Source: Gloeomargarita sp. SRBZ-1_bins_9
Lineage (GTDB): Bacteria > Cyanobacteriota > Cyanobacteriia > Gloeomargaritales > Gloeomargaritaceae
Reading direction: 5' to 3'
DNA length: 59,602 bases
Assembly: GCA_039794565.1 (NCBI GenBank)
Contig: JAUQVX010000007.1
Span: 1 to 59,602, forward strand
The position numbers were made by a program, and so were the translations under genes. Below are positions 1 to 59,602 of this stretch, piece after piece. Under the pieces are notes generated by a model, which searched no databases, was not told where the DNA came from, and saw nothing but the letters and a program-made list of their open reading frames with translations. Each line of letters begins with the position of its first letter. The first letter of the stretch is position 1.

Positions 1-1257
1 GTGCGCCGCTACCTGGAGTACTTGGGGTACACCGTCGAGCATGTGCAAAACATCACCGACATTGACGACAAGATTCTCAAGCGGTCCCAGGCCGAAGGGG
101 TGCCTCTGCAGGTGATCACCGAACGCTACATCCAGGCCAGCCAAGAAGACTTTGCCCGGTTAAACATCCTACCGGCCAAAGCCAGTCCCCGCGCCACAGA
201 AACCATCCCGGAAATCATCCAAATGATTCAACGCCTGGAAAGCTTGGGATATGCCTATGCCAGCGGCGGGGATGTGTACTACGCAGTAGAGCGGTTTCCC
301 AGGTACGGCACCTTGTCTGGACGCAGCTTAGACCAAATGCAGGCGGGAGCCAGCGGGCGGGTGGATGAGGAAATGGCCCATAAGCGTCACCCCCTGGATT
401 TTGCCCTGTGGAAAGCCGCCAAACCCGGTGAACCAGCCTGGGATTCCCCCTGGGGACCCGGACGTCCCGGCTGGCACATCGAATGCTCGGCTATGATCTA
501 CAAAACCCTTGGCCCCAGCATTGATATCCACACCGGCGGCAGCGATTTAATCTTTCCCCACCACGAAAACGAAATTGCCCAGTCGGAGCCGCTCACCCAA
601 AAACCCTTGGCCCGCTACTGGCTGCACAACGGGTTTGTCACAGTGGCGGGGGAAAAGATGTCCAAGTCCCTGGGCAACTTCCGCACCATCCGGGACGTAC
701 TGCAGGAATACGAACCCATGGCCCTGCGGCTGTGGATTTTGCAGTCCCATTACCGGCAACCGATTGAGGCCACCCCCCAAGCCCTACAGGCGGCCCAATC
801 CGGCTGGCACACGCTGCAGCGAACCCTGTGGTTTGGCGACTGGCAGGACCCGGCCACCCTCGCCCCCACTGACTTAGACCCCCAGGTGCAGCAGGAGTTC
901 ACAACGGCCATGAATGCCGATTTCAATACCCCAGCAGCGGTGGCGGTGCTATTTAAGGTGGCTAAGCAACTCAAGCATCTGGCCCACTTGGGCAACGGTC
1001 ACCGGCAGACCCCAGAGTTTCAACGCCTGTGGCGGACCTTGGGGTACTTGGGGCAACAGGTGTTAGGGCTGAAATTCGACCCGCCCCCCCCCGCCCCGGA
1101 CATTAGCCAAGAGATTGCCGCCCTGATTGCCCGACGCCAGGAGGCCCGCCGCCAAAAAAACTACGCTGAGGCCGACCGGATTCGGGAGCTGCTGGCGGCC
1201 CAAGGCATTCGTCTGGTGGACAAACCCGGTGGCATCACCGAATGGTATCGGGAATGA
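1..1257 (+). CDS. cysS: Cysteinyl-tRNA synthetase, 5'-truncated by window edge
   Basis: Charges tRNA-Cys with cysteine in the cytosol. The reading frame is already open at base 1, inside the catalytic domain: it starts at the family segment RRYLEYLGY, followed by [10 protein letters not shown]. The N-terminal HIGH motif and zinc ligand therefore lie outside the window, and the GTG at base 1 is an internal valine, not a start. The class I signature EKMSKSLGN is visible at about residues 217-225, and the WHIECSAM and [15 protein letters not shown] blocks precede it. The C-terminal anticodon-binding part looks complete and ends in TEWYRE. The stop TGA overlaps the next gene's ATG as ATGA, suggesting translational coupling. 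The identification is secure; only the 5' end is missing. Confidence 0.97.
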
Positions 1258-2741
1258 AAGCGGTTTGGCTGGTGGGGGCCGGGCCAGGGGCACCCGAGCA
1301 TTTGACCCAAGCCGCCCAGCAAGCCCTGGCACAGGCTGAGGTGGTGGTGTATGACACGCTGGTGGACCCCCGGGTGCTGGCGCTGATTCCCCCCCAGGCC
1401 CAGACCTACAGCGTGCAGGGACTATCCCAGGAGCAAATTAATGACCTGCTGATTAGCCACTACCGCCAGAACCGACAAGTGGTACGCCTCAAAAGCGGTG
1501 ACCCCTTTATCTTTGGCAAGGCCACCCAGGAGTTAGCAGCCCTGGCCGCCGCCGGTTGCCGCTACCACGTGGTTCCCGGCATCAGTACAGCCACCGGCGC
1601 TGCTACCTTGGCCGGCATTCCCCTGACGGATAAGGATTGGGGGCGCTCCATCGGCGTCATCACCGCCCATGCCCCGGCGCAATTGGATTGGGCGGCCCTG
1701 GCCCGTCTGGATACGCTGGTGTGCTTGATGGGAACAGGGCAACTGGAACCCATCCAGACCCAACTGCTCCACCACGGCAAACCCCCCGACACCCCAGCAG
1801 CGCTCATCCATCGAGCCGGCCAACTGGGGCAAACCGTGTGGACGGGCACCTTAGGAACACTCGGGCAACAGACGGCCGCCCCCCCCAGCGTGGTGGTCAT
1901 CGGTCCAGGAGCCGGGTATCAAGGGTTGGGGCAATCCCGATTACCATTGGCGGGGAAAACCATCCTGGTGACCCGAGCAGCTGACGGCGGCAGCGAACTG
2001 GCGGAGCGATTGCAGCGGCTAGGTGCCCAGGTAGTGCATTTACCCTTGCTGGTGGTCACCCCGCCCCCCGATTGGACCCCTCTGGACCAAGCCCTAGACC
2101 ACCTGGCCACCTTTAACTGGCTGGTGCTCACCTCCGCCCATGCCGTGCAGTTTTTCTGGCAGCGGTTATGGGCGCGGGGCTACGACGGGCGAGCCTTGGC
2201 CCATCTCCAGATTGCGGTTGTGGGGGAGAAAACCGCCGCCTATCTCCAACGCCAGGGACTGCGGGCCGACCTGGTTCCCCGGGAATTTGTGGCCGATGCC
2301 CTGCTCGAGAGCTTCCCAGTTGACTGCCGGGGGATGCGAGTGCTGTTTCCCCGAGTAGCCAGTGGGGGTCGGCAGGTGCTCACCGCAGGACTCCGCGCCC
2401 GAGGTGCCCAGGTCACCGAAGTCGCCGCCTACGAAACCGTCTGCCCCGCTACTGTACCGCTCTACATTACCGACGCCCTGCGCCACAAACACATTCACGT
2501 GTTGACTTTTGCCAGTGCCAAGACCGTCGCCCACTTTGCCCAGCTTCTGGAACAAACGGCCCCCGGCGAATGGCTCTCCTGGATCGCCCCCAGCCTGATT
2601 GCCGCTATTGGTCCCCAGACCGCCCAAGCCTGCCAGCACTACCTACAGCGGGTGGACGTTCAAGCCCAGGAGTACACCCTCGACGGCCTGGTACAAGCCC
2701 TAGTGGCGTACTACGGCGACACCAACACCCCCAGCTCCTGA
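1254..2741 (+). CDS. cobA-hemD: Fused uroporphyrinogen-III C-methyltransferase / uroporphyrinogen-III synthase
   Basis: Bifunctional tetrapyrrole enzyme of about 495 residues. The N-terminal half (about 1-240) is a SAM-dependent uroporphyrinogen-III methyltransferase giving precorrin-2: it has VGAGPG near the start, RLKSGDPFIFGK, and PGISTATGAATLAGIPLT. The C-terminal half (from about residue 247, AGKTILVTRAADGGSELAERL) is uroporphyrinogen-III synthase, which closes the tetrapyrrole ring; it shows the two-lobed HemD pattern and TFASAKTVAHF. I chose the ATG at 1254 because it overlaps the cysS stop as ATGA and puts the glycine-rich motif at the usual position; an in-frame ATG at 1242 is the alternative. 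The 3' end runs 31 bp into the convergent arsC gene. The two activities are separate genes in several well-studied cyanobacteria. Confidence 0.92.
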   Translation: MKAVWLVGAGPGAPEHLTQAAQQALAQAEVVVYDTLVDPRVLALIPPQAQTYSVQGLSQEQINDLLISHYRQNRQVVRLKSGDPFIFGKATQELAALAAAGCRYHVVPGISTATGAATLAGIPLTDKDWGRSIGVITAHAPAQLDWAALARLDTLVCLMGTGQLEPIQTQLLHHGKPPDTPAALIHRAGQLGQTVWTGTLGTLGQQTAAPPSVVVIGPGAGYQGLGQSRLPLAGKTILVTRAADGGSELAERLQRLGAQVVHLPLLVVTPPPDWTPLDQALDHLATFNWLVLTSAHAVQFFWQRLWARGYDGRALAHLQIAVVGEKTAAYLQRQGLRADLVPREFVADALLESFPVDCRGMRVLFPRVASGGRQVLTAGLRARGAQVTEVAAYETVCPATVPLYITDALRHKHIHVLTFASAKTVAHFAQLLEQTAPGEWLSWIAPSLIAAIGPQTAQACQHYLQRVDVQAQEYTLDGLVQALVAYYGDTNTPSS

Positions 2742-3121
2742 AGCAGGCCGACTACCCGCTGCCGGATTTGGTCCCGCACCCGCCGGAACGTATCCATATC
2801 CCCCCCTTCCGGGTCCGCCAATTGCCAGTCAGCAAAATAGTCCCGCGTCACCCACGCCGGCGGCAAGCTCACCCCACAGCCACACAGGGAAATCACCACG
2901 TCGAAATCCTCAGGCCGGAAATCGCTCAAGGGTTTAGAGACCTGCCGGCTGATGTCAATACCCACTTCCGCCATGGCCTGCACTGTCAGGGGGTCCACCA
3001 CACTGGCTGCCAACCCAGCACTGGCCACCTGCACCCGGTCTCCCCCCAAGGTCCGGGCAAACCCCTCCGCCATCTGCGACCGCCGCGAATTCTTCTTACA
3101 CACAAACATAATCCGGTGCAT
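2711..3121 (-). CDS. arsC: Arsenate reductase, low-molecular-weight phosphatase type
   Basis: Reduces arsenate to arsenite in the cytosol so that the efflux pump can remove it. The 136-residue protein has the phosphatase P-loop near the N terminus, CKKNSRRSQ, with nucleophile Cys8 and Arg14 in the CX5R spacing. It has a DPEGGD segment resembling the DP loop of the phosphatase fold, and a Cys pair (LCGCG) at about residues 79-82 that could act as the resolving cysteines. The length fits the family. It lies 14 bp downstream of acr3 on the same strand, so the two are probably co-transcribed from the arsR-acr3 intergenic region. Its stop lies inside the convergent cobA-hemD coding sequence. Which reductant it uses (glutaredoxin or thioredoxin) cannot be decided here. 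Confidence 0.88.
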   Translation of the reverse strand: MHRIMFVCKKNSRRSQMAEGFARTLGGDRVQVASAGLAASVVDPLTVQAMAEVGIDISRQVSKPLSDFRPEDFDVVISLCGCGVSLPPAWVTRDYFADWQLADPEGGDMDTFRRVRDQIRQRVVGLLQELGVLVSP

Positions 3122-3135
3122 AGTTCCACCTCCGA

Positions 3136-4167
3136 TTAGGCAAAATACTTTTGCGTGCGTTTAGCCAAAGCCACCAGCGACAACATCACCGGCACCTCCA
3201 CCAGCACCCCGACCACCGTGGCCAAGGCCGCCCCCGACTCCAGGCCAAACAAACTAATGGCCACCGCCACCGCCAGCTCAAAAAAATTAGACGTGCCGAT
3301 CAACGCCGCCGGCGCTGCCACGGTAAAAGGCACCCGCCACCAGTAGGCCCAGGCATAGGCAATGGCAAAAATTCCATAGCTTTGCACCAACAACGGGATA
3401 GCTATCAAACCGATTACCCCCGGTTGGCGGACCAAAGTGGGCGCCTGGAAGCCAAACAGCAACACCACCGTTGCCAGCAGCCCCACCACGGAATAGGGCT
3501 TGAGACGTTCACAGAACCGGGCAATGGCCACCTCGTGACCCACAGCATCCAAGCGCCGGCGCGTCCAATATCCCGCCGCCAAGGGAATCAACACATACAG
3601 AACCACCGACAGCAGCAACGTTTCCCAAGGGACTTGGATATCCGTAATCCCCAGCAAAAACGACACGATCGGGGCAAACAGGAAGACCATCACCAAATCA
3701 TTAATAGACACCTGCACCAGGGTGTAATTGGCATCCCCCCCCACCAACTGACTCCACACAAACACCATGGCTGTACAGGGGGCCGCCCCCAGTAAAATCA
3801 TCCCCGCAATGTATTCCTGGGCCGCCTGGGGAGATACCCACCCCGCAAACAGATAACGGAAAAATAGGACCCCCAACAGGGCCATCGTAAAGGGTTTGAT
3901 GAGCCAATTCACCACCAGCGTGAGGCATAACCCCTTGGGTTGGCGGCCCACCTGGTGTAATGAGGCAAAATCCACGTTCACCATCATCGGGTAAATCATG
4001 ACCCAGATCAGCACCGCCACCACAAAGTTGACATTGGCATACTGCAGCCGGGCCAAGAAATTAAATAACTGGGGAAACGCTAACCCCAGCTTCACCCCCG
4101 CGATGATGGCCAGCGCCACCCACAGCGATAAATACCGCTCAAAGACCCCTAAGGCCCCCTTCCCCAT
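3136..4167 (-). CDS. acr3: Arsenite efflux transporter, ACR3 family
   Basis: Inner-membrane carrier that exports arsenite. The 343-residue protein has about ten hydrophobic helices. It carries the ACR3 hallmark with a cysteine in the fourth helix, [17 protein letters not shown] at about residues 123-139, the preceding [10 protein letters not shown] block, and a late [18 protein letters not shown] motif. Length and motif order match ACR3 rather than ArsB. It is divergent from arsR across an 84-bp gap that holds an ArsR-type inverted repeat, and arsC follows 14 bp downstream. Expression is therefore expected to be induced by arsenite through ArsR. Confidence 0.94.
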
Positions 4168-4198
4168 CCGCTTTTCCCCAACAACTCCCTACCCACTA

Positions 4199-4222
4199 TA
4201 TCAATCATCATCTATATTGACA
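4199..4222. promoter_or_regulatory. Candidate ArsR operator between acr3 and arsR
   Basis: An imperfect inverted repeat, TATCAAT (4199-4205) and ATTGACA (4216-4222), matches at six of seven positions with a 10-base spacer. It sits in the 84-bp space between divergent acr3 and arsR, where an ArsR/SmtB repressor would control both promoters. Binding is inferred from position and the ATCAA...TTGA-like form. Confidence 0.6.
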
Positions 4223-4251
4223 AGTATCTATAGGTTGAGCAGGATAGGGTT

Positions 4252-4611
4252 ATGGGTATGAAAGTTAAGGCCATTCATCCCCGGGTATGGCAGTGTTGTC
4301 CGCCGCTATTGACGGGGCGGTTAACCTTTGAGCAGGCGGAGGCCCTGGCAAGCGTCTTTCGAGTGCTGGGGGACCCCACGCGCCTGTACCTGTTAAATTT
4401 GATTGCCGCCCAACCGCGCCAAGAGGTGCAGGCCTGCGCCTTGGTGGAAACCTTGGGGCTATCGCAACCTACCGTCAGCCACCACCTGAAAGTGATGTAC
4501 GAGGCCAGGCTATTGACCCGGGAGCGTCGGGGAACTGGGATTTACTACCGCCTGGTGCCCCAGTTGCTGACCATTTTGCGCCAGGTGCTGACGACAGACA
4601 TGACCCCCTAG
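4252..4611 (+). CDS. arsR: ArsR/SmtB-family arsenite-responsive repressor
   Basis: Small winged-helix repressor of 119 residues, divergent from acr3 and arsC. The helix-turn-helix is clear (LVETLGLSQPTVSHHLKVMYEARLL, residues 64-88) and the wing follows (RERRGTGIYYRLV). The classic E. coli-type metal site ELCVCDL is not present; only Cys62 lies at that helix. A Cys pair, Cys15-Cys16, sits in the N-terminal arm (WQCCPPLL) and could complete a three-thiol site with Cys62. The start could also be the ATG at 4258, two codons later. Genomic context makes arsenite the most likely inducer; another thiophilic metal is possible. Confidence 0.9.
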   Translation: MGMKVKAIHPRVWQCCPPLLTGRLTFEQAEALASVFRVLGDPTRLYLLNLIAAQPRQEVQACALVETLGLSQPTVSHHLKVMYEARLLTRERRGTGIYYRLVPQLLTILRQVLTTDMTP

Positions 4612-4659
4612 GTCGCCTAAGCCACCGGTGAAAAGTTAAGAGTTGGTTAAAGAAAAGCT

Positions 4660-4687
4660 TGAGAATCATTCTAAGTGGCGTTATAAT
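4660..4687 (+). promoter_or_regulatory. Porin promoter with Fur-like box
   Basis: A near-palindrome TGAGAATCATTCTAA (4660-4674) resembles the 7-1-7 Fur box, TGATAAT-N-ATTATCA. It ends 7 bp before a perfect TATAAT (4682-4687), so a bound regulator would cover the -35 region. The downstream gene is the SLH/OprB porin at 4732, a family with reported iron-uptake members. The -10 is convincing; Fur control is inference. Confidence 0.55.
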
Positions 4688-4731
4688 TGACTAAAGTTTC
4701 TGTCAGTGTTGGACTTGTGAGGAGTTGAGCG

Positions 4732-6432
4732 ATGAGCAAGCCGGTCCGACGTTACTTGGCAAGTGGGGTGGCGGTGGCGGGGTTAACCCTGGCGGGTGCC
4801 GCCCAGGCGCAAGTTACCACCCCAAATCCCCGGGAGTCGATTCGGCAGGTGCGGGAGTATGTGCGGGATTTGCGCGTCGAGGATGAACTGGGGCAGGTGA
4901 CGTCGGTTTCGGAGTTTGTGGATGTGAAGCCGACGGACTGGGCGTTTCAGGCGTTGCAGTCGTTGGTGGAGCGCTATGGCTGTATTGTGGGGTTGCCGAC
5001 GAATCCCCCTACCTATCAGGGGCGGCGGGCGACGACGCGTTATGAGTTTGCTGCCGGGTTGAATGCCTGCTTGGACCGGATTAACGAACTCATCGCCGCG
5101 TCCACCGCTGATTTGGTGACCAAGGAAGATATGAAACTCATCCAGCGGTTGCAGGAGGAGTTTGCGGCGGAGTTGGCCCTGCTGCGGGGGCGGGTGGATA
5201 CCCTAGAAGCGCGCACGGCCACGTTGGAGGCGCAGCAGTTTTCCACGACGACCAAGCTGACGGGGCAGGCGATTTTTGGGGTGCAAGGGGCGTTTGGGGC
5301 TGACCGGCGGGCGGTGCCTAGGGGTGTGCCCCAGGGAAGTTTGGGCAATGTGCGGGATGCGGTGACGTTTGGTTACCGGGTGAATTTGACGTTCAACACC
5401 AGCTTTACGGGGAAGGACCTGCTCACCACCAATCTGCAGGTCAACGATGTGCCGTTTGGGGTTGACCCGAATACGGATGCTCTTCATGCTACAGGGACCC
5501 GCAGCGCCAGCCTGAGTTATGGTTTTCTGAACGGTGCGCCTGGCGGTGGTGTGGGCATTACCTTCCTGAACTACACGTTCCCCGTGCTGGCCGATAAGGG
5601 CAAAATTGCAGTTACCGCTGTGGGTGGGGGGGTCAACGATTTGGCAGACCCGCTAAGCCCCCTAAATGATGATGGGCAGGGAGCGTTGTCAGCGTTTGGC
5701 TTGCGCAACCCCATTTACAACCAAAACGGTGCGTTGGGGGTCGGCGCTGGCTTTAGCGTGAATTTCCTGGATGATAAGTTGAATTTCACGATCGGTTACT
5801 TGGCCAATGGAGCAGAGGGCCAGGGGGCCTATTCGCCGGATAATGGTCTGTTTGGGTCGTCCTATGTGGCCTACACCCAACTGACGGGTTATCCCACGGA
5901 TAATTTAGGTCTGGGTTTGCTGTATGTGCGGGGCTATAGCGACCCGGGCTTTCCTTTGAATCTGGGGGGGTTTGTGGGTACCCAGTCGGTGGACGCTCTG
6001 ACGGCGGCTGTACCTGTATCGGCGGATAACTTGGGCTTTCAGTTCAAGTGGCAACCCCTGCGCAATTTCGTGCTCGGCGGTTGGTTCGGGGCAACGTGGT
6101 TCCGGGACGAGGCGCCTAGATTGACTGCCACGGGTACCGCTTTGAATTACGCTTTGGTATTTGCTTTCCCAGATGTGGGGACCAAGGGGAGTCAGGCCCA
6201 GCTGGTGGTAGGGGCGCCGCCTTATCTCTCGACCAGCCGGGGGTTGGTGGCGAATGGTTTTGTGAATCGCCGCAGCGATGATGTGCCGATTCTGGTGGAG
6301 GCGTCCTATCGCTTCAAATTCTCGGAAAACATCAGCATCACGCCGGGGGTGTTTGCCATCTTTAATCCGGAAGGCAACCGGGCTAACGACACAGTACTGG
6401 TGGGCGCTATTCGCACGACCTTTAGCTTCTAG
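4732..6432 (+). CDS. SLH-domain OprB-type outer-membrane porin (putative iron-uptake porin)
   Basis: Outer-membrane channel protein of 566 residues. The signal peptide spans about residues 1-26 with a typical AQA cleavage end. An S-layer-homology domain follows at about 60-110 (FVDVKPTDWAFQALQSLVERYG, then TTRYEFAAGLNACLDRI), which in cyanobacteria binds peptidoglycan-linked polymer. A short coiled-coil (about 120-155) leads into the OprB beta-barrel, which ends in a C-terminal phenylalanine (TTFSF), as expected for barrel assembly. Cyanobacteria carry several such porins, and some homologues are implicated in inorganic iron uptake. The promoter has a Fur-like box, which favours an iron-related role. 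A strong terminator follows the stop. Confidence 0.93.
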   Translation: MSKPVRRYLASGVAVAGLTLAGAAQAQVTTPNPRESIRQVREYVRDLRVEDELGQVTSVSEFVDVKPTDWAFQALQSLVERYGCIVGLPTNPPTYQGRRATTRYEFAAGLNACLDRINELIAASTADLVTKEDMKLIQRLQEEFAAELALLRGRVDTLEARTATLEAQQFSTTTKLTGQAIFGVQGAFGADRRAVPRGVPQGSLGNVRDAVTFGYRVNLTFNTSFTGKDLLTTNLQVNDVPFGVDPNTDALHATGTRSASLSYGFLNGAPGGGVGITFLNYTFPVLADKGKIAVTAVGGGVNDLADPLSPLNDDGQGALSAFGLRNPIYNQNGALGVGAGFSVNFLDDKLNFTIGYLANGAEGQGAYSPDNGLFGSSYVAYTQLTGYPTDNLGLGLLYVRGYSDPGFPLNLGGFVGTQSVDALTAAVPVSADNLGFQFKWQPLRNFVLGGWFGATWFRDEAPRLTATGTALNYALVFAFPDVGTKGSQAQLVVGAPPYLSTSRGLVANGFVNRRSDDVPILVEASYRFKFSENISITPGVFAIFNPEGNRANDTVLVGAIRTTFSF

Positions 6433-6458
6433 GCTGGCTCATCAATTGCCTATGCTGG

Positions 6459-6487
6459 ACCCCTCAACCCAAAGAGGGGTTTTTTTG
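6459..6487 (+). terminator. Rho-independent terminator of the porin gene
   Basis: Perfect 7-bp stem ACCCCTC (6459-6465) and GAGGGGT (6474-6480) with an 8-base loop, followed by a run of T (6481-6486). It starts 26 bp after the porin stop codon. Confidence 0.88.
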
Positions 6488-6514
6488 TTATGCTGCTCAG
6501 GCTAGGTGAACTCC

Positions 6515-7288
6515 ATGCAACCGTTACCGAACTATCCGCCCCAGTGGCAGTGTTTATTGCGCAATCTAGGGCAATGGCAAGGGACGTTTACGGATGTGTC
6601 GCCGGTGGGGAAGGTACTGGCAGAACACCCTAGCGTTGTGACCTTGGAGGTCCTGGATGAGGGAAGCACCATCCGGCAAACGATTCGGGTTGACGGAAAG
6701 GAACGGGTTCTGGTGTACCGCACGCTAGGGCGGGGGATTTTGCTGTTTGCCGACGGGGCATTTTCCCAGGGGTCGTTGCAGTGGGGGCCGCTGGGGGATT
6801 TTGGGGCGGAGTTGGGCTTGATCCAGGGGGATCGGCGGGTCCGCTGCGCCATGGTGTACCAAGACAGCGTTTTGCAACGGCTGACGCTGATTCAAGAGCA
6901 GCGGGAACCGACGGCAGTGGTTGGGGAGACCTATCCGCCGGTGACGCAGCTCTACCCGGATTGGCGAACCCCCATGGCGTTGACGGGGCAGTTGACCGTG
7001 ACCTGGCATGCTCAGGCGGCCCACTGGCAAATGGTCATGGGGACGGAAACCTGGACATGGTCTGGAGAATGTCACCCAGATGGCTACTACGAGGGACAGG
7101 GATACCGTTTGCTGTGCCTGCAACCGGAGGTGCTGGTGTGCCTACCGCCGGTCATTGGCCGGGGACAGTCGTTTGCCCTGGGGTTGGTCTGGGGGGGTCA
7201 GGCCATGTGGCGGCGCTACGATGCACGAGGGGCTTGGATAGACCTCACGCAGTTTCGGCAGGTACGGTTCGGGTCGCCTGGGGTATGA
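6515..7288 (+). CDS. DUF3598 family protein
   Basis: Soluble protein of about 257 residues. The opening WQCLLRNLGQWQGTFTDVSPVG resembles the start of DUF3598 proteins, cyanobacterial proteins with a predicted lipocalin-like barrel; many tryptophans and beta-type alternation fit that fold. No catalytic motif is visible, and I do not assign a function. The ATG at 6515 is preferred over the GTG at 6506 because AGGTGA lies 5 bp upstream. It begins about 80 bp after the porin stop but beyond the porin terminator, so it should have its own promoter. The next gene starts 36 bp downstream on the same strand. Confidence 0.72.
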   Translation: MQPLPNYPPQWQCLLRNLGQWQGTFTDVSPVGKVLAEHPSVVTLEVLDEGSTIRQTIRVDGKERVLVYRTLGRGILLFADGAFSQGSLQWGPLGDFGAELGLIQGDRRVRCAMVYQDSVLQRLTLIQEQREPTAVVGETYPPVTQLYPDWRTPMALTGQLTVTWHAQAAHWQMVMGTETWTWSGECHPDGYYEGQGYRLLCLQPEVLVCLPPVIGRGQSFALGLVWGGQAMWRRYDARGAWIDLTQFRQVRFGSPGV

Positions 7289-7324
7289 TGATTTGTAAAC
7301 CTGTGTGAAACCTGGGGTGCGCCC

Positions 7325-8035
7325 ATGGACGAGCTGCGGGCAATTTTGGAACTGGCAACGGTGGAGGAGTTGCAGGATTTGACGCAGATTCTGTTTAGCC
7401 GTCGCTTTAACCCCCTGGATTACCTGTGCACGCCGTCGCCGGAGATGGTGCAGTCGTTGGACCGAGAGGCTTGGTTGGACATGTTGGCGGCACGGTTGCG
7501 GTTTCTGGCGGCGGATGGGCTGACGGTACTGCAGGGACGAGCGGATGAACTCACGTATCACGACATCCTGCTGCGGGTGGGCCAGTACCTGAAGCTGCCC
7601 TGTACGGCGGATATGAGTGTACCGGATTTGGAGTCGGAGATTTTCTTGCATGTGTTGCAGCGGTCCTGGGAGCGCTTACCAGCCGACCAACAGGCGGAAT
7701 TGCAGGCGGAACTGGGACAGGAGTTGACAGGGCCTTGGCAGCGGGAAATGGTCAAGGCTTTTTTGCAAAAGGGGAGTGTAGTGGCGCTGGGGTCGGTGCT
7801 GCGGGCGCTGCTGCTCAAAAAACTGGTGCGCTACACGGCCTTGGTGCAGGGGGCGCGACTAATGGTGGTGCGGGGGGTAACGGCGCTGCTGGGGCCGGTG
7901 TTGTGGGGCTGGTTTCTGGCGGAATTGGGCTGGAGTGCCATCGCCACCAATTACGCGCGGGTGATTCCGGCGGTGCTGACCCTGGCCCAAATCCGGCTGT
8001 TGCGGGATGAATCGCTAACTTGGGCGCCCGCGTAG
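7325..8035 (+). CDS. YaaW-like (UPF0174) protein
   Basis: A 236-residue protein. The N-terminal part is soluble and helical (MDELRAILELATVEELQDL, then LFSRRFNPLDYL). The C-terminal half (about 155-225) holds two hydrophobic stretches around GVTALLGPVLWGWFLAELG and VIPAVLTLAQIRLLR. This layout matches the YaaW/UPF0174 family, whose role is unknown. It ends 16 bp inside the following O-antigen-ligase-like gene if the TTG start of that gene is right. Assignment is by recalled family similarity. Confidence 0.62.
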   Translation: MDELRAILELATVEELQDLTQILFSRRFNPLDYLCTPSPEMVQSLDREAWLDMLAARLRFLAADGLTVLQGRADELTYHDILLRVGQYLKLPCTADMSVPDLESEIFLHVLQRSWERLPADQQAELQAELGQELTGPWQREMVKAFLQKGSVVALGSVLRALLLKKLVRYTALVQGARLMVVRGVTALLGPVLWGWFLAELGWSAIATNYARVIPAVLTLAQIRLLRDESLTWAPA

Positions 8036-9213
8036 ATTGGTTGACCCTGGGGCTGGGCTTGCTGCCGTTTTGGTCGGCGCTGGCACTGGCTCTGTGGGCA
8101 GGAGGGATGGTCGCGCTCTGGGTCCGCCGGGGTGGGCTTTTGCTCCGGGACCGGGACACCTGGCTGGGGTTACTGCTGGTGGTGGGGTTGGGGGTCAGTA
8201 CCTGGCAATCACCGACGCCGGGGGAAGCGTTGCTGGGCTTGGGCAATGTCCTACCGTTCCTGGCGTTTTTTTTAGCAGTGCGGGGGGAGCTGTCGCCGTT
8301 ACGGATGCGTCGGTTGCTGGCGGTGATGGGGAGTACGGCGGTGGTGGTTACGGGAATTGGCCTGGCGCAGGCCCTGTTTCCTCACCCCTGGACCGTATCC
8401 CTACTGGGGGTGGAAATAAACTGGCATCCCCGCATCCCGGGACGCATTGATTCGGTGTTCAGCGATGCCAATGTGATGGCGTCCTACTGCGTGATGATGT
8501 TCTGGGTGCAACTGGGCCTGGCAGGAACGGCACCGGCAAAGTCCTGGCGACGCTGGGCGTGGGGGGCAGCGGCGGGTTTGACGTTGCTGGCGCTGGTGTT
8601 GACCCGTTCCCTAAATGGCCTGGCGGTGATGTGGGGGATGGGCTTGGCGCTGACTGTGGCCTTCCGGCGCTATGGGTTGAGTGTGTTCCTGCTCCTGCTG
8701 GGGGTGGCGGTGGTGGGGGCGGGTTGGGATTGGCCGGGCTGGCGGGCGGTGGTGCCGGAGGTGTTGTGGGGGCGCATCCCTAAATACATCACCGGTCAGG
8801 CCGAGGATTTACGCACGGTGCAGTGGCGGATCGCCTGGCAAGGGTTTTGGCAGCGGCCCTGCTGGGGCTGGGGGTTACGTTCCTTCCCCAATCTCTATCA
8901 CCGGGCTACTGGCAGTTGGGTGGGCCATCCCCATAACCTGTGGGTCATGTTGCTGGTGGAAACGGGGGTCTGGACAACGGGCCTTTTGACGTATCTGGTG
9001 GGGCGGGTGATCGTAGGGGCTTGGCAGACCTGGCAACAGGACCGGCAACCCTGGTACGGGGGCATGGGGCTGGCATTTATCGGCGTCACCCTATTCCATA
9101 TGCTAGATGTAACCCTGTTTGATGGGCGGGTCAACGGTTTGGCGTGGTTACTTCTAGCAGGACTGGCAGGTGGGACAGGCACAAGGCGGCGGCTCTCCGG
9201 CGGGCGTTGCTGA
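8020..9213 (+). CDS. O-antigen ligase / polymerase-like membrane protein
   Basis: Integral membrane protein of about 397 residues with ten or more hydrophobic helices. A central loop contains IPGRIDSVFSDANVMASY, the pattern seen in the O-antigen ligase (Wzy_C) superfamily, and a later periplasmic loop has the conserved GWGLRSFPNLYHR and HPHNLWV blocks. Members join or polymerise oligosaccharides on lipid carriers in the periplasm; some cyanobacterial homologues were once linked to bicarbonate transport (IctB). The start is unsure: TTG at 8020 gives a 16-bp overlap with the YaaW-like gene, and TTG at 8041 is possible. The 3' end overlaps the next gene's longest frame by 70 bp. Confidence 0.78.
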   Translation: MGARVDWLTLGLGLLPFWSALALALWAGGMVALWVRRGGLLLRDRDTWLGLLLVVGLGVSTWQSPTPGEALLGLGNVLPFLAFFLAVRGELSPLRMRRLLAVMGSTAVVVTGIGLAQALFPHPWTVSLLGVEINWHPRIPGRIDSVFSDANVMASYCVMMFWVQLGLAGTAPAKSWRRWAWGAAAGLTLLALVLTRSLNGLAVMWGMGLALTVAFRRYGLSVFLLLLGVAVVGAGWDWPGWRAVVPEVLWGRIPKYITGQAEDLRTVQWRIAWQGFWQRPCWGWGLRSFPNLYHRATGSWVGHPHNLWVMLLVETGVWTTGLLTYLVGRVIVGAWQTWQQDRQPWYGGMGLAFIGVTLFHMLDVTLFDGRVNGLAWLLLAGLAGGTGTRRRLSGGRC

Positions 9214-10706
9214 TCGCTGGGTTCATGGGGTTGGCCGTCTGGTTGTGGGGACCGGGCGCCCATTGGTTGCTTCCCCGCATTCAACAGTGGGAGTCCCTGT
9301 CGGGGTTTGTGGCAACCCTGGCGGAAGTCCTGGCGGGGGTTTTGGGGTTTACCATTTCGGCAGTCGCCATCGTCGTGCAACTGAGCGCCGAGCGCTTTAG
9401 CCCCAAGGTCACCGAACTCTTTTTGCGGGAACGGATCAATTGGTTGACCATTTTGTTTTTGATCCTGGCCAACTTAATTAGCGTGTGGACCACCTTGGCT
9501 TTTGCCTTTGACCCCCTGCCTTTTGGGTTGGTGGTTCTGAATCTCCTGCTAGGCAGTCTCGCGTTTATCATCCTGATTCCCTACTTTATCTTTGTGCTGG
9601 ATTTCCTCCAACCTAGCTCCATCATTCAAAATCTAGAGCGTCAGGTGCGCCGGGGCATTATGCAGAAGTTGAGCAAAATCACCCCCCTCCAGGTGGTTTA
9701 CCGCCAGCAGCAGGACTGTCTTTCGGCCCTGGCGGAATTTCGTTCCATTGCTATCAGCGCCCTGCAACAACGGGACCAGGCCATCATTCTCGGTTGCTTA
9801 GAAAGCCTGCGGGATTTGGCCCTGTTTTACGGGGAGCACAAATTGCAGTTGCCAGACCTATGGTTTCGCCTGACCCCCGCCGTCTATAAAGACCCGGATT
9901 TTATTTCCGTGGACGCCATGAAGCTGCGGGAAATTGAGAAACAAAAAATCTGGCTAGAAGTGAAAATCCTGCGCCAGTATCAGGGCATTCTCACCAATTC
10001 GCTTCTGGCCTCGGCGGAAACCTGTACCCTGGTGGGCATTTACACGCGGGAGATTGGTGAGCAGGCCCTAGATTTGGGGCAAGAACCCATCGTCTATCTA
10101 ACCGTGAAATTTTTCAATACCTACCTGCGTCTGGTGATCAATCAACGGGATGTGCGTGCCGGTTACAACCTGATCAAACAATATCGCCTGCTAGCGGAAC
10201 GGGCCCTTTTACAGGGTTTTGACACCATTGCCCTGGACATTGCCCATCACTTTCGCTACTACAGTCTCTTAGCCCACCAGGTCGGTTTGTACTTTTTGTG
10301 CGAAGTGTTTGCCTATGACCTGGGCCATCTGGTGCGCACCAGCTTCCAACTCAGGGAAACTACCCACCGGCAACTACTGGAGATTTTCCTGCGGGTGGAC
10401 CAGGACCCGGAAAGCGAACAGCAGGAACAGTCCTCGCGGGGGGTGCGCAAATCCCAGGTGAAATTGGCCGCCTATTACCTCAGTCGGGGCGAAATATCCC
10501 TAGCCAAATTAATCTTCCAGGATATGCGACGCGAGCCTCACCACCGCCTACAACTGCTTGGTGAAGAACTGCTCACCACCGGCGAGGACTTTTGGGAGTT
10601 TACCGACCGGGGCGAAAGCTTTTATTACCTGGAGCCGGAATTACATCCCTATGTACGGGAGTTTTTTAGCTGGTTTGACCCGCCAGTAACTCTGCTGCCG
10701 GTATGA
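9144..10706 (+). CDS. DUF2254-like membrane protein
   Basis: A 520-residue protein with hydrophobic segments near the N terminus (about 22-38 and 55-80, LAGVLGFTISAVAIVVQLS) and a further pair around 99-150. QLSAERFSPKVTELFLRE then leads to a long, mostly helical soluble C-terminal part. The membrane block with the AERFSP segment resembles DUF2254 predicted membrane proteins. Function is unknown. The GTG at 9144 gives a 70-bp overlap with the preceding gene; TTG at 9207 and ATG at 9225 are alternatives, but the basic stretch KAAALRRA just before the first helix looks like real coding sequence. The last 41 bp overlap the convergent gpmI. Confidence 0.55.
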   Translation: MVTSSRTGRWDRHKAAALRRALLIAGFMGLAVWLWGPGAHWLLPRIQQWESLSGFVATLAEVLAGVLGFTISAVAIVVQLSAERFSPKVTELFLRERINWLTILFLILANLISVWTTLAFAFDPLPFGLVVLNLLLGSLAFIILIPYFIFVLDFLQPSSIIQNLERQVRRGIMQKLSKITPLQVVYRQQQDCLSALAEFRSIAISALQQRDQAIILGCLESLRDLALFYGEHKLQLPDLWFRLTPAVYKDPDFISVDAMKLREIEKQKIWLEVKILRQYQGILTNSLLASAETCTLVGIYTREIGEQALDLGQEPIVYLTVKFFNTYLRLVINQRDVRAGYNLIKQYRLLAERALLQGFDTIALDIAHHFRYYSLLAHQVGLYFLCEVFAYDLGHLVRTSFQLRETTHRQLLEIFLRVDQDPESEQQEQSSRGVRKSQVKLAAYYLSRGEISLAKLIFQDMRREPHHRLQLLGEELLTTGEDFWEFTDRGESFYYLEPELHPYVREFFSWFDPPVTLLPV

Positions 10707-12264
10707 TGTCGTAGTCGGCGGGGGCAATCAGGGACTGACCGGTCATCTCCGGGGGTTGCGGCAAGCCCAGAATTTGCAGCACCGTGGGAGCCACATCGGC
10801 TAAGCGCCCGCCTTCTCGCAATTTCACCTGCCCGCCGTGGCCAGGAATTTTCGCCCCTTCCCCCTCCACCACGATGAAAGGCACCGGGTTGGTGGTATGG
10901 GCTGTCCAGGGGTTGCCTTGCTCATCCGCCATGAGTTCGGCGTTGCCATGGTCAGCCGTGATGAGTACGGTAGCGCCCACTTGACTGGCCGCCTCTAGCA
11001 CTCGCCCCACACACCGGTCCACCGTTTCAATGGCTGTGACCGTGGCTGCCATCTGTCCCGTGTGTCCCACCATGTCGGGATTGGCATAGTTGACCACGAT
11101 CAGGTCGTAGGCGCGGTTGGCCAGGGCCTCCACCACCACCTCCGTCACCGCTTCGGCGGCCATGGCCGGGGCCAAGTCATAGGTGGGCACCTGGGGGCTG
11201 GGGATCATCACCCGGTCTTCCCCGACAAATGGCTGCTCCCGTCCCCCGTTGAAGAAATAGGTGACATGGGCATATTTTTCCGTTTCGGCGGTGCGCAGCT
11301 GTTTCAAGCCGTGTTGGGCCACCACCTCCCCCAACAAGTTGTTCAAGTTCTGGGGGGGAAACAGCACCGGCAACCCCAACGCGGGGTCGTATTCGGTCAT
11401 GGTCACCACCTCCAGGGGTTCGATGCGCTGGCGGGGAAAGCCGCTAAAGGCCGGGTCCACAAACGCCCGCACCAACTGCCGCATCCGGTCGGGGCGAAAG
11501 TTGAAAAAGACCACCCCATCCCCCGCTTGGATCGCCCCTGGCGTCAACCGCACCGGCGGAATAAATTCATCCGTGATTCCCTCCCGGTAACTCTGCTCCA
11601 GCAAAGCCACCGCACTCATGCCTTTGCCCGGACCCTCGGTGGTCATCACCTGGTAGGCGGCTTGCGTGCGGTCCCAACGCTTATCCCGGTCCATGGCGTA
11701 ATAGCGGCCGCTGACCGTGGCAATGCGACCGATGCCCAGGCGTTGCAGATAGTCTTGCACCTGTGCCAAATAGGCCTGCCCCGCCGTCGTCAGGGTATCC
11801 CGCCCATCGGTAATGGCATGGACACACACCTGGTCAAAGCCCTGGGCCTTGGCAAAGTCCAACAGCGCCAGCAGATGGTCCAGATGAGCGTGCACGCCCC
11901 CCGGTGAACACAGGCCCACCAGGTGCAAATTGCCCCCCCGTTGCCGCAGCCGTTCCGCCAGGGACAGCAACACCGGATGGCGCAAAAACTCTCCCCCCGC
12001 CGCCGCATCGGAAATCCGCACCAACTCCTGGGGCACCACCCGGCCCGCCCCCAAATTCAGATGCCCCACCTCCGAATTCCCCATCTGGCCTGCCGGCAGT
12101 CCGACATCCCGCCCCGACGCCTGTAACAACGTATGGGGATAAACCTGCCAAAGACTATCGATCACCGGGGTAGCCGCCTGGGCAATGGCATTGGCCGTCG
12201 GGTTCTCCCGGTACCCCCAACCGTCAAGAATCACCAACACAACTGGGGCTGTGGGATGGGACAT
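10666..12264 (-). CDS. gpmI: Phosphoglycerate mutase, 2,3-bisphosphoglycerate-independent
   Basis: Interconverts 3- and 2-phosphoglycerate in central carbon metabolism. The 532-residue protein belongs to the alkaline-phosphatase superfamily: LVILDGWGYRE carries a metal-binding Asp, MGNSEVGHLNLGAG carries the Ser nucleophile (NSEVGH), ITDGRDT follows, and the late NYANPDMVGHTG and ITADHGNAE blocks supply the remaining metal ligands. The ATG at 12264 (MSHPTAPVV) is preferred over the upstream in-frame ATG at 12291, since it places LVILDGWG at the usual distance. The C-terminal 41 bp overlap the convergent membrane-protein gene. Confidence 0.96.
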   Translation of the reverse strand: MSHPTAPVVLVILDGWGYRENPTANAIAQAATPVIDSLWQVYPHTLLQASGRDVGLPAGQMGNSEVGHLNLGAGRVVPQELVRISDAAAGGEFLRHPVLLSLAERLRQRGGNLHLVGLCSPGGVHAHLDHLLALLDFAKAQGFDQVCVHAITDGRDTLTTAGQAYLAQVQDYLQRLGIGRIATVSGRYYAMDRDKRWDRTQAAYQVMTTEGPGKGMSAVALLEQSYREGITDEFIPPVRLTPGAIQAGDGVVFFNFRPDRMRQLVRAFVDPAFSGFPRQRIEPLEVVTMTEYDPALGLPVLFPPQNLNNLLGEVVAQHGLKQLRTAETEKYAHVTYFFNGGREQPFVGEDRVMIPSPQVPTYDLAPAMAAEAVTEVVVEALANRAYDLIVVNYANPDMVGHTGQMAATVTAIETVDRCVGRVLEAASQVGATVLITADHGNAELMADEQGNPWTAHTTNPVPFIVVEGEGAKIPGHGGQVKLREGGRLADVAPTVLQILGLPQPPEMTGQSLIAPADYDIIPAAELLAGQTS

Positions 12265-12330
12265 AAACCGTTCTCTCCCGCGATGGATCAATTTTGTCCT
12301 TTATATTACTATCCCCTGTCAAGTTCCCCA

Positions 12331-12402
<72 letters not shown>

Positions 12403-12448
12403 GACTAGTTGATTATGGTAGCATGAAGGCTTGCGCAACCGGAGAACC

Positions 12449-13081
12449 ATGCCGGGCTGGTTCATTTCCCTAGAAGGCATCGAAGGGGCCGGCAAAAGCA
12501 CCCAGATGCAGCGTTTAGCGGCTTGGTTCCGGGACCAAGGGCGGCGCGTGCTCACCACAGCCGAACCCGGGGGTACGCCTTTAGGTCAATCCCTGCGCCC
12601 CCTGCTGCTGCATCGCCGACTGCCCAGCCGCGTTGAACTCCTGTTGTACGCCGCCGACCGGGCTGCCCACGTAACCGACGTACTCCAGCCCGCCCTTGAG
12701 CAATACGACATTGTTCTATGCGACCGCTACGTGGACTCCACCGTGGCCTACCAGGGCTATGGACGCGGCCTAGACTTACAACTGATTGACCAGGTCAACG
12801 CCATTGCCACCGGGGGTCTGCTGCCCGATTTAACCCTGTGGTTGGATGTACCTGTGACCGTCGGACTGCAACGCGCCCGGGGCCGGGGACCCCTCAACAC
12901 CATCGAACAAGAAACCCTCGCTTTCCATGAGCGGGTACGCCAGGGGTATCAAGCCTTGGCCGCCCAGCACCCCCAGCGCATTTATCGGATCGACGCCACC
13001 CCCCCCAGCGAAACCGTCTTTACCCAGATGTGTGATGCGATTGCTCGTCGGTGGCCGGTTGGTGCCAGCGGATGCCGATAA
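12449..13081 (+). CDS. tmk: Thymidylate kinase
   Basis: Phosphorylates dTMP to dTDP for DNA synthesis. The 210-residue protein opens with the P-loop GIEGAGKST at about residues 9-17, followed by TTAEPGGTPLG, the DRYVDSTVAYQGYGRG block with the DR motif, and LTLWLDVPV. A LID-like region LQRARGRG follows. The ATG at 12449 has GGAG 5 bases upstream and is preferred to the TTG at 12431. The last 62 bp overlap the convergent crtR gene, so both C-terminal coding regions share DNA. Confidence 0.95.
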   Translation: MPGWFISLEGIEGAGKSTQMQRLAAWFRDQGRRVLTTAEPGGTPLGQSLRPLLLHRRLPSRVELLLYAADRAAHVTDVLQPALEQYDIVLCDRYVDSTVAYQGYGRGLDLQLIDQVNAIATGGLLPDLTLWLDVPVTVGLQRARGRGPLNTIEQETLAFHERVRQGYQALAAQHPQRIYRIDATPPSETVFTQMCDAIARRWPVGASGCR

Positions 13082-13934
13082 ACAGGTCGTACAAAAAGCC
13101 CAGGAAACTGCGGGAGTCCTCCCACAACCCCAAGGTCTGGGGCGACCCATGGGCCGTTAAGGTTGGTTGCATCAGCTCATACACCCGCTGGTAGTGATAC
13201 CAGGGAATCGACGGCCACAGGTGATGGATCAAGTGATAGTTCTGCCCCAGAATCAGCCAGTTCCAAATGCGGCTGGGATACACCCGGGCGTTGCGCCAAC
13301 GACTGCGCTCCCGAAAAGGCCGATGGGGTAAATAGTCAAAAAACAACCCCAGCGCCAACCCCACCACCAACGCCGGCGAAAACCAAAAATTCAGGATATA
13401 GCCCAAAAACCCGTAGTAGCAGGCGGCGACAATCACCCCGGCAACAAGCAGACGACTGATGGCCCACTCCCACAAATCCATACCCTGCCACAGCCGCCGT
13501 TGAAAAAAGTACACCTCGTGGTAGAAAAAGCGGGCGGCAATCAGCCATAGGGGTCCGCCGGTGGACACAAAATGGTCGGGGTCATTTTTCGGGTCATTGA
13601 CATGGGCGTGGTGTTGCATGTGCACCCGGGTAAACACCGGAAATGTAAATCCCAGCATCAAGGCGCTCACATGGCCCATCGCCGCATTGATCAGCCGGTT
13701 TTGGTGAGCTGCCTGATGGGACGCATCGTGGATCACCGTTCCCGCCAAATGCAACGCCAACACATTGCACCCGAAACACACGGGCGGCCACCAACCCCAG
13801 CACCAGTACCCCAGGGCTGAACCCACCGCTAAACCTAACGCCAGGCAAAAAATGCCAAAGGTGGGGTTCCACAAACTCGCCGGCGCAACCAGGTACTCCT
13901 TGGGCGGCTGGCGCAACACCGGGGTCGCAACCAT
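13020..13934 (-). CDS. crtR: Beta-carotene hydroxylase, CrtR type
   Basis: Membrane-bound di-iron hydroxylase that adds hydroxyl groups to beta-ionone rings, giving zeaxanthin and related xanthophylls. The 304-residue protein belongs to the fatty-acid-desaturase superfamily and shows three histidine boxes: HDASH at 69-73, HMQHH at 105-109, and HLIHH near residue 237. Hydrophobic segments lie between them. Its length and the PKNDPDHFVS segment fit cyanobacterial CrtR rather than the short CrtZ type; a CrtW ketolase is less likely because of the overall sequence pattern. It is unlinked to the lycopene cyclase at 56-58 kb. The C-terminal 62 bp overlap tmk. Confidence 0.85.
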   Translation of the reverse strand: MVATPVLRQPPKEYLVAPASLWNPTFGIFCLALGLAVGSALGYWCWGWWPPVCFGCNVLALHLAGTVIHDASHQAAHQNRLINAAMGHVSALMLGFTFPVFTRVHMQHHAHVNDPKNDPDHFVSTGGPLWLIAARFFYHEVYFFQRRLWQGMDLWEWAISRLLVAGVIVAACYYGFLGYILNFWFSPALVVGLALGLFFDYLPHRPFRERSRWRNARVYPSRIWNWLILGQNYHLIHHLWPSIPWYHYQRVYELMQPTLTAHGSPQTLGLWEDSRSFLGFLYDLFIGIRWHQPATDEQSHHTSG

Positions 13935-14081
13935 GTACTCAACTCCTCCACAGCCAACGGGTCACCACGCAACTTTATTGTTTACTATACGACAGAATGA
14001 GAAAGAAAATGAAGTTTTGTTAATGCTGCCATTGGCGCCCGTGCTAGAGTGGATGGGGGGGGACTGTTAGGGAGTGTGTCC

Positions 14082-14525
14082 ATGACGGCGGTGACAGAAC
14101 CCTATGGGGAGCGTTTGATTCGGGAAGCGGAGTTGGTGGCGTTTCCCAATCCCCGGCCCGGTCGGCGTTATTGGATTCACATCACCCTGCCGGAGTTCAC
14201 CTGCAAGTGTCCCTTTTCCGGCTATCCCGACTTTGCCACCATTTATCTGGACTACATCCCCCATCAGAAGCTAGTGGAACTCAAGTCCCTGAAGCTCTAC
14301 ATCAACCGTTACCGGGACAGGCAGATTTCCCACGAAGCGGCGGCCAATCAAATCCTAGACGATTTTGTGGCGGCGGTGGCCCCCCTGGCAGTGCGACTCA
14401 AGGCGGACTTCAACCCCCGCGGCAACGTGCATACGGTCGTGGAAGTGGTGTATCCTGACTCCCCCACCGGTCAACTGAGCGACCAATTTCTCCAGCAACT
14501 GGCGCCCCCCCCCACCGGCGACTAA
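14082..14525 (+). CDS. queF: NADPH-dependent preQ0 reductase
   Basis: Reduces 7-cyano-7-deazaguanine (preQ0) to preQ1, a step in queuosine tRNA modification. The 147-residue protein is of the short type. It carries the active-site region TCKCPFSGYPDFA with the catalytic Cys, the characteristic E-S/L-KSLK segment (LVELKSLKLY), and a late HTVVEV block. The ATG at 14082 follows GGGAG by 8 bases, so the longer frame from 14049 is rejected. The upstream partner QueC, which makes preQ0, is encoded at 35977-36681 in the same window but in a separate unit. Confidence 0.93.
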   Translation: MTAVTEPYGERLIREAELVAFPNPRPGRRYWIHITLPEFTCKCPFSGYPDFATIYLDYIPHQKLVELKSLKLYINRYRDRQISHEAAANQILDDFVAAVAPLAVRLKADFNPRGNVHTVVEVVYPDSPTGQLSDQFLQQLAPPPTGD

Positions 14526-14648
14526 CCCGGCCCCCATCAACAATTGCTACAGCGTGCGAAATTTTGTTGCAAAAAATGCGGCCTTCAGCAACAGGTTTCT
14601 CATTTGCTTAGACAATGCGAAGCGAGAACCTTATGGAGTGGAGCAGCC

Positions 14649-15500
14649 ATGACCCAATCCACGTCAGCCCGTAATTTGGGCATCAGTGAATTTTCCCCCC
14701 AGGAGTGCATCGAATGGCGCAGCCCCGCCGATACGGATTTGGTGATCCGGGCGGTGTACCGTTATGTCCTGGGCAATGACTATCTCATGACCAGCGAGCG
14801 TCTGACCGACGCCGAATCCCAACTGCGCAACGGCAACATCACCGTGCGGGAATTTGTACGAGCCGTAGCCAAATCCGAGCTTTACAAACAAAAGTTTTTC
14901 TACCCCAATTCCAACAACCGGTTTATCGAGCTGAATTACAAGCACCTGTTGGGCCGCGCCCCCTACGACCAGAGTGAAATTGCCTATCACCTGGACCTCT
15001 ACCACCGCCGGGGCTACGACGCCGAAATTGACAGTTACATTGACAGTCCCGAATACGCAGCCAACTTTGGCGAATACATGGTTCCCGCCTACCGGGGTTT
15101 TTGGAGCCAACCGGGGCAAAAGGTGGTGGGCTTTACCCGCCTGTTCCGCCTGTACCGGGGCTATGCCAATAGCGACCGCAGCCAACTGGAGCGCACCAAT
15201 CCCCGGCTGAATTGGGAACTGGCCCAAAACCGCGCCAGCACGGTGGTGGCACCATCGGGGGTTAACGACGCCTGGGCCTATCGTCCGCCCCAAAATCCGG
15301 TCACCCAATCCCGGCAAGGGCCACCTTTAGGGCAAGACGCGCGCATGTACCGGGTGGAAGTGGTAGGTTTGGCCGGACCCGGCTATCCCAAGGTGCGGCG
15401 GGTGACCACCACCTTTTTAGTGCCCTATGACCAGCTCTCCCAGCGCCTACAACAAATCCAACGGCAAGGGGGACGCATTGCGGGTGTAACACCGGCTTAG
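14649..15500 (+). CDS. cpcC: Phycobilisome rod linker polypeptide, CpcC type
   Basis: Linker that joins phycocyanin hexamers within phycobilisome rods on the thylakoid surface. The 283-residue protein has the N-terminal linker domain (about 20-180, with [49 protein letters not shown] and [14 protein letters not shown]). Its C-terminal CpcD-like domain (about 230-283) begins at [19 protein letters not shown]. This two-domain layout and length fit 30-33 kDa rod linkers. The ATG at 14649 is preferred; the longer frame from 14544 has no linker-like sequence and would lie in the promoter region. No cpcBA genes are nearby, so it stands alone. A phycoerythrocyanin-type linker cannot be fully excluded. 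Confidence 0.85.
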
Positions 15501-15583
15501 GTCGTTGCCTGGGGGGTAGGAATCGTTGTTGGTCCTGCTCCCCGGATTTAAGGCGTTGTCACCTCCAACCTCCGCCGGCGACT

Positions 15584-16144
15584 TCAACCCCGCTGACTGA
15601 TCAGAGCCAGTTCCACCACGTCCTTTTCCGGTTGCGCCAGGGCCACTTGAATATCGGGGCCGAAAAAGCTGGTGAGTTTCTCCTGTCTAGCTTGCCAACT
15701 GGCTAAGGGGACTGCGGGCGAATCGAAAGTCAACACCAACGTGTAGTGCCCATCGCGCAACTCCTCGTGAATCCCCAGCAGTACGGGCCATTGAGCCGCC
15801 GTTTCCCCCAACTGCAAACGCTCCCACGCCTTAGCCAAATGTAACTTTTCCCCATAGTGGTAGCGGGTGACCTCTTGGCGGATTTGGGTCTGGGTGGGTG
15901 TCGCCTGGGTGCGTTTGGCCTGGACCTCCGGTGGAGTTGGCCTCAACCAGGGCACCGGTGGCAACTCCGCCGCCTTAAGCGCCAGCCCCCCCAGCAACAA
16001 AGGAATCCCGTAGAAAAAGCCCGCCAGATTCAGCGTCGGCCAATCCATGAAATAGGCCCCTAACCCCAGAATCGTCAACGCCGACCCCAGCCCCATCCCT
16101 ACATTGCCCAGCGGCAGCCTTTGCAGCAATCCCCACCCCCGCAA
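15584..16144 (-). CDS. DUF2854 membrane protein
   Basis: A 186-residue protein. Two hydrophobic helices (about 14-32 and 38-56) flank NLAGFFYGIPLLLGGLALKAAELPPVP, a hallmark of DUF2854 proteins conserved in cyanobacteria and plastids. The remaining 125 residues are soluble. Function is unknown to me. The frame opens with TTG at 16144; TTG at 16129 is an equally possible start, while the ATG at 16096 would cut into the first helix. It is the last gene of a minus-strand run; GT4 ends 28 bp upstream. Confidence 0.75.
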   Translation of the reverse strand: MRGWGLLQRLPLGNVGMGLGSALTILGLGAYFMDWPTLNLAGFFYGIPLLLGGLALKAAELPPVPWLRPTPPEVQAKRTQATPTQTQIRQEVTRYHYGEKLHLAKAWERLQLGETAAQWPVLLGIHEELRDGHYTLVLTFDSPAVPLASWQARQEKLTSFFGPDIQVALAQPEKDVVELALISQRG

Positions 16145-16172
16145 CTACGCAGGCCACTACTATAGCGCAATC

Positions 16173-17279
16173 TCACCCCTTTTGCTGGCACACCTGCTGA
16201 TAAACTGCCCGTGTTTGTTCCGCACAACGCCGCCAGGAAAACTGGGCAACCCGCTCCCGTCCGGCAGCGATCAGTTCTGCCCGTCGCCGCGAGTCAAAAA
16301 CCACCCGACCAATACCCCTGGCCATATCCTCCGGGTCCTCCGGGTCAAAATACTCACCTGCTGCGCCCACAATTTCGGGAATCGCCCCCCGCTGGCTCAC
16401 CACAACCGGGCAATCGTTCTGCATGGCCTCCAAAGGTGGCAATCCGAAACCCTCATACAGCGATGGATAGACCAACGCCGTCGCCGACCGGTAGTACCGA
16501 GCCAGCAGGGCATCATCGCCAGACACCTGCTTGATTTGCTGCTCCGACAACCCCAACCGCCGGATGAGTTGCCTTTCCTCGGCCGTAAACCTTCCCCCCC
16601 CAAACGCAATCACGGCTAATTCCCTTCGCAACGCCCGTGAGCGAGCCACCGCCTCTAACAAACCGCGGAAATTTTTGTAGCGCCCCCGTCTCCCCACATA
16701 CAGCAAAAAGGGCCGCTCCTGTACCGCTGTACTTGCCCCTGCAGCCCATTGGGTGTCTACCCCCAAATAAATGACCGTGATCCGTGCCGGCTCGACTGCG
16801 TACACATCGCACAGATCCATCTTGGTTTGCTGGGAAACACAGATGATGTGGTCCGCGCGCTGGATCGCCGCTTGTTTCCGTTGCCAGATGCGGGAACGGG
16901 AGCTGAAGAAATGGGGAAACCGCTCCGGTATCATGTCGTGAATAGTGGTCACCCTGGCGCTGGCATTTGTCATAACCGGTGTGGTGGTGTAGTAGGTTTC
17001 GTGAACCAAGTCATAGCGGCGATTTCCTGCCATCAGGGGTGTCAAGCAACGATTGACCACATCCAGTAATCGTGCTGTTTTTTGGGGTAGGAACGGAACC
17101 GGCCATCCCCGCACAACTGCCCGAGGAAGCTGGGCGACGTAGTGGTTGATCAGCAGGGGGGCATAAACTTCTACTTCTTCCCCCAAGCTCAGCAACTGCT
17201 CAACCAGCCGCACAAAGTACCGGGAAACACCGCCCGTGTGTTGCAGGGTAAAAATTGGGTAATCAAAGCCAATTTTCAT
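16173..17279 (-). CDS. Glycosyltransferase family 4 (GT-B fold)
   Basis: Retaining glycosyltransferase of 368 residues, likely acting at the cytoplasmic face in polysaccharide assembly. The N-terminal Rossmann domain begins MKIGFDYPIFTLQHTGGVSRY. The C-terminal domain has the nucleotide-sugar-binding pattern YPSLYEGFGLPPLEAM with the two glutamates (EX7E), then a GAIPEIVG segment. The ATG at 17279 overlaps the stop of the upstream GT2 as ATGA, so the two were translationally coupled. The donor sugar cannot be read from the sequence. Confidence 0.88.
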   Translation of the reverse strand: MKIGFDYPIFTLQHTGGVSRYFVRLVEQLLSLGEEVEVYAPLLINHYVAQLPRAVVRGWPVPFLPQKTARLLDVVNRCLTPLMAGNRRYDLVHETYYTTTPVMTNASARVTTIHDMIPERFPHFFSSRSRIWQRKQAAIQRADHIICVSQQTKMDLCDVYAVEPARITVIYLGVDTQWAAGASTAVQERPFLLYVGRRGRYKNFRGLLEAVARSRALRRELAVIAFGGGRFTAEERQLIRRLGLSEQQIKQVSGDDALLARYYRSATALVYPSLYEGFGLPPLEAMQNDCPVVVSQRGAIPEIVGAAGEYFDPEDPEDMARGIGRVVFDSRRRAELIAAGRERVAQFSWRRCAEQTRAVYQQVCQQKG

Positions 17280-18076
17280 GGCCGACGGACAGGCGGGGGC
17301 AACTTCTTTTGGTGCTGGACTTGGGCGGCCAGGATGCGCTGCCATTTAAAAACCAGGCGAATCAGCAGCAGCACCGTCTGCCAGAAAAGGGAGCGCCCCA
17401 GCAGGACCTGCACCCGGCACAGCTCCATCGAAGCCCCCAAAACATCCTGACCACTGGTGCCCCCACAGTCGAACCGACCCGCCACGAAATCCTGCACGGC
17501 CACCCGCGCCCCCCCCCGCACCGCCTGCATGATAAACAACTGGTCCGCCGAGATAGGAAACTTGCGCGAGTAATAACCAAAGTGCTCGTGCAACGACCGC
17601 CGGATGACCAAACCCACCGCATGATTACTCACCAGCGCCTTTTGCCCCCAGAGAAAATCCCAAGCAGGGAAGTACCGGCCCCGGGGCCTGGGGTCATCCC
17701 CAAACAGCACCTTGGCCGTAATCAAATCCGCACCGGTGGCCACGCAAGCCGCTTTGTAGCGCTAAATCGCCTCAGGAAACAACATGTCATCGGCCCCCAC
17801 CACCAAGTAATACTCGCCACTGGCCAGTTTGACCGCCCGGTTCAGCGCGTCATAAATGCCAAAATCGGGGCGGGAATCCACCACCACCCGTTGCAGTTTT
17901 TGGCGGGCCTGCTCCAGTAACTCCAGCGTCCCGTCCGTGGAAACCCCATCCGCCACCACCCATTCAAAATCCTGGTCCGTCTGGGCCGCCAGTGATGCAA
18001 TCAACCGGGGCAGGTCGTGAGCCGCATTGTAGGTTGCCGTGACCACACTCAGCAATGGTCCTTTGTCGCTCATCAT
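17276..18076 (-). pseudogene. Glycosyltransferase family 2, interrupted by an in-frame amber codon
   Basis: Two pieces in the same frame together make a typical GT-A glycosyltransferase of about 267 codons. The N-terminal piece (17762-18076) opens LLSVVTATYNAAHDLPRLI, continues with VADGVSTDGT, and reaches the donor-binding DD motif in VVGADDMLFPEAI. A TAG at 17762-17764 (minus strand) ends it. Without any frame change, the next codons read RYKAACVATGADLITAKV and continue to the end at 17276, overlapping GT4. Relatives usually have a charged or polar residue where TAG lies, so a single substitution from CAG, GAG, AAG or TGG would restore the gene. It may be a recent pseudogene, a read-through case or a base-call error. 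Confidence 0.8.
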
Positions 18077-18135
18077 CCCCTAGCCCAGCTACCCTCCAAC
18101 GAGCCATCGCTTCCATTATGTCCCGTGGGGTGATG

Positions 18136-19548
18136 CTAGAGCGCCGCCTCCTGCCGATAAAGTTCTTTTACCCGCAGCCTTTTACGGCGCCAGCGCCAGG
18201 CTAACCGACCCGCTTCTACAAACTCCCGCCAGCGCCGCAGCCAAATCCCTACATAACGGGGCTGAAGATGCTTCCCCAGGGGCAAATACTCATTCTCCCA
18301 GGCATCCAACAGCGACAAAAACAAGCGCACATCCAGCCAAGACGCCCCCGGTCCCAACCGCACCCGCAACCGCTTCGACGGCCCCCAGGTAGAAAACATG
18401 CGCTTGTGGCAACAGTCATTGATCACCAGCGCCGGTACAGTAATCGTCAGGGTGGCCTCCACCGGTGCCGTCAAACAGTGCACTTGCCGCTTCCCCAAAT
18501 CCAACAGCCAGTAGTGGTCCCCGTTTTGGGGGATATGAAACACAACCGTCATGCGGGAAAGCCGCGGCAACCCCGGGGGCAGGGCCTTCAACAGGGGCGT
18601 GAAATAGCGCTCAAAGGCGAGATAGTCCGGCTGGGCTTGGGCCTCCTCAGCATATTGCCGTTCCAGGGTAGCTTGGTACTTCTGGGCCAGTGCCTCAATG
18701 TACTCATCAGCCCGTTGGTAGTCAAACTCCCGCACCTGAAACCCCTCCGTTTCCGACCAGGAACTCCCCGGCGGCATCACCACACATTCGGTGGGCAGGC
18801 CCCGCAGCCGCGCCATGCGATTGCAGTACTCCGCCACCGCCACCGGCGAAACCCGAGTCCGGTTAAACGGGCGCGTCTCCCGGTGCAGGAAACAACAATT
18901 GCTGGCAAAGGGAATAGCATAGCGCGCCCCCACACTCAAGCTAAATTCCGTGAATTCTTCAATGTAGTCCTGGGGCGAGCGAAAACTGCCAAAGCGTTCC
19001 TGATAATCCTCAATGCAATAGGGAATGGCCGACGCGCTAGAAAAACTGCGAAACACAAAATCAATCCGGGGAAACCGCTTTTGAATCTGCCGCAACGGCA
19101 ACCCAAACAACTTACAGTCATTGGCATTGAGCAACGTCACCCGCCCGTTGGTGACCACCACCGCCGAATCCACCGTAATGCCAAATTGGAACGACGAAAG
19201 CAAGAAATTCTCCCCCAACCGGACTGTCCCCCCGTGGGGAATCTCCCGAATATTTTTAAACCCCAACGCCTGCAAATCCTCCACCATCCGGCGGCTGTGC
19301 ACCAGGGGTACCAGCATCGGCGTTTCCCGGTCGAAATAGCGCAGCGACGGCCCGTGGAAATGGTCCCAGTGCAAATGGGTGATGTAGATGTAATCCGGCT
19401 GCAGGGACTCAATCAACTCCCGGGGTGGTTCGGGAAAAATCCACCAACTGCGCCAGTAACAGGAACCCCGCAGCCAGGGGTCCACCAGCAGCGAAACCCC
19501 CCCTTCCTCCACCCACAGCCCGGCATGACTCAGGATGGTAAAGCGCAT
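18136..19548 (-). CDS. MBL-fold metallohydrolase with C-terminal SCP2-like region
   Basis: A 470-residue soluble protein. The metallo-beta-lactamase motif HLHWDH (His58, His60, Asp62, His63) lies after YIYIT, and ILSHAG and LLVDPWL near the start are typical of the UlaG/CMP-sialate-hydroxylase-like branch. The catalytic fold covers about 1-280. Residues about 325-420 (MTVVFHIPQNGDHYWLLDLG and following) have the alternating pattern of SCP2-like lipid-binding domains, by weak resemblance. It begins 2 bp after metK and lies upstream of two glycosyltransferases, which suggests a role in modifying a sugar or lipid-linked sugar. Substrate unknown. Confidence 0.75.
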   Translation of the reverse strand: MRFTILSHAGLWVEEGGVSLLVDPWLRGSCYWRSWWIFPEPPRELIESLQPDYIYITHLHWDHFHGPSLRYFDRETPMLVPLVHSRRMVEDLQALGFKNIREIPHGGTVRLGENFLLSSFQFGITVDSAVVVTNGRVTLLNANDCKLFGLPLRQIQKRFPRIDFVFRSFSSASAIPYCIEDYQERFGSFRSPQDYIEEFTEFSLSVGARYAIPFASNCCFLHRETRPFNRTRVSPVAVAEYCNRMARLRGLPTECVVMPPGSSWSETEGFQVREFDYQRADEYIEALAQKYQATLERQYAEEAQAQPDYLAFERYFTPLLKALPPGLPRLSRMTVVFHIPQNGDHYWLLDLGKRQVHCLTAPVEATLTITVPALVINDCCHKRMFSTWGPSKRLRVRLGPGASWLDVRLFLSLLDAWENEYLPLGKHLQPRYVGIWLRRWREFVEAGRLAWRWRRKRLRVKELYRQEAAL

Positions 19549-19550
19549 GG

Positions 19551-20819
19551 CTACAGGCTCACTGACAGGGCCGCCTCCCGCAACTGCTGGCTGAGTTCCG
19601 TGTGCTCCCAGGGCAAATCCAAGTCCATGCGCCCGAAATGCCCGTAGGTCGCCACATCTTGGTAAAAGCGTCCCCCCCGCTCCCGGGGCAAATCCCGCAG
19701 ATGGAACGCCTGGATCAAACCCGCCGGCCGCAGTTCGATGTATTTCTGGATCAGCTCCAACAGCACCGACTCCGGCACCCGCCCCGTTCCAAACGTTTCC
19801 ACCAGGACACTCACCGGCCGCGCCTTGCCAATGGCATAGCTCACCTGCACCTCACACCGCCGCGCCAGTCCCGCCGCCACGATATTTTTGGCCGCAAACC
19901 GACAACCGTAAGCCGCCGACCGGTCCACCTTCGTAGGGTCTTTGCCCGAAAACGCCCCCCCGCCGTGGCGCGCATATCCCCCGTAGGTATCCACAATAAT
20001 CTTGCGACCCGTCAAGCCCGAATCCCCGCAAGGCCCCCCCGTCACAAACCGACCCGTGGGATTAACCAGAAACTTCGTCTGGGCATCCGGGCGCACCGCC
20101 GTATCGGCAAACACCGGCAACACCACCGCCTCCCACAGATCCCTTTTAATGCGGCCCTGCACCGCCTCGTTACTGGTCAAATCCCCAATCGTCGGGTCGT
20201 GTTGGGTGGAAATGAGAATCGTATCAATCCCCACCGGCTGGAAATCCTCATAAATCACCGTCACTTGCGTTTTGCCGTCGGGCCGCAGGTAGGGCAGCTC
20301 CCCTAATTTACGTACCTGAGCCAGCCGACGGGCCAACCGATGGGCCAGGGCAATCGGCAGCGGCATCAACTCCGGCGTCTCATCACAGGCAAACCCGAAC
20401 ATCAACCCCTGGTCCCCTGCTCCCGTTTGGTCTAGGGGGTCCACACTGCCATCCGCCCGCTGTTCCAGCGCCCGGTCCACTCCTTGCGCAATCTCTGGCG
20501 ACTGCACATCCATCAGAACATGCACCCGGCACTGGTCACTGGAAAACCCGTATTCGGGATTGGTGTAGCCGATTTCCGCAATCTTGCGCTTGGCCCACTG
20601 CTCGTAATCCGCCGCCGTTACCGGGGCCTGGGTCTGCAACTCCCCCAGGATAAACAAATCGTTATTTTTCACCACCACCTCTGCCGCCACCCGACTGTAG
20701 GGGTCCCGGGTGAGCAACTCATCCACGATTGTGTCCGAAATCTGGTCACAAATCTTATCCGGATGACCTTCCGTGACAGATTCCGACGTAAACAAATAGC
20801 GGCGTGGCAATGGCGTCAA
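19551..20819 (-). CDS. metK: S-adenosylmethionine synthetase
   Basis: Makes S-adenosylmethionine from methionine and ATP. The 422-residue protein shows [20 protein letters not shown] at the start, then [33 protein letters not shown] and the phosphate-loop-like [19 protein letters not shown]. It ends in a normal C terminus and is full length. The MBL-fold gene follows 2 bp downstream on the same strand. The 57 bp between metK and acyP contain no recognisable SAM riboswitch. Confidence 0.97.
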
Positions 20820-20876
20820 CTCCCTAGCTCTGTTTAGTCATCTAGGCTACCAGAGAGACGGCCCAACCGACAATCA

Positions 20877-21143
20877 CTAGCGAACGGTGAATCCGACTGG
20901 CATTGGTCCGGTGTAAGGCTCTACCAATACCGACGTCACCTGGGCAGCCGGTGGTCCCTGATGACACCAGGCGATCATCTTATCCACCGCCTCCGCTGGG
21001 CCAGCAAAGACCGCCTCCACCCGTCCATCGGGGAGATTGCGCACCCAACCGCTTAGGCCCAAGCGCAGAGCCTGTTGCCGGGTCGCCGCCCGATAGCCCA
21101 CCCCCTGCACCCGTCCGGAAATCCACACCTGTACTACCCGCAT
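20877..21143 (-). CDS. acyP: Acylphosphatase
   Basis: Small enzyme of 88 residues that hydrolyses acyl phosphates. It has the family signature VWISGRVQGVGYRAAT near the N terminus with the catalytic Arg, and the partner motif GLSGWVRNLPDGRVEAVFAG with the catalytic Asn. The ATG at 21143 (MRVVQVWISG) is preferred; the longer frame from 21170 would run close to htpG. It is divergent from htpG, with a 51-bp gap. Confidence 0.92.
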   Translation of the reverse strand: MRVVQVWISGRVQGVGYRAATRQQALRLGLSGWVRNLPDGRVEAVFAGPAEAVDKMIAWCHQGPPAAQVTSVLVEPYTGPMPVGFTVR

Positions 21144-21194
21144 GGAACTGCCTAAAATAAAATTGCCCATTGGTTACCCTAGCAGGTTAGGGTC

Positions 21195-23093
21195 ATGTTT
21201 GAGCAAGGCACCATTACCATCCATACCCAGAACATTTTTCCCATCATCAAAAAGTCCCTGTATTCCGATCATGAAGTTTTCTTCCGGGAATTGGTGTCGA
21301 ATGCGGTGGATGCCATTGAAAAACTGAAGATGGTGGCCTATGCCGGTGAGACGGAATTGGGGGACTTTCAACCGGAAATTGTCGTGAGCATTGACAAAGA
21401 CAAGCGCCAATTGAGCATTACCGACAACGGCATTGGCATGACCGCCGAAGAAGTGAAAAAGTACATCAATCAGGTGGCCTTTTCCAGCGCCGAAGAATTT
21501 ATCCAGAAATACCAGGCGGGGGACCGGCCCTTGATTGGCCACTTTGGGCTGGGATTTTATTCCGCCTTCATGGTGGCGCAACAGGTGGAAATTGACACGC
21601 TTTCTTACAAAAAAGATGCCGAGGCGGTGCACTGGACCTGTAGTGGCTCACCGGAGTTTACCCTGCGCTCTGCGGACCGGCAGCAACGGGGGACAACGGT
21701 AACGCTGACCCTGATGGAGGGGGAAGAGGAGTACTTAGAACCCCAGCGCATCCGGGAGCTGGCCCAAAAATACTTTGACTTTATGCCGGTGCCCATCAAG
21801 CTCAACGGGGAAGTACTCAACCGGCAAAAAGCCATTTGGCGTCAATCACCTAGCCAGCTTACTGAAAAGGACTATCTGGAGTTTTATCGCTACCTGTATC
21901 CTGGGCAGGAAGACCCCCTGTTGTGGGTGCATCTCCAGACGGATTACCCCTTTTTACTCAACGGCATTCTTTACTTCCCCAAGTTGCGCCCTGATTTGGA
22001 TGTCACCCGCAGTCAGCTCAAACTCTTTGCCAACCAGGTTTTTGTCAGCGAACATTGCGAAGAGATTTTACCCCGGTTTTTGTTGCCTATGCGGGGGGTG
22101 ATTGACAGTCCTGATATTCCCCTGAATGTCTCCCGCAGTGCCCTGCAACTGGACCGCACTGTGCGCCGCATTGGGGACTTTATTGCCAAAAAAGTTGCCG
22201 ACCGCCTGCGGGAACTCTACGAAAATGACTTTGCCCACTACACCCGCATCTGGCCGGATTTGGGCCTATTTGTTAAATACGGCTGCATCCACGACGAAAA
22301 GTTCAAAAAGCAGGTGCAAGACATTCTGATTTATCGAACGACGGTGTCCTTACCGGCCCCCAACGGCCAAGGGGAGACCACCTTTAACTACACCACATTA
22401 CAGGGCTATCTGGAGCGGGCCAAGGGGCGTCACGAAAACCGGGTGTTCTACGCGACGGATGAGGCGGCCCAGGCGACCTACATTACCCTGCACAAAAATC
22501 AGGGCCTGGAGGTCTTGTTTATGGACAGTTTCATTGACACCCACTTTATTCACTTTTTGGAGCAGGAGTATGCCCAGGTGCGCTTTAGTCGGGTGGATGC
22601 GGACCTAGATGCCAGTTTGATTGATACGAGTAAAGCGACGGAAATTGTTGACCCCAAGACGAACAAGACCCGGGCGCAATTGGTGCAGGAACTGTTCCAG
22701 AAATATCTGAATAAACCCAAGCTGACGATTCGCACTGAATCCCTAACGGGTCAGGCACCGCCGGCGATGGTGTTGCTGCCGGAAACCTTGCGTCGCCTGC
22801 GGGATATGACAGCCTTGTTCCAAGCGCAAAAGGCGGAATTTCCCGAAGAACATACGCTGGTGGTGAATTTAGCGCACCCCCTGGTGGAGAATCTGATTCG
22901 TCTGGCCCAAGGCAATGTGCTGGTGGGGACAAGTGGCCAGGGGTCCCGGGAAGATTTGCTGCGCAACCTGTGTCAACACATTTATGACCTGGCGATGATG
23001 GCGCAAAAGAGCTTTGACCCGGATAGTATGCAGGCGTTTTTGAACCGCGCCAGTGAGGTGTTGACCCAGTTGACTACCCCCGGTACGGTCTGA
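21195..23093 (+). CDS. htpG: Hsp90-family chaperone
   Basis: Cytosolic ATP-dependent chaperone of 632 residues. The GHKL ATPase domain is clear: FFRELVSNAVDAIEKLK, ITDNGIGMT and LIGHFGLGFYSAFMVA. The middle domain includes SRSALQLDRTVRRIG-type conserved sequence, and the C-terminal dimerisation domain is present. In cyanobacteria HtpG also supports tetrapyrrole enzymes and phycobilisome linkers. Its stop shares a base with the next start (TGATG), coupling it to hemW. No CIRCE repeat was seen in the 51-bp upstream gap. Confidence 0.97.
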   Translation: MFEQGTITIHTQNIFPIIKKSLYSDHEVFFRELVSNAVDAIEKLKMVAYAGETELGDFQPEIVVSIDKDKRQLSITDNGIGMTAEEVKKYINQVAFSSAEEFIQKYQAGDRPLIGHFGLGFYSAFMVAQQVEIDTLSYKKDAEAVHWTCSGSPEFTLRSADRQQRGTTVTLTLMEGEEEYLEPQRIRELAQKYFDFMPVPIKLNGEVLNRQKAIWRQSPSQLTEKDYLEFYRYLYPGQEDPLLWVHLQTDYPFLLNGILYFPKLRPDLDVTRSQLKLFANQVFVSEHCEEILPRFLLPMRGVIDSPDIPLNVSRSALQLDRTVRRIGDFIAKKVADRLRELYENDFAHYTRIWPDLGLFVKYGCIHDEKFKKQVQDILIYRTTVSLPAPNGQGETTFNYTTLQGYLERAKGRHENRVFYATDEAAQATYITLHKNQGLEVLFMDSFIDTHFIHFLEQEYAQVRFSRVDADLDASLIDTSKATEIVDPKTNKTRAQLVQELFQKYLNKPKLTIRTESLTGQAPPAMVLLPETLRRLRDMTALFQAQKAEFPEEHTLVVNLAHPLVENLIRLAQGNVLVGTSGQGSREDLLRNLCQHIYDLAMMAQKSFDPDSMQAFLNRASEVLTQLTTPGTV

Positions 23094-24289
23094 TGGCCAC
23101 GGCGGCCTACGTCCACATTCCTTTTTGTCGCCAGCGGTGTTACTACTGCGACTTTCCGGTGGTGGCGGATGCCCGGGCGGATTCCCCTTGGCGTTTGCGC
23201 TATTTGCAGGCCCTGGCTCGGGAAATTCGGCTGACGCCAGTAGTTGGTGGGCCGCTGCAATCGGTGTATTTTGGTGGGGGTACGCCTTCGCTGCTTACAC
23301 CCCAGGAACTGGCGGTGCTTTTGGAGACGTTAGCGCAGCGCTTTGGCCTGGCAAAGGGGGCAGAAATTTCCCTGGAGGCGGACCCGGGAACGCCGGGCAT
23401 CCAGTATTTGCGGGACTATCGGCAACTGGGGGTCAATCGCTTGAGTTTGGGGGTGCAAAGTTTTGTGCCGGCGCTATTGCAGCGCAGTGGTCGCACCCAT
23501 ACGGTGGCGGATATTGCCGTGGCCATTGAGCAGTTACATCGCCTGGATTGGGAGAATTGGAATCTGGATTTGCTCCAAGGGCTGCCGGGACAAACGCTAG
23601 CGGATTGGCAATACAGTTTGACCCAGGCTGTCCAGGCCCGGCCCCGCCACGTGTCCACCTATGACCTCACCCTGGAACCCAAAACCCGTTTCTACCGGGA
23701 TGTCCAGCGGGGCCAGCTAGCCTTGCCACCGGAAGAGCTTACCGTGCAGATGTATGTCATAGCCCATGAATTTTTCACGCGTCATGGCTACGGGCACTAT
23801 GAGATTTCCAACTACGCCCAACCGGGGTACGCCTGTCGGCACAACCTGACCTACTGGCGCAATCAACCCTACTACGGCTTTGGCCTAGGGGCGACCAGCT
23901 ATCTGCAAGGGGTGCGCTTTTCCCGGCCGGCGACCTTGTCGGGCTACCTGCAATGGGTGGAGCGCCAAGCGCAAGCGGGTGGGGTGTACATCCAAGGGCC
24001 GTCTGTTACTCCGGTGGAGGTATGCTTCGAGCGCCTGATGCTGGGACTGCGACTGCACGAAGGGGTGGATTTAATGGAGTTGCTGGCGGACTTACCCCCT
24101 TCTGTCCAGGCTGCCCTTGTCCAGACCTTGCAACGTTACCGAGACCAAGGTTGGGTGGATTGCCAGGGCGACCGCTGGTTTTTGGTCCCGCCCCAGGGGT
24201 TTCTTATGGCGAACACGGTTTTGGTGGAACTGTGGCAGGCGATGGAGCAAGGGCTATCTGCAGCGGCGCCGGCGTCCTCCAGGCGTTGA
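23093..24289 (+). CDS. hemW: Radical SAM heme chaperone HemW
   Basis: A 398-residue radical-SAM protein of the HemN-like group that binds and delivers heme. The cluster motif is CRQRCYYC at about residues 12-19 (CX3CX2C), preceded by [17 protein letters not shown] and the [10 protein letters not shown] block are typical. The missing residues of true coproporphyrinogen dehydrogenase HemN and the short N terminus favour HemW, but the two are often confused in annotation. It is coupled to htpG by a one-base overlap. The last 86 bp overlap the convergent dxr gene. Confidence 0.88.
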
Positions 24290-25433
24290 GGACGTAGTTG
24301 CGCGCCCAAGCATCGGCCGCCAGGATGTCGTCGAGGCTGGGGTAGGCTGGGTTCACTGGGGCATAGGCTTCACAGGCGCCGGCAATCAAGCGGGGAATAT
24401 CGGCAAAGGCAATTTTTTCTGCTAGAAAAAGACTCACCGCCTGCTCATTGGCTGCGTTCAAGACCGCCGGCATGGCCCCCCCTGCCCGTCCCGCTGCATA
24501 GGCCAACTGCATACAGGGATATTTCTGGTGGTCCGGCGCCCGAAAGGTCAAACTGCCAATGCTGACCAAATCCAAGGGCTTCCAGGGGGTGGGGAAACGC
24601 TCCGGCCAGGACAGGCTGTAGAGCAAGGGCAACCGCATATCCGGCCAACCCAACTGGGCCAAAACCGACGTGTCCTGCAACTCGATCAACGAATGCACAA
24701 TGCTCTGGGGATGAATAACGATGTCAATGTGGTCATAGTCCAGGCCGAACAGGAAATGGGCCTCGATCACCTCTAACCCCTTATTCATCAAGGTCGCCGA
24801 ATCAATGGTGATTTTGGGTCCCATTCTCCAGTTGGGGTGTTTTAGGGCATCAGCGACGGTCACCTGGGCCATTTTTTCCACAGGCCAATCCCGAAAGGCC
24901 CCTCCCGAAGCGGTCAGGATAATGCGTCGCAGGCCCCCGGGCGGCACCCCCTGCAGACACTGAAAAATCGCCGAGTGCTCCGAATCCGCCGGCAGTAGCT
25001 TGACCCCGTATTCCGCCAACAACGGCAAAATCACCGGCCCCCCGGCAATCAGGGTTTCTTTATTGGCCAGGGCAATGTTTTTCCCCGCCCGAATCGCGGC
25101 AATGGTCGGCAGCAAGCCCGCACAACCCACAATCCCCGTCACCACGATTTCCGCATCCCCATAGGCTGCCACCGCCGCAATGCCCTCGGGACCGGCCAGC
25201 AGTTGGGGTGGGGGTTGCACCTGGGCAATCGCTGCCTGCAGTTGAGGAAGTAAGCAGGCCTCCTGGATGGCGACGATTTCCGGGCGAAACCGCTGAATCT
25301 GTTGAGCCAAGAGGGCGATGTTACGTCCGGCCGTCAACCCCACCACCCGAAACCGGTCAGGGTACTGGGCGACGATGTCCAGCGTCTGGGTGCCGATGGA
25401 GCCGGTTGATCCCAAAACAGTAATCGGTCGCAC
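24204..25433 (-). CDS. dxr: 1-deoxy-D-xylulose 5-phosphate reductoisomerase
   Basis: Second enzyme of the MEP isoprenoid pathway, converting DXP to MEP with NADPH. It feeds carotenoids and the phytyl tail of chlorophyll. The 409-residue protein has the NADPH-binding [13 protein letters not shown] at the start, [10 protein letters not shown], the [11 protein letters not shown] metal-binding region and ASGGAFRD. The C terminus ends in a proline-rich tail of about 20 residues, past the usual family end; this tail is the part that overlaps hemW by 86 bp. It lies 58 bp downstream of the MFS gene and is probably the last gene of the rne-recO-MFS unit. Confidence 0.96.
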
Positions 25434-25491
25434 GGGCTACCTGTTGCCACTTCCCCTTTCAACCCTACCACCCCCGTTGGCCCCCGACAAG

Positions 25492-26712
25492 CTACCAGAC
25501 CGCCAGCAGGGTCACCAATCCCGCCAATCCCACCAACACCATCGGCAACCCCAGGCGCGCCGCCGCAACTCCCACCACCGCCAGGGGCAAACTCAGGGCA
25601 ATGTTGACCGCATTGTTTTGGAAACCGAAGACCTTGCCGCGCATGGCCTCCGGTGTTTCTGCCTGGAGCAGCGTCTGCAGGGGAATAGCCACCCAGGCCG
25701 CCCCCAGCCCCAGCAAACCGTACCAGATAAAAGCCCAGGTCAAACTGCGGATCGTCAAGGCCAGTCCCAGCAAAGCCGCCCCCATCATCAACCCTCCCCA
25801 CCGATGCCAGCGCCGGACCGCCGGCCAGAGACTCAGCAGCAAGGCCCCCAGCGCCACCCCTGCTCCTGCCGCCGCCAGCAAAAAGCCGAACTGGGACGGT
25901 CGCAGCAGTTGTTCTGCCAGTTGAATCGTCATCACTACCAGGGCCGCAAAAACACTGTACAGGACCACCAAACGCGCCACCGCTTTGCCCAACAGGGGCT
26001 TGGCCCGCAGCAGCGCCCATCCTTCCCGCAAATCCTGCCCCACCTGAGCCAAGGTATGTACCGTTGCTGGCGCCTGCTCCGGCACCCGCAGGGTCAATAG
26101 CAACACCGCTGCGCCCCAGTAGGCACCGGCGACAAACCATTCCCGGCCCTGGGGCAAAACCTGCGCCGCCACGTTTAACAAGGGGTCCCCCAAGGCAAAC
26201 CCCACAATGAGCGACCCCATCATGGTGGTGGTGTACAGGGAGTTGGCCAACAGCAGCTGTTCCTTGGGCACCACCAGGGGGATTGCTGCCTGTTCCGCCG
26301 GCGCAAAAAACTGGGTGAGGGCGGAGACGGCAAACGTTACAGCCAACAGAACCAGCCACTTAACCCAGGGCGACCCCCCCAACCCCAGCACCGGAATCAA
26401 CAGCAGCACCAGCACCCCCCGCAACCCATTGGTGATAAAAAGCACCCGTTGTTTGTGCCAGCGGTCCACCAACACCCCCGCCAGGGACCCGAACAAGACC
26501 GCCGGGATCGTAAAAGCGACCATGATACCGCTGACCAGGGGCGTAATAGTGGCACGGTCATGGAATTGCTGGTCCACCAAGGCGATCATCAACACCAAAT
26601 ACACCTTGTCCCCTAGTTGGGAAAAAACCTGCGCCAGCCACAGCAATAAAAAGTTGTGGTTTGACCAGAGACTTGCCCCATCGGTGTGAGGAGGGGAGGG
26701 CAGCAGATTCAT
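25492..26712 (-). CDS. MFS transporter
   Basis: Major facilitator superfamily carrier of 406 residues with about twelve hydrophobic helices. The loop-2 signature region GSLAGVLVDRWHKQRVL is clear, and the pattern resembles the MFS_3/enterobactin-exporter-like group of drug or siderophore exporters. Substrate cannot be read. The start ATG overlaps the recO stop as ATGA, so it belongs to the rne-recO-MFS-dxr run. Confidence 0.85.
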   Translation of the reverse strand: MNLLPSPPHTDGASLWSNHNFLLLWLAQVFSQLGDKVYLVLMIALVDQQFHDRATITPLVSGIMVAFTIPAVLFGSLAGVLVDRWHKQRVLFITNGLRGVLVLLLIPVLGLGGSPWVKWLVLLAVTFAVSALTQFFAPAEQAAIPLVVPKEQLLLANSLYTTTMMGSLIVGFALGDPLLNVAAQVLPQGREWFVAGAYWGAAVLLLTLRVPEQAPATVHTLAQVGQDLREGWALLRAKPLLGKAVARLVVLYSVFAALVVMTIQLAEQLLRPSQFGFLLAAAGAGVALGALLLSLWPAVRRWHRWGGLMMGAALLGLALTIRSLTWAFIWYGLLGLGAAWVAIPLQTLLQAETPEAMRGKVFGFQNNAVNIALSLPLAVVGVAAARLGLPMVLVGLAGLVTLLAVW

Positions 26713-27470
26713 GAACCGGCTAAAGAGGATGCAGGCGTAATCGTACTATACAGCAGGGAGGCCGACCGAATGGGCCGCTCCAGGTGATATTCTGCATAGC
26801 CCCGCAAAAGCGGTTCGAGACTGCGCCAGGGGGCGGCCGGGGGCCAGGGGGGGTCCGCCAAGGCCTGTAACAACTGCACCTGATCGGGAGAAAGGACCCG
26901 ACAGGGGGGCACCGTCGGCGGCAAGGGCAAACGAACCAATCCCCCCAGGGGAATGCTGAATCCCAGGCGCTGTTGCGGTGATACGGGTCCTCCCGTCCAA
27001 CAACACAACCGCACCTGGGGTTGCCAACCCGCCAGGGTCAGTAATTGCCATAGCCCCTGCACCACTAGCGGCCAAGGGTCCTCGGGGGACAGATGGGCTA
27101 CCTCGGCCAGCAGACGCCCAAAGGTGTCGAAGAGGTCCCCCTGATGGGCATTGACCAGGGCCTGCCCCAGCACCAGTTCGGCGAAGTATTGGGCCACTAC
27201 CCAGCGCGTATAGTCCTGGGCCAAGTGCTGGTGGCTACGTACCAGCGTCGCTTGCACAATCCGGTCCAGCGAGCGGCCTACCCGCAACTCTAGGCGATTC
27301 ACCGTCAGCCGGCCCGTCAAGGCTGCCAGGGGAGAATGGGGTTTGCGGGCACCGGGGGCCACCACCCGTTGCAGTCCCCGCTCTGGGCTGAGGATGGTCA
27401 GTAACCGGTCCGCCTCCCCCAGACTCTGGCACTGTAGGTTGATGGCCGTGACCTGGTAGGTGCGCCCCAT
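26709..27470 (-). CDS. recO: DNA repair protein RecO
   Basis: A 253-residue protein of RecF-pathway recombination that helps load RecA onto SSB-coated DNA. The N-terminal OB-fold has INLQCQSLGEADRLLTILSPERGLQRVVAPGARK, shown here only to its first part, AINLQCQSLGEADR. The helical C-terminal domain follows with VAQYFAELVLG. It lacks an obvious four-cysteine zinc motif. It starts 1 bp after the rne stop and overlaps the MFS start. Confidence 0.9.
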   Translation of the reverse strand: MGRTYQVTAINLQCQSLGEADRLLTILSPERGLQRVVAPGARKPHSPLAALTGRLTVNRLELRVGRSLDRIVQATLVRSHQHLAQDYTRWVVAQYFAELVLGQALVNAHQGDLFDTFGRLLAEVAHLSPEDPWPLVVQGLWQLLTLAGWQPQVRLCCWTGGPVSPQQRLGFSIPLGGLVRLPLPPTVPPCRVLSPDQVQLLQALADPPWPPAAPWRSLEPLLRGYAEYHLERPIRSASLLYSTITPASSLAGS

Positions 27471-27471
27471 G

Positions 27472-29385
27472 CTACTCGGCAGCGGTTTGTACTGGCGTCT
27501 CTGTCAGGGTTGTCGTCGAACGCCGCCGCCGTCGCCGGGTGTCGGTCACCGAGGGAACCGTTGTCATGGCTTCCCCTGTTTCTGGCGCTGGCGTGGACGG
27601 CAGGGAGGCTGACGATTCCACCTCAGGGGACGGCGTCGGTGTTTCCGCCTTCATAGCCGCCACCTCCTCCGGCAACCGCACCTCCACCACCACGTCCTGT
27701 AAATGGGTTTGCCCAGTCAACACCAAGGGCGACACCCCCATCTCAGCATAGACCGTTTGCTCTTCCGGCGTCATCCCAACGGTCACCACCTGGGTCGGGG
27801 GAGGCGTGGGTTTGGCCGGTCGCCGACGCGGGTAGGTATCCCGGGCGCCATTGTTGCCACTGGGCGGGGGCGGGCTGGTAGTCGCCGGAGCAAAAGGTGG
27901 TGGTTCTGGTTCCGCCGTTGCCCGAGGAGCCGGTTTTTCATACCGCCGGTGACGCCGCCGGTTATTGGCATTCCCCCCACCACTCCGGTCGCTGCCGCTA
28001 CTGCCTAGAGGTACCACCGGATACATGGGCGTGGTGTAGGCCAGTTCGGGATTGGGGGTGGGGGCAAAGCCAATCTCCTCCACACTTTCGGTACGCTCAC
28101 TAGGAGCTGCCGGTCGGGGAATAGTGGGGGTCAACCCTTCGGCTGTCGCCTGCCCCGGCAACCGCACCAAATGCCCTAACCCACTGCAATGGGGACAGGT
28201 CTGCCCAAACAGTTCGTAGATGCTTTGCCCCTGGCGCTTGCGGGTCAATTCCACCAGTCCCAGGTCGGATAAATGGATAATCTGGGGGCGGGCCTTGTCC
28301 TGTTTCAGTTCCTTGCTAAAGTGCTCCAGCAACTGCAACTGGTCGCGGCGGTCCTCCATATCAATAAAGTCCACGATGATCACCCCGCCGATATTGCGCA
28401 ACCGCAACTGCCGAGCGATCTCCGTTGCCGCCTCGTAGTTCGTCCACAGCACCGTCTCCCGAGAGGTGGCCGACCGGGTAAAGGACCCCGAGTTCACGTC
28501 AATCACCGTCAGGGCCTCCGTCGGCTCAATCACGATGTAACCCCCTTTAGGCAAATCCACCCGGGGTTTGAGGGCCTCCCGGATCGCCGCATTCACCCGG
28601 AAGTACTCCAGGATGGGGATCGGTTCCCGGTGATGGTCCACCAGGAGTCCCGGCGGTAATTTCCCCCCGTACCAAGCGCTCAGTTGCTGTTTGACCCGTT
28701 TGACCCCCTCGGCGGTGTCAGTGACGATGCGGTTGACCTGGGCGCTGAAGAAATCCCGTAGCACCCGTTGGATGAAGTCATCATCCCGGTTGAGCAAGCC
28801 TGGGCCTTTAGCCGTCGCCGCATCCCGCTGGATTTTTTCCCACTGGCGCTTGAGGGCCTCCAGGTCCTCCATGATGGCTTCCTCGTTGACCCCTTCCGCC
28901 TCGGTACGCACCAGCAGCCCCATTTGCGGTGGTTTGATCAGCACGGCCAAGGCCCGCAGGCGATGGCGTTCGTTTTCATTTTGAATCCGCTGGGAAAGAA
29001 ACACCCCCCGGCCGTAGGGCATCAGCACCAGATAACGCCCCGGCAGCGTGATATTGCCCGTCAGGCGCGGCCCCTTGTTGCCGGTGGGTTCCTTCATCAC
29101 CTGCACCAGCACCTTCTGTTGGGGAAGCAGCAACTCGGTAATGGCGCCTGCCGTTTTTTTCAGACGTAGGGGACCCAAGTCCGACACATGGATAAAGCCA
29201 TTGCGTTCCGGGTCGCCGATATTGACAAAGGCGGCGTCAATCCCCGGCAACACATTCTCCACGATCCCCAAAAAGATGTCCCCCACCTGCACATTGCCGG
29301 TTGCCACCACCAACTCCTGGATTTGGTCATCGGCAAACACGGCAGCAATCCGGTGTTGTTCCGCCAGGATAATCTGTTTAGACAT
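27472..29385 (-). CDS. rne: Ribonuclease E/G
   Basis: Endoribonuclease that starts mRNA decay and processes RNA. The 637-residue protein has the N-terminal S1 RNA-binding domain (about 35-115), the RNase-H-like and DNase-I-like catalytic parts with VIDVNSGS and IIVDFIDME carrying the metal-binding Asps, and the zinc-link CPHC at about residue 395. After about 410 it becomes a low-complexity, Pro/Thr/Ser/Arg-rich tail. Near the end sits a run of six arginines (DTRRRRRRSTTT), the micro-domain known in cyanobacterial RNase E to bind polynucleotide phosphorylase. The leader is about 180 nt long. Confidence 0.95.
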   Translation of the reverse strand: MSKQIILAEQHRIAAVFADDQIQELVVATGNVQVGDIFLGIVENVLPGIDAAFVNIGDPERNGFIHVSDLGPLRLKKTAGAITELLLPQQKVLVQVMKEPTGNKGPRLTGNITLPGRYLVLMPYGRGVFLSQRIQNENERHRLRALAVLIKPPQMGLLVRTEAEGVNEEAIMEDLEALKRQWEKIQRDAATAKGPGLLNRDDDFIQRVLRDFFSAQVNRIVTDTAEGVKRVKQQLSAWYGGKLPPGLLVDHHREPIPILEYFRVNAAIREALKPRVDLPKGGYIVIEPTEALTVIDVNSGSFTRSATSRETVLWTNYEAATEIARQLRLRNIGGVIIVDFIDMEDRRDQLQLLEHFSKELKQDKARPQIIHLSDLGLVELTRKRQGQSIYELFGQTCPHCSGLGHLVRLPGQATAEGLTPTIPRPAAPSERTESVEEIGFAPTPNPELAYTTPMYPVVPLGSSGSDRSGGGNANNRRRHRRYEKPAPRATAEPEPPPFAPATTSPPPPSGNNGARDTYPRRRPAKPTPPPTQVVTVGMTPEEQTVYAEMGVSPLVLTGQTHLQDVVVEVRLPEEVAAMKAETPTPSPEVESSASLPSTPAPETGEAMTTVPSVTDTRRRRRRSTTTLTETPVQTAAE

Positions 29386-29581
29386 CCATACTCCTTAAAA
29401 CATCAAAATCATCTCCCGGCCTCCACTGGCGCGTTCCGGTTCAACCCCTATCCTCAAGCACCCCACCTCAGACGGTGAGTCTTGAACCCTGATTGAAACC
29501 GCCAAAACCTCAATCACCTGAAAACGGCCTATCGCCGACCCATCCGCACCAGGGATGTTTCCAGGATTACGCATCATTATA
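29386..29581 (-). promoter_or_regulatory. rne promoter and long 5' leader
   Basis: A perfect TATAAT lies at 29576-29581 on the minus strand, about 190 bp before the rne ATG; no good -35 is visible. Transcription from it would give a leader of roughly 180 nt. RNase E genes commonly have long leaders that mediate autoregulation by RNA cleavage. AAGGAG stands 5 bases before the start codon as ribosome-binding site. Confidence 0.6.
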
Positions 29582-29610
29582 GCGCCAATTGTTACCAATC
29601 GTTACTGGGG

Positions 29611-30090
29611 CTACCAGTGTTCGGTACCCGGTTCCCCCTTGAAAGGCCCCACCAGGTTGCCGGTGATCCACCCCCCGTAGAACTCGCCCGGCTGGGGCCT
29701 GACCACTTCCCCGTTGACCAAACAGCGCTCCAGCTTTTGGGCATAAAAGGCCAGGTAATGCCGGATAACCCGGTAGGCCGGCATGGGGTCAGCATAGGCC
29801 CAGGCCACATCGTCTATCACCCGCTCCCCTAGGTGCAGGTTGTAGTAATGCGCCCAGCCCTTCCACTCACAAAAACTACGGCGGCGATTGGGGCACAGAT
29901 ACTGCATTTGGATATCCGCCGGCGGCAGGTAATAAACAGGGGGATGGCTGGTTTCCAACACCCGGTAGGCCCGCTGGGTATCGGCTAGGCACAGCCCCTG
30001 GGTGTAAATCTGGATGCGATAGGGCACCGGTTCAACCCGCGGTGGACGGGGATAATCCCATACCGACTCCCAGGGCAAAGCCGATGTCAT
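29611..30090 (-). CDS. DUF427 domain protein
   Basis: A 159-residue soluble protein with the DUF427 pattern: [14 protein letters not shown], then [41 protein letters not shown], and [14 protein letters not shown]. The family forms small beta-tent folds; its activity is unsettled. The ATG at 30090 overlaps the rlmN stop as ATGA, so it is translationally coupled to rlmN. A longer start at 30108 is possible but would overlap further. Confidence 0.88.
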
Positions 30091-31109
30091 CGCCCCTGTT
30101 GCTCCCAAACCCGCAATTGACCACAGGCGGCTTGGGCGTCTAACCCCCGGGTCTGGCGCACCGTCACCGCAATCCCCTGTTCTGAGAGCACCGCTGCAAA
30201 GGCCTGCACCCGCTCCGGCGTGGGTCGCTGGTAGGGCGCCTCGGCAATGGGGTTGTAGGGGATCAGGTTAACATGGGTCTGCCAGCCCCGCAGCAATCTG
30301 GCCAAGGCCCGGGCCAACTCCGGTGTATCGTTCACCCCCGCCAGCAGCGTGTACTCAAAACTCACCCGCCGTTTGGTGGTGTGGACGTAGTGGCGGCAGT
30401 CGGCCAGGAGTTGCTCCAAGGGGTAATGGCGGGCACTGGGGATAAGCCGCTGGCGCAGGGACTGGCTAGGGGCATGCAAGCTCACCGCCAGGGTCACTTG
30501 CAGGTGTTCCTGGGCTAGGCGACGAATTTGCCGCGGCACCCCCACCGTCGAAATGGTCATGGCCCGCTGGGAAAGGCCGCAGTCCTCATTGAGCCGGCGC
30601 ACCGCCTTAACCACCGTCTTCAAGTTCAGCAAAGGCTCGCCCATGCCCATAAACACCACGTGGGACACCCGCCGCCCCATGGCCGTTTGCACCGTCAGCA
30701 CCTGGTCCAGGATTTCGTGCAGCGCCAGGTTACGGGTAAAGCCCTGCTTGCCGGTGGCGCAGAAATCGCAGGCCATGGGGCAGCCCACCTGGGTCGAGAC
30801 ACACACCGTCAGTCGGTCGTTACTGGGAATGCCCACCGTTTCGATTAACGCTCCGTCGTGCAGGCGCAGTAAAAACTTCACCGTACCGTCCTGGGCCACC
30901 ACCTGCCGATGGAGCTGGGAGCGGCCGATGGGCACCTGCACCTGCTCCCGCCAGAACTTGGGAAACACGGTGATGTCTTGGAACTCGCGCACCCCTTGCC
31001 GGTAGAGCCACTGGTGCAACTGTTTAGCGCGATAGGGGGGTTGACCTTGGGCGGTTACCCAGGCGGTCAGCTCCGGCAAGGTTTGACCCAACAGCGGTCG
31101 GGGGGTCAT
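30087..31109 (-). CDS. rlmN: 23S rRNA (adenine-2503-C2) methyltransferase
   Basis: Radical-SAM enzyme that methylates A2503 of 23S rRNA and A37 of some tRNAs. The 340-residue protein has [18 protein letters not shown] with the CX3CX2C cluster motif, [20 protein letters not shown], and VSLHAPSQ. The C-terminal resolving Cys lies in the AQAACGQLR segment. The gene is first in a two-gene unit with DUF427. Confidence 0.95.
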
Positions 31110-31203
31110 ACAATCATTGCGCCGCTAATACTTTATATCTCTAGGGTAGTGCATGCCGCTGGAGGTAAAATGGGGGGGCACATTGACGGTCGGACGCCTG
31201 GGG

Positions 31204-32838
31204 ATGAGCGGTAAAGGGATACGACAGCTACGCCAGCCCTATACCCCCTACGGCGTGGCCTTGCTCTTTTTCATAGCCATCCTCAGCCTTCTCCTGCTGC
31301 GCTACAGCACCTTTTTCGCCACCATTGACCACGGCATTTTCAACCAGGTGTATTGGAACAGCGTCCAGGGGCGTTGGTTTGAAAGTTCCCTGTCTTCTAC
31401 CTTGTCCGTGGCGGTGAAGTTAGATGGCGATGTCCCCAGCGTTTTCTACCGTCGGTTGGGTCAGCATTTCACGCCGGCGCTGCTGGTTTGGCTGCCGATT
31501 TACGCCCTGGCCCCGTCGCCGGTCACCCTGATTGTTTTGCAAGCTGCCCTACTGACGGCAGGAGGCATCGTTCTCTACTATTTGGCGCGGCACTGGCTGG
31601 AGCCGAAGTTGGCCTGGTGGATCACGGCCAGTTATTACGGTGCTGGGGCGGTTATTGGTCCGGCTCTGGGAAATTTTCACGATGCGGTGCAGTTGCCCCT
31701 ATTTTTGTTTGGGGCCGCTTTGAGCCTGGAAAAACGCCGTTGGTGGCTGTTTTGGCCCTTGGTCCTGCTGACGTTGATGATTCGCGAAGACACGGGGATT
31801 GTGGTGTTTGGATTTGGGGTGTATTGGCTGCTGAGTCGCCGGTTTCCCCGAGTGGGGCTGGCCGTGTGCGGGCTGAGCTTTCTCTATGTGGTGCTGGTGA
31901 CCAATGTCTGGATGCCCCTGTTTTCGGATGATTTGAGCCGCCGGTTTTTGCCGGGTTATTTCGGGCAGGTGATGGGGGATGGGGTGGATGCTGCGAGTAC
32001 CCTAGACATTCTCCGGGGCCTACTGACCAATCCCCTGCAGGTGCTAGTTATCATTGGCCGTCGTCCCCTGGGCATTCTGCTGTATTTACTGGGGCAGTGG
32101 TTGCCGTTGGGGTTGGTGCCTGCCTTGTCCGGGCCGGCCTGGGCAATGGTGATCTTTCCCCTGGGGCAACGCATCCTGCAAAACTCCCCCATCGCCCTGC
32201 TGCTGAACGTGCGCTATGCCATGAATTTGGTGCCGGCCCTTTTTTACGGCACGATTCTTTGGTGGTCGCAACATCTGGATCGGTTCCATCAACGCTTTTT
32301 AGCGTTTTGGCGGTGGTGCATTGCGGTGTCCATTGCCCTAATTATCCTGGCCAATCCCAACCAGACCTTTTCTTGGGTACTGCCGGATGCGGTGCAACCC
32401 TGGGTGTGGGTACCGCTGCCCGAACGCTGGTCCCATCGCCAGGCCATTCAGGCCCTGATTCGCCAAATTCCCCCCGACGCCACCGTGGCGGCTACTAATC
32501 AACTGGTCCCCCCTTTATCCGGCCGGCGGGGGATCGTGCGCTTGCCCCACTACCAACTGCGCCTAGATGACCGGCAAATTGCGCCCGTTGATTACATCAT
32601 CGCCGATTTGTGGTATTGGCGCCGATTCAACCTGCCCTTGCACAATGCCTGGGATATTCGCCTGCTCAACGAGCGCATCACCCGCGGCGAGTACGGCATC
32701 ATAGGGTTACAGGATGAAGTGGTGCTGCTGCAAAAAGGGGTCGTGACCCCGGCACCGTTACAGGCCCAGTGGCAACAACTGTATTCAAAATTGCTGGCCC
32801 TATGGCAACCCGAGCGCCCCGCCCCCGCAAAGCCCTAG
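31204..32838 (+). CDS. DUF2079 membrane protein
   Basis: Integral membrane protein of about 544 residues with roughly nine to eleven hydrophobic helices. The first loop contains TIDHGIFNQVYWN and later GQHFTPALLVWLPIYAL, both typical of DUF2079 proteins, which resemble GT-C-type membrane glycosyltransferases. The C-terminal 120 residues form a soluble domain. The ATG at 31204 is favoured; an in-frame ATG at 31153 is nearer the divergent rlmN. The 3' end overlaps rsmA by 37 bp. A glycosyl-transfer role is inference. Confidence 0.8.
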   Translation: MSGKGIRQLRQPYTPYGVALLFFIAILSLLLLRYSTFFATIDHGIFNQVYWNSVQGRWFESSLSSTLSVAVKLDGDVPSVFYRRLGQHFTPALLVWLPIYALAPSPVTLIVLQAALLTAGGIVLYYLARHWLEPKLAWWITASYYGAGAVIGPALGNFHDAVQLPLFLFGAALSLEKRRWWLFWPLVLLTLMIREDTGIVVFGFGVYWLLSRRFPRVGLAVCGLSFLYVVLVTNVWMPLFSDDLSRRFLPGYFGQVMGDGVDAASTLDILRGLLTNPLQVLVIIGRRPLGILLYLLGQWLPLGLVPALSGPAWAMVIFPLGQRILQNSPIALLLNVRYAMNLVPALFYGTILWWSQHLDRFHQRFLAFWRWCIAVSIALIILANPNQTFSWVLPDAVQPWVWVPLPERWSHRQAIQALIRQIPPDATVAATNQLVPPLSGRRGIVRLPHYQLRLDDRQIAPVDYIIADLWYWRRFNLPLHNAWDIRLLNERITRGEYGIIGLQDEVVLLQKGVVTPAPLQAQWQQLYSKLLALWQPERPAPAKP

Positions 32839-33719
32839 CCCAATACTGGCTCCAGCGGGATGACCTTTTGCAGCGGATCGTACAGGCAGCCCAACTCCAA
32901 CCCACCGATAGCGTACTGGAAATCGGCCCCGGCACCGGTCAACTCACCCGCCATCTGCTCCCCCGGGTCCAGGGATTACTGGCCGTGGAATTAGATGCCC
33001 AATTGGTGCAATTTCTGCACAAAAAATACGGTCATCACGAGCATTTTTGGCTAGTCCAGGCCGATATTTTAAGGTTTAATTTGCCGGCAGCCTTAGCGCA
33101 CAATCCCCAATTTCCTACCCCCAACAAAGTCGTGGCCAACATCCCCTACCACATCACCGGCCCCCTATTGCGCTACCTGGTGGGGACCCCGTCGCGCCCC
33201 TGGCCCTGGCCCTGGCAACGGGTGGTGCTACTGGTGCAAAAGGAAGTCGCCCAACGCCTCACCGCCGCCCCCGGCAGCAAAATTTTTGGGTCTCTGTCGG
33301 TGTTCCTGCAGTACCTGGCCCATTGCACCTGGGTTTGCGATGTCCCTGCCGATGCCTTTTACCCCCGTCCCCAGGTGGATTCCGCCGTGATTTGCCTAAC
33401 CCCCCGCTCGCCGGACCCCATAGCTTTGTATCCCCGCCGGTTTGAGCAGTGGGTGCGCCAAGGCTTCAGCCAACGCCGCAAGATGCTGCGCAATACCCTG
33501 CCACTTGACCGCAGCCTACTTCTCTCTGCCCTGGAGCAACTCGGTTATCCCGACACCGTGCGGGCCGAAGCCATCAGCGCCGCTGACTGGGTACGTCTGT
33601 GCAATGCCCTAGGCGAACAACTGGCGGATGAAACGCAAATCCACCACCCCAAAGTGCAAGCTGAAAGCCACCTTGAAATTCTCCAACACCTTGATGAGCC
33701 AACGCACCTCCCCCTGTAA
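32802..33719 (+). CDS. rsmA: 16S rRNA (adenine-1518/1519-N6) dimethyltransferase
   Basis: Dimethylates two adjacent adenines near the 3' end of 16S rRNA during small-subunit maturation. The 305-residue protein has KALAQYWLQRDDLLQRIV, the SAM motif VLEIGPGTGQLT and the catalytic NIPYHITGPLL. The usual family end falls near WVRLCNALGEQ; about 29 extra residues follow, and this tail lies in the 111-bp overlap with the convergent gene. The usual FL in QHFL is replaced by YWL in QYWL. Start at 32802 places MATRAPRPRKALAQ first. Confidence 0.93.
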   Translation: MATRAPRPRKALAQYWLQRDDLLQRIVQAAQLQPTDSVLEIGPGTGQLTRHLLPRVQGLLAVELDAQLVQFLHKKYGHHEHFWLVQADILRFNLPAALAHNPQFPTPNKVVANIPYHITGPLLRYLVGTPSRPWPWPWQRVVLLVQKEVAQRLTAAPGSKIFGSLSVFLQYLAHCTWVCDVPADAFYPRPQVDSAVICLTPRSPDPIALYPRRFEQWVRQGFSQRRKMLRNTLPLDRSLLLSALEQLGYPDTVRAEAISAADWVRLCNALGEQLADETQIHHPKVQAESHLEILQHLDEPTHLPL

Positions 33720-34862
33720 CTTTTCCGCGTAGTAGTCAAACAGGTGACCCAGCAACCGCTCCAGATACCCCTTGACCTTGCGGCAAATCAACACGATTTT
33801 TAGCAGCAGACCCACCAGGCGCGTCGGCCCCAATTGACACAACAAGTCAATGAACGTTTGGTGATTTCCCGGTTGGGCCCCGTCCGTGACCAGGCAATTC
33901 AGCAGGCGACTACAGGTGCGCGTCAAGAGAAAATCATCAACCCCCTGGTCATCAAACTGGGGAAACAACCCCTCCATAAACTTGTACAACTGGCGGGCAA
34001 AGGTATCCCGGTTGATCCCCAGCGGCAAAGTGCTAAGAACGTAATGGGCCAGGTTCTGTTTGAACAAGCGGTAGTTTTGCCCCTGGGGATTTTCCTGGAG
34101 AAACTTCTCCGCCCGCTCCTGATAGGTCAGGCCATTTTCCCCCCGACCGCCAAAGCACTTCAGCGCCCAATAGAGTTCCTGATTGCTTAGCAGCGTGGGA
34201 TTTTTCACCGGTTGGCAATTTTTATCCGCCCCCAAGGCGCGCCGGTACTCATAGGTCACATAGCGGGCCAACTGGTACTCGAACTGGCGCTGAGTCTCCG
34301 TCTGCAACTGTTGCACCACCTCCTGCTGCTCCCGCAACAACTGCCGGTCCTCCCCACCCGCTAACTGGGCCGCGTAGAGATAGGGATAACGGCGCAACAA
34401 ATCCGCCAGGGGCCGGTCATCCGCCGGTTCATCGCTGGCTTCTAGAAGGGCAACCGTTTGATACAGCCGCAGGTACAAATCCGTCTGGGCAAACCCCGCA
34501 AACAAACGCCGCAAGGTCCCCACAGGACGCCCCCGGTCTAGGCCCCGCACCGGCGTCGGTCGCCTCAATAACTCTACCAACCGGTCCATCGCCTCCCGAT
34601 ACTGGGGCTGATTGCGCCAGTAGTTCACCAGGATGTAACAACACCGGTTCAGGATGTAGCGAAACCGCTTGGGGGCATCCCCGTGGGAAACCACCCGCTC
34701 CAAAGCCCTAACAACCGACGCTTCACCCCGCAACTCGGTAAACAACTCCCAAAACCGGGCCAACACCTGCTCCGGCGTCTCCTGCCGCACCCACCGGTAC
34801 ACCCCCGCGTAAATCACCTCCTCGTCTGGATTGGACAGAATGTCCGTCAAATAGTCAGCCAT
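33609..34862 (-). CDS. Conserved protein of unknown function (417 aa)
   Basis: I do not recognise a named domain. The protein appears entirely soluble and mostly alpha-helical, rich in Leu, Arg and Gln, with stretches such as LREQQEVVQQLQTETQRQFEYQLARYVTYEYRRAL (in part) suggesting a long helix near 185-220. It has no signal peptide. Codon choice matches the neighbours, and the start ADYLTDILSNPDEEVIYAG is clean, so I take it as real. Its last 37 codons are antisense to the rsmA tail. The 235-bp region upstream carries a spaced direct repeat that may control it. Confidence 0.6.
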   Translation of the reverse strand: MADYLTDILSNPDEEVIYAGVYRWVRQETPEQVLARFWELFTELRGEASVVRALERVVSHGDAPKRFRYILNRCCYILVNYWRNQPQYREAMDRLVELLRRPTPVRGLDRGRPVGTLRRLFAGFAQTDLYLRLYQTVALLEASDEPADDRPLADLLRRYPYLYAAQLAGGEDRQLLREQQEVVQQLQTETQRQFEYQLARYVTYEYRRALGADKNCQPVKNPTLLSNQELYWALKCFGGRGENGLTYQERAEKFLQENPQGQNYRLFKQNLAHYVLSTLPLGINRDTFARQLYKFMEGLFPQFDDQGVDDFLLTRTCSRLLNCLVTDGAQPGNHQTFIDLLCQLGPTRLVGLLLKIVLICRKVKGYLERLLGHLFDYYAEKLQGEVRWLIKVLENFKVAFSLHFGVVDLRFIRQLFA

Positions 34863-34910
34863 TAGCCCACCCCCTCAACCCAGACATCCGTAAATACATG
34901 GATATTTTAC

Positions 34911-34939
34911 CGTACATTGTATGCACACCTACGTACATT
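34911..34939. repeat. 8-bp direct repeat spaced two helical turns
   Basis: CGTACATT occurs at 34911-34918 and 34932-34939, start to start 21 bp, that is two turns of B-DNA on the same face. It lies 49 bp upstream of the minus-strand 417-residue gene and about 160 bp upstream of tRNA-Trp. The rest of 34863-35097 is AT-rich near the repeat, with no ORF. Confidence 0.45.
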
Positions 34940-35097
34940 TACTTAGGTCGGATACCGCCGCCAGGATGGTGATTGCCCTGACATTTATTAGAGCCGAAGA
35001 CGGGGGGTCATCCGTGTAAGTTAGATCACAAGGGGCCAGTGAGCGCCAGAACCGGGGGCGCCGGTGTAAACTAGGAAGTGATAACATAAGAGTCTGT

Positions 35098-35170
35098 GCG
35101 TCCTTAGTTCAGTTGGTAGAACGTCGGTCTCCAAAACCGGATGTCGGGGGTTCGAGTCCTCCAGGACGCG
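35098..35170 (+). tRNA. tRNA-Trp (CCA)
   Basis: A 73-base cloverleaf. Acceptor arms GCGTCCT and AGGACGC pair over 7 bp, the D-arm contains AGTTCAGTTGGTAGA, the anticodon loop CTCCAAA carries CCA, and the T-loop is GGTTCGAGTC. The discriminator is G and no CCA tail is encoded. The often-seen secE-nusG neighbourhood is absent here. Confidence 0.96.
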
Positions 35171-35183
35171 TCGGGTGGTCAGG

Positions 35184-35984
35184 TCACTTGGTGGCAACGA
35201 CGGCCAGGTTCCAGGCCCAGCGTTTCATACCCGGCAAGCGTTTCAGCCAATGATCGAGTCGTTCCAGGAACTGGTAGGTGGGTTGCAGGCGCCGGTGCTC
35301 TAGGAGGATTTTTTTCCAGTAGCGCTCCCGGTTAGGGTCCACCCTTTCGAGGAAATAAAATTGCAGAAAAATCCACAGGGTCGTCAACCAAGACGTATCC
35401 CAGACCAGGTGGCGAAATAGGGGACGAATTTGCTCAACAATGCCGATAGATAGAGGTTTTTCGTCCGCCGTCCGCACGCGGGTAGCCAAGCGCCGGTACA
35501 CCTGAATAAGGGGATTATGGATCAAGGGGTCCCAAAAACAGACATGGCCGCCCGGTTTGGTCACCCGGTGCATTTCCCGAATCGCCCCCAGGGGGTCCGG
35601 CAGGTGATGCAAAAGATTGGCCGCATAGACAATGTCAAACGTATCATCGGGGAAATCCATGGCCATAGCATTCACCACTTTTGTGCCAATTGTGACCCCA
35701 TAGTGCTCGGCTAGCTTTTGAGCCACCGCGAGCATGGCCGGCGCGCAATCAGCCGCGATGCAATAGGCCCCCTGCAACGCCAAATAAACGCTGTTTTCCC
35801 CCGCACCACACCCCAAGTCCAAAACCCGTTTGTTGCGCAGGTCCCCCAGGTGCCGGAGAATAAACTGGTTTTCTGGGGCGGTACAGGCGGTGAAAGTTTC
35901 AACCACCGGAATACTCCCCACATCCAGGTCACTGGCCCAGGCGTCATGAAAGGCCCGTTCCCGGTCCAGGATGTCCTCAAACAT
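35184..35984 (-). CDS. Class I SAM-dependent methyltransferase
   Basis: A 266-residue methyltransferase. Motif I is VLDLGCGAGENSVYLAL; the acidic residue of motif II lies in IAADCAPAML; FDIVYAANLLHHLPDP and MHRVTKPGGHVCFWDP are motifs IV-V. It resembles the Methyltransf_11/UbiE group, but the substrate is not evident. The C-terminal 90 residues are rich in aromatic residues and may form a substrate cap. The ATG at 35984 overlaps the queC stop by 8 bp; an upstream ATG at 36008 is possible. It ends 13 bp from tRNA-Trp, on the other strand. Confidence 0.78.
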   Translation of the reverse strand: MFEDILDRERAFHDAWASDLDVGSIPVVETFTACTAPENQFILRHLGDLRNKRVLDLGCGAGENSVYLALQGAYCIAADCAPAMLAVAQKLAEHYGVTIGTKVVNAMAMDFPDDTFDIVYAANLLHHLPDPLGAIREMHRVTKPGGHVCFWDPLIHNPLIQVYRRLATRVRTADEKPLSIGIVEQIRPLFRHLVWDTSWLTTLWIFLQFYFLERVDPNRERYWKKILLEHRRLQPTYQFLERLDHWLKRLPGMKRWAWNLAVVATK

Positions 35985-36681
35985 GGGGGCTTTCTGGGGT
36001 GATGGCATAAGGCAAGGGGTCTTCTATCCCCGCCTCCCGGAAGCCCGCCCGCCGCAGGATGCAGCTATCACACACCCCACAGGCCACCGCTTCGCCCCGG
36101 TAACAGGACCAGGTGAGTTCCCAAGGGACGCCCAGGGCTTGCCCCAGCCGGATGATGTCCGCCTTGTGCAGGTGCAACAGGGGTGCGGTGAGCAGAATTG
36201 GTTGCCCTTCGCGGCCCTGCTTGGTGCCCAGGGTATACACCTGCTGCATGGCGGCCAGGTAGTCCTCGCGACAATCGGGATAACCGGAGTAATCCAAGGC
36301 ATTGGCCCCAATATACACCCGCACCGCGCCTAAAACTTCGGCCCAGGCCAGGGCAAAACTGAGGAAAATCGTATTCCGGGCGGGGACATAGGTGATGGGG
36401 ATACCCTGGTTCATCTCGGCGGGCAACCGGTGGCGCGGCAGGTCCAAATCCCCCTGGGTTAACGCTGACCCCCCCCACCGTCCCAGGGCAATGGGTATCA
36501 CTTCGTGCTGGACGACACCGGCCCGCTGGGCAATGGCTTGGGCTGCCTGTAGCTCCCGTCGGTGCCGTTGGCCGTAGTCAAACGACAGGGCGTAACAGGC
36601 ATAACCCTCGGCTTTGGCTTGGTACAAGACGGTGGCCGAATCTAATCCGCCCGATAGCAGTACCACCACCCGCTGGTCCAT
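35977..36681 (-). CDS. queC: 7-cyano-7-deazaguanine (preQ0) synthase
   Basis: Converts 7-carboxy-7-deazaguanine to preQ0 using ammonia and ATP. The 234-residue protein opens with the PP-loop VVLLSGGLDSATVLYQAK, includes FDYGQRHRRELQAA and VPARNTIFLSFALAWAE, and ends with the zinc-binding cysteines in WSCYRGEAVACGVCDSCILR. The ATG at 36681 places the PP-loop at the normal position; the upstream ATG at 36720 is rejected. It probably forms a unit with the downstream methyltransferase. QueF (14082-14525) takes the product onward. Confidence 0.95.
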   Translation of the reverse strand: MDQRVVVLLSGGLDSATVLYQAKAEGYACYALSFDYGQRHRRELQAAQAIAQRAGVVQHEVIPIALGRWGGSALTQGDLDLPRHRLPAEMNQGIPITYVPARNTIFLSFALAWAEVLGAVRVYIGANALDYSGYPDCREDYLAAMQQVYTLGTKQGREGQPILLTAPLLHLHKADIIRLGQALGVPWELTWSCYRGEAVACGVCDSCILRRAGFREAGIEDPLPYAITPESPHV

Positions 36682-36737
36682 AACCCATTCCAGCCTGACT
36701 ATTGTTAGAATAATCACCATGTTAGAGAATTAGGAAG

Positions 36738-36761
36738 AACCTGTGGAAAACCGGACAGGTT
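36738..36761 (+). other. Hairpin in the leader of the DUF6679 gene
   Basis: Perfect inverted repeat AACCTGT (36738-36744) and ACAGGTT (36755-36761), with loop GGAAAACCGG that can add a short GG/CC pairing. It lies 39 bp before the DUF6679 start and 57 bp from the divergent queC start. It could be an RNA structure or a protein-binding palindrome. Confidence 0.4.
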
Positions 36762-36799
36762 TCTATTGTTTGTCACTCTTTCACCTGAGGAGACCGCCG

Positions 36800-37090
36800 A
36801 TGTTACACCGCAAGCTTTACCAGCTCTGTTGTGATGGTCGCGAAGTGTGGGTCTATCTCAAGGACCAGCAACGCATGATCGAGCGGGCTCGCATTGTGGA
36901 TATTGAGGGGGACTTGGTCACTCTCCGCTACGAAACGGAGGAAGAGGACGAAATTTGCTCCTGGGAAGAGATGGTGCGCATTGACAGCATCGGTTCCATT
37001 ACCCAAAAGATCGCCTCCGTTCCTCGGGGCAACCTAGAACCCCTAGTCTCGGACGAGTGCCCGGAGGCGGAACAAATCCGGGAGGACTAG
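36800..37090 (+). CDS. Small conserved cyanobacterial protein (DUF6679-like)
   Basis: A 96-residue soluble, acidic protein: MLHRKLYQLCCDGREVWVYL, then DIEGDLVTLRYETEEEDEICSWEE. I recall this as a family widespread in cyanobacteria under DUF6679; function unknown. The beta-rich central region with EGDLVTLRY looks like a small barrel. The ATG at 36800 has GAGGAG 9 bases upstream; the frame opens earlier at 36743, but that part would lie across the hairpin. The last 4 bp overlap the convergent DUF1995 gene. Confidence 0.72.
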   Translation: MLHRKLYQLCCDGREVWVYLKDQQRMIERARIVDIEGDLVTLRYETEEEDEICSWEEMVRIDSIGSITQKIASVPRGNLEPLVSDECPEAEQIRED

Positions 37091-37755
37091 GCCCGCAGCG
37101 CCCGCCACAGCCGTTCCAAACCCCGCCAAAAACCACCTCTAGGGGGATGCAGTAACCGCTCCAGGGTCTCGGGGTCTGGATTGGTGGCTGTCTCCCCGAC
37201 AGCTTGGTAATCGCCTTCCAGGGTTTCCCGCCAGACCTGCCAGGGGTCGGGGTAGCGGCGTAAAACAGCTCCCCCCTCTACCGGACGCAGGTGATAGGCG
37301 GTCACCAGGGTTTGGAGGAATTCCCGACGCAACCGGCGACCCGCATAGCCAATGCCCACGGTAGCCGCATCCTCCAGGCGGGGGTTGAGCAGAATCACAG
37401 GGCAGGGGGCCGTTTCCACCAGTAGCCGCACCTCGGTTACCGCCGCCGGGTCGGGAGCAATGACAACCACGCCCTGGTCGGTGGGGTGATGGGGTTCCCG
37501 CAGGGTTTCCAAGCGCCAAGGCACCTCCCCCCAATCCCGCCGCGCCAAGGCCGCTGCCCCCGCATCGGGAAACACCACCCGGCCATGCTCCCCCCATGCC
37601 TCAAACGCCTGCATGAAGGCCCATCCCAGCGCCATCGGTTTAACCTCCGGCAGCCACAGCTCCACCAGTAAACGGGTTTCACCGGCAGCTATTGCTTGTT
37701 GGGCCGCCCTTTGGGCTTGAGCAATGGCCTCTGGCAGGGTTTGCGGCAGGGTCAT
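37087..37755 (-). CDS. DUF1995 family protein (LPA3-like)
   Basis: A 222-residue protein with the DUF1995 pattern: LPQTLPEAIAQAQRAAQQAI, RLLVELWLPEVKP, VVVIAPDPAAVTEVRLL, PVILLNPRLEDAATVGIGYAGR and YHLRPVEGGAVLRRYPDPWQVW. Plant members of this family (LPA3) help accumulate photosystem II, so a photosynthesis-related role is plausible but unproven here. The ATG at 37755 is favoured over 37782. Confidence 0.82.
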   Translation of the reverse strand: MTLPQTLPEAIAQAQRAAQQAIAAGETRLLVELWLPEVKPMALGWAFMQAFEAWGEHGRVVFPDAGAAALARRDWGEVPWRLETLREPHHPTDQGVVVIAPDPAAVTEVRLLVETAPCPVILLNPRLEDAATVGIGYAGRRLRREFLQTLVTAYHLRPVEGGAVLRRYPDPWQVWRETLEGDYQAVGETATNPDPETLERLLHPPRGGFWRGLERLWRALRA

Positions 37756-37832
37756 CGGGTGGTCATCCCCCAAAAACGTCATCTATATTATGAGAAATTA
37801 TGGGGAAAAATGCAGGCGGTGGGCAGATTGCC

Positions 37833-38672
37833 ATGGTCAACTTTTGGCTTGGGCTGCTGGTTAGTTTCGCGGGAATCATCTGGTTATGGCAGCACTACCG
37901 GCGCGTCCATTCCCAGTGGCAAAAACGTGCCCAACAAGCAGAACAAACCCTCCAGGAGGTACAACGGGAACTGACAGCAGTTGTCCAGCAGTATCAGGCA
38001 GCAACCCAAAACCTACAGGAACTGGAACACGACCATCAGCTAGCCCTCGTCCGCATCCAAGCCCTAGAGACGGAAAATCAAAAACTAGAACGGGAAAGTC
38101 AACACTATCAACAGCAGGTGCAACATCTGGAACAGAACTGCCAACAGTTACACAATCAGCTCAATCAAATCCAGCATAACTATCAAGATGCACTCAATTA
38201 TGTCAAGCAGTTAGAGCAGGAAACGGAACAATGGCAGGAGCAAGTGGATCAACTGTTAGAATATGTCGGCAATGGAAAGATTAACCAGCGATTAGAAGTG
38301 TCACCTTCTATTCATCAAATTCCCCATTTCACTGTCATTTTTAAGAGAACAGAGTCGGACCTATATCCTGACGAAATCTACGATACTATCTTGAGTGTTC
38401 TGAAAACCCACATGGATAGTTTGCCCGATGATTACCGTCGTCGCCACCACATTTTACGGGACATTTTGGCATGTAATTCCTTCTCTGGTAACCGGGATAG
38501 ATTTCAGCAAGAAATTAAGTCACTGTTTACCAGCTATCAAGGTAAGACAGAACGACTGGTTCGCGATTTGGGTGTCCTGGGTTTTGAATTTTTAGATAGC
38601 CCGAACCATTACAAAATTAAATGGCGCGGGGATGATCGTTACATTTTTTTCCTTCGCCAAAACCCCGAGTGA
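37833..38672 (+). CDS. Membrane-anchored coiled-coil protein, frameshifted near its C terminus
   Basis: An unrecognised protein. One transmembrane helix lies at the N terminus (MVNFWLGLLVSFAGIIWLW), then a long Gln/Glu-rich coiled coil to about residue 145, then a globular domain with TVIFKRTESDLYPDEIYD. The frame stops at 38672. If one T is removed from the T7 run at 38644-38650, translation continues through FAKTP and [18 protein letters not shown] to a stop at 38724, a very natural ending. So the true gene is probably 18 codons longer. The ATG at 37833 is favoured over 37800 because a TATATT at 37784-37789 would put the mRNA start near 37796. The DNA is AT-richer than the neighbours, hinting at transfer. 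Confidence 0.7.
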   Translation: MVNFWLGLLVSFAGIIWLWQHYRRVHSQWQKRAQQAEQTLQEVQRELTAVVQQYQAATQNLQELEHDHQLALVRIQALETENQKLERESQHYQQQVQHLEQNCQQLHNQLNQIQHNYQDALNYVKQLEQETEQWQEQVDQLLEYVGNGKINQRLEVSPSIHQIPHFTVIFKRTESDLYPDEIYDTILSVLKTHMDSLPDDYRRRHHILRDILACNSFSGNRDRFQQEIKSLFTSYQGKTERLVRDLGVLGFEFLDSPNHYKIKWRGDDRYIFFLRQNPE

Positions 38673-38812
38673 CTACCGCGCCGGTGCCAATATTGCCCGT
38701 GATTTGATTCGCCTCCTGTTTTGAAAGGGCTGGCTGGCACCGATGTCGTCGTATTTTAGTGGATCGTCTCCCGCTACGATGGAGAATAGGGAGGTCAAGT
38801 GGGAGCAACCCA

Positions 38813-40072
38813 ATGGCACAGCGGGCGCGAAAGGTGGTGTTGGCCTACTCAGGGGGGGTCGATACCACAGTCTGTATTCCCTACTTACGGCAGGAGTGGG
38901 GAGTAGAGGAGGTGATCGCTTTGGCGGTAGATGTGGGTCAAGGCATCACCTTGGATATGGCAGACATCCCGGAGCTGGAAATCCGTCGCCAACACCAGCT
39001 GGAGGCCATTCGCCACAAAGCCCTGACCGCCGGCGCCAGCGTGGCCCTGGTGAAGGACGCCCGGGAAACCTTTGTGCGGGACTATGCTATACCGGCGATA
39101 CAGGCCAATGCGATCTACGAAAAGCGTTACCCCCTGATGACTGCTTTGGCCCGGCCGCTGATAGCTCAGTTGTTGGTGGAGGTGGCAGCGGAATACGGGG
39201 CCGATGCGGTAGCCCATGGTTGCACGGGCAAGGGCAATGACCAGGTGCGGTTTGATGTGGCTATTGCGGCGCTGAATCCCCGGCTTAAGGTGCTGGCGCC
39301 GGCGCGGGAGTGGGGCATGAGCCGAGAGGAGACGATGGCCTACGGGGAGCGCTGCGGCCTAAGTTTTCCGGTGAAAAAGTCGTCCCCCTATAGCATTGAC
39401 AGCAATTTGCTGGGGCAGAGTATTGAAGCCGGACCCCTGGAGGACCCCTGGCTGGAACCACCAGAGGAGATTTACACCCTGACGCGCTCGGTAGCCCAGG
39501 CACCCCCCCTGCCGGAATACATCACGGTGGAGTTTGTGGAGGGGCAGCCAGTGGGCTTGAACGAGGAACGACTACCGCCGGTGGATCTGTTCACCCAACT
39601 GAATTTTCTGGCGGGGCGGCACGGGGTGGGCCGGATTGACATGATAGAAAATCGGCTGGTGGGGATCAAATCCCGGGAGGTGTACGAAGCGCCGGGGCTG
39701 ACGGTGTTGCTCACGGCCCACCAGGCCCTGGAAAGTCTTACCCTGACGCGGGAGGTCCTCCACTACAAGTACGGGATTGAGCAGACCTACGCCGAACTGG
39801 TCTACAACGGGCTGTGGTTTAGTCCCCTGAAGTCCGCGTTGGATGCCTTTATCCGGGAGACGCAAAAGCGGGTGACGGGAACCATCCGGCTGCGGCTGCA
39901 CAAGGGCACGGCTACGGTGGTGGGCTGGCAATCCCCCTACTCCCTGTATGACCCGGATTTGGCGACCTACACCGATAGCGACCGGTTTGACCATCGGGCG
40001 GCGGAGGGGTTCATTTATGTATGGGGGTTGCCGCTGCGGGTCTGGGCGCAGGTGGGGCAGAAAAACGCCTAA
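38813..40072 (+). CDS. argG: Argininosuccinate synthase
   Basis: Joins citrulline and aspartate using ATP in arginine synthesis. The 419-residue protein has the PP-loop [32 protein letters not shown], and [18 protein letters not shown]. In place of the more usual DTSV the loop reads DTTV. The ATG at 38813 (MAQRARKVV) is chosen over 38759, since the longer N terminus has no family counterpart. Confidence 0.97.
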
Positions 40073-40103
40073 CCTGTCCTAAGGTGGGAAGTGAGCATGG
40101 CGG

Positions 40104-41381
40104 ATGAAGGGAAAAACCCGCACCTACCATGACCCGGTACACGGGGCCATCACGCTGGATGGGCAGGACCCGGTGGAGGCCTTGCTCATTCGCCTGATTG
40201 ATACGCCGGCGTTTCAACGGTTGCGGCGCTTGCGCCAGTTGGGGGCGGCCAGTTTGACGTTTCACGGGGCGGAGGGGTCTCGGTTTACCCATTCGTTGGG
40301 GGTGCTGTGGGTGGCCCGCCGGGTGTTTGACCGGTTGCAAAACCTTTACCCGGAGTTGCGACCCCACCGGGCGGTGGTGTTGGTGGCGGCGTTGTGTCAC
40401 GACCTGGGGCACGGTCCCTACAGCCACACGGGGGAAGAGATGTTTCATTATCACCATGAACGGTGGACGCAGCGGATTCTGGAGCAGGACCCCACCATTC
40501 GGGGGCTTTTGCAGGATTTTGACCCCCTGCTGCTGCCCCAGGTGTTGCAGGTCTATCGCCGGGAGTATCCGTTGCCGTTTGTGGGGCAATGGGTGTCGGG
40601 GCAACTGGACTGCGACCGGTTGGATTACCTGATGCGGGATAGTTATCTCACGGGGGCAGCCTACGGGCGCTTGGATTTGGACCGGATTCTGGCGGCGATT
40701 GATTACGACCCCACCAGCGGCGACCTGGTGGTGCACCGCAAGGGACTGGCAGCGATTGAGCATTACTTGGTGGTGCGCTATTTCATGTATGTCCAGGTGT
40801 ATAACCACCGTAAGAATGTGGCAGCTACCTGGATGCTCTGCCGGTTGCTGGACCGCGCTAAACAAAACCCCGACGGCCTGTTTTGTGACCCGACGATGCG
40901 CCGCTGGTTGACCCAGCCGATTGACACCCTGATGCTCTCGGATTATTTGGCCGCCGATGACGATGTGCTGAACTACCATTTCCATCGCTGGACGGAGGCC
41001 CCAGACCCGGTGGTGGCGGATTTGTGCCGACGCTTTTTACAGCGCGATTTGTTCAAGATCGTGGAGGTGACCCGCTGGAGTGAACCCCAACGTCAGGAGC
41101 TGTTAACTGCTGTGCAGCAGGCGGTGCGGCAAAGGGGGTGGGAGGCGGCCTACTACTGTGGGTTGCACTGCCGTTCCATTCGTGGCTATACGCTCTATCA
41201 AAAAGGGATTCGGCTGCAGACGGATGAGGGGGTGCGGGAAATTAATGAGCTGTCGCCGTTGGTGCAGGTTTTGAGCGATGCCCACACCCGCGCCTGGTTG
41301 ATCTATCCCCGGGAGGTGGCCGAGACGGTCAACGCTTGGCTGCAGCAGCAGACCCCAGCAGCGGTACCGGTTGAGGGATAA
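40104..41381 (+). CDS. HD-domain phosphohydrolase (SAMHD1/dGTPase-like)
   Basis: A 425-residue protein of the HD superfamily. The opening YHDPVHGAITLD and FQRLRRLRQLG, RFTHSLGVLWVARRV, AALCHDLGHGPYSH and later LDCDRLDYLMRDSYLTG supply the metal-binding His and Asp residues of the SAMHD1-like subgroup. Members hydrolyse dNTPs or related nucleotides; the substrate here is unknown. It stands between argG and upp, all in one direction with short gaps. Confidence 0.85.
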   Translation: MKGKTRTYHDPVHGAITLDGQDPVEALLIRLIDTPAFQRLRRLRQLGAASLTFHGAEGSRFTHSLGVLWVARRVFDRLQNLYPELRPHRAVVLVAALCHDLGHGPYSHTGEEMFHYHHERWTQRILEQDPTIRGLLQDFDPLLLPQVLQVYRREYPLPFVGQWVSGQLDCDRLDYLMRDSYLTGAAYGRLDLDRILAAIDYDPTSGDLVVHRKGLAAIEHYLVVRYFMYVQVYNHRKNVAATWMLCRLLDRAKQNPDGLFCDPTMRRWLTQPIDTLMLSDYLAADDDVLNYHFHRWTEAPDPVVADLCRRFLQRDLFKIVEVTRWSEPQRQELLTAVQQAVRQRGWEAAYYCGLHCRSIRGYTLYQKGIRLQTDEGVREINELSPLVQVLSDAHTRAWLIYPREVAETVNAWLQQQTPAAVPVEG

Positions 41382-41408
41382 TAGGTAGGACGTTGGCGCG
41401 ATGTACCG

Positions 41409-42065
41409 GTGGCAGTCCAAGGAACGGTCTATGTGCTCTCCCATCCCCTGATCCAGCACGGGTTGGGGGTGGTACGGGATAGACACACGCCCAATGCCCT
41501 GTTTCGCTCGACCCTGGTGGAGCTGGGGCAGTGGTTGACCTACGAGGCGATCCGGCGGGATTGGTTGCCTTTGACCACGGCGACGGTGGAAACGCCCCTG
41601 GCGCCGGCAACGGTCCAATGGGTGGATGGGAGGGTGCCGGTGGTGCTGGTGCCCATCCTGCGGGCGGGATTGACGCTGGTCGAGGGCGCCCAACGGCTGT
41701 TGCCCCTGGCGCGGGTGTATCACCTGGGGGTGGTGCGGGATGAACATACCCTGACCCCGACGGTGTACTTGAATAGCTTGCCGGCGCAGTTGGACTCCCA
41801 AACGCGGGTGCTGGTGCTAGACCCAATGCTGGCGACCGGCGGCACGGCCATGGCGGCTCTCACGGCCCTGGTGGAACGGGGGGCGCAACCAGCCTACATC
41901 CGTCTGGTCGCGGTGATTGCGGCACCGCCGGCCCTGCAAAAAATCACTGCCCAATATCCCCAGGTGCAGATTTACACCGCCAGTGTGGACCCGACGTTGG
42001 ATGAGCGGGGGTTTATCGTGCCGGGATTGGGGGATGCTGGTGACCGGAGTTTTGGAACGGGGTAA
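41409..42065 (+). CDS. upp: Uracil phosphoribosyltransferase
   Basis: Salvages uracil to UMP using PRPP. The 218-residue protein has VLSHPLIQHGLGVVRD, VPILRAGLTLVEGAQ, and the PRPP-binding LVLDPMLATGGTAMAAL, then GLGDAGDRSFGT at the C terminus. The GTG start at 41409 gives MAVQGTVYVLSHP. It is followed 29 bp downstream by a small membrane-protein gene. Confidence 0.95.
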   Translation: MAVQGTVYVLSHPLIQHGLGVVRDRHTPNALFRSTLVELGQWLTYEAIRRDWLPLTTATVETPLAPATVQWVDGRVPVVLVPILRAGLTLVEGAQRLLPLARVYHLGVVRDEHTLTPTVYLNSLPAQLDSQTRVLVLDPMLATGGTAMAALTALVERGAQPAYIRLVAVIAAPPALQKITAQYPQVQIYTASVDPTLDERGFIVPGLGDAGDRSFGTG

Positions 42066-42094
42066 ACTGAAGGTAGGGCTGGGAGCACAAACGC

Positions 42095-42367
42095 ATGGAA
42101 TCTCGTGGGGACGGCTTTGGTAAGGGGTTATTGTTGGGAACGTTGCTGGGGGGTGTGGTGGGTGGCATCGTCGGGGTGATCCTGGCCAACCGCTTGAGTA
42201 GCCCTTCGCCGACCAAGACGGTCAAAGCGCCCCCCAATGGCAACAACTTGCGCCAGAATTTGGAGGAAAAAATTAACCAGCTCAACGAGACGATTGACCA
42301 GGTGCGGGACCAGTTGGCCCAGGCCAGTGCTGCAGCCCATGAGCCGTTGCCGGAACGGTCCCCATGA
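42095..42367 (+). CDS. Small membrane-anchored protein with C-terminal coiled coil
   Basis: A 90-residue protein with one glycine-rich hydrophobic helix ([26 protein letters not shown] in part, about residues 9-34) and a soluble tail with a short coiled coil ([19 protein letters not shown]). It resembles YtxH-like small membrane proteins found in many cyanobacteria; no function is known to me. The stop overlaps the aroA ATG as ATGA, so it is coupled to aroA. Confidence 0.65.
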
Positions 42368-43686
42368 GCCTTTTGCGCTTCACGGCTAACGGTGTCGTTA
42401 TTGGTCCCGTTGCGGGAGCCAGCCTGCGGGGACAGGTGCAGGTGCCAGGGGATAAATCCATTTCCCACCGCGCCTTGATCCTGGGGTGTCTGGCGGTGGG
42501 GACGACGGTGATCGAAGGTATCCTGCCGGCAGCGGACCCCCAGAGTACAGCCCAGTGTTTGCGGGCGTTAGGACACCACATTGCGCCGCTGCAGCCCCAG
42601 GGGGTGGAGGTGACGCCGGGGGATTGGCAGGAGCCGGACCAGGTGCTGGACTGCGGCAATTCGGGGACGACCATGCGTCTACTGGCAGGGGTGCTGGCGG
42701 GCCGGGTAGACCAGTTTTTTGTGCTCACGGGGGACGCGTCCCTACGCCGCCGGCCCATGCAACGGGTGGTGACTCCTTTGCGCCAGATGGGGGCTGTGAT
42801 CGATGGCCGCCAGAAGGGGTCACGGGCGCCTTTAGCCATCCGGGGTCAGGAACTTCAGGCCATTCACTACACCAGTCCGGTGGCGTCGGCCCAGGTGAAA
42901 TCGGCCATTTTGCTGGCGGGGTTGACCGGTGAGGGGGTGACCCGGGTGCAAGAACCGTACCCTTCCCGGGACCACACGGAACGGATGCTGCGGGCCTTTG
43001 GGGCGGACATCGCCTGGGACCAGGGGGTGGTGGAACTGCGGGGGGGCGCTCCCTTGCGGGGACAACGGGTGGTGGTGCCGGGGGACATTAGTTCGGCGGC
43101 GTTTTGGCTGGTGGCGGGCGCCATTACCCCCGGGGCGGATATTCTTTTGACCAATGTGGGTGTCAATCCCACCCGCACCGGTGTTTTGGAGGTGCTCCAG
43201 GCGATGGGGGCGCGGGTCGAGGTGACCAATTGGCGGGAAAGTGCCGGCGAACCTCTGGCGGATATCTGGGTGCAGCACAGTCCCTTGCGGGGGGTAACGA
43301 TAGAGGGGGCCTTGATTCCCCGGCTGATTGACGAAATTCCCATCCTGACGGTGGCGGCGGCTCTGGCCCAAGGAAAAACGGTGATCCGGGACGCGGCGGA
43401 GTTGCGGGTGAAAGAAAGTGACCGGTTGACGGCCATGGCCACCCAATTGACCCGCTTGGGGGTGCAGGTGGAGGAATACCCGGACGGTTTGACCATCTAC
43501 GGAGCCGAAAAACCCCTGGTGGGGGCGGAGCTGCACACCTACGACGACCACCGGATTGCCATGGCCCTGGCGATTGCCGCCTTGAATGCCCAAGGCCCGT
43601 CCTACCTGGCCCCTGCCGACTGTGTGGCCATTTCCTATCCGGAGTTTTGGGACACGCTCCAGCACCTGTACCGGTCTAGTCCTTGA
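42364..43686 (+). CDS. aroA: 3-phosphoshikimate 1-carboxyvinyltransferase (EPSP synthase)
   Basis: Makes EPSP from shikimate-3-phosphate and PEP on the route to chorismate. The 440-residue protein has [48 protein letters not shown], and the late [10 protein letters not shown] and [13 protein letters not shown]. The motif NSGTTMRLL carries an ordinary Gly and Pro context of the glyphosate-site region, with no diagnostic change that I can see. Its 3' end overlaps the convergent receiver-kinase gene by 11 bp. Confidence 0.97.
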
Positions 43687-44901
43687 GGGGCAACACCAGG
43701 GATTCCAGTTTGTGTAGGTCCCGCAGGGCGTCGGCAGCAGATGGATAGCGGTCCTGGGGACGGTAGCGGGTCATGGTCCATAGCACCGCCAGCAAGGGGC
43801 CATGGTCGGGTGTGCGCCAGGGGGTTAAATTCAGGTCGCCGGTATGAATATCCCAGGGTAGATCCGTGGGCGGTAACCCTGTGAGGGCCTGCAACGCCAC
43901 CATGCCGAGGGCGTATAAGTCACTGTTGTACTCGGGGTAGCCGAGCAGTTGTTCTAGGGGGGCATAGCCGCGGGTGCCAACGGGGGAGCTGGTGACATAG
44001 GCATCTACTTGTTGGGGTGACAGGTCCTTGACCGCGCCAAAGTCAATCAAGAAGTAGTGGTCGCTGGCATCGGCATAAATGATGTTGTCGGGTTTGATGT
44101 CCCGGTGGATGACACCGTGGCGATGGATGAACTTGAGGGTTTTCAGCAGGTTTTTGAGCAGGCGAAGGACCTGGGTTGGCCGTCGGCAAAACGCTCCCGC
44201 AAAGTTGGCCCGGCAATAAATTCTTCCACCAAATAAAAATTGCCTTCCTGTTCAAAATAGGCCAGTAAGCGGGGAATGCGCTTGTAGTGTCCCAGCCGCT
44301 CGAGAACCTGGGCTTCCCAGTGAAATAACTGCCGGATGCGCTCCAGTTTCTGGGGGTCGCCGGGGGGCACCGAGAGTAATTTCTTTACCACGCACAGGGG
44401 CTGACCGGGCCGGTGCCAATCCTGGGCCAGATAGGTGCGGCTAAAACCCCCTTGCCCCAGGGGGCGCAGAATTTCGTAACGTCCCCCCAGAAGCGAGGGG
44501 TTAAGTGAGCGCTGTGCCCGGATGCTCCGCACCGTCGCCAGTTGAGCCGCTACCCGCGCCGCCACCACTGGTAAGTTCAAGGGTTTGGTGATGTAGTCGT
44601 TGGCGCCTGCCCGCAGGGCCGTAATCACGTCATTGCTGGACTCTCGCCCCGTCACCATGATGACCGGCAAAACCCCCGGCGGATAGCTCTGGCGAATCCG
44701 TCTCAGTAACTCTAACCCCGTCATCCCCGGCAGCAGCCAGTCCAGCAGCACCAGGTCCCAGGCTTGGGCTTGTAGCCGTCCTAAGGCAGTAGCGGGATCA
44801 CCCACCGTCTCTACCCGGTAACCGCCCTGCTGGGTGAGAAATTTCTGGAGGAGCTTACGGGTCAGGGGGTCATCATCCACCACCAATAGCGCTGCTGTCA
44901 T
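43676..44901 (-). pseudogene. Receiver domain fused to Ser/Thr protein kinase, broken by a -1 frameshift
   Basis: The first part (44143-44901) is a CheY-like receiver: Asp9-Asp10-Asp11, phospho-acceptor Asp54, Thr84 and Lys106. A eukaryotic-type kinase follows, with GQGGFS as glycine-rich loop and VVKKL as the Lys. The frame stops at 44143 after ADGQPRSFACSKTC. Adding one C to the C3 run at 44173-44175 (minus strand) gives ADGQPQVLRLLKNLL and then HRHGVIHRDIKPDNI, joining the second part (43676-44172) with LIDFGAVKDL and GTRGYAPLEQ. All key kinase residues are thus present, split over two frames. Total about 409 codons. Probably a recent loss or base-call error; programmed shifting is a remote option. 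Confidence 0.82.
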
Positions 44902-44975
44902 GGGCCTGCCCCAAAAGCTAGTTGCTAGGCCCATCTTAAAGAGTTGCTCCAGCTAGAGGGTCAAGTCCCGCTAGG

Positions 44976-45626
44976 ATGAAAAACATGGATTGGGCGCAGG
45001 TGGTGCAACAGGTAAAAACGGCAGCGTCGCCGGAGGCGTTGGTGGCAGCGGTGCAGGTGGTCGCCGATTGGCCGGAGCCGTCTCAGGCGATTCCTTTGTT
45101 GATCGAGGCCCTGGGGTACAACAATCCGGCGGTGGCCCAGGTGGCGATGGCTGCGCTCCAACGGTGGGGACGGCAGGCGGTGCCGGAATTGCTAGCGCGG
45201 TTGGATGGCTATAACTACGGGGCTAGGGCCTATGGGGTGCGGGTGCTGGCCCACATCGGCGACCCCCGGGCGTTGTCAGTTCTGGAAACGGCAGCCCGCC
45301 AGGACTTTGCCCCCAGTGTGCGCCGCGCCGCCATTCGGGGTCTGGGCAACCTCCAGTGGTCGCAGCTGCCTAACCCGGAACCCCCCCAACGGCAGGTGGC
45401 CCAGACGCTGGTTGACTTGAGCCGGGATGGGGACTGGGGGATTCGTTATGCGGTGGTGGTCGCCTGGGAACTATGGCAGCAACGGGGCTTGCCAGGGTTT
45501 CTCCAACCCCAGATGGTCACCTTACTCCAGCAGTTGAGCCAGGACGAGGACCTGGTGGTGCAAGCCCGCGCCCAGTGGTTTCTGCAAAGGTTAGATAAGT
45601 ACGTTACCATGCCAAAGGAAGTCTGA
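44976..45626 (+). CDS. cpcF: Phycocyanobilin lyase subunit, CpcF type
   Basis: HEAT-repeat protein of 216 residues. With CpcE, CpcF-type subunits attach or remove phycocyanobilin at Cys84 of the phycocyanin alpha subunit. The blocks IPLLIEALGYNNPAVAQVAM, LDGYNYGARAYGVRVLA and FAPSVRRAAIRGLGNLQW are those I associate with CpcF rather than CpcE or NblB. Its usual partner cpcE is not in the window, and the gene is separated from the linker gene by 29 kb. It is followed 9 bp later by the mrp gene. An NblB-like or other E/F-type lyase is the alternative. Confidence 0.75.
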   Translation: MKNMDWAQVVQQVKTAASPEALVAAVQVVADWPEPSQAIPLLIEALGYNNPAVAQVAMAALQRWGRQAVPELLARLDGYNYGARAYGVRVLAHIGDPRALSVLETAARQDFAPSVRRAAIRGLGNLQWSQLPNPEPPQRQVAQTLVDLSRDGDWGIRYAVVVAWELWQQRGLPGFLQPQMVTLLQQLSQDEDLVVQARAQWFLQRLDKYVTMPKEV

Positions 45627-45635
45627 GAGAGGCCC

Positions 45636-46703
45636 ATGATGAGCGTGACGCCCCAGCAGGTGCTCGACGCCTTGCGCTCGGTCAAGGACCCGGAATTGCA
45701 GCGCAGTCTGGTGGAACTCAACATGATCCGGCAAGTACAGGTGGAGAATGGACGGGTGTCGTTTCAATTGGTGTTAACCACGCCGGCTTGTCCCCTGCGC
45801 CAGATGATTGAAGATGACTGCCGCCAGGCCGTGTTGCGACTGCCGGGGGTGCAGCAGGTGGAGATTGTCACGACGGCAGAAACGCCCCAGCAGAAATCCC
45901 TGCCCCAGCGGCAGCCGGTGCCCGGTGTGCGTAATATTATTGCTATCGCCAGCGGCAAGGGGGGTGTGGGCAAAAGCACCGTGTCGGTCAACTTGGCCGT
46001 TGCCCTAGCCCAGACGGGTGCGCGGGTGGGCCTGCTGGATGCAGATATTTACGGCCCCAACGACCCGATTATGTTGGGGGTGAGTCACCAACGACTGGTG
46101 GTAGCCGACAGTCCCCAGGGGGAGATGCTCACACCCGCCGAAAACTATGGCGTCAAGCTAGTGTCCATGGCCTTTTTGCTCACCCCCGGTCAACCGGTGA
46201 TCTGGCGGGGACCGATGCTCAACGGTGTGATCCGCCAGTTTCTCTACCAGGTGCAGTGGGGAGAGCTGGATTACTTACTGGTGGACTTGCCCCCCGGTAC
46301 TGGCGATGCCCAGTTGACCCTAGCGCAAGCCGTCCCGATGGCCGGTGCTGTGATCGTCACAACGCCCCAGCAGGTGGCGGTAGCGGACGCTCGCCGGGGA
46401 TTGGAGATGTTCCGCCAGTTGGGGGTGCCGGTGCTGGGGGTGATCGAAAACATGAGCTACTTCATCCCCCCGGATGCCCCGGAAAAACGCTACGCCATTT
46501 TTGGGGAAGGAGGAGGTGGACAATTGGCCGAAACCTTAGGTGTGCCGTTGCTGGGACAAGTGCCGCTGGAGTTGCCGGTGCAGTGGGGGGGTGACAGTGG
46601 CCAGCCGGTGGTGGTGGCTCACCCGGAATTAGCCTCCGCCCGGGCCTTTCGGGATATTGCCGGTAAAGTTGCCGCCCGGGTCTCGGTGCTGGCCCTGACC
46701 TAG
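45636..46703 (+). CDS. mrp: Mrp/NBP35-family P-loop ATPase (Fe-S carrier)
   Basis: Cytosolic Fe-S cluster carrier/assembly ATPase of 355 residues. An N-terminal DUF59-type domain (about 5-80, LRSVKDPELQRSLVELNMI and TPACPLRQMIEDDC) precedes the deviant Walker A ASGKGGVGKSTVSVNLA, then LLDADIYGPNDPIMLG and VDLPPGTGDAQLTL. The CXXC that binds a bridging cluster is not evident, which is seen in some bacterial members. Start could be ATG 45636 or 45639. Its TAG shares a CTAG palindrome with the convergent TPR gene. Confidence 0.92.
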   Translation: MMSVTPQQVLDALRSVKDPELQRSLVELNMIRQVQVENGRVSFQLVLTTPACPLRQMIEDDCRQAVLRLPGVQQVEIVTTAETPQQKSLPQRQPVPGVRNIIAIASGKGGVGKSTVSVNLAVALAQTGARVGLLDADIYGPNDPIMLGVSHQRLVVADSPQGEMLTPAENYGVKLVSMAFLLTPGQPVIWRGPMLNGVIRQFLYQVQWGELDYLLVDLPPGTGDAQLTLAQAVPMAGAVIVTTPQQVAVADARRGLEMFRQLGVPVLGVIENMSYFIPPDAPEKRYAIFGEGGGGQLAETLGVPLLGQVPLELPVQWGGDSGQPVVVAHPELASARAFRDIAGKVAARVSVLALT

Positions 46704-47545
46704 TCACCCATAAACCGTTTCAGCTGGGGTTCGGCCAGCAGGGGTTTCGTCGCCGCAATTAACCGTGGCCCCCACAGGTTTTCAATCAAAAAGGGCACCT
46801 GGGCATAACGCCGGTCAAGGGTCAGGGCCTGTTCCGCCAATTGCAGCGCTTTTTGCCGTTGCCCCTGCTGGTAGTGCCACACCGCCAGGGCCAGGATGGG
46901 TTCAGCGGCCTTGGGGTCAATGGCGATAGACGCTTGCCAACTGCGCCGCGCCCCCTCCCGGTCCCCCATTTCAAACTGCACCAGACCAATGTTGTTGATC
47001 GCCGGCCAGAACTTTTTGTCAAGGGCAAGGGCTTTTTGGTAGTGGGCAATCGCCTGGGGATACTTGTTCATTTTCAGGAAGGTATTGCCCAGCTGGAACA
47101 ACCCCTCCACGTGGTCCGGTTTGAGGGCCAGACCCGCCTGGAGATAACGCAGCGCCTGGGGGTAGTTTTCCTGCTGAAACGCCAGGGACCCCAGAGTAAA
47201 CAAAATCACCGGGTTATCAGGGGCCAGTTTGTGGGCTTCCTGCAGAGCGCTGCTAGCTAGCTTGATGTCGTTTTGCCGCAGGTAGAGTTGGGCCAGGATC
47301 ACCCAGGGTTCAAAGCGATGGGGGGCCAACTGGGTCGCCAGGCGGGCATTGGCAATGGCGCGTTTGGGTTCTAGGACTTGCACTTCGCTTAGGATGCCCA
47401 CTTCCCGGGCCAATTCCAACCCCTGGGCCTCCAGTTGTTCCGGGCGCAATTCCGGTATATAGGGCACTATAGCCCCTGCCGGCAGCCCACCCACCAGCAG
47501 CCCCAATCCCGTCAGCCAACCCCACACCCGTTTGTCCATGGGCAT
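46700..47545 (-). CDS. Exported TPR-repeat protein
   Basis: A 281-residue protein with an N-terminal signal-like helix (VWGWLTGLGLLVGGLPAGAIV, in part) ending near residue 25. Four to five tetratricopeptide repeats follow, for example HVEGLFQLGNTFLKMNKYPQ and PWVILAQLYLRQNDIKLASS. TPR arrays bind other proteins; this one probably acts in the periplasm or at the thylakoid lumen. It is the last gene in the minus-strand run that begins with the serine hydrolase, 32 bp after pheS. Confidence 0.82.
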   Translation of the reverse strand: MPMDKRVWGWLTGLGLLVGGLPAGAIVPYIPELRPEQLEAQGLELAREVGILSEVQVLEPKRAIANARLATQLAPHRFEPWVILAQLYLRQNDIKLASSALQEAHKLAPDNPVILFTLGSLAFQQENYPQALRYLQAGLALKPDHVEGLFQLGNTFLKMNKYPQAIAHYQKALALDKKFWPAINNIGLVQFEMGDREGARRSWQASIAIDPKAAEPILALAVWHYQQGQRQKALQLAEQALTLDRRYAQVPFLIENLWGPRLIAATKPLLAEPQLKRFMGD

Positions 47546-47577
47546 CCCCTTTTTGTTTCCTCCATTCTAGTCAGCCG

Positions 47578-48570
47578 TTAGAACTGGGTCAAAAAGCGTA
47601 GGTCACTGGTGTAGAAACGGCGGATGTCGTCAATTTCGTGCAGGATCATGGCCAGGCGCTCCACCCCCAGCCCAGCAGCAAAACCCGTGTACTGCTCTGG
47701 GTCATAGCCGACGGCCTTGAGTACGTTAGGATGCACCATGCCACAGCCCAGGACCTCCAGCCAACGCCCCCGCCATTGCAAATCCATTTCCGCCGACGGC
47801 TCGGTAAAGGGGAAATAGCTGGCCCGGAACCGCACCGGTACCTCCTCTCCAAACAAAGCTCGCACAAACGTCACCAGCGTTCCTTTCAAATCGGTGAACT
47901 TCAACCCCGGTTCCACCGCCAAGATTTCCACCTGGTGAAACATGGCCGAATGGGTGGCATCCACCGCATCGCGTCGGTACACCCGTCCGGGGACGACAAT
48001 CCGCACTGGAGGTTGGTGGCCTTCCATGTAGCGAATCTGGACGGTGGAGGTGTGGGTGCGCAAAAGCCGCCCATCGGGCAGGTAGTAGGTATCCTGCATA
48101 TCCCGCGCCGGGTGGTCGGGCAAGAAATTCAACGCCGCAAAGTTGTAGTAATCGGTCTCGATCTCCGGCCCCTGGGTCACCTGATACCCCAGCCCCACAA
48201 AAATATCCAGAATGCGCTGCATGGTCTGCTGCAGGGGGTGGGCATGTCCCGGTGGGATCCCCAGCCCTGGCATGGTCACATCCAAGGTTTCGGCAGCAAT
48301 ACGGGCCTGCAGGGCAGCGGCATGGAGTTGGGCCATCCGTTCGCTCAACGCCTGCTGGAGACGTTCTTTGACCTGGTTGGCCAACGCACCAATGGCAGGA
48401 CGTTCCGAGGGCGGCAATTGTCCCATCCCCCGCAGCACCTGGGAAAGCTCCCCCTTTTTCCCCAGATAATCCACCCGCAACTGCTCGAGTGCCGCCAAAG
48501 ACTCCGCCTGGGCAATCGCCGCCAGTCCCTGGACTTCCAACCGCTGCAACGCCTGGGCCAAATCCGCCAT
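47578..48570 (-). CDS. pheS: Phenylalanyl-tRNA synthetase alpha subunit
   Basis: Catalytic alpha subunit of the heterotetrameric synthetase. The 330-residue protein has an N-terminal coiled coil ([20 protein letters not shown] in part), then class II motif 2 and 3 regions: [35 protein letters not shown], and [15 protein letters not shown]. The ATG at 48570 shares a base with the stop of the M50 gene (TAATG). pheT is not in the window. Confidence 0.96.
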
Positions 48571-49622
48571 TACCCCACCTTGCGCAACAACCCTACACCA
48601 GCATAGAGCCAATAGCTCTGGTAACGGTACAGCCCCCAGGCCACCAGCGGCGTCACCAGGCACGACAGGCCCAGCAGCACCACCACCAACGCCAGGTCCA
48701 CCCCCAAAAACTCCTGGGCCAGACGCACCACATCCTGGTCGAGTAGGCCCCCCTTGCCCTGGAGATACCAGGCCCGCACTTGCGCGTCGAACAACAACTG
48801 CCAGGCGAAATGCAAGTCATAGACCAGGACAAAAAAGCCCAGGATGCCGTAGAGCGTTTGCTCCCCCGGTTGTTGGCAGGCCCAACCCGTCAGCGCCCGC
48901 AGCAAAAACAGTCCCGCCAGCAGCAACTCCATCCCGTGCCCCATGGCCACCACCAGCCCCTCACTCCAGCGGGTGAAATACAGCCCGGTGTAGATCAACC
49001 CCAAAGCCAGCAGCGCCAAGCAAGTCCAACCGTTGCGCCGGAAGTACATCAACCCCCCTACCAGCACCATGTACACCACCATGGGCACCAGCACCCACCG
49101 TTGTCCCAACTGCAACGTCACCCCGCCCCCGTACAAAAAATCAAACGCCGGAATCGCCGGATAACCCATCAACCAGGCCGCCAGGGTATGTCCTAACTCG
49201 TGGATAGTGATCACCAAGTAGCTCAGCACCAACCGGACCAAAGGGATGCTGTCCAGCACCAGGGCCGTCACCAGCCCGATCAGCAGGATACGACGTTGGG
49301 TAGCGTCAAGGGTATAAAGCGGCAGGTCAACGGAACGCCGGGGTGAGCGTCGCACCGGTGCCAGGACCTCCGCCAGGGTAAAGGCCATTTCCCAGCCATC
49401 CCCCCGCACCCGCAACGCCGTGGTCAACGGCAGCCCATAGCGGTGCAGTTCCTGGGCCAGCAGTTCTTGCACCAGGACGGCTGGGGGCAACGGCTGGACC
49501 GCCAATTCGACCAACCATTCATCCCCCTGCCTATGCACCTGACACACCTGCACCCCCTTGTGGGCCAACGCTCGCTCCAGAGCGGTCCGCATCAGCTGGG
49601 GGTTTTGCCACAGCGGCGTCAT
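48570..49622 (-). CDS. M50-family zinc metallopeptidase-like membrane protein
   Basis: A 350-residue protein. The first 110 residues are soluble. Then hydrophobic helices carry the site-2-protease-type zinc motif HELGH in [23 protein letters not shown], followed by several more helices. The second M50 motif (NxxPxxxxDG) is not evident, so proteolytic activity is unsure. The ATG at 49622 lies 5 bp after the ferredoxin stop; the longer frame from 49703 runs through the ferredoxin gene and is rejected. pheS follows with a one-base overlap. Confidence 0.72.
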
Positions 49623-49627
49623 AGTTC

Positions 49628-49855
49628 CTAGCGGGGTGTGCGTTGCAAATCCGGGCGTTCCTCCGGCACGATAGCCCCTTCCACCGGACACACCTGCAGA
49701 CAAATCCCGCAGTCAATACAAATCCCAAAGTCAATCCAGTACCAATCGGTGCCTTTGGCGTTTTTCCCCGGACCAGGGTGGATACAGGCCACCGGGCAAG
49801 CCGCCACGCAATCCGCCACCCCCTCGCACACGTCCGTCACAATCGTATGGGCCAT
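49628..49855 (-). CDS. Bacterial-type ferredoxin with two Fe-S clusters
   Basis: Electron carrier of 75 residues. The second motif, Cys46-x2-Cys49-x2-Cys52-x3-Cys56, is a normal [4Fe-4S] site. The first part has Cys10, Cys16, Cys20 and Cys24 in VCEGVADCVAACPVACIHPG, a spacing nearer to [3Fe-4S]/[4Fe-4S] (7Fe) ferredoxins. The ATG at 49855 starts MAHTIVTDVCEG; the longer frame from 49915 would run into the upstream serine-hydrolase gene. Partner enzyme unknown. Confidence 0.9.
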   Translation of the reverse strand: MAHTIVTDVCEGVADCVAACPVACIHPGPGKNAKGTDWYWIDFGICIDCGICLQVCPVEGAIVPEERPDLQRTPR

Positions 49856-49880
49856 AGCCACTCCGGATGGATACACAGTT

Positions 49881-50828
49881 CTAGGGTAACAGAGGCTCAG
49901 CCTGCAGCCGGGCAAACACCCAGCGGCTCAGGTCGGGCAGGAACTTATCGTTGCGGCTGGCTGCTTCCCCCACCGTAAACACCACCAGCAAATAAGCCAG
50001 GGCATCGCCCCATTCCACGTAGGCGCAATCATGGCGCACTTGGCTAGTGTGTCCGGCTTTCGACCAAAGACGCGCCGTCGTCGGCAGCCCTTCCCCTAAA
50101 AATCCCTGAATTTGGTTGTAGGCGGGATCAATGGGCCAATCGGCGGGGTCTAACGAGCGGCGACACAGCTCAGCCATCTGCTGTGACCGGCGAGGCGACA
50201 CCGCCACCCCCCCTAAAATAGCGTGCAACAACCGGGCCGTGGCCAAGGGATTCAACCGGTTGCGATTTTCCTGATTCGGTCCCAAAAACGCCCGCTCCCG
50301 CCCGTAGGGTCCATCACACCAGGTTTTTTGGTTGACATTCACCCCGGCCAATTCCGGCCAGTTCCAGGACTGGAAATAGCGGTTGACGATATTGCGCTGA
50401 TACTGCCAGGTACTGAAGGGACCGGGGGGCAAATCTGGACCGCTGGTGGTCCCCGTCAACACATCCACAATGTAGCTGGTGGCGTCGTTGCTGGAAAGCT
50501 GGATCATATCCCGCAGGGCGCGGTCAATTTCCGGGTCGGGGGGAATCATGCCCCGCTCTAGCCACTCGTGGGTCGCCACCAGATAAAACAACTTGACGAT
50601 GCTGGCGGGATAGACGTTGACCTGACCCCGATGACTCCAACCCCAGGGCCGTTGCTGCCAAAAGGTTTGGGGTTCAAGTGCTCCCCCAGTGTTGACCCGC
50701 ACCCCGCCCCCATAAACCAACCAGACAATCCCTATCTGCTCGGGCGTCAGGTGATGCCGAGAACCCATCTCCCGCAATAATTCGTCTCCCCATTGGGCCA
50801 GCGTCGGATGGGGTTGATAGAAACTCAT
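49881..50828 (-). CDS. Serine hydrolase (class A beta-lactamase-like)
   Basis: A 315-residue protein of the penicillin-binding/serine-hydrolase fold. The SxxK motif is SIVK in VYPASIVKLFYLVATHEW, with the second motif in LSSNDATSY (SSN, in place of SDN) and a KAGHT segment near residue 265 resembling the KTG triad. There is no clear N-terminal signal peptide, so it may be cytoplasmic or have an unrecognised start. It is the first gene of the minus-strand run leading to pheS, and is divergent from the DUF2752 gene. Confidence 0.85.
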   Translation of the reverse strand: MSFYQPHPTLAQWGDELLREMGSRHHLTPEQIGIVWLVYGGGVRVNTGGALEPQTFWQQRPWGWSHRGQVNVYPASIVKLFYLVATHEWLERGMIPPDPEIDRALRDMIQLSSNDATSYIVDVLTGTTSGPDLPPGPFSTWQYQRNIVNRYFQSWNWPELAGVNVNQKTWCDGPYGRERAFLGPNQENRNRLNPLATARLLHAILGGVAVSPRRSQQMAELCRRSLDPADWPIDPAYNQIQGFLGEGLPTTARLWSKAGHTSQVRHDCAYVEWGDALAYLLVVFTVGEAASRNDKFLPDLSRWVFARLQAEPLLP

Positions 50829-50868
50829 GGGCGTACAATGGAAACGGCCTTACCTTACTCATGATCCC

Positions 50869-51318
50869 ATGACTAGGGGTCAAGTGTCGTTGACACCAAC
50901 CCAGCGGCGGGACCGGTGGATAGGGCTAGGGATGCTCTGGTCGCCGGTGGTGGCCGCGTTTTTCTACAACCGGGGTTGGCAGATTCCCGGGCTGGTGTGT
51001 CCTCTGTATCACGTCACTGGCATTCCCTGCCCCAGTTGCGGCCTGACCCGCTCGTTTATGGCCCTGGCCCGGGGGGATATACTGCAGGCGGTGCGGTTCC
51101 ATGCCTTTGGACCCCTGCTGTTTGGCGCCTTTTTCCTGCTGGGGGGGCATCTGCTGCTGGAGTTAGCGCTCAACCGGGCGATGGTCCTGCCCTACCGGCA
51201 GTGGTTGGCACGGCGACCGGTGCAGTGGGGGTTGCTGGGGCTGTTTTTGGGGTATTACCTGCTGCGGCTGGCCATTTGGTATCAGCGGGGGGAACTGCCG
51301 GGGCGCGTGGAGTGGTGA
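50869..51318 (+). CDS. DUF2752 membrane protein
   Basis: A 149-residue protein with three hydrophobic helices. The DUF2752 hallmark CPLYHVTGIPCPSCGLTRSF with its three cysteines and LARGDI are both present. Family members are small membrane proteins of unknown role, and the CPxCG motif suggests metal or thiol chemistry. The ATG at 50869 is chosen; the frame is open from 50827. Confidence 0.82.
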   Translation: MTRGQVSLTPTQRRDRWIGLGMLWSPVVAAFFYNRGWQIPGLVCPLYHVTGIPCPSCGLTRSFMALARGDILQAVRFHAFGPLLFGAFFLLGGHLLLELALNRAMVLPYRQWLARRPVQWGLLGLFLGYYLLRLAIWYQRGELPGRVEW

Positions 51319-51356
51319 GTGCCGTATGATAAAAAAATCGCCCGTATCAGGGGACG

Positions 51357-52748
51357 ATGGTCGGTCGGCAGCGGTTGATTCTCTTGTTGGTGATTGCCCT
51401 GGTGCTGGGGGCCTTACTGGTCATCAGCCGGATACCCGTGCGCCTGGGTTTGGATTTGCAGGGGGGGGCGCAGCTGACCCTGCAGGTAAAAACCACGGCT
51501 GAAGTGAAACAAATCACGCCCCAGGTTCTGGAGGCGGTGCAGCGGGTGGTGGAAAACCGCATCAATGGGTTGGGGGTGGCTGAAGCGGTGGTGCAAACCG
51601 TCGGCAGCGACCAATTACTGGTGCAACTGCCGGGTGTCAGCGACCCCCAACAGGCGGAACGGGTGCTAGGGGGCACGGCCCAACTGGAGTTTCGCCTGCA
51701 AAAACCGGGCACCGACGCCCAACAAATCCAACAGCTCTATGCGGTGCGGGAGCAATTGGCGGCCCTGCTGAAAAAACCCCAGAACCTGGCCGACCCGGAA
51801 CAGGTGAAAAAAGATTTGCAAAAGACGGATGCGGCCCTGGCGGCCTTTTACGAACCCACGGGATTGACGGGGAAAAATCTGAAGGATGCCTTTGCCCAGC
51901 CTTTGCCAGCAGGGAACCAATGGCAGGTGGCCATTCGCTTTGACGGGCCGGGGGGACAAAAGTTTGCCGAGCTAACCAAAGCCATTGCCGGCACAGGACG
52001 CACCCTGGGAATTTTTTTGGATAACCAGCTCATCAGTTTCCCCACCGTAGGGCCGGAATTTGCGGCGACGGGGATTACCGGGGGGGCAGCGGTGATCACG
52101 GGCAATTTCACGGCGGAATCGGCCAACGACTTGGCGGTGCAGTTGCGGGGGGGTGCCCTGCCGGTGCCGGTGGAGATCGTAGAGAACCGTACGGTGGGGG
52201 CGACCTTGGGCCAAGACAGTATCCAGCGCAGTTACTGGGCCTTTGCCGGGGGGTTGGCCCTGGTGCTGCTGTTTATGGTCTGGTATTACCGTCTACCGGG
52301 GCTCATCGCCGACCTGGCCCTGATGATTTATGCCCTATTGACCTTCGCCGCCTTTTTGTTACTGGGGGTGACCCTGACCCTGCCGGGGATTGCCGGGTTC
52401 ATTCTCAGCATCGGTATGGCCGTGGACGCCAACATCTTGATCTTCGAGCGTACCCGGGAGGAATTGCAGGCGGGCAAGAGCTTGTATCGCTCGGTGGAGT
52501 CGGGTTTCTATCGCGCCTTTAGCAGCATTTTGGACGGTAACGTGACCACCCTGATTGCCTGCGCCGCCCTGTTTTGGTTGGGGACGGGGATGGTGAAAGG
52601 GTTTGCTGTCACTCTGGCGATTGGGGTGTTGGTGAGCATGTTTACCGCCATCACCTGTAGCCGGACGTTTTTGCTCTTTGCCCTGACCATTCCCGCCCTG
52701 CGGCGAGTGGAACTGTATGTGCCCAAATCCCTGGTGAGTTCCTCCTAG
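51357..52748 (+). CDS. secD: Protein translocase subunit SecD
   Basis: Membrane subunit that uses the proton-motive force to aid Sec-dependent export. The 463-residue protein has a first transmembrane helix, then [18 protein letters not shown], a long periplasmic part, and the conserved [20 protein letters not shown] and [16 protein letters not shown] segments in the membrane domain, with five further helices. Its partner secF, which nearly always follows directly, is absent: the next gene is on the opposite strand and its stop overlaps. Confidence 0.94.
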
Positions 52749-53392
52749 AGCAACGGCCGCAACTGTTCCGTGGATAGCCCCGTGCGTTGGACAAGGTCGG
52801 CCACCGAGCGGTAGGGACCCCGGCGTTGGCGCTCAGCCACGATTTGGCAAGCTACATCCGGCTCCAAACCAATGGCCACCAGGCGTTCGGCCTCCAGATG
52901 ATTGGCCCGGCGCCAGGACACATAGGGTTCTTGGGCCAGGTCATAGCTGAAGGTCAGGTAGGGGGCGATCCGCTGGACCGTAGCCGCCGGAATCCCCACC
53001 AGGTCCGTCAGCTCCTCCGGGTGGGTAAATTGGTGGCCCCTTTCCCGCAAAGCCATGATGGCATTGGCATAAACAATGGGCAAGCCGAGCTGATAGACCA
53101 GGTCGTGTTTGGAACAGGTATTCAAGTCCAGGGTTACAGGGGGCGGCAGGGGCCGAGGATGGGAATGCGCTAAAAACTCCCGACGATACACCAAAGCCAC
53201 AATGATTTGTCCGAGCCACGTCAGCACTAGGGCATCCATCGCAACCAGGGGTGCCAAGGTGAAGGCTAAGCCCGCCAGGAGCAATCGGTAATTTTTGATG
53301 TGCCAACCGAGGCAGATGTGGGCTATCCCACCCAGCCAGGGAACCCAGGCGAAGTAAAACCAGGTAAGCGAGCGCTGATGATCCAACCCCAT
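52745..53392 (-). CDS. Membrane protein with helix-hairpin-helix (ComEA-like) domains
   Basis: A 215-residue protein. The first 75 residues form two or three hydrophobic helices. The remainder has two helix-hairpin-helix regions: [20 protein letters not shown] with [16 protein letters not shown], and [20 protein letters not shown] with [15 protein letters not shown]. These resemble ComEA-type DNA-binding motifs, though HhH regions also mediate protein contacts. A role in DNA uptake is only a guess. The stop codon shares the palindrome CTAG with the secD stop. Confidence 0.72.
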
Positions 53393-53395
53393 CCG

Positions 53396-53779
53396 CTAGA
53401 GCCTGCGCAGCAGGTCACGCCGTTTGTGTTCGTATTCCTCCGCCGTAATCACCCCATCTTCATAGAGTTGTTTCAACTCGGCCAGGGCACGGGTTATATC
53501 GCTGGGGTTCAGAGGCGGTAGGGAAGCAGTGGCATTGTAGCGCCGGTCAAAATCCGCATCCGACATTACCAGCAACCCCAAAAAGTCCACAAAAGTCAGT
53601 AGACCAATAATGATGGGAGGAAGTACCAAACATATCCCCACCGTACTGCTCAGCAGATAAAGAATACCAACACCGCTGTTGCCCAAATAAAAATGATGCA
53701 CCCCCCACCATCCTAGAAAAAAGCACAGCAGGATGGCTACTCCCCTGTTTCGCACTGCCTTCTCTCCCTGGTTAACCAC
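53396..53779 (-). CDS. TM2-domain / SHOCT-domain protein
   Basis: A 127-residue protein. The TM2 domain is clear: LLCFFLGWWGVHHFYLGNSG with the first helix, then a second helix over VLPPIIIGLLTFVDFLGLL. The C-terminal 35 residues (LAELKQLYEDGVITAEEYEHKRRDLL) are a SHOCT-type short helical domain. Function unknown. It is on the same strand as the HhH gene, 3 bp upstream. Confidence 0.85.
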   Translation of the reverse strand: MVNQGEKAVRNRGVAILLCFFLGWWGVHHFYLGNSGVGILYLLSSTVGICLVLPPIIIGLLTFVDFLGLLVMSDADFDRRYNATASLPPLNPSDITRALAELKQLYEDGVITAEEYEHKRRDLLRRL

Positions 53780-53958
53780 ACCCTACCCCCCTGCTGTGTA
53801 TAGTAGATTCATGAGCCAACCAGGGTCAAGACCGGCCGGCTTATAGAGAGTTTGTTCCAGGGGATGACACGGCAATTACACCTGCTCCCTTTCTTGCTCC
53901 TAACCTATTTCCATAGTCCCTACTGCTAGATACGAGCTTCAATCACCAATCACAAAAT

Positions 53959-55110
53959 TTAACTCTCAAAATGTTCGACAACCTGTCTAAAGGCCGCCAT
54001 ATCTATCCAAATGTCAGCATCATAACCTGCAGTTGCCTGCTCGATTTGGGGGTACCAGTAGTAGTAATCCCAGCCCACTTGATTGGCCCAAACCCAGTAA
54101 CAATCACGCCAGGGTACATCGGGAAAAATCTCTAGGACCCTTCCTCCAGGTTCACACCAAGCAATATTCGTCAAACCGGCACCATGTAAACCAATGACAT
54201 ATTTTGCCCCACGAAACAGACCGATTTGCTCCGAGAAGCTTAAATCCTCCAGCCAGCAGGGTATGTATCCTCGAGAAACGAGATAATCCAAAACTTCATA
54301 CTCATTGACAATTCGTCGTCTTCTAGCCTTGGAACGGCTAATGTAGAGCTTTTTATAACCAGTCAAGCATGTTTCCCCATGGGGCAAAAATAACTTCCTT
54401 AAACAATCTAAAATCCACTTGGGCCTTTGTTTGATATAACTGGGCACAACAACCAAAGGACTACGGAGAGAATAGTTAAATCTTGGATAAACAATTTTTT
54501 GTCTATCAATGCCTAAGATGTCCAATGCTACCTCTAATTGTTTTGGGGGTTTATCTATTAAGAAATAGTTGATTTTAGAGTGGATTTTTTGTTGCTGTAA
54601 TAAGTAGACCCTGGGTACTATATCGGTGAGCCAATGCCAATAGTTGCATCCACCGGCACCACCACCGTCCGTTGTCACGGCAATACAACTATTGGTTGAC
54701 TGAACCTTGGGAAAGCGGAGATATAGAGCTTCGTTTTTCTCGGCTGGAAAAATAAACTGGCGCGAAATATCATGGATAACACGACCATCATGGGCGATGA
54801 CACTTCCCATGGAATGATGTGCTCTGAGAATAGTGCCTCCAGGTACAGTTAGCCAGTAGGTTTCCGGTATGGGTATCCGGGTACGTTGTTGAAAACAAGG
54901 ATGAACCTCTGGATGGATGGTGCGGGGCAACGGATAAATAAGTTCGTGGGCTGGATAGTAAATTTGGTACTCCAAATCAGGCAAAACTCCTCGATAGTTT
55001 TGGTAGTATTCCCCAGCAGATGACCAATAGCCTTGCGCCGGTATTTCTCCCCAAATTGGGGTTGTCCATCTCAAGTAGCGACGATGCAACTTTTCCCAAA
55101 TATTTGCCAT
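53959..55110 (-). CDS. Glycosyltransferase family 61-like protein
   Basis: A 383-residue protein. NYWHWLTDIVPRVYLLQQ, a later LYISRSKARRR and GLHGAGLTNIAWCEPGGRVLEIFP match the GT61/DUF563 pattern of xylosyl- and related transferases. The first 120 residues are less conserved. There is no clear transmembrane anchor. The DNA is visibly AT-richer than its surroundings, suggesting acquisition; egtD, next to it, shares this feature. The 180 bp downstream are non-coding. Start at 55110 (MANIWEKLH) or 55125. Confidence 0.78.
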   Translation of the reverse strand: MANIWEKLHRRYLRWTTPIWGEIPAQGYWSSAGEYYQNYRGVLPDLEYQIYYPAHELIYPLPRTIHPEVHPCFQQRTRIPIPETYWLTVPGGTILRAHHSMGSVIAHDGRVIHDISRQFIFPAEKNEALYLRFPKVQSTNSCIAVTTDGGGAGGCNYWHWLTDIVPRVYLLQQQKIHSKINYFLIDKPPKQLEVALDILGIDRQKIVYPRFNYSLRSPLVVVPSYIKQRPKWILDCLRKLFLPHGETCLTGYKKLYISRSKARRRRIVNEYEVLDYLVSRGYIPCWLEDLSFSEQIGLFRGAKYVIGLHGAGLTNIAWCEPGGRVLEIFPDVPWRDCYWVWANQVGWDYYYWYPQIEQATAGYDADIWIDMAAFRQVVEHFES

Positions 55111-55137
55111 GGCAATCGCTAACATTGGTCTAGGGAA

Positions 55138-56133
55138 TCATAACTGACGTTGACAGAGCACCAGCGCAAACCATCGCTGTTCATCCTGCCAGACCCGCCG
55201 TACCGCCAATCCCTGGCCATCTAACTGCTTAGTTAATGTTGGGAGATTAAACTTACGGGAAATCTCCGTGCGAATCGTCTCGTTGGGCAAGAAAGTAACC
55301 TCTAATCCCAAGGCCGATAGCCACACCACTTGGGAATTCAGGCTGACCAGGTGCATCTCGATTTGCTGTAGGTCTTCATTGTAGAAGGCCCAGTGGGTGA
55401 AGTTCTCCACATTAAAGTTACCGTTGAATTTACGATTTATGTGGTGTAAGATATTTAAATTAAACGCTGCCGTTATCCCTTGACTATCGTTATAAGCAGC
55501 CGTAAGAACGTCCGCATCTTTGTGTAAATCTACGCCCAATAGAAAATAGTCCCCCGGCGCCAATTTTTGATAAATTTTTTGCAAAAATAGCTGTTCTTCT
55601 TGGGGCGATAAGTTGCCAATCGTACTGCCTAGAAAAATGAGTAAACGAGGGTTTAGCAATGGGGGTAAATAATCCAATGCCGTCTCATAAATACCGGCTA
55701 GGGCATGCACCCGTAAATTGGAATAGTCGGTTAATAAAGCAAAGGCCGTCGCCTGCAACATGGTTGTACTCACATCAATCGGTATATAGGTGCAGTGGGG
55801 TTGTAATTGGGTGTAGGCATCCAGGAGAAGCCGTGTTTTCCGGGAACTGCCACTGCCTAACTCCACCAGGTCACAGGGGCCGGTCAAGGCGGCAATTTCG
55901 GGAGCGGCACCCGCTAAAATGCCCTGTTCTGTGCGGGTGGGATAGTACTCCGGTAGGTCACAAATTTGTTCAAACAGTTCTGACCCCCGCTGGTCGTAGA
56001 AGTAGTAGCTGGGCAAGGTTTTCGGACGGCGGGTGAGGCCCTGAACCACATCAGCCCCTTGTTGGGTCGGTGGTAGGGGAATCAGGTCACAGCGGTAACG
56101 GTTACCGGTGACGGTGCGTAAGGCGTATTCCAT
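55138..56133 (-). CDS. egtD: L-histidine N-alpha-methyltransferase (EgtD-like)
   Basis: SAM-dependent methyltransferase of 331 residues that trimethylates histidine to hercynine in ergothioneine synthesis. LPSYYFYDQRGSELFEQICDL, LPEYYPTRTEQGIL and the motif I LVELGSGSSRKTRLLLDA are hallmarks, with FLGSTIGNLSPQE and LLGVDLHKDADVLTAAYND. The ATG at 56133 (MEYALRTVTG) is preferred. The usual partner egtB is not in the window. It lies between cruA and GT61 on the same strand. Confidence 0.88.
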   Translation of the reverse strand: MEYALRTVTGNRYRCDLIPLPPTQQGADVVQGLTRRPKTLPSYYFYDQRGSELFEQICDLPEYYPTRTEQGILAGAAPEIAALTGPCDLVELGSGSSRKTRLLLDAYTQLQPHCTYIPIDVSTTMLQATAFALLTDYSNLRVHALAGIYETALDYLPPLLNPRLLIFLGSTIGNLSPQEEQLFLQKIYQKLAPGDYFLLGVDLHKDADVLTAAYNDSQGITAAFNLNILHHINRKFNGNFNVENFTHWAFYNEDLQQIEMHLVSLNSQVVWLSALGLEVTFLPNETIRTEISRKFNLPTLTKQLDGQGLAVRRVWQDEQRWFALVLCQRQL

Positions 56134-56175
56134 GACGATTGCCCCCGTTGCCCATCGTTTAGCATACCATGCCAT

Positions 56176-58173
56176 TTAGGAGGAAACCGACAGGCGCCGT
56201 TCTACCCGTGGCCGTCCAACGCTGTAGCCCAGGTGATAACTCCGCGCCAACCAGGCCAGCCACCGTTTGGGGAAATGGGTTTCTAGCCAGGGCTGCCACC
56301 GCCGCAGGAGTGCGGGCCACCAGGGGGTCATCAGGGCACTCACCAACGCCTCCCAGGTAAACCCCAGGTAAGTGCGCAACCAGTGGCCGATTTCCCCCCA
56401 CCCCGTCAAGGGCCAAATCCAGACCAGAATCCAGGGGTTTTTCCAGGCGGCTTTCAGGGCCATGCCAGTAAATTCTGCCCAGCCGCTGCGGTCTTTGATA
56501 AACCGGTCGGCGACCTCCGGTGGGGCTTGGGCCAGTAGGCCAAAAAACGTGTTCAAAATACTGTTAATCCGGGCCGGCGGCAGGGGTTTCCCGGTGGGTA
56601 CCATCATCCCCTTGGAAAACAGCCACGTGACCGAGGTGTTCCCTTGGTAGGCGCGGATGGCATTGAGGGAATCGGCCCCCAGCAGGTCATGCCGCAGCGC
56701 CGTGTCCAGCAAATCCGTCAGGCGGGGGAGATTGCGCACCAGGGACCCAAACCCGGTAAATACCAGAGGCGATTGTAAGGCAGCCGCATCTCCGATGCTA
56801 ATCACCCGGTCCCAGGCCACCCGCCGTTCCCCGAATCGGCTGCTGAAATGTCCCGGAATATACCCAAACGTGGCCTTGACCCACTCCAACCGCTCCAGGT
56901 CACAGCGGCGGTACTCGGGCAAGATGTGGAAGAAATCTTCGTACAACTCCAGCAGTGAGCCGGGGTTTTGGGGACAGGGCTGGTGGTAGTGAAACAGATA
57001 CACTGTCACTTCCTCCCGCGCCCCGGGAAACAACTCCCAAATTAACTGCCGCCCCCGGGAAATATCCCCGTGACTGTGCAGGATGTCCCCATAGCGCCGG
57101 TCCCACACCTGGGGGTCCAATCCCCGTATCACCGCCCCCACCGTTGGGCAAACGCTGTCAAAGGCCCGTCCCCCGTTGAGCTGCCAGGCAATGGGTGAGG
57201 CTGTACCCATGGCATCCACCAGCAAACGTCCGGTCACTTGCTGCATCTGGCCAGTGCGCAAGCAGCGGAACTGCACCTTGACCCCCCGGTTGCCGATTTC
57301 CGCCCGGATGAACTCCGCCTCGTCGCGAATCTCCCCCCCCGCTTGGCGAAACTTATCCCCGGCCAACCGCAACAGTCCCTGGGCATCCAGGGCTAGGTTG
57401 AGTACCGTCGGCGTATGTAATACGGGCGCTCGCACCCGGGGGGGCACCTCCGGCCAATAGAACTGGTGAAAGCCGTCCTCGTATTCACAGACAATCACCT
57501 GCTCCAGCTCCGCCGCCGTAAACAGGTTGAGGTCAACCAGGGTTTGCAACTCCGAGCGGGAAATGTTCCACTCCCGGTTCATCCGCCCAAAGGGCAATCG
57601 TTCGATCAGCAGCACCCGGTAGCCCAGCCGCGCCATCACCGCCGCATGAATGACCCCGAGCGCACCCCCCACATACACCAAGTCGTAATCCGGTTGGTTG
57701 GGTACATCCCCCGGAAATAAAACCTGATGCACCTCCGGATGGGCCACCCCCTGGCGCCAGCGTTGTTCCCACCAATAGACCCGCCGCAGGTCGTATTCAC
57801 CGTGGGGGATTTTCTGGAAAAAATGCACCGTCGCCGGGTAGTAGGGCGCCAAGGCCGTAAAGATGTTTTCACGCGACAGGTCAATTGCCGGAAAAACCGG
57901 ATACTGGGGCGGGAACTGCTGATCCAGATCCGCCGTCAACTGGTGCAACCAGGTGCGCTCCCCCGGTCCCCTCCGCCAGCGAAAGACCTTCAAATAGGTG
58001 GTCCGCTGCAATCCCCAGGTCACCACCGTCCACTCCCCCCGGTCCCGCTGTAGGTGTAACCCCGTCGGTGTCGGCGTGACCGTCAGCCCCGGCGCCCGCC
58101 ACTGCTGTAACCACGCCCGCACCCGCTCCACCGCTGGACAGGGAATCTCTCGGTACACAAGCTCCTGGATCAC
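56176..58173 (-). CDS. cruA: Lycopene cyclase, CruA type
   Basis: FAD-linked lycopene cyclase of 665 residues that forms beta-ionone rings on lycopene. The nucleotide-binding start of the fold lies internally at DLVYVGGALGVIHAAVMARLGYRVLLIER, here in part YDLVYVGGALGVIHAA. Further blocks are MNREWNISRSELQTLVDLNL, LLVDAMGTASPIAWQL, and ISIGDAAALQSPLVFTGFGS. The long N-terminal extension of about 165 residues and overall length favour CruA over the shorter paralogue CruP. With CrtR it links to zeaxanthin and myxoxanthophyll synthesis. Upstream DNA carries HLR1-like sites. Confidence 0.8.
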   Translation of the reverse strand: MIQELVYREIPCPAVERVRAWLQQWRAPGLTVTPTPTGLHLQRDRGEWTVVTWGLQRTTYLKVFRWRRGPGERTWLHQLTADLDQQFPPQYPVFPAIDLSRENIFTALAPYYPATVHFFQKIPHGEYDLRRVYWWEQRWRQGVAHPEVHQVLFPGDVPNQPDYDLVYVGGALGVIHAAVMARLGYRVLLIERLPFGRMNREWNISRSELQTLVDLNLFTAAELEQVIVCEYEDGFHQFYWPEVPPRVRAPVLHTPTVLNLALDAQGLLRLAGDKFRQAGGEIRDEAEFIRAEIGNRGVKVQFRCLRTGQMQQVTGRLLVDAMGTASPIAWQLNGGRAFDSVCPTVGAVIRGLDPQVWDRRYGDILHSHGDISRGRQLIWELFPGAREEVTVYLFHYHQPCPQNPGSLLELYEDFFHILPEYRRCDLERLEWVKATFGYIPGHFSSRFGERRVAWDRVISIGDAAALQSPLVFTGFGSLVRNLPRLTDLLDTALRHDLLGADSLNAIRAYQGNTSVTWLFSKGMMVPTGKPLPPARINSILNTFFGLLAQAPPEVADRFIKDRSGWAEFTGMALKAAWKNPWILVWIWPLTGWGEIGHWLRTYLGFTWEALVSALMTPWWPALLRRWQPWLETHFPKRWLAWLARSYHLGYSVGRPRVERRLSVSS

Positions 58174-58194
58174 CGGCTTTCATCCCCAAAACAG

Positions 58195-58232
58195 GTTACA
58201 TTCTTAGAAACATCCTTAAAAAAGTTTACAAT
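58195..58232. promoter_or_regulatory. HLR1-like (RpaB-binding) half-sites upstream of cruA
   Basis: The HLR1 consensus is two copies of (G/T)TTACA(T/A)(T/A) spaced by 2. CTTAAAAA (58215-58222), AG, then TTTACAAT (58225-58232) fits at 14 of 16 positions, and a separate perfect half-site GTTACATT lies at 58195-58202. They stand in the 116-bp gap between cruA and the small plus-strand ORF. Confidence 0.5.
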
Positions 58233-58289
58233 GTTCTCATAAAGGCAGGTAGGTTTTCCTAGGCTGTTATTGACGGATGGTGGTTAGTC

Positions 58290-58550
58290 ATGGCCCTGCC
58301 GATCCCCCAAACCCCGGAAGAGTTTGCCGCCCTGCGGCAGCAACCCCCCAGTCCCGACCGGATCGCGGTGGCGATTGCCGGTGTGGTGCGTTTGGGGCGG
58401 GCAGCGGGCCAATCTCTGGCCGACCTCCAGGCGCAAATTTTAGCCGAAGATGGGTTATTGGAGCCGGCCACCCGGTCCTGGTTGAGTCAGTTAGTGGCCC
58501 AGGCGTGGGAACTCATGGCCCCAGAAGTACCCGTGTCGTACAGTGGGTAA
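58290..58550 (+). CDS. Small hypothetical protein (86 aa)
   Basis: An 86-residue soluble, helical protein: MALPIPQTPEEFAALRQQPP, then VAIAGVVRLGRAAGQSLADL and WLSQLVAQAWELM. I do not recognise a domain. It is preferred over an alternative frame at 58277 because its codon usage matches its neighbours and its amino-acid content is ordinary. Its last 38 bp overlap the convergent inositol monophosphatase gene. It is expected to be divergently transcribed from cruA. Confidence 0.55.
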   Translation: MALPIPQTPEEFAALRQQPPSPDRIAVAIAGVVRLGRAAGQSLADLQAQILAEDGLLEPATRSWLSQLVAQAWELMAPEVPVSYSG

Positions 58551-59340
58551 GGGCGTTGCTCAGGGCGTTGTGAATCTGGCCGTTGGTGGCCAACAGGCGT
58601 CCTGAAAACACGTCCACCGGACTGCCATCGTAGGCCGTGACCAAGCCTCCCGCTTCCCGCACCAGTACAATTCCAGCGGCAATGTCCCAGGGGGATAAGC
58701 CCCGTTCCCAATAGCCATCCAAGCGCCCACAAGCCACGTAGGCTAGATCAAGAGCGGCCGATCCTCCCCGGCGCACCCCCTGGCAACGATGGGTCAGGTG
58801 ACAGAATTCGGCGTAGTTGTTATCGGGGGTTTCCCGGCGGTCGTAGGCAAAACCGGTGACCAGCAGGCTGCGTTCCAGGCTATGGGTGCGGGACACCTGC
58901 ATAGGTTGACGGTTACGGGTCGCCCCTAACCCCTGTGCCGCTCGGAAGAGTTCTTGGCGTAAAGGGTCCACCACCACCCCCACCACCGGTTCCCCCTGGA
59001 ACAACAGCCCCACCGACACACTGTACAGGGGATACTGGTGGGCAAAATTGGTGGTGCCGTCCAGGGGGTCCACCGCCCAGAGGAATTCCGCTTGGGTCTG
59101 ACCCCGTTGCCAGCCGGACTCCTCCGCCAGGATGGTGTGGGTCGGGAAATGGCGATCCAGCACCGCTAGGATAGCTTTTTCCGATTCCTGGTCCGCTGCC
59201 GTCACCAGGTCCCCACTGCGGCCCTTTTCTGCGATCTCGCTTATCTTCCCCCAGTAGCTTTGCAACACTGCCGCCCCTGCCCACGCCGCCTCCGTGGCAA
59301 TGTCCAGGTAGATGGCCAGGTCCTTCTGGGCAATCGCTTC
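58513..59340 (-). CDS. suhB: Inositol monophosphatase family protein
   Basis: Metal-dependent phosphatase of 275 residues for inositol-1-phosphate or related sugar phosphates. The metal-binding motifs are visible: EESGW, the WAVDPLDGTTNFAHQYP signature, and WDIAAGIVLVREAGG near the end. Some cyanobacterial homologues act on histidinol phosphate or fructose bisphosphate, so the substrate is open. The ATG at 59340 gives MEAIAQKDLAIY. The gene is divergent from the rpaB-like gene, with a 171-bp gap. Confidence 0.9.
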   Translation of the reverse strand, partial: EAIAQKDLAIYLDIATEAAWAGAAVLQSYWGKISEIAEKGRSGDLVTAADQESEKAILAVLDRHFPTHTILAEESGWQRGQTQAEFLWAVDPLDGTTNFAHQYPLYSVSVGLLFQGEPVVGVVVDPLRQELFRAAQGLGATRNRQPMQVSRTHSLERSLLVTGFAYDRRETPDNNYAEFCHLTHRCQGVRRGGSAALDLAYVACGRLDGYWERGLSPWDIAAGIVLVREAGGLVTAYDGSPVDVFSGRLLATNGQIHNALSNALTHCTTRVLLGP

Positions 59341-59511
59341 CATCGGTTGTCTCCCCCCTAGTTCTGCGCAAAACGGCAACATTTCTTTACTTTATCCGCC
59401 ATTTGGGTAAAGGAATGCGGTAATATCTAAGTAAAATTAGGGTTGTAATAAACGTTTGGTAAAGCTGGCTTTGGCCGGGGAATGGGATATCCGGGTAGGG
59501 TGCACAGGTCT

Positions 59512-59602
59512 ATGGCAGCAACGGGAACATTGGATAACCGCAAGGAGCGGATTCTGGTGGTGGACGACGAAGCCAGTATTCGTCGGATTTTAGAAACCCG
59601 TC
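59512..59602 (+). CDS. rpaB: RpaB-like OmpR-family response regulator, 3'-truncated by window edge
   Basis: Only the first 30 codons are present: MAATGTLDNRKERILVVDDE followed by ASIRRILETR. The sequence matches the start of cyanobacterial RpaB, the regulator of high-light genes that binds HLR1. The receiver acidic pair is in VVDDE; the phospho-acceptor and DNA-binding parts lie beyond the window. RpaA or another OmpR-family member is possible because so little is visible. The 171-bp upstream region contains a weak inverted HLR1-like sequence (TTTACCAA, AC, GTTTATTA on the minus strand, near 59434-59457). Confidence 0.75.
   Translation, partial: MAATGTLDNRKERILVVDDEASIRRILETR

Follow-up and report, generated by a model that had tools for sequence, protein, structure and literature searches.

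The window, a stretch of 59,602 nt from Gloeomargarita sp. SRBZ-1_bins_9 (contig JAUQVX010000007.1), contains a gene that is frameshifted near its 3' end at a run of seven Ts. Comparison with homologues leads us to conclude that the long ending, now out of frame, is the ancestral one, and that the lost tail was under purifying selection until recently. As best explanation we take a recent natural mutation from T6 to T7 that inactivated a patchily distributed accessory gene, a reading to which we give an even chance; an assembly or base-call error, with T6 and an intact 296-aa gene in the organism itself, is nearly as likely as mutation.

The frame break and the ancestral ending

Read from the ATG at 37833, frame 0 runs through the T7 run to a TGA at 38670-38672 and translates to a product of 279 aa ending in RYIFFLRQNPE, while skipping one T of the run keeps the frame open to the TGA at 38722-38724, for 296 aa (Table 1). 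A preliminary description of this DNA had reported the T7 run, the early frame-0 stop at 38672 and the restoration of a frame to 38724 on dropping one T, all of which we reproduced. Its protein length of 290 residues holds if counting begins at ATG 37800, but the relatives support ATG 37833, from which the translation fits their N-termini (MVNFLLGLLVG or MMPFLLGLLVG).

In a genome of the same genus (G001), an orthologue lies at the same position, with the DUF1995 gene on one side and argG on the other. Its 25-residue tail is identical to that of the window, and the last 25 codons differ at synonymous positions only (pN 0.018 by pathway counting, pS 0.70). Intact homologues of 429 and 357 aa in G002 (same genus as the window genome) and G003 have the C-terminus RYTFSFAKTPSDYRADNNIARDLIHLLF, and the same ending recurs in nearly all of 17 aligned relatives, which come from cyanobacteria and gammaproteobacteria. 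Alignment of 18 sequences, the window protein included, shows K112, S115, D116, R118 and N122 (domain numbering) to be invariant or nearly so, all of them within the tail missing from the short form.

A profile built from the 17 relatives, with the window sequence left out, scores the long form at 162.6 bits and the short one at 122.4. When all six frames of the window were scanned with it (1614 segments), the sole other significant match was the out-of-frame tail (E = 2.6e-8); with the higher score of the long form, this shows that the profile match is not due to chance. Since no homologue among those found ends at the short stop, while the extension is carried by G001 and nearly all the others, the long form is best regarded as ancestral. 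The preliminary description had proposed this alignment and had thought the longer form probably the true one, a view borne out by the G001 tail, the endings of the relatives and the profile scores. The locus thereby has the marks of a recent pseudogene: intact orthologous frames elsewhere, and a lost part that selection maintained until recently.

Table 1. Features of the frameshifted gene and its immediate neighbours, in window coordinates (G numbers denote other genomes)
Feature	Position	Strand	Basis
DUF1995 gene, 5' neighbour	37087..37782	-	PF09353 E=2e-54; neighbour also in G001, G002, G003, G006
Short frame-0 ORF, 279 aa: membrane helix, coiled coil, C-terminal domain without end of last strand and helix	37833..38672	+	Start chosen from orthologues
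Putative ancestral gene, 296 aa with one T skipped	37833..38724	+	Homologue alignment, profile search
Hydrophobic N-terminal segment MVNFWLGLLVSFAGIIWLW, likely membrane anchor	37833..37895	+	Kyte-Doolittle, homologues
Glu/Gln-rich coiled coil, of variable length among relatives	37896..38261	+	Only coiled-coil profiles match
Conserved C-terminal domain of ~132 residues (long frame), HicA-like in last ~60	38325..38721	+	PADLOC, AlphaFold2, Foldseek
T7 run, site of frame change	38644..38650	+	T3-T4 at most in relatives
Out-of-frame tail: end of beta-3 and last helix	38651..38724	+	Identity with G001; window scan E=2.6e-8
argG, argininosuccinate synthase, 3' neighbour, intact	38813..40072	+	TIGR00032 E=5.5e-158; 90% identity to G001

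Origin of the seven-T run

In the explanation that we prefer, replication slippage would have expanded T6 to T7, and the resulting +1 shift would replace the conserved ending, leaving a product with beta-3 cut short and no last helix, which would probably be non-functional or unstable. Natural decay is favoured by independent breaks in other family members: the G001 orthologue has a separate frameshift in its linker, away from any long homopolymer; its paralogue is broken as well; a distant homologue in G573 (L049, around 1126) switches frame within the coiled coil, as a one-base indel would make it do; and G011 retains a 65-aa remnant of the domain.

The G001 breaks need some care in this respect. 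One of ten neighbouring genes in G001 also has an internal stop (a second apparent stop precedes the likely true start), and for this reason we attribute the broken copies there in part to the quality or decay of the G001 genome itself. The gene in question (G001:C10:26945-27670, orthologue of window 44143-44934) is response-regulator/kinase-like and reads IR*THPP where the window reads IRQSYPP. The G001 family locus itself (L003:990-2989) consists of two tandem, diverged members before argG, the first frameshifted and the second with an in-frame TAA at 2420-2422.

An error of assembly or base calling would account for a change that sits in a homopolymer, is seen in a single genome and is followed by a tail free of any decay, and a survey of frame transitions leads one to expect that BLAST-validated singleton frameshifts are mostly sequencing errors (PMC3711429). 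Against this, 38 of the window's 46 homopolymers with a length of 7 or more fall within open frames that span at least 180 aa, the ten neighbouring genes are open, and the same family is broken elsewhere at other sites; the completeness of the genome (99.98%, with 2.22 Mb in 21 contigs) argues against widespread indel errors. Our case is like the frameshifted singletons and young pseudogenes of that survey in being a single homopolymer transition, validated by homology, at a site that is not conserved, and differs from them in that several other family members are broken at other sites (PMC3711429). The preliminary description had named three possible causes; two of these, a wrong base call and a new mutation, find comparable support, but the third, slippage on the T tract, does not, since the run is not conserved.

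Slippage on T7, whether transcriptional or translational, would make the short and long proteins a regulated pair. A homopolymeric T run does stand exactly at the frame change, so that both products are possible in principle, and mxiE, where slippage is required for the longer product (PMC1088944), provides a precedent. The relatives, however, have at most T3 (G001) or T4 (G002 and G003) at this site, and because T7 is absent from all three we judge programmed slippage to be very improbable. The tracts surveyed for slippage were nine A or T long, against seven T here (PMC1088944), and the short tail FLRQNPE, which matched nothing in the profile comparison, is predicted to leave an incomplete fold.

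Least probable of all, in our estimate, is a phase-variable (contingency) gene whose T run toggles between T6 (on) and T7 (off). Such a change could revert, and frameshifts do occur in several family members, but the breaks differ from one to the next (linker in G001, nonsense codon in its paralogue, coil in G573) and point to no single conserved switch. Seven Ts are moreover short for a contingency tract, which counts against phase variation. Slippage and phase variation have only a slim chance even when taken jointly.

Architecture of the protein and its HicA-like end

In this family a membrane helix is followed by a coiled coil and then by a C-terminal domain, the last part of which has a predicted HicA/dsRBD-like fold. 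N-terminal residues 1-19 of the window protein have a mean Kyte-Doolittle value of 1.79, the N-terminus is also hydrophobic in most full-length cyanobacterial homologues, and this segment is likely a membrane anchor. The coil differs in length in G002 and G003. Matches of the full protein to Pfam and PADLOC profiles (prominin, tropomyosin, JetC and others) were dismissed as coiled-coil composition matches. A sequence search of the PDB returned weak helical or coiled-coil matches only (best E 0.0079, Sso10a), and one of PHROGs nothing significant.

The PADLOC HicA-like profile PDLC02910 matches the long form (E=3e-4, profile positions 8-59 of 61) but not the short form, and matches 12 of the 18 family members (best E 9.9e-7). 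Pfam at E<=0.1 gave no family for the window domain, nor do the Pfam matches of the members include a HicA model. The AlphaFold2 model, built from four sequences, has a mean pLDDT of 73.6, rising to about 82-88 across most of its final part, and consists of three helices followed by an alpha-beta-beta-beta-alpha order, with predicted elements alpha 76-85, beta 87-90, beta 95-100, beta 103-111 and alpha 119-131. On this model the frame break falls after domain residue F108, so that the short product would lack the end of beta-3 and the entire last helix. The best Foldseek match was 5yrz_B, a Streptococcus pneumoniae toxin-antitoxin chain (prob 0.80, with a weak E=0.33), and the top matches include further HicA structures (6hpb, 4c26 and 6g26), all statistically weak.

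The dsRBD-like fold of HicA proteins is made up of two helices and a triple-stranded sheet, and the toxicity of the Burkholderia pseudomallei protein depends on His24 (PMC3969222). At position 95 of our domain, the start of beta-2, 16 of 18 members have His, which may be the equivalent of His24, and two have Asn. The last ~60 residues of the family resemble HicA toxins (dsRBD-like mRNA interferases of HicAB modules) in profile, in the predicted order of elements and perhaps in the mostly kept His. In contrast to HicA, the family fuses this end to a helical subdomain, a coiled coil and a membrane helix, and it has two motifs specific to it, the invariant D-x-R-Y and K[TS]xSDxR. Neither of the directly adjoining genes (the DUF1995 gene and argG) was recognised as a HicB-like partner. 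When intact, the protein would probably place an RNA-binding or RNase-like domain at the membrane, perhaps for stress response or phage defence, a function that we guess from the fold and the distribution.

Distribution and meaning

Searched for across the class, the domain turned up in 17 of 390 genomes. We note some particular relatives and loci: (i) Two genomes of another family (f5) have short remnants of the domain, at L015 (G011) and L059 (G081). (ii) G004 (L029) has no family gene beside DUF1995, but an apparent tRNA gene and an unrelated gene instead. (iii) G006 was considered as an intact orthologue and rejected, its contig having an N run in the coil and ending at the start of the domain. 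(iv) A homologue of 473 aa, WP_064169724.1, is found on 5.9-kb ColRNAI mobilizable Klebsiella plasmids. (v) On a mobilizable Citrobacter plasmid, the annotated ORF bearing the domain is only 139 aa long and adjoins Tn4401 (plasmid loci of iv and v: L025:641-2062; L026; L027).

The gammaproteobacterial homologues have the common C-terminal domain together with an N-terminal part that resembles the HEC-07 candidate defence proteins (PADLOC, E 8.8e-10 and 1.3e-8). The window protein is without such a part and has the membrane helix and coiled coil in its place. The same C-terminal domain is thus paired with different N-termini, which makes it modular, and the gene is patchy. The gene is accessory, acquired, duplicated and lost by lineages. 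A phage origin was rejected, with no match in phage records, in viral contigs (by profile) or by tail DNA pattern.

Annotation of this gene should give a protein of 296 aa with a frameshift, and not a natural protein of 279 or 290 aa. Searches of Pfam and NCBIfam placed the family in no known one. One could envision that the membrane-anchored, coiled-coil, HicA-like cyanobacterial family, with its relatives on small mobilizable enterobacterial plasmids (there with an N-terminus like that of defence candidates), is a stand-alone effector not described before (an abortive-infection RNase, for instance), which its carriers have repeatedly and independently switched off by frameshift or nonsense mutation; we consider this doubtful. 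The frameshift itself, of one base and close to the 3' end of an accessory gene, is of an ordinary kind, and the little-studied family is the more interesting part: its anchored HicA-like proteins form a small group of patchy occurrence, whose function may be costly or conditional.
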